From Gamarada debralockiae (taxonomy: Eukaryota; Ascomycota; Leotiomycetes; Helotiales; Hyphodiscaceae), in NCBI GenBank assembly GCA_002803225.1, contig NXFV01001467.1, positions 1 through 24,375 of the forward strand: a stretch of DNA of 24,375 nucleotides, in the 5' to 3' direction. The position numbers and the translations under genes are program-made. Below the pieces are notes generated by a model. The model ran no database searches. It saw only the letters and a program-made list of their open reading frames with translations, and was not told where the DNA came from. Of the stretch, positions 1 through 24,375 are shown piece after piece (the first letter of the stretch is position 1; each line of letters opens with the position of its first letter).

Positions 1-1248
1 TCCTTTCTTCTGTAGTTTAGTATTTTATTATACACCGTGATCTTTGAACTCCGCGCTTTAGACCATTGCATTGATCCCGCCGTCACACTTGTCACCCCAT
101 CAAGCAACTCTATATATACTCACTTAGTTCTTGCGCTTTTTTCTCGTCTTTTCCTTTCCTCTCTAGCTTAATATTCTCATTATCTCGGCTAGTTAGCTAG
201 ATCCCTAGTACTTTGGTTAGCGTTGTGACACCTTTTCCGTGATAGCAGCCATGATTTAAGCAGAGAGCTTGTCAATCTACTCACTAAGGTTAGTAAAGCT
301 CCAGCGTTATTTTAGCTTATCCAGGTACTTTGCCAGAAGTGAGTGCCAGAGATTCAGGTTTCTCGAGAGCGGAAGTCTTCTATAAGAACCCGCTGAGGCT
401 TCAAGCTAAGGAAGACTGCTATATCATCCACATTACTCATTCACGGCAGGGAGCATAAAGCTCCATCCCTCCTGTAAAATCAGTCCGTTTTGCCTAGTCT
501 CAGCACTAGTGGCCCCATGTAGCCTCATTTCCGGTCTTCTCGGTCAGTCTATCTGCAGACATCTTCAGAAAGACTATATCATCCAACATACTATCCGCCC
601 AATCCATAATCTGATACTTTCTGCTCGGCGGCGGTCTGGCAGCGAGGACATCCTCGATAGTGCGGTTGTAACAGCTACAGGTAGCTGGAGGGGCAACAGG
701 AGGGATCACAGTATATCAGAGAAGTAGCAGTAGAGGAAGAGAGACAGTAGTAGTTTTATTCCTGAGTTTTCGTATGATTTGATTTCCGAAAAATACTCGA
801 GCTTGCCCTTCATCAAGTTGGGTTAGCAAGCCTTACTTATACTTCATATCGCGGCTATACTAGCTAGCAGCTGACTCCGATTTCTGAGCCTTCCAGGCTC
901 CTGCAAGCTGGGATTACCCCTCCAGGGTCTGCATAGCCTAGCCGGTTTCTTCTGGGCTTAGGCTTCTATTACAGCGGTAGTCCCTGAAACGCACTGGCTG
1001 GTATAATGATAGCGAGTAGAAACAAGAGGCCATTAGCAGAAAGAGAATGCACAGGCTTTAATCTCTCATACAGTAGATGTTTTGGTCTACATATGAGCTG
1101 TTAGCAGCCCACCTAAGCTTTAGAATAAACACTCCAAACTTAATTTTTCAGGATATCTTGTATTCCTTTACTAAATTCTCTTTTAAAACTCATCTTAATC
1201 TCTAGCTCACTATCTTTCCATGAAACTATGCAAATGAGGTTCTATTAG
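1..1248. other. Gene-poor TA-rich stretch, probably degenerate repeat
   Basis: No convincing gene is visible. The sequence is rich in TA steps (many tagct, ctag and ttag words), and open frames are short and break often. A minus-strand frame at 506-709 reads somewhat like protein but resembles no family I know; it could be a remnant of a mobile-element protein. The stretch ends where the CBM18 relic on the minus strand stops abruptly (about 1249). This suggests that a repeat inserted into or replaced the rest of that gene. The transposon origin is inferred; I see no terminal repeats. Confidence 0.35.
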
Positions 1249-1634
1249 AGAGCAGCAGCCACTATAAGGGTCGTTGGTATCGCATGTAGCTCTTCCGTAT
1301 GCCTGCCATTGTCAGCATGAATGGAATGTATGATGAATTGAATGACTTACAGCGTCACACATTCCATCAGCACGAGAGGCAGTACCAGTCGCAGGCGAAG
1401 TAACAGTGGGTGGCGTCGTTTGGGTGCCTGTGCAGCCAGAGATGCGACCAGTTCCGCAATGATCAGGAGTATTACCTCACCAACCGTATTGCTGCGACTC
1501 ATCAGACATGTGTCTTCAACCAAAAGGAATGCAACATACCGAGCAACATGTACCAATGTAGACAGTGTTATTCGGGTCACAGATTGTATTGCCGTGAGCA
1601 GGACTACATGCACCATCGGTCGAGTATACGGGGC
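1249..1634 (-). pseudogene. Chitin-binding CBM18 (hevein-type) gene relic
   Basis: Three minus-strand exon pieces, 1634-1540, 1491-1351 and 1302-1249, are separated by two 48-nt introns. The introns run GTATGT to GTCGCAG, and GTAAGT to GGCAG with a GCTGAC branch site. Spliced, they give one hevein-like module (DGACSPAHGNTIC, DPNN, then GTCCS joined to QYGW and GNTPDHCGTG) and the start of a second (DGMCDAAYGRATC, DTNDPYSGCCS). CBM18 modules bind chitin at the fungal wall or mask chitin fragments. The fifth conserved Cys of module 1 is a TGA stop (1479-1477). A following Cys position is Arg (GTGRISGC), and the second module breaks off after its Cys-Cys pair. No start codon or catalytic domain is recognisable upstream. 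The module identity is seen in the sequence; calling it a dead gene is inference, since an assembly error is not excluded. Confidence 0.75.
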
Positions 1635-2890
1635 CTGTCTCACTTCAATGCTGACGTGTTCGGACCTGAAGGAAAGCGGGTAGCGGATGGTCTCGAGAGG
1701 GATGCATCTATGGAGGTGTAGTCAGTAAGTAGAGTAGCGGAATCGTGAATGGCTTGACTTACTCTCCATATTCTGTGCGTTCTTGTCCACGAAGACAGCA
1801 ATTGTACGTGCGTGCGCTGTTCCAGCTCCAGTTCAAGGTGACGTGATTGAAGATAATGTTGGCGGAAATGGAGGCCGCAACGCCAAGAAAGAAGGTAGCG
1901 GGTTTCTGAAATTACTGGGATGTTAGCTGGTGGCCATTGATATTAAGTCTGGGAGAGAAGTGCAGGAATTTTGATGTTTGGGCCAAATTGATATTGATAT
2001 TACTCAGAACCTTGGGCTTACAATTTATTGCAAGTGTACACGGTAGAATCGCTGACCTAGAACCACTGCTGCACTCTAATATTGCCGTGATGAATTGGGG
2101 CATGAATGAGAAATGGAAGACACACGAGTAGGTACGTAAGGCAGTACGCAAACACGCGGGGTGATTGATCGTATGATCTTTGCGAGCCGAATATATGTTC
2201 TTAAGATTCAAAATTCGACGACTGTAGGAGTAATGAGCGGATTACAAGACCCAACCGATGAATTGAGCCTTGCAATGATATTGTAGAGGAGATAGGTAAG
2301 GTGTTGTTGTTATGAAGAGAAGAAGAGGGGGTTGACGAAGTAAACAAATTTAGTCGACTCGCAACCGCGTAAAGGGGAGACCTGCGGCGACTTGCAGAAA
2401 CGGTAGCCATTCCTCCCGAATATAACAACTTCTACATTTAAAAGTTTATTCGGGTTTAATTGCCTGCCTTTACCTGGTGCATGTTTGGCAATGCAGAATG
2501 CCTTTTTTTGATGCAGCACGCCTCTTGATGGCAGGAGCATTCGTCACCGCTGAGGAGTTGTGAAACATCATCGTTCACTCGAGTGCTTTATGATGGCGAG
2601 TTTCCAGGTATAATGACATCCACGCGCCACAAATCTGAAGGATTTGCATCAATTTTGAGGTTCAAGAGTAACTTTACTATTAGAAGGCAACTTTCATTGC
2701 TCAACCGGCTACTCAGATGCCTTTTGTTTCCCAGCAGGTCTATATTTAGTGAGACCTTGAATCGAAAGTCCAGGATTCCGTAAGGACCTATCCCAATGCT
2801 CACAACTGGGGAATCTGGAGTCGTAGTGTTGCCTTCCTTGTCCACTTCCATTTCCCCATTGCCAGCATTCTCCTGTCCGTTCGTATGCCA
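1635..2890. other. No clear gene; possible upstream exons of the CBM18 relic
   Basis: Only short, mutually overlapping frames occur. The minus strand near 1920-1765 has a hydrophobic stretch (LGVAASISANIIF) followed by a GTAAGT donor-like site at about 1765. It could be an upstream exon of the chitin-binding relic, but I cannot assign a family or a continuous frame. The remainder shows nothing I can support. Confidence 0.3.
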
Positions 2891-2940
2891 CTAAAATCGT
2901 CAGCCGAGAGAAGCCAGGATACTAGGAGAAAAAAGCTTAC
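2891..2940 (-). other. Candidate intron, likely in the YAE1 3' UTR
   Basis: On the minus strand a 50-nt segment begins GTAAGC, contains GGCTGACG and ends TTTTAG, the pattern of the other introns in this window. It lies about 90 nt beyond the YAE1 stop codon. It therefore fits a 3' UTR intron, or an alternative C-terminal exon if splicing removes the stop. Transcript support is not available from sequence. Confidence 0.35.
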
Positions 2941-3028
2941 CGGGGCGTGGGTCAAGCATAAGGGTTCACTGTCGTTATAGGCGAGGGTTCGTGATGGAAA
3001 AGGATTCGATGGTGCTCCATGTCTTGGT

Positions 3029-3904
3029 TCACCAGGCCAATTCTTTCGCAGCACCAGGCGCCTTGCTGACGGATGACTCGTCATTCTTCCTCTTCCCTCC
3101 CTTTCCAAGCCCCTCTTCTCCTTGCTCTTGCTCATGCTCCATCAACTCCAGATTCAATCCCCAAATCTTGACCTCCTCCTCAACGATCTTCTCCCACTTA
3201 ATAACCAAAGGATGCGCCCCCGCAACACCCGGAAACAGCACCTCCCTCCCCTCTCTCTCCCCCGGAACCTCAAACCTCCAAACCCCATCCTCACCCCACC
3301 ACTCCTTCCCAAACACATTCTTTGTCCCCAACTCCGCCTTCGCATCCTCAAAAAACTTCTCCACCCTCACTCTCTGCACTTCCCACTCCTCGTTCCCCTT
3401 ATTCGCAGGATCGTTGGCCGCAGTTTGCACAGCATGGTAGACCCCCTCAAGAACACCCAAGATCTTTCCGATTCGTAATCCAAGTGTGGCTCCAAGACTG
3501 TAGCCCTCGTCGAAGCCCTTCTGCACACTCTCTGCTTTGCCTCTTGTAACACCGTCTCGATAGCCTTCTGTCTCGTGCTTCTCTTTTAGGCGCGGGATAT
3601 CAGACCACTCTGCATTGCCCCCAGACGTTTCTCTTCTCTCTAAAATATCTCTATCGTGGTGATGTTCCTGGGGGAAGGTAGGAGATCCCGGCGCAGAGCC
3701 AAAGACGTCGTCGAAATCATCGTTGACATGGACGGAGACCGCCGGTCCTCTTTCCTGTGCTGCTACCTCTGTAGAATCAACAGTGTATGTGCGCCCCGCC
3801 ATCATAATTGTAGAATCATCATGTATCATGCTTTCGTACCTCCTACCAAAATCCAGCTTGAAATGTACCATTATCAAAATTCCACAACTTTTTTTGTTCA
3901 ACAA
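3029..3904 (-). CDS. YAE1: Yae1 family protein (ABCE1/Rli1 Fe-S cluster adaptor)
   Basis: Single-exon frame of 291 residues. In yeast, Yae1 with Lto1 recruits the cytosolic iron-sulfur machinery to the ribosome-recycling ATPase Rli1/ABCE1. The hallmark is visible: from about residue 114 to 154, ten glycines stand in a four-residue register (GYRDGVTRGK, then GFDEGYSLGATLGLRIGKILG), one register position being Ser126. This is the deca-GX3 motif of the family. Upstream, NDDFDDVFGSAPGSP (61-75) matches the acidic N-terminal motif common in fungal homologues. The C-terminal part is charged and less conserved. The start is uncertain: in-frame ATGs at 3904, 3829, 3805 and 3802 are all possible, and the later ones avoid an unusual N-terminus. 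The protein is longer than the yeast one, as usual for filamentous fungi. It is a stand-alone gene, with a tRNA gene upstream on the other strand. Confidence 0.92.
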   Translation of the reverse strand: MLNKKSCGILIMVHFKLDFGRRYESMIHDDSTIMMAGRTYTVDSTEVAAQERGPAVSVHVNDDFDDVFGSAPGSPTFPQEHHHDRDILERRETSGGNAEWSDIPRLKEKHETEGYRDGVTRGKAESVQKGFDEGYSLGATLGLRIGKILGVLEGVYHAVQTAANDPANKGNEEWEVQRVRVEKFFEDAKAELGTKNVFGKEWWGEDGVWRFEVPGEREGREVLFPGVAGAHPLVIKWEKIVEEEVKIWGLNLELMEHEQEQGEEGLGKGGKRKNDESSVSKAPGAAKELAW

Positions 3905-4066
3905 GATCTTATCTTATCTCGCTTAATCTAAAATTTCGTCAAAATCCTGTCGTGACTCAAAACGTGATCACGCGCCGCACTTACCCTTCGCTCGCCCGTT
4001 CCGTTCCCTTTCATGTATCAAAATAAGGATTTTCTTGTTCAAACAAGTCCTTGTGGCATGCTAAAC

Positions 4067-4205
4067 GCGCCGTTTTGGTAGTAAGTTAATAAACTAACGA
4101 TCTCAACGCGTCATACACATGGTACTAATATGATAAAGGTGGTTAACCAGTCTGCTTCCCAAGTGGAAATAGCAGGAGACGCGAGTTCGAACCTCGCACG
4201 GCGCA
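4067..4205 (+). tRNA. tRNA-Gly(CCC) with two introns, one in the D-loop
   Basis: The 5' acceptor GCGCCGT (4067-4073) pairs perfectly with ACGGCGC (4198-4204), followed by discriminator A. The T-arm is GCGAG TTCGAAC CTCGC (4181-4197). The anticodon stem TCTGC/GCAGG encloses a loop with anticodon CCC (4158-4160), which decodes GGG glycine codons. A 9-nt intron (4162-4170) sits at the canonical site after position 37, and its GGAA can pair with loop TTCC, as in other pre-tRNAs. The D-arm is interrupted after A14 by a further 58 nt (4081-4138). Removing it gives stem TGGT/ACCA and loop AGTGGTTA, a perfect D-arm with the invariant GG. The spliced product is 72 nt with all stems closed. A TTTTT terminator follows at 4215. 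The fold is derived by eye. A pseudogene with an insertion is the alternative reading. Confidence 0.85.
4081..4138 (+). other. mRNA-type (GT-AG) intron-like insert in tRNA D-loop
   Basis: This 58-nt segment starts GTAAGT, carries TACTAAT at 4123-4129 (candidate branch A at 4128, ten nt before the end) plus an ACTAAC at 4093-4098, and ends AAAG. These are the donor, branch and acceptor features of the protein-gene introns in this window, and the length fits too. Because the following exon also begins GT, the junction is ambiguous by up to two bases, and the GT-AG choice is one of the allowed ones. It splits the tRNA between A14 and G15, where the tRNA endonuclease does not normally cut. Confidence 0.7.
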
Positions 4206-4214
4206 TTGTTTCTC

Positions 4215-4219
4215 TTTTT
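4215..4219 (+). terminator. Pol III terminator of tRNA-Gly
   Basis: A run of five T lies 10 nt after the tRNA discriminator base, the usual RNA polymerase III stop. It suggests that the gene is, or was, transcribed by Pol III. Confidence 0.75.
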
Positions 4220-5691
4220 GGACTTTGGGAGGTCTTCGGAGTCTTTCGGTACGCTTTTTATTATTTTGAGGTTTTGGGAGCTTGAGCACAGTGAATTGCA
4301 GATGTGAAGCGACCCGTTGGGCCGTTTGGAGGTTGCTGTTGAGACATGGCAAACGGATCGCTGGCCTTGGTACTATTTTTATAAAAACATACACTCCGAG
4401 CTTCATCAAACGTATTCAGGCATTGTGTAAATAAGCTTGACTTAGAATGTCGTTCTTGGTAGATCTCCATATTCTCATCCTTTGACTACTCGCACGAAAA
4501 GGGGGGTTGCAGCTGTGAACAGCATTTGGGAACCTGACGACGCTTCTGTGCTTTGTTTATGTCTGTGGATGTAGAACAAGAGTTTGTCAACACAGGACTG
4601 TTTATTGGCAATAAACATAAAATCACAACCGTAAAGATGTGACAAACGTAACACTTAACACTTCCTCATTGAACCCCTGAGCAAAGGAGGAAAGATATCT
4701 CGCGGCAAGTACTCACTCAAATTCTCACCCAAAATAGTCTTCAACCCAATCCTCAGAAACAACAGACATCAACACAGACATCCAGTAAACTGTTTCCCCA
4801 TCCAAGACCTCTGTCCCGTCCCGTCCCGTCCCATCGCACGAACCTCAAAGAGGAAATGATCGTAGTTTCACGATAGATCTCACATGTTGATCAGATCTAA
4901 GCACAAAAGGGGCTTCAATACAAGAGCTGAGCAGAAAATTCCCAGCATAGCAAAATAACGCGTAATAGTCATCTCCCTTCCCAGATCTATTGTGATAAGG
5001 TTACAAGGGATAGATTTATCAACGATGGTAAAGTTCGAAAGGGGAAATTAGGTTTTCGGAGGAAGCGGGATGGAGAGTGGGCGTCGAGGCTCCGGGGAAG
5101 CTCTCCTTCCAGTTGGTTTAGCGCCGCAGCTGAAAATAGGTCCCAAGCCACTGGATTTGAATTCTCCAACCGCACACCTCCTTATGCATTTCATTCCATC
5201 CATCAATGCCGTCCTTCTGGAAGCAGCCACCTTTAAGCATCTCGTATCCAGCTTCCCCAAATTGTCACACATGCCAATCACAATTTCCTTCCGCGTCACC
5301 TTATCAGCCCAAATCCAGATTTAGTGAGCTTTGGTCCACTCGCAGCTCACCCCGCTTTTTGCCAAAGCCTGAAAGCATGGCCAAATTGCAAATTAAGCGT
5401 ACCAATCGACTCGATTCCATGCTCCGACTCCTTGCAGGGGTGACCTTTCTCCTCTCAAGAAATTCAGTTCACCATCCCAAAAGCAGGGGCAGCGGAACTC
5501 CCCGCACTCTTTGGGCTGGCTGAGCCCATGTCAAAGCTCCCTCGCACCTTATTAAAGCTGCTTGGCGCCCCGTTCTCGGGTTTTCCTTGTTGTCGCTGTC
5601 GTTATCACCCAATCTCAGAATTCGAAGGAAAAGGAAGGACGAATTGATCAATTGCTATCGCTCGCTTGGGAATACCTTCAATTGAATCATC
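4220..5691. other. Intergenic, no gene supported
   Basis: About 1.5 kb between the tRNA and the CFEM gene. Open frames are short and overlap on both strands. The frames at 5048-5324 (both strands) are the most protein-like, but they show no motif, signal peptide or splice pattern I recognise. The last part (about 5540-5691) is probably the promoter and 5' UTR of the CFEM gene, with CT-rich tracts and a TTATTAAAG box near 5549. Confidence 0.5.
4813..4832. repeat. (GTCCC)x4 microsatellite
   Basis: Four perfect copies of the pentamer GTCCC in tandem, in intergenic DNA. Confidence 0.85.
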
Positions 5692-6393
5692 ATGAGGACT
5701 ACACTTTTCACGATCCTCGCAGCGGCAGGGAGCATTGTTACGGCACAGAATTTCAACGGGGAGCCTTCTTGTGCTGTAAGTCGTACCACTTTCCAACCTC
5801 CATCTCTAACCAAGCAATTCAACGCTTCCATTCAATTCATGGCTCCTCACATATTACTCCCTCACCAATAATCAACAACTAACATTTCCTTTCAACAACA
5901 GATCCCCTGCCTCACATCCGCAATCTCAGTAGCAGGCTGTCAACTCAGCGATCAGGCTTGTCAATGTGGCAGCGGCTTCTCCTCCATCCAAGCAGCCGTA
6001 GCACCGTGCCTCCTCTCCGCCTGCAACCAATCTGATCTCGCCGTCGCTGCATCCAACGGTCTCGCCCTCTGCTCTGTCTTCTCCGCTTCCCTTGCGTCAG
6101 CCTCCGCCGTCACGACTACCTCCTCAGCTGCAAGCGTTTCAAGCACATCTGTTGCCACTACCACATCTTCCATCCCTGTCTCTACAACTTCCGTTACGGC
6201 TGTTACGACCTCTGTTGCGGCGACGACAAGTGCTCCCTCAACTAGCAAGGCGAGCTCCAGCAGTGCGGCGAGCAGCGCGTCGCAATCGAGCTCGAGTGGT
6301 CCGGCACCAGTCTCAACGAATGCTGCGCCTGCTATAATGGCTGGAATGGGTGGATTGCTTGGATTGGGAGCTGCGTTCGTTGCTGCGCTGTAA
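5692..6393 (+). CDS. CFEM-domain GPI-anchored cell-surface protein
   Basis: Two exons, 5692-5775 and 5902-6393, with a GTAAGT...CAACAG intron, encode 191 residues. Residues 1-18 form a signal peptide (MRTTLFTILAAAGSIVTA). The CFEM domain (about 22-86) has all eight cysteines at 27, 31, 41, 48, 50, 64, 69 and 85. Asp45 lies in the LSDQACQC stretch, where studied CFEM proteins place the haem-iron ligand. Residues 88-165 are a Ser/Thr-rich, presumably O-glycosylated stalk. The C-terminal 20 residues are small and hydrophobic (MAGMGGLLGLGAAFVAAL), preceded by Ser/Asn/Ala, as expected for GPI attachment. CFEM proteins act at the membrane or wall in haem/iron capture, wall integrity or host interaction; which applies here cannot be told. 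The intron splits the first Cys from the rest of the domain. The gene is convergent with the SDR gene downstream. Confidence 0.95.
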
Positions 6394-6634
6394 GGAATAA
6401 TAATTCGAAGGAAGGAATGGATTTGGGAGGAGTGAATGGGAAATTGCGAGTACTACTTCGATTTGATACCTGGGTCGAGTTTTTCGGATGAAACACATCC
6501 TGCTATATGAGGAGGGAACAGGATACTTGATGTCTGGTCTCATTTTCTTCTGATCGAGGTTTAAGCTGGATTGCTTAATTAATTCAATTGAACTTATTAC
6601 TTTGTTTCAAAGCTATTCGTGAGGAAGGGTATGT
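6394..6634. other. Convergent intergenic region (3' UTRs)
   Basis: Only 241 nt separate the two facing stop codons. Nothing else is visible in it. Confidence 0.6.
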
Positions 6635-7660
6635 CTACCAAGGTAATTGCAATGGTGTTGGTAGTCCCTTCCCTAATACCACTTCTGCTGTCCCAATATC
6701 CCCTATCTTCACGTCAGCACATCAACCTTACCTCAAGGAACGTGGAGAACTTACGTGGACCCCTCGGTGCCCAATACTCTCCACTCTTGCTCATATCCAG
6801 CTTCTCCGCCCACTCAATCAAACTCTTCGCCGCTTCATCAGGCGTGACAGCTCCCCCATCATCCCAATACTTATCACTACAATAGCTCGTCAGTAATTAC
6901 TTCTCCGCAAAACATCGCTACCCAGTTAGACTTACAACCCAACACCCTTGGTCATCTCAGTCCTCATAAATCCCGGATGCACCACACTAACAACAACCTC
7001 CTTATCCCTCAAATCCAAACTCAGCAATTTCCCCACCATATTCAGCGCGCTCTTACTCGCATGATGCGCATAGTTCCCTCCCCCTTCTTTTTCGTGGCGC
7101 AGTGTTATGGACCCGGATTCGGAGGATACGAGGAGAATTTTGGAGTGGGGTGGGAGAAATTTGGCGCGGAAGAGGGAGTGGATTATGAAGGGTGGTGAGA
7201 TGGCGGATGTTGCTGGAGGATGTTAGCGGTGCTGAGAGAGAAGAGAGAAGAGATAGGCAAACGAACTGTACATCTTAACCTCCTCCTGCCATTTCGGTCC
7301 ATTGACAAAATCTTCCGTCGCGAAGTAACCCGCTGTGATAATCTGTCCACCATCAGCATTCTCTTCCCATCAACCACCCTTTCCCCAGCTCACCACGACA
7401 TCAAACCCCCTAACCCCATCCTCCGTCATGCCCCCTCCCCCACCCAGCATCCCCAATTGATTAACAAGCTTCTTCCCTACTCCCTCCTCAGACACATCGA
7501 TATTTGGCACCCATATAATTCCTTCATTATACTTCTCTCCCTTGGGCCCCGCTGCTGATCTCGTAGTTCCAAACACTGTAGTGGAGGGTTGGGAGGCGTA
7601 GGCGTTGGCAAGGGAGGCACCGAGACCGCGGGTTGCTCCTATTATTAGGATATTGGGCAT
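6635..7660 (-). CDS. Short-chain dehydrogenase/reductase (C-factor-like)
   Basis: Five exons: 7660-7394, 7342-7267, 7212-6936, 6876-6755 and 6702-6635, giving 269 residues. The introns are 51-59 nt, and each junction restores an expected SDR stretch (FDVV/IITAGYFATEDF, EEVKMYTTSAI, TKGVGFDKYWDDGG, EYWAPRGPRDIGTA). An N-terminal Rossmann motif GATRGLG (8-14) binds NAD(P)H. The strand before the active site is LLVSSESGSI (141-150), followed by NYAHHASKSALNM, with Lys168 as the likely catalytic lysine. Tyr162 is six rather than four residues before it, and His164 occupies the usual Tyr place. The conserved PGFMRTEMTK follows. Cytosolic and soluble; no signal or membrane segment. The physiological substrate is unknown; fungal relatives are usually annotated only as C-factor-like or NAD(P)-binding proteins. 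The second intron has a weak GTTCGT donor. Confidence 0.9.
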
Positions 7661-8501
7661 TTTGAGATTTGAAATTGTAGGTGGTTGAATTGGAGGAGTA
7701 TTTGGGTAGGAAGCTGAAGGAAGGAAGGAGAAGATTGTTGTTGACGTTGGCAGATCGATGACGTGACAGCTTTTGTCAAACGGAGGGGTAGGTGGGGCGA
7801 ATGCAGATCAATTGAGGACAACTTCAAATCCCCAATATCGACAATTGAAGATCCTTAATTCAATAAATAGAAGGTCGAGTGACCTTCGCAAGTGTTAATG
7901 TCCTCCAACTCAAGTTCCAGATAGAGTGACGTTGACCTTAAGTTGCGAGAATACATCGGCTGCAGAGCTTGGCAGGGAGGATATAGTCAGCACAATGCAG
8001 GAACATTCGCTAAGTACGAACCATGTTCGACTTCCAAAGCAGATCAGAATTTATTGCAGTTCAGATAGCCTATCTGAATTTGAAGTATTAGAGTGTAGGT
8101 ATACTTATTACAAAATTGAAAAAACAGTCGTAGGGCGCTGGAATCCTACGGAGGCCGCAGGACAAGACTCGTCCTTGCTTTCATTCTTTACCCTGTTCTC
8201 TACTATGTTGGATTGTCTCAGGAATCCTGTCTAACCTTTCGAATCCCAGTCTGGAGATTGGAAGTCTTTGAATTCCACAAGTACCGATGCAACAAACTGA
8301 TGGCCATGATGGCTGCAACCTATGAACAAGCAACCGAGGAAGGGTACGAGAAGAGTACTACTCGTGCAGATTCACTTACTATAGCATCACCAGAAGACCT
8401 AATGCCGTATTTGGAGAGAATGGCCAGTGATTCAATGGGCTCCTTGATGTTTTGATGCTTGCGTAACTCTGTCCATTTATCTACCTGACACTTGAGTATC
8501 A
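7661..8501. other. Intergenic, no gene supported
   Basis: This stretch lies between the start of the SDR gene (7660) and the stop of the membrane-protein gene (8502), both on the minus strand. It should hold the SDR promoter and the 3' UTR of its neighbour. Two plus-strand frames (7926-8234 and 8213-8455) show no recognisable domain, and I treat them as chance. Confidence 0.5.
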
Positions 8502-9661
8502 TCAAATCCCCGGCGTCCTTCCACCTCCCATTTCTACCGGCCCGGGCTGCGACGCGTACATTTCAGAGGCCGAAAACCCATCCATCTCTGGCCGTATAAC
8601 TGCTTGCTGAGTCATCGGCCCTTTATAATCCTGACGTTGTAGCGGAACTGCGCTTCCCATCGCCAAAGCTGCGGATAACTCCTCTGCCTGGCGCTTCCGC
8701 TTCTTGTATTTCCGCAACATCCAGAGTCCTCCACCTATACACGCAAAGACAACAACACCTAATACAACGCCTAGTCCAATAAAAGCCCCAGTCTTGCTAT
8801 CCCCGGATGCAGCAGCGGTAGAGGTTTGAGCGGACGGAGTCGTAGTAGCCGACCCCGTTGCAGATGAAGAAGATGAAGTGGTCGCAACTGAGCCTGGGAT
8901 CAACTTTGTTACGCCTGCTGGTGCCATAACAACTAAATGACTGCCTGTTGCGTTCGTACAGAGATCTGCGCCATTTGTACCGCACCACCAACTCTGAGGC
9001 CCTTCTGTTGAACCGCCATTATATGGACAGGGATAAACTTCGGGGCGTCAGTAAGAACTCATCCAAGAGAAAGCCGAAGCGTGAGATATTCGACGCTTCC
9101 ATGAGAAAGTAGTGGTTCAAGTTCGACTTACAATTGGCCCACTCGCTCAAAACTAGAAACAGCCAAGTTAGACATTATCCTCGACTTATGTGTAAGGAGA
9201 GATTTCTTACTGTCATCACAATATGTCAGGCAGGTCCCACCCCACTCATTAATACAAGCTCCACGATAAACTAAGCCACCGGCACCATAACACATCCCAA
9301 TCTCAGTGCAAGCGTCCCCGGCATGACCTATAATATCGGAAAGTAGGTCAGAAATGCTCAGAAATGCTCACTCAACTTATTCGCGGAGTGGGAAGTCGTT
9401 GAATAGCTTGTCTCTTGCTCGCTTGAGCGATTTCAGACGAAGAATTAGATGGAATGGAAATGGGAGCAAGATCGGAGCAGCGGGGGAAAAGCAAGGAAAT
9501 CGAAGAACCCTACAGCAATTTCCTTCAGTGGCAGTCGAATTGGGACATGGCATGAAACCATCGGCAATACTTCCGTCCTTCCATATACAGGTCTGGGCAA
9601 TTGATTGTGTGAAAATGACATCGAACAACAGAACTTGTACAAGGAGGAATTTTTGAAACAT
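8502..9661 (-). CDS. Cys-rich secreted-ectodomain single-pass membrane protein
   Basis: Four exons, 9661-9514, 9327-9211, 9152-9132 and 9037-8502, encode 273 residues. A signal peptide covers 1-23 (ends QSIAQ). The ectodomain is Cys-rich: TCIWKDGSIADGF and MPCPNST, then NCCHAGDACTEIGMCYG, then GACINEWGGTCLTYCDD and FYPCPYNGG, ending QSWWCGTNGADLC. A Ser/Thr-rich stalk (about 147-174) leads to one membrane helix (about 180-203) and a basic stop-transfer segment RKYKKRKRQ. The tail is about 60 residues. This layout is common among uncharacterised ascomycete surface proteins, whose CC-x-AGD-x-C...CY core I recognise but cannot name functionally; a sensor or adhesion role is inference. The first intron is unusually long (186 nt). 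The start at 9661 is chosen because it gives a clean signal peptide; an upstream in-frame ATG at 9763 would bury it. Confidence 0.85.
9351..9370. repeat. Tandem 10-bp duplication inside an intron
   Basis: GAAATGCTCA occurs twice without a gap, inside the long first intron of the membrane-protein gene and close to its acceptor end. A simple replication-slippage duplication is likely. Confidence 0.85.
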
Positions 9662-9761
9662 GGCGGAGGCTGTATATATTCCTCTAACGACAGACTGTGA
9701 AATGATCGAGAGGCATGAGCAGACAGCGCGGTCGCACAAACTCAAATTTTGAAAAGGTTCC

Positions 9762-9780
9762 AAAAAAAAAAAAAAAAAAA
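9762..9780. repeat. Poly(A) tract, 19 nt
   Basis: A run of 19 A on the plus strand lies about 100 nt upstream of the chosen start of the membrane-protein gene. On that gene's strand it is poly(T), a common promoter element in fungi. Confidence 0.8.
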
Positions 9781-10575
9781 TTTAGGAAGTTGCGGGGGAC
9801 TGATTGTTGTAACTTTAGGCATACACTTGCGAGTGTGGTTATCACCCGGGGTGTTTATCTTTCTTAAACCCCAACAACGGTCCCCGGCTACTCGAACATG
9901 CTTGAGACACTTCTTCAGGCGCTGATCGGCATGGTCTTTTCGTATCGTGGAACCAATCATCGTGATCTCGCCTCATGTGCCGCTTGACTGCGGCCACTAC
10001 TTATGCAAGGACACAGGGCGCAGATTATTGTGAAGCGCGCAAGATACAAGGTGGGCGAACCAATGATAAGCACTTCTTCTGGCACAAAACCCTGTTCCAA
10101 CTTCCGCTCTGTCGGAGGATATTGAAGGCAAAGCTGCTACGCCTCGAGGAAGATGAGATCGCTGACTTGCCGAAGTCAATGGGAGCGGGCTTATTTTAGC
10201 ATCGCATCCCTCGCTTGCAGTTTGAAAAGTTTCCTGCGAATCAGACCCTCTACTTTGGAACCTGCTGAGTACGATGCAGCTATCCGAACGTCTTCAATGA
10301 GCATGTAATCTTCGACTCTTCAACATCCTGACCGAGCTAACCCGCATTTCGCATCTCATATTCTCGAGCTTTCATTGGCGGCGCGGGATCGCATCGCCTC
10401 CACAGTTGCCGAGGCATGTCACGTCGACGATCGTGAGAGCTCCTTTCATCGATAAACACCTCCAAACCGACTTCCTTCGAGCGAATCCGATGGGATTTCA
10501 ACTTCAATGCTTTGCATAATATAACAACCGTCAATTTAACTTTACAACCCTCACAAAATATTAAGTCCCGCAGCG
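9781..10575. other. Divergent intergenic region
   Basis: It lies between two genes transcribed away from each other (membrane protein, minus; acyl-CoA dehydrogenase, plus), so it probably holds both promoters. A minus-strand frame at 10337-10795 overlaps the dehydrogenase first exon and has no recognisable motif; I treat it as a shadow. Confidence 0.5.
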
Positions 10576-12166
10576 ATGTCGAAAAACTCCCCAACTTCCC
10601 CCTCATCAATCTCGTACAAGACCTTCGGCTGCCCCACACCATATGCCGAGCCCCTCTGGTACTCCAGAAACGTGACACCACATTACACCGATTCACATCG
10701 AAAGTTGAGAGCAGCTGTCCGGAAATACATCGATGAGGAGATCCTGCCAAACGCCTTTGAATGGGAGTCAGCTGGAATTGTCCCAGACTCAGCACGTGGC
10801 CTCATTGCTCTATTCGAGATACACACTAACGAGCTATACTAGGCCTTTAAAAGACATGCTGAGCTTGGATACCTGGCCCTCAGCACTGGTCTCTCCAATG
10901 TTACACTTCCTGGGAATATCCCATACGAAGAATGGGACTCTTGGCATACATTGATCCTTACAGATGAATTGTCACGTGTTGTACGACTTGCTGTACCTCA
11001 AATTGAGACCCCACTAACGCAGATAGGGATACTCCGGTGTTCTATGGGGACTCGGTGGTGGGAATGACATTGGAGTGCCACCGATCGTCAATTTCGGAAC
11101 CCAGGCACAGAAAGAAAAGTTCCTTCCTGGCGTAGCGAATGGGACGATTCGTTTCTGCCTTGGAATCACTGAGCCAGATGGTCTGTGTCTCGCCTTTCCT
11201 TGTCAACTTCAGTCTGCTAACTCTGAACAGCGGGATCCGATGTAGCCAACATCAAAACGACTGCCGAAAAGAAAGATGATCATTACGTGGTCAATGGCTC
11301 GAAGAAATGGATCACAAACGCAATCTGGGCAGACTACGTGACGGCAGCGGTCCGAACAGGCGGTTCCGGTGCAGCAGGCATTTCCCTTCTCATCATTCCT
11401 CTGAAGGCTCCCGGCGTGACAAGACGCCAAATGCACAACTCAGGCGTCGGCGCCTCAGGAAGTACATTCATCACCTTCGAAGACGTCATCGTTCCTCTCG
11501 AGAACCTGCTACACAAGGAGAATCGAGGATTCGAAGTCATTATGTCAAACTTCAATGCCGAGAGGAAGAGCATCGCTACGGCGGCAATTCGTTTGAGCCG
11601 AGTGTGTGCGGAAGATGCTTGGAGACATGCTTGCACGAGGGAGACCTTTGGACACAAGTTGATTGAGAATCCGGTGATTCGAGCCAAGTTTGTGAGGATG
11701 GGGAAGATGATTGAGCCTGCGCAGGCGTTTTTGGAGCAGCTGACTTGGCTGATTGAGCTTAATCGGAAAGCTGGAGGAAATGATAACAACGGAGTGAGGA
11801 TCGGTGGCATGACGGCCATGTTGAAAGTTGTGAGCACTAGATGTCTCGAGAAGTGTGTGAGAGAGGCGCAACAGGTGATGGGAGGCTTGGGGTATGCTCG
11901 AGGTGGAAAAGGAGGAAGGTGTGTATTCTGTTTACTCGAGTGCAAGAAGGGCTTGCTGACTGATCATAGGATCGAAGCCATCTCCAGAGACGTCAGAGTG
12001 ATGGCTGTTGGTAAGTTTGTCCCTCCACGTGCCGCTTGAAATTTCCTGTAGGAAACAGCTACTGATTGCCACAGGAGGCGGAAGTGAAGAAATCATGAGC
12101 GAACTCGCCATCAGAGAGGAAACGAAAGATTTGATGAAGTATACAAAAGCCTCAAGCAAGCTGTAA
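10576..12166 (+). CDS. Acyl-CoA dehydrogenase family protein, peroxisomal (SKL)
   Basis: Six exons (10576-10791, 10843-10980, 11027-11180, 11231-11918, 11970-12010, 12075-12166) encode 442 residues. The enzyme uses FAD to make the alpha-beta double bond in acyl-CoA. Seen in order: a helical N-terminal domain with PYEEWDSWHTLILTDELSR; a middle beta domain with FCLGITEPDAGSDVANIKT, VNGSKKWITNA and MHNSGVGASGSTFITFEDV; then a C-terminal helical domain with ETFGHKLIENPVIR, QQVMGGLGYARGG and AVGGGSEEIM. The Glu of the medium-chain YEG motif is absent (GGGSEE). Glu280 in NAERKS instead sits where isovaleryl-CoA dehydrogenase has its catalytic base. The last residues, SKL, are a canonical PTS1, so peroxisomal location is inferred. 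Intron 1 (10792-10842) only keeps frame as a GC-AG intron; the others are GT-AG. The substrate is not determinable. Confidence 0.92.
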
Positions 12167-12460
12167 AATATCTAGTGAGTATTGAAACGTTTCAAGCAAT
12201 CTGGTCAACATGTGCCACTCTTTGCGGTCTCCGGTGACTGTGTTTACTCATCATAATGGGTGGGTTTTGGATACTTCAATCGCTCTCTCCCCCTCATGGA
12301 GATCAAAACTTGGTAAGAATAAGCTTCCTCTTAGATACACTATATTATGAAGCAGATTCTCGAAAATCAAAGTTGGCAAACCAATTTGCAGTACGAGACT
12401 ACACGCCCACGATGACGCTATTCCCTCCACGCACGGCCCTAGAAATTTGCCTGTATACTA
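12167..12460. other. Dehydrogenase 3' flank
   Basis: Probable 3' UTR and spacer, with no gene. It ends at the palindromic element. Confidence 0.5.
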
Positions 12461-12542
12461 CTCTCCCCCCCCCTAAATGAATGTTAAATTTTTGGCGGGT
12501 GGCACAGCCAAAAATTTAACCTTCATTCCGGGGGGGGGAGAG
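12461..12542. mobile_element. 82-bp palindromic MITE-like element
   Basis: Two 36-bp arms (12461-12496 and 12507-12542) are inverted copies with three mismatches, separated by a 10-nt loop. The ends are CTCTCC plus a C run (CTCTCCCCCCCCC), and the element is flanked by TA on both sides (12459-12460 and 12543-12544), which could be a target duplication of Tc1/mariner type. The inner arm GTTAAATTTTTGGC is perfectly conserved. It codes for nothing. A single copy cannot prove mobility; a strong transcribed hairpin is the alternative. Confidence 0.65.
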
Positions 12543-12544
12543 TA

Positions 12545-13082
12545 CAGAAGAGTTATCACTGATCCTTGGAATAAGAAACTCGAAGCCAAGAAAATGAGGT
12601 CGTAAATTAAGGTTTTCCTGATACAGGAATCCGCTTCTCGCACTAGCTCGGGTTCGTCTGATCGTCTGTATCAAGCCATGTCATTTCGGCTCTATCCGTC
12701 TCTATTCGAACAGGGGCCAGCCATGGTCGTCGATAAATGGCCTCCCTTATCAGGCAAGTGCGTATAATTTCAGAGCGTTTTGACGAAGCTCTCTCGAACT
12801 TACCGAGCTCACAAAATCCATACTTGGACAAGATCGGGCAATGGCACTGAACAGTGTAGAGATGCGAGTGACGCCTGTCTGAAGACCTCACGCCTTAGTT
12901 GGCCATAATATAGATCATAAGTAACAAGAAACTGTGTCCCACTTTATGTAGGAGGCGAGTACGAAAGGTTAACCTTTGTCATGTTAATGCAAATTGCTTA
13001 ATATGGAATCTCTATAATGGCCTGAAAACTCTAGGAGAAAGGTTACCAGACTCAGAAAGGCCAGACATGTTGAAAAAAAACC
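12545..13082. other. Intergenic, no gene supported
   Basis: Short overlapping frames only (for example minus 12643-12891), without motifs. The end of this stretch runs into the promoter of the Cys-rich secreted protein. Confidence 0.5.
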
Positions 13083-13089
13083 TATAAAG
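13083..13089 (+). promoter_or_regulatory. TATA box of the Cys-rich secreted protein gene
   Basis: TATAAAG lies 106 nt before the ATG. It is followed by a CT-rich leader and a good start context (GCCAAG before ATG). This fits a strong inducible promoter typical of secreted-protein genes; transcription start not known. Confidence 0.55.
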
Positions 13090-13188
13090 TAGCTCACCTT
13101 TTCCTGTAGATTTAGAACATCACCAACTTGAATTCAATCCAATTCCACTCTTCTATCTCCTACTCTTTCATTAACAACCACCGCCAAG

Positions 13189-13656
13189 ATGCAATTCGCC
13201 CGCCTTCTCACCACTCTCCTGCCAGCCTTGGCTGCTACTGCTACGGCTGCTGCTACACCTAGGGCTGCCGTTGTCAGCTCTGAGCAGGAGTGTCCCAACG
13301 GCCTCAATCAATCCTGTGCCGCGAGCACTGACGGTGTACATCGATGCCTTGTCGTGTACGAAGGCCCCTCTCTATCCCTCTCTCCTCCTCTAGCGCTAAT
13401 TATTTTAACTAGGGGCGGTGCTAATGTTTGTGTCATCGATTGTGGATCTCAGACGGCCTGCAGAACGTCCTGCATCAATGCCGGCTTTATTAACGGCTTC
13501 TGTACTACTGGGTATGTCTTTCTAACTCCCCTCTTCTCTTTCGTTTCGCGTCCGTGTCGATCAAGACTGAGTTTGAGGACCGGCTGACTTTTGGGTTTGT
13601 CTCACAGTGACAACCCTTGCGTTTGCAGCAACAGCGACGCTGGCAGCAGCTCGTAG
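13189..13656 (+). CDS. Secreted Cys-rich protein, defensin-like (CS-alpha-beta) pattern
   Basis: Three exons (13189-13355, 13413-13511, 13608-13656) encode 104 residues. Both introns have GT-AG ends and CTAAT/CTGAC branch sites; the first is 57 nt and happens to lack a stop. A signal peptide covers about 1-21 (ends ATATAAA), perhaps followed by a short propeptide. Ten cysteines lie at 35, 43, 53, 62, 66, 72, 76, 86, 93 and 95. The last five, with Cys62 or Cys66, follow the CS-alpha-beta spacing: C-x3-C (72-76), x9 to the Cys of a G-x-C (84-86), x6, then C-x-C (93-95). Fungal defensins such as plectasin have nearly the same spacing. The extra N-terminal cysteines are unlike classical defensins, so a different small secreted effector fold is possible. 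Antimicrobial activity is inference. Confidence 0.8.
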
Positions 13657-15898
13657 GAGCCAAGGCGTGTATGATAGAGCATAGAGCAGAGAAGATGAAG
13701 GGGTAGAGTTTAGAAATAGAAAGCAAATTGTACTGATTGAAGTTCTCTTTGTGCGTGATAATTATAACGTGGGCCAGATGTCAGGTGAGCTCGGTTGCGT
13801 AGTTCAGATAGTCAGTTAAACGGCGAGCCGGTCCTTGGAACTTACTTATGCATAGGCCCAAGTCGAAGCAGGGCTATAACAATGATAGTACTCACCGTAC
13901 CCTGATGGAGTCAACTGTAACTCGACTTGGCCGAGGCGGTGATACCGGAAGCTGCATCATAATCTTTCAGCTTGTCGCGACGAGTATGAGGCACAGCAAT
14001 TCAAGGATACTCTCGAGGCAGCAGGTGATTGGAATGACGATAATCACTCTATTTTTTTCGTCATGGCTTCTGATTATCAGTCAGCTCCTCATTTTCGAAG
14101 CTCCTTTACAATGGGGACACGACAATAGTTAATAGCTACACTGGTCCACAAGTGGCCTTTCCAAGCCCAGCCCAAGGGCAGAGAATGTGCGGCTGGTGGC
14201 CATTCATTCTCCGTTGTGTTGTCATTGAGGCACAAGAAGACGATGGATCAACTCAGAAGAGGTCCCGGATCCAAGTATCTTCCAATTCACTGAACCTGTA
14301 TGTTCAGTGCCCGACAGACCAGTTACAGTAGGATGCGGCAACTTCGAAACATGAGTGCACAACTGTGGCTGGAACAAGAGCGTGTGTGGTTGAGAAATCT
14401 CACCATTCAGAGCTTGCAGGTGCCAAAGCGATGACAAAGGGGCCGAGAAAGACGGAGATCGCTCAGCTATTCATGGCTCTGAACATATTGATGCTGGCTG
14501 AACTCAGTCAACAGATTTTGAGAAGGGCAGAAGGCGGGAAGTGGTTGTGTTGAATCCGCAGAGACGAATAGCGCTATCATCAAAGCGTCTTGACAATCTT
14601 CCCGAAGGGTTCCACAGTAGGCGCAAACAGGAATGATCTCCCACCTCGTGCTGCACAGAATGACAGCACAGACCAAAGAGACGCCAAGTCCCCCGCTTCA
14701 CCGACCACCATCACTCCTTTGCTATTTCTCGTTTCTTCAGCGTTGAGCTTTGAAAATGCTTACTTCTTCCAATCGAACTTCCATAGCCTGCCTCGCCATC
14801 AACCAACCTTCGAACATTTCACGCCGCCTCAACAAACATTCGCAATCAGCACCGCTTCCGCATCTCTTTAGCAGGGACTCAGACGCTATGAAATCTCTGC
14901 TTAAGAGTCCCTAAATTTGAGTGAATGTCTCTGGAATACTCTTACCCTCTTTCACGCTTTCCATAGAAAGTACTTGAGCGGCCCTTAGGTTATTGCTTTC
15001 CATCAACGACAACCCGTCAATCGAGGAGCATCATTCTGTGACAGCGGCGTACCGTGTAAAATGTCTGCGAGACTGGGGAGACTGTCACCTGAACGGCCAG
15101 TACAAGCCACATCCCTACGTGCGCAGCTACCCCCTAGCATACCCTGCCAACTCTCGACGTAGGAGGTTGTCAATCGTCGACAACGGCAGAGGAAGTGATA
15201 ACAACTAGGGCGCTACAACCATAAGTGGTCGACAACGACAGGAGCGAGAAATTGAACGACAACGGCAAGTTTAATGCCGGATGAAAACTGCAGATTATTA
15301 TCGGAGAACAACGTTGATCAAATCTCCCCTGTGACTGTGGTAGATTATGCCATTTTCTACGTTCTCTTTCCGCGTACCTTTCTATGCTTACCTAGAGACT
15401 GTTGAGGCATGCTTGAAGTCCAGGCGCAAATCGCGGACTGAACAAAAGCGAGGCTTCATTACCAATTGGAACCCAATTTCCCACCTACCCAAGATCGCAG
15501 GATAAAGTTGACGAAAAAATAATGGAATTTTGATGTTTATTACTGGATGAATTATATACTTCATGCCGTTTGAATTATTTTCTTTTCCCTGCTTTAATGA
15601 ATGAAGACACGGCTTATAGCTTATTATTCACTACAGGCCCAATGAATCTGCTCAGCGGTAGTGTCAAAAGAAGGCTGAACTTGTGGCTTCCAGCCTTCCA
15701 CTCCTTCAGCCATTCCTCGTCAACTCCACAACCCCATCCATGGACTCCTACACACCTCAAGACCCATCGAGGAACTCGTAGATGAGCCGCTAGCCCTCCA
15801 AATTAGTGACGACATCTCTTCCAAGGTTCCTCGACATTTTTTTCAACACGCGCAAAAGTTCGTCCATTCGACCTCCACCCCCAACGTAGCGCTTCATA
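13657..15898. other. Gene-poor 2.2-kb stretch
   Basis: Several frames of 60-95 codons exist on both strands (for example plus 13848-14132, plus 14590-14871 and minus 14467-14676). They overlap one another, lack recognisable motifs and are not joined by convincing splice sites. I support no gene here. Confidence 0.5.
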
Positions 15899-16422
15899 AT
15901 GGCGCCGCCCCCTACCAGATCACCAGATAGTGAATTCAATGCTGACGAGGTGTCGTTTGCCTACAAATATCTCCCAAATCTCGGAGCACCTCTCTCCCTT
16001 CAACCACTTCTCTGTCCGCATTAGAAACTATTACGAATGGTCTCTCCGCTAGTGACCCTTGACTCCCTTGTGGATCCAATCAGTCTTATAACTTCAGCCA
16101 TTGGTCTAAAGCGTCCCCACAGGTGCTTGCTCTGCTTGCAGGTATATAATATTTAAGGTTATCGATACCAACCGCGCTGGCGACATACATATCGGTATCT
16201 ACAACTGCCTTCATCTACTGTTGTTCTGTAATGTTCTCTCCAAAGTTTCCCACTTCTGCCGAAATCATTTCTTATGTCCCGTTGTTATCTCCGTGGCTGG
16301 TTCTTTCAATAACTGAAGAAGCACAGCTCACCATTTACGAGGAATCAGAGCTCACTCTCTCCAAGGCTTGCATATCCGTAAAGTCTCGTGGCGGAACGTC
16401 TACCCATGTCCACGGCCTTTGA
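15899..16422 (+). other. Possible 5' gene fragment
   Basis: An ATG at 15899 in good context, after a CT-rich leader, opens a 41-codon frame beginning MAPPPTRSPDSEFNADE. A later frame (16231-16422, ending SVKSRGGTSTHVHGL) lies on the same strand. I cannot join them with a confident intron and recognise no family. This could be the start of a gene truncated by the rearranged AT-rich block downstream, or chance. Confidence 0.2.
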
Positions 16423-16515
16423 ACCTACTTTCCAAACGGACGATTTCGAGTCACCAACCCCTTCGCCAATGAACTAAGAGCCTGGCTTGACACCACTGGA
16501 AATTCATGCGCTTCA

Positions 16516-16573
16516 TATGGGGCGCGTCATGGGACACCATGAGGCTCCAAGTGACCCTTGGAGCCGCCCCATA
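16516..16573. repeat. Nested palindromes forming a three-way junction
   Basis: An outer 8-bp stem (TATGGGGC at 16516-16523 with GCCCCATA at 16566-16573) encloses two perfect hairpins directly next to each other: TCATGG/CCATGA with a 4-nt loop (16527-16542) and GGCTCCAAG/CTTGGAGCC with a 5-nt loop (16543-16565). All 23 base pairs are perfect and only GCG (16524-16526) is unpaired at the junction. Function unknown. It could be a transposon-end structure or a structured RNA. Confidence 0.7.
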
Positions 16574-16612
16574 GTTCGTCCTGACCTGAGGCAGGGAAGA
16601 AGAGGTCAACCC

Positions 16613-16626
16613 GGCCCACGTGGGCC
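16613..16626. repeat. Perfect 14-bp palindrome at edge of AT-rich island
   Basis: GGCCCACGTGGGCC is its own reverse complement and contains the CACGTG core recognised by bHLH proteins. It lies at the left edge of the AT-rich island and is far more GC-rich than what follows. No gene start is close enough to call it an operator. Confidence 0.5.
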
Positions 16627-16639
16627 CCTAAACTGGTAG

Positions 16640-17340
16640 TGAACTGTCTTAGCGTCACATGTGAGCACACGTGAGCTATTATCACAAGAAGTCAATTGTA
16701 AACAAACATAACTATATGTGCTTTCACATGTAGAAAAACAAGTTATATAAGATCTTGCATGTAGTTCTATGCTCTCTATATTTATCTTACGTGATAGTTT
16801 TAATTATATAGAGTTGTCTTTTCTAGAATTTAACTTGAACTTAATTCTTGACTCTTGATTTCCTGACTTTCAAGAGCTGACTTATAGCTCAACTCTTAGA
16901 CTTTTATTTAGGTTATTTTTAATTTCGTTTATATATTAATTAGCAGCTAAGTCCTCCTAACACACGCTAGGCTTATGCTAAGCTAGGGAGTAAAACACAC
17001 TATTTAAAGTAAGCTACTTAGGGCTCTCCCATCTTACTATAAGCGATGTAATTTGAAATTCAAACTTAAAAGAAAAGAACGCAAAGTAAGAGAGAGAAAG
17101 AGAGCTTTGGAAATTAACCTTACAGTCAAGTTAAATTTAATCACGTGTTTATAATTTCTTTCTTTATTTTTAATATTATAAGTAATATAAAAAGATAAGT
17201 AAAAGAAAAGAAGAAATTCTCTTATAAGAACTTTAAAGAATTAAAAACTATATAGTTTTAATTTAAAAGGTTATATACAAGTTACAAGAGGTCACGTGTA
17301 GCCAGCTGTGACCTACCCACATATAATGTACCATAGAGTG
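16640..17340. other. AT-rich island, probably RIP-degraded repeat
   Basis: This 0.7-kb block is strikingly AT-rich (some 60-nt lines hold only about ten G or C) and full of TA and AA/TT steps, unlike the gene regions. No frame survives. In Pezizomycotina such islands usually are transposons mutated by RIP. I see no terminal repeats, so the element type and exact ends are unknown. Flanking sequence becomes normal near 16630 and 17345. Confidence 0.6.
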
Positions 17341-17342
17341 TA

Positions 17343-17852
17343 GTGAACTACATGGAATATAAGTTAAACCCATGGTTACTTGGGTCTAACTTCTCCTCGA
17401 CCCGGCCCACCACGCTGCAGTGCACCGCGCGTACCATGACGTGCCCTACCTTCATATTGAGCTCCCCAGTGCTTTCATGGCTCGTAGACTCCTGGGGTCT
17501 TATCCAGCTTAATGGAACAGGCTACTACGCATACATTTTACAGTACGAGGCCAACACTGGGTTACAGGTGGTATATGGATCAGGAGAATTAGGAGAATTC
17601 GAAGAAAATGCAGAAGTGTACGATGGGAGTTTTGAACTAAGGTTTTTGTTCTACGACTCTTCACCTTTTCTTTGTTCCCGGGCAAAGAGAATGAGGGACA
17701 GGTACACCGGTATTGGAAACGATTCTGTTCTCTCATTCCGTAGGAAAAAAACCCCCCCAGAAAGACAGGTAATTCACTTTTTTCCCCACCAAGATCCCAA
17801 TCGATATTCGACGAATTCCAACAAGTATAATTGGCAGAATCAACAAGCATAA
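17343..17852 (+). CDS. Unrecognised open frame of 169 codons (doubtful)
   Basis: An uninterrupted frame starts at the edge of the AT-rich island and ends exactly next to the stop of the convergent SDR gene. The middle (YEANTGLQVVYGSGELGEF onward) is acidic and reads like protein. No signal peptide, helix or domain is recognised, and an overlapping 113-codon frame exists on the other strand. It may be an orphan gene, a fragment of a longer gene, or chance. Confidence 0.22.
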   Translation: MNYMEYKLNPWLLGSNFSSTRPTTLQCTARTMTCPTFILSSPVLSWLVDSWGLIQLNGTGYYAYILQYEANTGLQVVYGSGELGEFEENAEVYDGSFELRFLFYDSSPFLCSRAKRMRDRYTGIGNDSVLSFRRKKTPPERQVIHFFPHQDPNRYSTNSNKYNWQNQQA

Positions 17853-19107
17853 TTATTCTCTCCCCTCTCTGCTCTTTCCATCCGTTCCAAGAAAACTGAG
17901 CTCATTCTTCATAGAATCCCTCACTGCCTCCTGCATCCAACTCGGCCACCCTCTCAGAGTCGTAGCCAACCAATGTCTCCCGGGCAAAGCGAGCTGCGCC
18001 CCCATTCCCGAATGAAGCTGCTTGACGATAGCATCCGCGACCGTTTCTGGCTCCAATACAAACCTTCCTTGTCGTTTCCACTCCTCACTTTCCATGTTCT
18101 CTTTCAGCATTGGTGTTCGAACATATGATGGGTGGATAATACTTCGTTCCCATCAGTCAATATTGGATATTCAGGGGGGAAGAAGGTATACTTACGTCGT
18201 CCGCACTTTCGGTGCATTGTATCTATACTTTAACTCCTGCGCCAACCCCTCATGAAAAGCCAACGCACTAGCTTTCGTGCAAGTGTACGAAACATTGTTG
18301 CAGTACACAACAAAGCTTCCCATGCTAGCTACTGTAACAACGTGACCATGATTTACCTTAGCCATAGCAGGCACAAACTCCTTGGCCAGCAGAAAATGCG
18401 AGATCGTGTTGACATTGAATATATTGCGCAGCTGTTGCTCAGTTTCGTTGAAGATGGGGCGGCAAATACTGATGCCAGCATTGTTGACTAGGACAGTTGG
18501 CTCTCCATGCGTCTTCCTGATTTCTTTTGCCAGTTCGCTGATCTCATCGCTTTTAGTGATGTCGACTTTGTAGAAGTGGGCATTTGATGCTGAATTTTGT
18601 GAGCAGGACGATTTGATGGGGTATGGAATGCTTACGAAGCGGTGTTTTCGGGGGGTTGATATCCACAGCGATCACAGCCGCAGAGGAATTAGCTACCGCC
18701 CTCGTGACAGCTTCTCCAATTCCTCCTCCAGCGCCCGTAACAATAACCACCTCCTTGCCATGATTCCAGGAGTCTCTGGTGAAGTTGTTCAGCATAAGTT
18801 GAGAAAGGTAATTGTTGGCCTTCCGCAATATGCCGAGACCGAGGAGGACTTTCAGCGTTGACAAGCATGCTTTCGAAGTCAAATGTGGTAGATATTGCTG
18901 AAGCTGTGTGGGAAGTACAGAGTGAAGTTCCCTCGGGAAGTAGACGAGGCCAAGAAGAATTGGCCCTGTGAAAAAGGGATTCAACACGGTACCCTGCACT
19001 TGAGAGTACAAAAACTCGTACGTTAGGCCTTCGCGAGGAAGGGAAAAGGATAGAGCCATTGCAATGCCTGACTTGTAACTTTGCTTGTGTCTTTCGACTC
19101 TGTTCAA
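17853..19107 (-). CDS. Membrane-associated SDR (17-beta-HSD11/retinol dehydrogenase-like)
   Basis: Three exons, 19107-18636, 18589-18196 and 18141-17853, encode 384 residues (368 if the ATG at 19059 is used, which is equally plausible). The introns (46 and 54 nt) are GT-AG. The N-terminal 110 residues are hydrophobic and amphipathic (GPILLGLVYF, LKVLLGLGIL), suggesting attachment to the ER or lipid droplets, as in the animal 17-beta-HSD11/RDH10 group. The Rossmann fold follows: TGAGGGIG (124-131), Asp149 after beta-2 (favours NAD), and NNAG (193-196). The complete active tetrad is present: Asn218, Ser246, Tyr259 and Lys263 (YTCTK). HPSYVRTPML is the usual post-active-site PG/T motif region. 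It oxidises or reduces a lipid-like alcohol or ketone; the substrate is unknown. All key residues are intact. Confidence 0.92.
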
Positions 19108-20689
19108 GGCAGTGTGGGAACCTCGGAGGCTAAAAACTTATGAAGAAGACGTCTGAATAAGAGGCGATAGGAATATGTTTCATCCACGCTGAGAGCGGAC
19201 ACGTCACTTTAATTCGACCTCTTTTACGAGAAACCTTTCCCAATTGGACAATAATCCGAAAACTACAGGGGCTGGGTAGAAGCTTATGTCACGTGACTCA
19301 ATTCACCTGCGACTCTTCCGCAATAGTGACTAACATTGATACTCGCGTTACTCAAAATTGACCTTGAGATGATGAAGATCCTCAGAAATATGTCTTTGCC
19401 AATATTCTCTATTTTGACTTGAATCTTGGAGATGGGTTCTTTACTTAACCCCTTTTCGTCATGATTATTCTACCTACACACGCTAGGGGACTGAGGATTG
19501 ATCGCTGTGTCGATTTCACGATACTTTCATAGTTTGTACACAACCGTTGATGCAGCGTATTATGCAAGTTTGTTCCTGAAGCTTCCACAACTTTGTAGTC
19601 TCTTGAACATGCCTGTGTTGTAGAAGCTTTATATATATATCTGGTACAATTGTGTGATGGACAGGGCGGATTGCAGAGCATAGTATATATTCCGATTGAA
19701 CATTCTCTGCTTCAAACTCCGCTTGGAGGCCTTGTAATTCCCTTGAGCTGATTGGTCCAGGCAAAGGCTTTGGGTCACAGGTTCTCATTCACTTGCGGCT
19801 CCTAATGAGGCTAGGAAGCGATAGATATCGAGCCGTTATCTCTCCCCCCTTCTCTCCCCCACCCCTCTTCATCAATTAAATAACCTCAACCACGGCCATA
19901 ATCGCTAAAAAAGCAATAATACGCTCAATCGTGATAAAGAGGTTGCCCGGCGGTCTACTTCGAACAACCCATATTTTGTACGATTATATTCTCTACCTGA
20001 AGTTTTCACTGGATATCGCTAACGCATTCACTATCCACAGAAAAGAATATGCCTTACCTACAAAAGCACCAAGGAAGGCTCTCCTCGAACTCTCAACGGC
20101 AATCATTCTGCCAAGTCAATTCTCTGGGATGGCTCTGGTAAGGACTTCCTTCAATTTTCTTCCAAGGAAGCCGAGCGACTACCCCCATGTTCTTCATGAC
20201 CTCTCGTTCTTTTTCATGCTTTCTCATACTACTTCTTAAACAGTTGGACTTGAGTTATTCGATAGAGCTCTCGTTATCGAGTGACTCGAGTTGTGTTCCT
20301 GTTGTGTTGTTGTCGAAGCATCAATACAGCATTTGCATGAAGAACAACGAAGAGAACAGTCCGATTTCGTCGATTTCCTTGATCTATAACAAGCGATTAG
20401 ACGAAACTTCCGGCATCGCAAAGGCTTTTGCTTTGCGTCCTATCTGAAGCCCATTCATGAGCACTTCCTAGGTATATATAGTGCATTGACTGACTTCAGG
20501 CTAGACGGGATGAGTTCACCAAAGAGCAACCGAGAGGAAGTCGTCAGATAAGATCTACACTGTGGTTTGTCAGCATGCTCTTTTAGGCTTAGGGTTCAGT
20601 GCAATATCTCAATATATTCATGATTTTACCTCAATTGATCGTCTGATTTGACAAGAAGAGGTCCAGTAGCAGGAATGACACTCAATCTC
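19108..20689. other. Intergenic, no gene supported
   Basis: About 1.6 kb upstream of the SDR gene. Frames at 19931-20239 and 20187-20447 (plus) and 19516-19788 (minus) lack motifs. A short TATATATATAT run lies near 19630. I see nothing else. Confidence 0.5.
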
Positions 20690-21600
20690 AAAATGCCACT
20701 CTCATTCCTCGCCAAAAGACACTCCAACCAGATGGTGGCCCTCTGCTGGAGTTTACGCTTTTTCAAAAGCTACGACAATATTCTGCTGTACTTCCTACGA
20801 AGTATTCTTATAGCTGAGACACCAATTTCAAACCCATATCGCCCAAATCTTGGTAATTCCAACGACGACTGGCGTTCGAATTTCAGCCTCGAGGTCCTCA
20901 AAACCTACAAAGGGCCTATCGTTTCACACGCGAGAACTCTGGGATGGTCGGACAACGGAACACCTCGTTTAATATCCGTGCCTCCTGACTGCGATGGTTC
21001 ACATTTGTGATGCCTCGGGACAACTGTTCCCGGTTCCTATAGCGAAGTTGATGTGGCGTGTTATCATACAGGACTCGGACAACGAGCGGGACAAATACGC
21101 CGTTCTCCGCTGGGGCAAGGAGTTACCTCTGGGGCCCGGGGCCTATAAGGTGGGCTTTCCCTTGTTGATACTCTTGCCGAATGGTTGTTCTGGACTCTCC
21201 GTTGGACTCGGCTATCATCACCGTGGATGAGGAGCAACTTGGGCTCGCAAAATACCTTGATGAGAGATCCGCCATACACAATCGTTCTCTTCCAATTCCA
21301 ATGCCGAACTTCCACCGCAGAATCGACCGAACTGAACGGACAAGAAGAATGGTGGCATGGAACGACCTTCAGGCGAACGACGTTTCGTCATCCAAGGATA
21401 CAGACATGAACCCAACAAGCCTTGTCAAGCTTCTGACTATCCGCGGTGCGGTGTCTTATAAGGAGGCCAGGGGCCAAGACAGGCTCGTGGCCTTCCCGTT
21501 ACCCGCTCGATGTCTCCACTCCGTCAACATTTGGCCACGTGCGATTCGGTATTCGGGAACTTCAGCGAGCGCATGGTACTCGAAAATGGAACGATGATAC
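20690..21600 (+). pseudogene. Degenerate F-box-like protein gene, copy 1
   Basis: Pieces in different frames match copy 2 at 23158-24119 in the same order. They are ETPISNPYRPNLG and LEVLKTYK (frame of 20648-21010); then PIAKLMWRVIIQDSDNE and AVLRWGKELPL (20994-21230); then SAIITVDEEQLGLAKYLDE and LVKLLTIRGAVS (21181-21597). At least two frame changes occur. Relative to copy 2, roughly 40-50 residues after LKTYK are missing. The N-terminal F-box-like part is too decayed to read. In ascomycetes such proteins start with an F-box (SCF ubiquitin ligase adaptor), followed by poorly conserved repeats. Inactivity is inferred from the frame changes; undetected introns could explain some of them. Confidence 0.6.
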
Positions 21601-21639
21601 CATGGGACTATTTGGCGGCGCAAATTCCACTCCCAAGTC

Positions 21640-21971
21640 CTACTAGCGGCGAGGAGATTGATGAGTCGTAGTGGGACGAGCCGGCAGGAATTACAACTGA
21701 TGTAACAAAAGCGTTCGATGGCACCGTAGACGACGATGGAGCCCCTCCGGTCGGTATTGATGCTCGTACGCAAGAATCTGACAAAGATAAAAATCGCAGT
21801 CAAAGCTCCTAGGATGAGGATTGTTCCGTTTACGACGATACTTGACAACATGTGTACGTGGGGCGGGCGTAGGCTTGAGAGGTTGATGAACTGGAAGTAA
21901 ATTGGAAGGTATGAATGAACGAATCGAAAGATGTACTGTACACATTGACGAGCAATCAATTTGTTGGACAA
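21640..21971 (-). pseudogene. Possible relic of a rhodopsin/PTH11-like membrane protein
   Basis: The minus strand contains a first-helix-like segment: SSIVVNGTILILG, then ALTAIFIFVRFLRTSINT, then DRRGSIVVYGAI. This resembles the N-terminal helix, Arg-rich loop and second helix of the fungal rhodopsin-domain (PTH11-like) family, in which a WDD motif would stand where DRRG is found. No further helices can be traced in this frame or by splicing. The match is by eye and short. Confidence 0.25.
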
Positions 21972-23157
21972 AAAGTGTCCTCGTTTTCCACAACAACTTC
22001 CGCGAGATCATTTTTGATCCCCATAGTAGCACCTCCGCTCTGTTCATGTCTTGTGGTCCTTTCTCATGATTCCTCATGCTACCGCACTCCAATCACCAAT
22101 CCCTGGCCAGCAGAGCTTGCTTATATACGCATCATTGCAACTTAACAGCCGCAATTGTCGTACACCAAGCAGACAATGGTTCCGGTTTTGACTACGGTCC
22201 TTTTTCTGACATCCCTTCATTTGCAACTGAAATTAGAGAAAAATTATCCATGGAACCAGGCTTCGTCATACGACAAACCGTCCCATCCTTCATTTGCTGC
22301 CTTGAACATACGAAGTATTCTCTTGACTTCCCGTGAATGAGAAAATAGGTTGTAGAATGTAGGACTTCACTGCTCATGTATATATTGACTAAAACAATTC
22401 AACCTTTCCCCACTGGCCCAGAAACATGGCAATATATCCCCATCCACTCCAGACTGCTGGAGGTGCGAAGGATCGATGGCTCTCTTCAAAAGGCGCTGAG
22501 TTACAGCTTCCGTTTCATATTGTCACCAAGCGCTTAGCACATAAAGATGTTACACTGTCCGCTTTCGCTTTCCACTGGCAGCCCATCTAAAATAGTAGAT
22601 AAACACCCTCTCCCCTTTCATGCTAGTTCTCGCTTCAGGATTCAAAGTCATCACCTTGGAACTATTTTGAATCTTGCAGACCAGATTCACCTGTCTTAGA
22701 GCATCGAATCGCAGACCCAACACGATAAAATCGCGAGCACCCTTCTGCAACTCTAAGCCTCATCCAAGTTCCTTCGAATTGAATCAACTCGTAAGAATGT
22801 CGTTGGTAAGATACCCAAGATCCCCTTTCCATCGCCAGTAGTTTGGCCATTTCCATCTATTTCTCTTCGTACGTTTGTCAAGTGCCGATGTCTGGCTACC
22901 TTTCAAGAACCCGATTCGTCCGGAAAATATCGTAGTCGACTCCACCGTTCTTGTTATTGCGAAAGCACTTCATAATTGGCAACGATTGAGCGTTGGCAAG
23001 GATAATTACTTCCCCACTTAGGTACTTTTGGTGAACTTTGCCGGGAACATGATGAAGCTTTCTATCACATCAGAACATCGTCGATATTCATAATGTCGCA
23101 GAGCTTGGCCGACATCAGTCTAGACAAAATGACTTCAAACAACGATATCAAGATGAT
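21972..23157. other. Intergenic between the two F-box-like copies
   Basis: Only short frames without motifs. Nothing else supported. Confidence 0.45.
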
Positions 23158-24119
23158 ATGAGCCTGGACCACCAACGGCAGCTGCCGGCGCCCGGCCACG
23201 GCAATGGAAGGACGCCTGGCGAGTCCAGGTTTGTTCTTTTCCAGGAACTGCCAGTCGACCTTCTTTTGGTCATCTTCGAGACGGTTACCCTGTCTGCTTT
23301 GCCAATCGCCAACACCTGGCTCATGAGTACTGATCCGCTCGGGCCTCAGTTCAACTACCCCTGTTGGCAGAACAGCCTGAATGTTGATACTTTGAAGACG
23401 TGCAAATTGTTCTGGCATCTCGGTATGAAGATGCTGTATGAGCAGAATCTCTTCCTATTTACTTGTGAAGTATCAGGTTTGCTAGGCCACCTAATCTTGT
23501 CAACCGACGTTCGAGACTTTCTAGCTACCCAGGTCCATTCTAATGACGAAACTCTGCAGTCCCGTCTACCTCCTATCGCCGAGCTCGTCAAAAGGGTCAT
23601 CATCCAGGGTTCAGACAATGAGTGCGTTCAGAATGCTGCGCTTCGCTGTGGGTGAGACTCTGCCGCCTCTAGTAGACGACGGAAAGCTGAAGTTCACCAT
23701 ATTGGTACTTCGCCGGCTCGAGTCGTTGAAGTGTTCCCTCAGGTCGGCGACTATTACATTCGACGAAGGGATTCCGCGGATTGTTCCTTATCTTATTCAG
23801 GACACCTGCCACAAACGACCAAAACCTTCCACTACTAAACTAGTAAAACGCATTGAACCGGGCTGAATTGGCAAGACATCGCTCGTGGGACGCCTTTGGC
23901 GGTGTGCAGGTCGGTCTACCTGGAAATTTTCTCCACAGGCATGACGAAATCATCAAGCATCTCATCGTTCGTGGCCCGACTTCTCCGACCGAGGATCGCC
24001 GCCACCCGAATCCCACTGGAGCTCCTGCTACTATTGCTCTCCAAAACTGGCCCCATTCTGTAGGACTTATCAGCACCCGATCTGTCATCCGGTACTCTGA
24101 CAATTTCATCGGCGAATGA
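23158..24119 (+). pseudogene. F-box-like protein gene, copy 2, frameshifted
   Basis: An open frame from 23158 begins with a proline-rich start, then FVLFQELPVDLLLVIFET, a good F-box-like helix (LPxxLLxxIF). LKTCKLFWHLGMKMLYEQN follows, and then RLPPIAELVKRVIIQGSDNE. F-box proteins link substrates to Skp1-Cullin ubiquitin ligases. The frame stops at 23653-23655, but homology with copy 1 continues in the next frame (ETLPPLVDDGKL, SATITFDEG, LIQDT, to 23866). It then shifts again (DEIIKHLIVRGPTS, VIRYS, to 24119). The stop overlaps GTGAGA, a possible intron donor, but copy 1 has coding sequence across it, so a frameshift is more likely. Other ATGs upstream are possible. Confidence 0.6.
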
Positions 24120-24342
24120 TCAGATATGAGGGAACCCCAATCTCAGGGTGCTGGTTTGAGTTTCATAACGAATTCCAGCATTGGCAGTCCGTGGATGGTG
24201 ATGAAGGACGAAGGGTGCGGAGTTTGTGATGTGAGAGAGTACACAATGAAGAAATCGATGTATATGAATGAGTAAAAGGACAGCAGAAGAGAGATAGGGG
24301 GATTGTGTGTCCACGGACTCTGCACCATTGCTTGTGCGGGTG

Positions 24343-24375
<33 letters not shown>
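24343..24375. repeat. Terminal poly(A), 33 nt
   Basis: The window ends in 33 consecutive A. This may be the end of a contig at an unresolved homopolymer, or a poly(A) tract belonging to an element beyond the window. Confidence 0.8.

What the first reader, a model, noticed from the sequence alone, without database searches (positions are those of the whole stretch)
4067..4205. tRNA-Gly(CCC) whose D-loop is split by an mRNA-type intron
Seen: exact removal of 58 nt (4081-4138) restores a D-arm TGGT/AGTGGTTA/ACCA. With the 9-nt anticodon-loop intron also removed, the result is a 72-nt tRNA with perfect acceptor, D and T stems. The 58-nt insert has GTAAGT, TACTAAT ten nt from its end, and a terminal AG, like the protein-gene introns here. 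Established: nuclear eukaryotic tRNA introns sit after position 37 and are removed by tRNA endonuclease and ligase. D-loop introns are known from archaea, some red algae and nucleomorphs, and mRNA-type introns occur in U6 and U3 RNAs of some fungi. Inference: the spliceosome removes this intron from a tRNA precursor, so one transcript would need two splicing machineries. I know of no established fungal example, but could not search.
Basis: partly seen in the sequence, partly recalled or inferred. Interest (0 to 1): 0.93.

Follow-up and report, generated by a model that had tools for sequence, protein, structure and literature searches.

The report
tRNA gene with an mRNA-type intron
In what is likely a fungus of the order Helotiales, a predicted glycine tRNA gene is interrupted, besides a small insert at the usual tRNA intron place, by a 58-base insert bearing the splice marks of a messenger-RNA intron, so the spliceosome would likely have to cut it out before the tRNA could fold.

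Summary
Removing 4081-4138 (58 nt, GTAAGT...TACTAAT...AG) and the 9-nt anticodon-loop insert turns 4067-4205 into a 72-nt tRNA-Gly(CCC) with perfect acceptor, D and T stems; ARAGORN at default names it only once the 58 nt are gone. New: (1) a diverged second copy (C173) keeps the same insert and its splice signals, though its stems have begun to decay; (2) a tRNA-like gene on C719 reads best as Leu(CAA) if two GT...CTAAY...AG introns and an anticodon intron are removed, although ARAGORN calls it Phe; (3) my scanner needed such introns in 2 of 13 tRNA rows and found nothing in shuffled or reversed controls. No bulge-helix-bulge was seen. Best reading: a spliceosomal intron in a Pol III tRNA precursor that also carries an endonuclease-type intron. 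Splicing is inferred: no RNA data, no relatives' DNA, and only a partial search for intronless Gly(CCC) genes. In ten paper searches I saw no report of a spliceosomal intron in a nuclear tRNA.

The parts
4010..4066 (+). 5' flank shared with the C173 copy (44 of 57 bases identical, with gaps on the window side of the alignment), with a TATA-like stretch near 4014-4026; predicted upstream Pol III promoter region
   Evidence: promoter role inferred
4067..4080 (+). tRNA-Gly(CCC) exon 1, positions 1-14: acceptor 5' strand, T8, T9, D-stem 5' strand, A14
4081..4138 (+). 58-nt mRNA-type intron in the D-loop: GTAAGT at the start, TACTAAT at 4123-4129, terminal AG
4131..4142 (+). TGATAAAGGTGG, best A-box-like match of the unspliced gene (11 of 12), straddling intron end and exon 2; weak evidence
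   Evidence: function inferred
4139..4161 (+). tRNA exon 2, first part: rest of D-loop and D-stem, anticodon stem 5' strand, anticodon CCC at 4158-4160, A37
4162..4170 (+). 9-nt insert at the canonical tRNA intron position (after 37)
4171..4205 (+). tRNA 3' part: A38, anticodon stem 3' strand, variable loop, T arm with B box GTTCGAACC (4185-4193), acceptor 3' strand, discriminator A73 at 4205
4215..4219 (+). run of five T just downstream: Pol III terminator-like (the C173 copy has six)
   Evidence: function from general knowledge

Best explanation
Window 4067-4205 is a predicted tRNA-Gly(CCC) gene whose D-loop is interrupted after position 14 by a 58-nt insert carrying GTAAGT, TACTAAT and a terminal AG, and the spliceosome would likely remove that insert while the tRNA endonuclease and ligase would likely remove the separate 9-nt insert after position 37. 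Inferred order: RNA polymerase III transcribes the gene (B box, T-run and an upstream TATA-like stretch are present); the spliceosome acts first in the nucleus, because the tRNA endonuclease contacts the D-arm, which cannot form normally until the 58 nt are gone; endonuclease and ligase then finish the molecule. The 3' end of the intron together with exon 2 may serve as the A box, which would have freed the D-stem from the usual promoter constraint. Shown: the sequence anatomy, the restored cloverleaf, the second copy with conserved splice signals, the absence of a bulge-helix-bulge in the registers tested. Not shown: transcription, splicing, charging.
For: Exact GT-AG excision restores a complete tRNA-Gly(CCC), which ARAGORN at default finds only after removal. 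That excision scores best of 48 and is the only one that folds once a branch site is required. Its motif combination is enriched in this genome, 271 against 68. The C173 paralog keeps GTAAGT, the block GGTACTAATATG and the final AAG, while the intron as a whole is identical at 45 of 58 ungapped sites; exons differ at 8 of 81 sites against 26 of 115 in intron plus upstream, p = 0.022 (exon against intron alone, p = 0.055). Five of the 8 exon differences break (3) or turn to GU (2) C173 stem pairs, so at most 3 fall on the window branch, where 9.2 would be expected if it were neutral (P = 0.019; equal rates assumed). A separate tRNA-like gene on C719 gives a Leu(CAA) when two GT...CTAAY...AG introns and an anticodon intron are removed; 2 of 3000 shuffles of its interior reached its score, none with a Leu(CAA) loop. 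In 304,728 held bases 13 tRNA rows were found, 11 without and 2 with mRNA-type introns; the same bases reversed and 20 block shuffles gave none. No bulge-helix-bulge at the junctions. Precedent in fungi: U3 and U6 genes with spliceosomal introns (PMC5832005, passages).
Against: No RNA evidence. The A box is split; the one proposed across the junction (11 of 12) is weak: about a 14% chance by my hand estimate, given that AG and GG are fixed, and C173 has an 11-of-12 match elsewhere in the gene. If TFIIIC used it in the normal geometry, transcription could start inside the intron and miss exon 1. The D-stem lacks G10 and the usual 11-24 pair. The C173 paralog has three mismatched stem pairs and looks like a decaying copy. 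The clear U6 gene of this genome has no intron. A genome screen for TACTAAY...AG...B-box found 34 sites against 73 for the backward control, so no excess. [quoted passage not shown] The C719 case is weaker: ARAGORN at default calls it tRNA-Phe(aaa) with one long intron, its Leu anticodon stem has two GU pairs and is absent from the predicted minimum-energy fold, without a branch-site filter other excisions tie, and its contig could not be checked for origin.
Confidence: 0.66

Rival explanations
1. It is a dying tRNA gene: an insert with intron-like ends landed in the D-loop, or a once-spliced gene lost expression, and no functional tRNA is made from it now.
For: The paralog C173 has lost pairs 5-68, 6-67 and 28-42. 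The A box is split and the D-stem is atypical. A review supposes short D- or T-arm insertions in one of many synonymous genes to be pseudogenes (PMC4090602, passage).
Against: The window copy has perfect acceptor, D and T stems and intact B box, T-run and anticodon region, with at most 3 of the 8 exon changes on its branch where 9.2 are expected if neutral. A chance insert would hardly bring GTAAGT, TACTAAT and AG at exact places.
Confidence: 0.2
2. The 58 nt are removed by the tRNA endonuclease, as with non-canonical archaeal, red-algal and nucleomorph tRNA introns.
For: D-loop or D-arm introns of that kind exist outside fungi (PMC4090602 passages; PMC3978253 passages).
Against: No bulge-helix-bulge: central helix at most 2 of 4 pairs and outer helix 2 of 4, in three registers (the same test was also weak on the 9-nt canonical insert, so it is not decisive). 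GTAAGT, TACTAAT and AG are not needed by an endonuclease yet are kept in both copies.
Confidence: 0.05
3. The tRNA-like sequence is part of a Pol II transcript, for instance a non-coding RNA beside the divergent Yae1 gene, and is spliced there without yielding a working tRNA.
For: A Yae1 gene lies close by on the other strand (frame 3029-3913), so a Pol II promoter may be near.
Against: T-runs follow both copies; similarity between the copies covers only the tRNA and 57 bases upstream; the 3.1 kb around the C173 copy has no significant Yae1 match.
Confidence: 0.06
4. Assembly error or chance resemblance.
For: The genome is fragmented (1112 contigs).
Against: A second copy on another contig carries the same insert at the same place with 84% identity; no such case arose in reversed or shuffled controls.
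Confidence: 0.03

Closest known systems
Spliceosomal introns in fungal U6 snRNA and U3 snoRNA genes
   Same: A short structured non-coding RNA gene interrupted by a GT-AG intron with a fungal branch site; U6 is a Pol III transcript
   Different: U3 and U6 were named in 2017 as the only small structured RNAs known to be often interrupted by an intron (PMC5832005 passages); neither is a tRNA nor needs the tRNA endonuclease. The clear U6 gene here has no intron; U3 was not looked at.
Canonical nuclear tRNA introns after position 37 (tRNA endonuclease and ligase)
   Same: The gene's 9-nt insert sits at that place; 6 of the 11 plain tRNA rows have 11-19 nt inserts there
   Different: The 58-nt insert sits in the D-loop and carries mRNA splice signals
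Non-canonical tRNA introns of archaea, Cyanidioschyzon and nucleomorphs
   Same: Introns in the D-arm and at other places, sometimes together with a canonical one (PMC4090602 passages)
   Different: Those of archaea and Cyanidioschyzon are linked to bulge-helix-bulge motifs, those of the Guillardia nucleomorph are 3-24 nt long; here no such motif was found and GT...branch...AG signals are present
Spliceosomal introns in nuclear rRNA genes of ascomycetes (recalled)
   Same: mRNA-type introns in a non-coding structural RNA of the same fungal phylum
   Different: rRNA is a Pol I transcript with no tRNA-type processing

Membership tests
Spliceosomal (U2-type) intron | 5' splice site near the fungal consensus | tested here: met
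   GTAAGT in both copies
Spliceosomal (U2-type) intron | Branch site 6-36 nt before a 3' AG | tested here: met
   TACTAAT, 9 nt before the end in the window copy; kept in C173. Range from PMC5832005 (passages)
Spliceosomal (U2-type) intron | Signal combination typical of introns of the same genome | tested here: met
   271 matches against 68 for the backward pattern; in the window itself a stricter regular expression found this one on the + strand and one on the - strand
Spliceosomal (U2-type) intron | Removed in vivo through a lariat by the spliceosome | not testable with these tools
   No RNA data
Functional nuclear tRNA-Gly(CCC) gene | Cloverleaf with paired stems and anticodon CCC | tested here: met
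   Only after excision: 7/7, 4/4, 5/5 (one GU), 5/5
Functional nuclear tRNA-Gly(CCC) gene | Usual D-stem identity (G10, pyrimidine 11 with purine 24) | tested here: not met
   T10-A25 and G11-C24 in the spliced form; rule recalled
Functional nuclear tRNA-Gly(CCC) gene | B box and Pol III terminator | tested here: met
   GTTCGAACC at 4185-4193; T5 at 4215-4219
Functional nuclear tRNA-Gly(CCC) gene | A box at positions 8-19 | tested here: inconclusive
   Split by the intron; the best match is 11/12, displaced to 4131-4142
Functional nuclear tRNA-Gly(CCC) gene | Expressed and charged | not testable with these tools
   No RNA data
Bulge-helix-bulge tRNA intron | 4-bp central helix between two 3-nt bulges at the junctions | tested here: not met
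   At most 2 of 4 pairs in three registers

The most novel reading that the evidence does not exclude
Spliceosomal introns have entered several tRNA genes of this fungus (tRNA-Gly(CCC) before its duplication, and twice in one tRNA-Leu(CAA)), so that making these tRNAs depends on both the spliceosome and the tRNA endonuclease, and in the Gly gene the intron's 3' end has taken over as the polymerase III A box.
Probability: 0.33. Interest if true: 0.93.

Novelty: new variant of a known kind. Interest (0 to 1): 0.86.

Why it matters
Textbook knowledge keeps two intron-removal systems apart: the spliceosome for mRNA and a protein endonuclease and ligase for tRNA. A tRNA precursor that needs both would show that the spliceosome can act on a very short Pol III transcript with a 14-nt first exon (plus leader), would couple translation to spliceosome activity, and would mean that tRNA gene finders can miss or misname such genes in fungi: ARAGORN missed the window gene, and the passages that I saw on tRNAscan-SE 2.0 describe a noncanonical-intron search for archaea. 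It can be tested directly by tRNA sequencing.

Tried and rejected
Rfam at gathering cutoff on the window: no match; at E up to 1 on three loci (L031, L009, L063): two weak matches, both on C719 and below cutoff, one to a plastid 3'UTR element that to me resembles plastid tRNA-Ser and one to the T-arm of tmRNA. I considered reading C719 as tRNA-Ser because of that; by eye I found no 5' partner for the anticodon stem, and discriminator A fits Leu rather than Ser (recalled rule), so Leu(CAA) is preferred, as a candidate. ARAGORN's own reading of C719 is tRNA-Phe(aaa), 223 bases.

Two other GTAAGT...TACTAAT sites with similar spacing (C32, C229) resemble each other and did not look tRNA-like by eye; a third (C133) neither. 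Pattern TCCCA...GTTCRA was too loose (599 matches, control 388, about 100 listed). The pattern was mis-built (it does not even fit the window) and its zero says nothing. Pattern TCCCAA...GTTCGANNC gave 63 sites against 65 in the control: the window, 20 fetched (ARAGORN: 19 without a tRNA, 1 = C719), 42 not fetched. The intronless-spacing pattern gave 131 sites against 89 in the control, about 100 listed, with no flank fetched on its account (a few sites are shared). A BLAST-type search with the 72-nt mature form found only the window and missed even C173, so it is insensitive. An intronless Gly(CCC) gene elsewhere is therefore not excluded. The Gly(UCC) pattern gave 4 sites against 5 in the control and would not fit the Gly(UCC) gene that the Rfam search found on C362. 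The tRNA family search scored only 63 of 1952 candidates, so the tRNA set is incomplete; my scanner in turn missed some genes that ARAGORN names, such as that on C362. A scan of viral contigs for a related gene found nothing.

Papers: ten searches, of which searches listed only part of the papers that fitted (20 of 162, 20 of 35, 20 of 196, 6 of 9). Seen as passages: PMC4090602, PMC13149111, PMC11782384, PMC5832005, PMC3695527, PMC3978253, PMC5499181, PMC8450103, PMC4033280; the others only as listings. In what I saw there was no report of a spliceosomal intron in a nuclear tRNA. The U6 intron survey (PMC4829304) is not held.

Full report
What is there. Bases 4067-4205 contain a tRNA-Gly(CCC) gene in pieces. 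The 58 nt at 4081-4138 begin with GTAAGT, hold TACTAAT at 4123-4129 and end in AG. Taking them out gives an 81-nt form and, with the 9 nt at 4162-4170 also out, a 72-nt tRNA with 7/7 acceptor, 4/4 D, 5/5 T and 5/5 anticodon-stem pairs (one GU) and anticodon CCC; the predicted minimum-energy fold of both spliced forms is a cloverleaf, that of the unspliced gene is not. ARAGORN at default finds nothing in the unspliced gene and tRNA-Gly(ccc) in both spliced forms; at a lowered threshold it gives the unspliced gene a poor tRNA-Val(aac) reading. I tried all 48 GT...AG excisions of 30-130 nt; three gave any cloverleaf in my scoring, and GTAAGT to 4138 scored best, 20.5 against 19.5 for the next, which uses GTAGTA at 4078 and the same AG. 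Asking also for a 5'-site motif and a branch site left two candidate introns and one cloverleaf, the same one. GTAAGT...TACTAAT...AG has 271 matches in the 54.3-Mb genome (nested ends counted apart) against 68 for the pattern read backwards, so it is an intron-like signature here.

Where it is. The window is one whole contig (C711) of a genome of 1112 contigs. On the other strand the open frame 3029-3913 encodes a Yae1 protein (PF09811). Of 175 relatives 120 were listed, most without a name; the named ones include Stipitochalara, Sclerotinia, Botrytis and Monilinia. Stipitochalara is in the Helotiales; the placement of the others is recalled. Species and strain are unknown.

A second copy. A similarity search found one other place, C173:14252-14391, 84% identical. 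It carries the same insert (60 nt) at the same place and the same 9-nt insert. Against the 3.1 kb around it, similarity covers 4010-4206 only, that is 57 bases upstream plus the gene. Exons (9-nt insert included) differ at 8 of 81 sites, the intron at 13 of 58 (two gap bases aside), the upstream part at 13 of 57, gaps aside. Exon against intron plus upstream: p = 0.022; exon against intron alone: p = 0.055. In the intron, GTAAGT, GGTACTAATATG and the final AAG are unchanged. The C173 copy has mismatches at pairs 5-68, 6-67 and 28-42 and two pairs turned to GU, and ARAGORN accepts its spliced form only at a lowered threshold. It looks like a copy in decay. Since those five changes belong to C173, at most three exon changes fall on the window branch, where 9.2 would be expected if it too were neutral (P = 0.019; equal rates on both branches assumed). 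The intron is older than the duplication.

A second tRNA of another kind. One of the 63 anticodon-loop/B-box matches lay in C719:10-232, minus strand. ARAGORN at default reads it as tRNA-Phe(aaa) with one long intron. Its ends pair as in a class II tRNA. In my scoring, with splice-signal filters, the best form removes GTAAGC...TTCTAAC...TATAG (56 nt, after position 27) and GTACGA...TACTAAT...CCCAATAG (47 nt, after 44), plus a 41-nt insert after 37. The product has the Leu(CAA) loop CTCAAGA, a five-pair anticodon stem with two GU pairs, and A73. Without the branch-site filter other excisions tie at the same score. In 3000 shuffles of the interior with the ends kept, 2 reached the score and none with a Leu(CAA) loop. 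The 41-nt insert folds into a hairpin that begins within the anticodon, but the minimum-energy fold of the whole form does not show the anticodon stem. I treat it as a candidate, weaker than the window gene; its contig could not be checked for origin, a DNA search found no second copy, and it ends 9 bases from the contig end.

Control for the method. A scanner that allows plain tRNAs, anticodon introns and up to two GTRNG...CTRAY...HAG introns was run over all 304,728 bases held, overlapping loci included: 13 distinct rows, 11 of them plain or with inserts of 11-19 nt after position 37, and 2 (the window gene and C719) with mRNA-type introns. The same bases reversed, and 20 shuffles in 100-base blocks, gave no tRNA of either kind. 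The loci were gathered by tRNA- and intron-related searches, and the scanner misses some genes that ARAGORN names, so 2 of 13 is not a genome rate. A genome screen for TACTAAY...AG...B-box gave 34 sites against 73 for the backward control, with no excess; 30 of the 34 were cut out as loci, of which the window gene and one other (L105) passed a loose T-stem and acceptor test and only the window gene passed the scanner.

Mechanism. The junctions show no bulge-helix-bulge (at most 2 of 4 central pairs; the test is also weak on the 9-nt insert, so it is not decisive), whereas both copies keep all spliceosomal signals, so the spliceosome is the likely agent for the 58 nt. The 9-nt insert sits where tRNA endonuclease introns sit. 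The endonuclease subunit Sen54 was reported to contact the D-arm (PMC4090602 passage), so I infer that the spliceosome acts first. Transcription: B box and T-run are intact. The A box in its normal place is split; the best match in the unspliced gene is TGATAAAGGTGG at 4131-4142, 11 of 12, made of intron end plus exon 2, while the spliced form has none above 10 of 12. In C173 the homologous place matches at only 9 of 12 by hand count, but C173 has an 11-of-12 match elsewhere, so such matches arise by chance; given the fixed AG and GG I estimate one insert in seven would do as well. If the A box at 4131 is used, exon 1 is free of A-box constraint, which would explain a D-stem (T10-A25, G11-C24) that pairs perfectly yet lacks G10 and the usual 11-24 pair. 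A difficulty is that the start site must then lie some 75 bases before the A box; the conserved upstream stretch with a TATA-like part may set it. [quoted passage not shown]

What is known. [quoted passage not shown] A review places non-canonical tRNA introns in archaea, a red alga and nucleomorphs (PMC4090602 passages), another adds an intron at 27/28 in permuted tRNA genes of the alga Ostreococcus (PMC3978253 passages), and a 2026 review describes tRNA splicing as independent of the spliceosome (PMC13149111 passages). In ten full-text searches of the open library I saw no spliceosomal intron in a nuclear tRNA (four of them listed only part of what fitted); most subscription papers are not held.

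Limits. No RNA data, no related genomes, an incomplete tRNA list (63 of 1952 candidates scored) and a partial search for intronless Gly(CCC) genes (42 of 63 sites not fetched). The clear U6 gene of this genome (C507) is not interrupted; a second, borderline U6 match (C1066, 44 bits, not reported) was not looked into. The splicing claim is an inference from sequence.

Noticed in passing
G000 C719:10-232 minus strand (L063): Candidate tRNA-Leu(CAA) best explained by removal of two mRNA-type introns (56 and 47 nt) and a 41-nt anticodon intron; ARAGORN reads it as Phe(aaa).
   Followed up: partly
G000 C173:14252-14391 (L009, L032): Diverged second copy of the tRNA-Gly(CCC) with the same D-loop insert but three mismatched stem pairs.
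   Followed up: yes
window 4010-4066 and C173 upstream: 44 of the 57 bases upstream of the window copy are shared with C173 while further flanks gave no match at E 0.001, perhaps promoter.
   Followed up: partly
window 3029-3913, minus strand: Yae1-like protein frame, divergent from the tRNA gene, its upstream frame end about 150 bases away.
   Followed up: no
G000 C63:51500-52603: Run of tRNA genes that looks mitochondrial.
   Followed up: no
G000 C362:32728-32810 (L025): tRNA-Gly(UCC) with an anticodon-loop insert and, by eye, two mismatched acceptor pairs.
   Followed up: no
G000 C68:96979-97126 (L030): 148-base weak tRNA match (33 bits) that ARAGORN names Arg(tcg) with a long insert.
   Followed up: no
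G000 C507:132-234 and C1066:53003-53125: U6 snRNA without an intron on C507; a longer borderline U6 match on C1066 only.
   Followed up: partly
window 5872-6390: CFEM-domain protein exon (PF05730).
   Followed up: no
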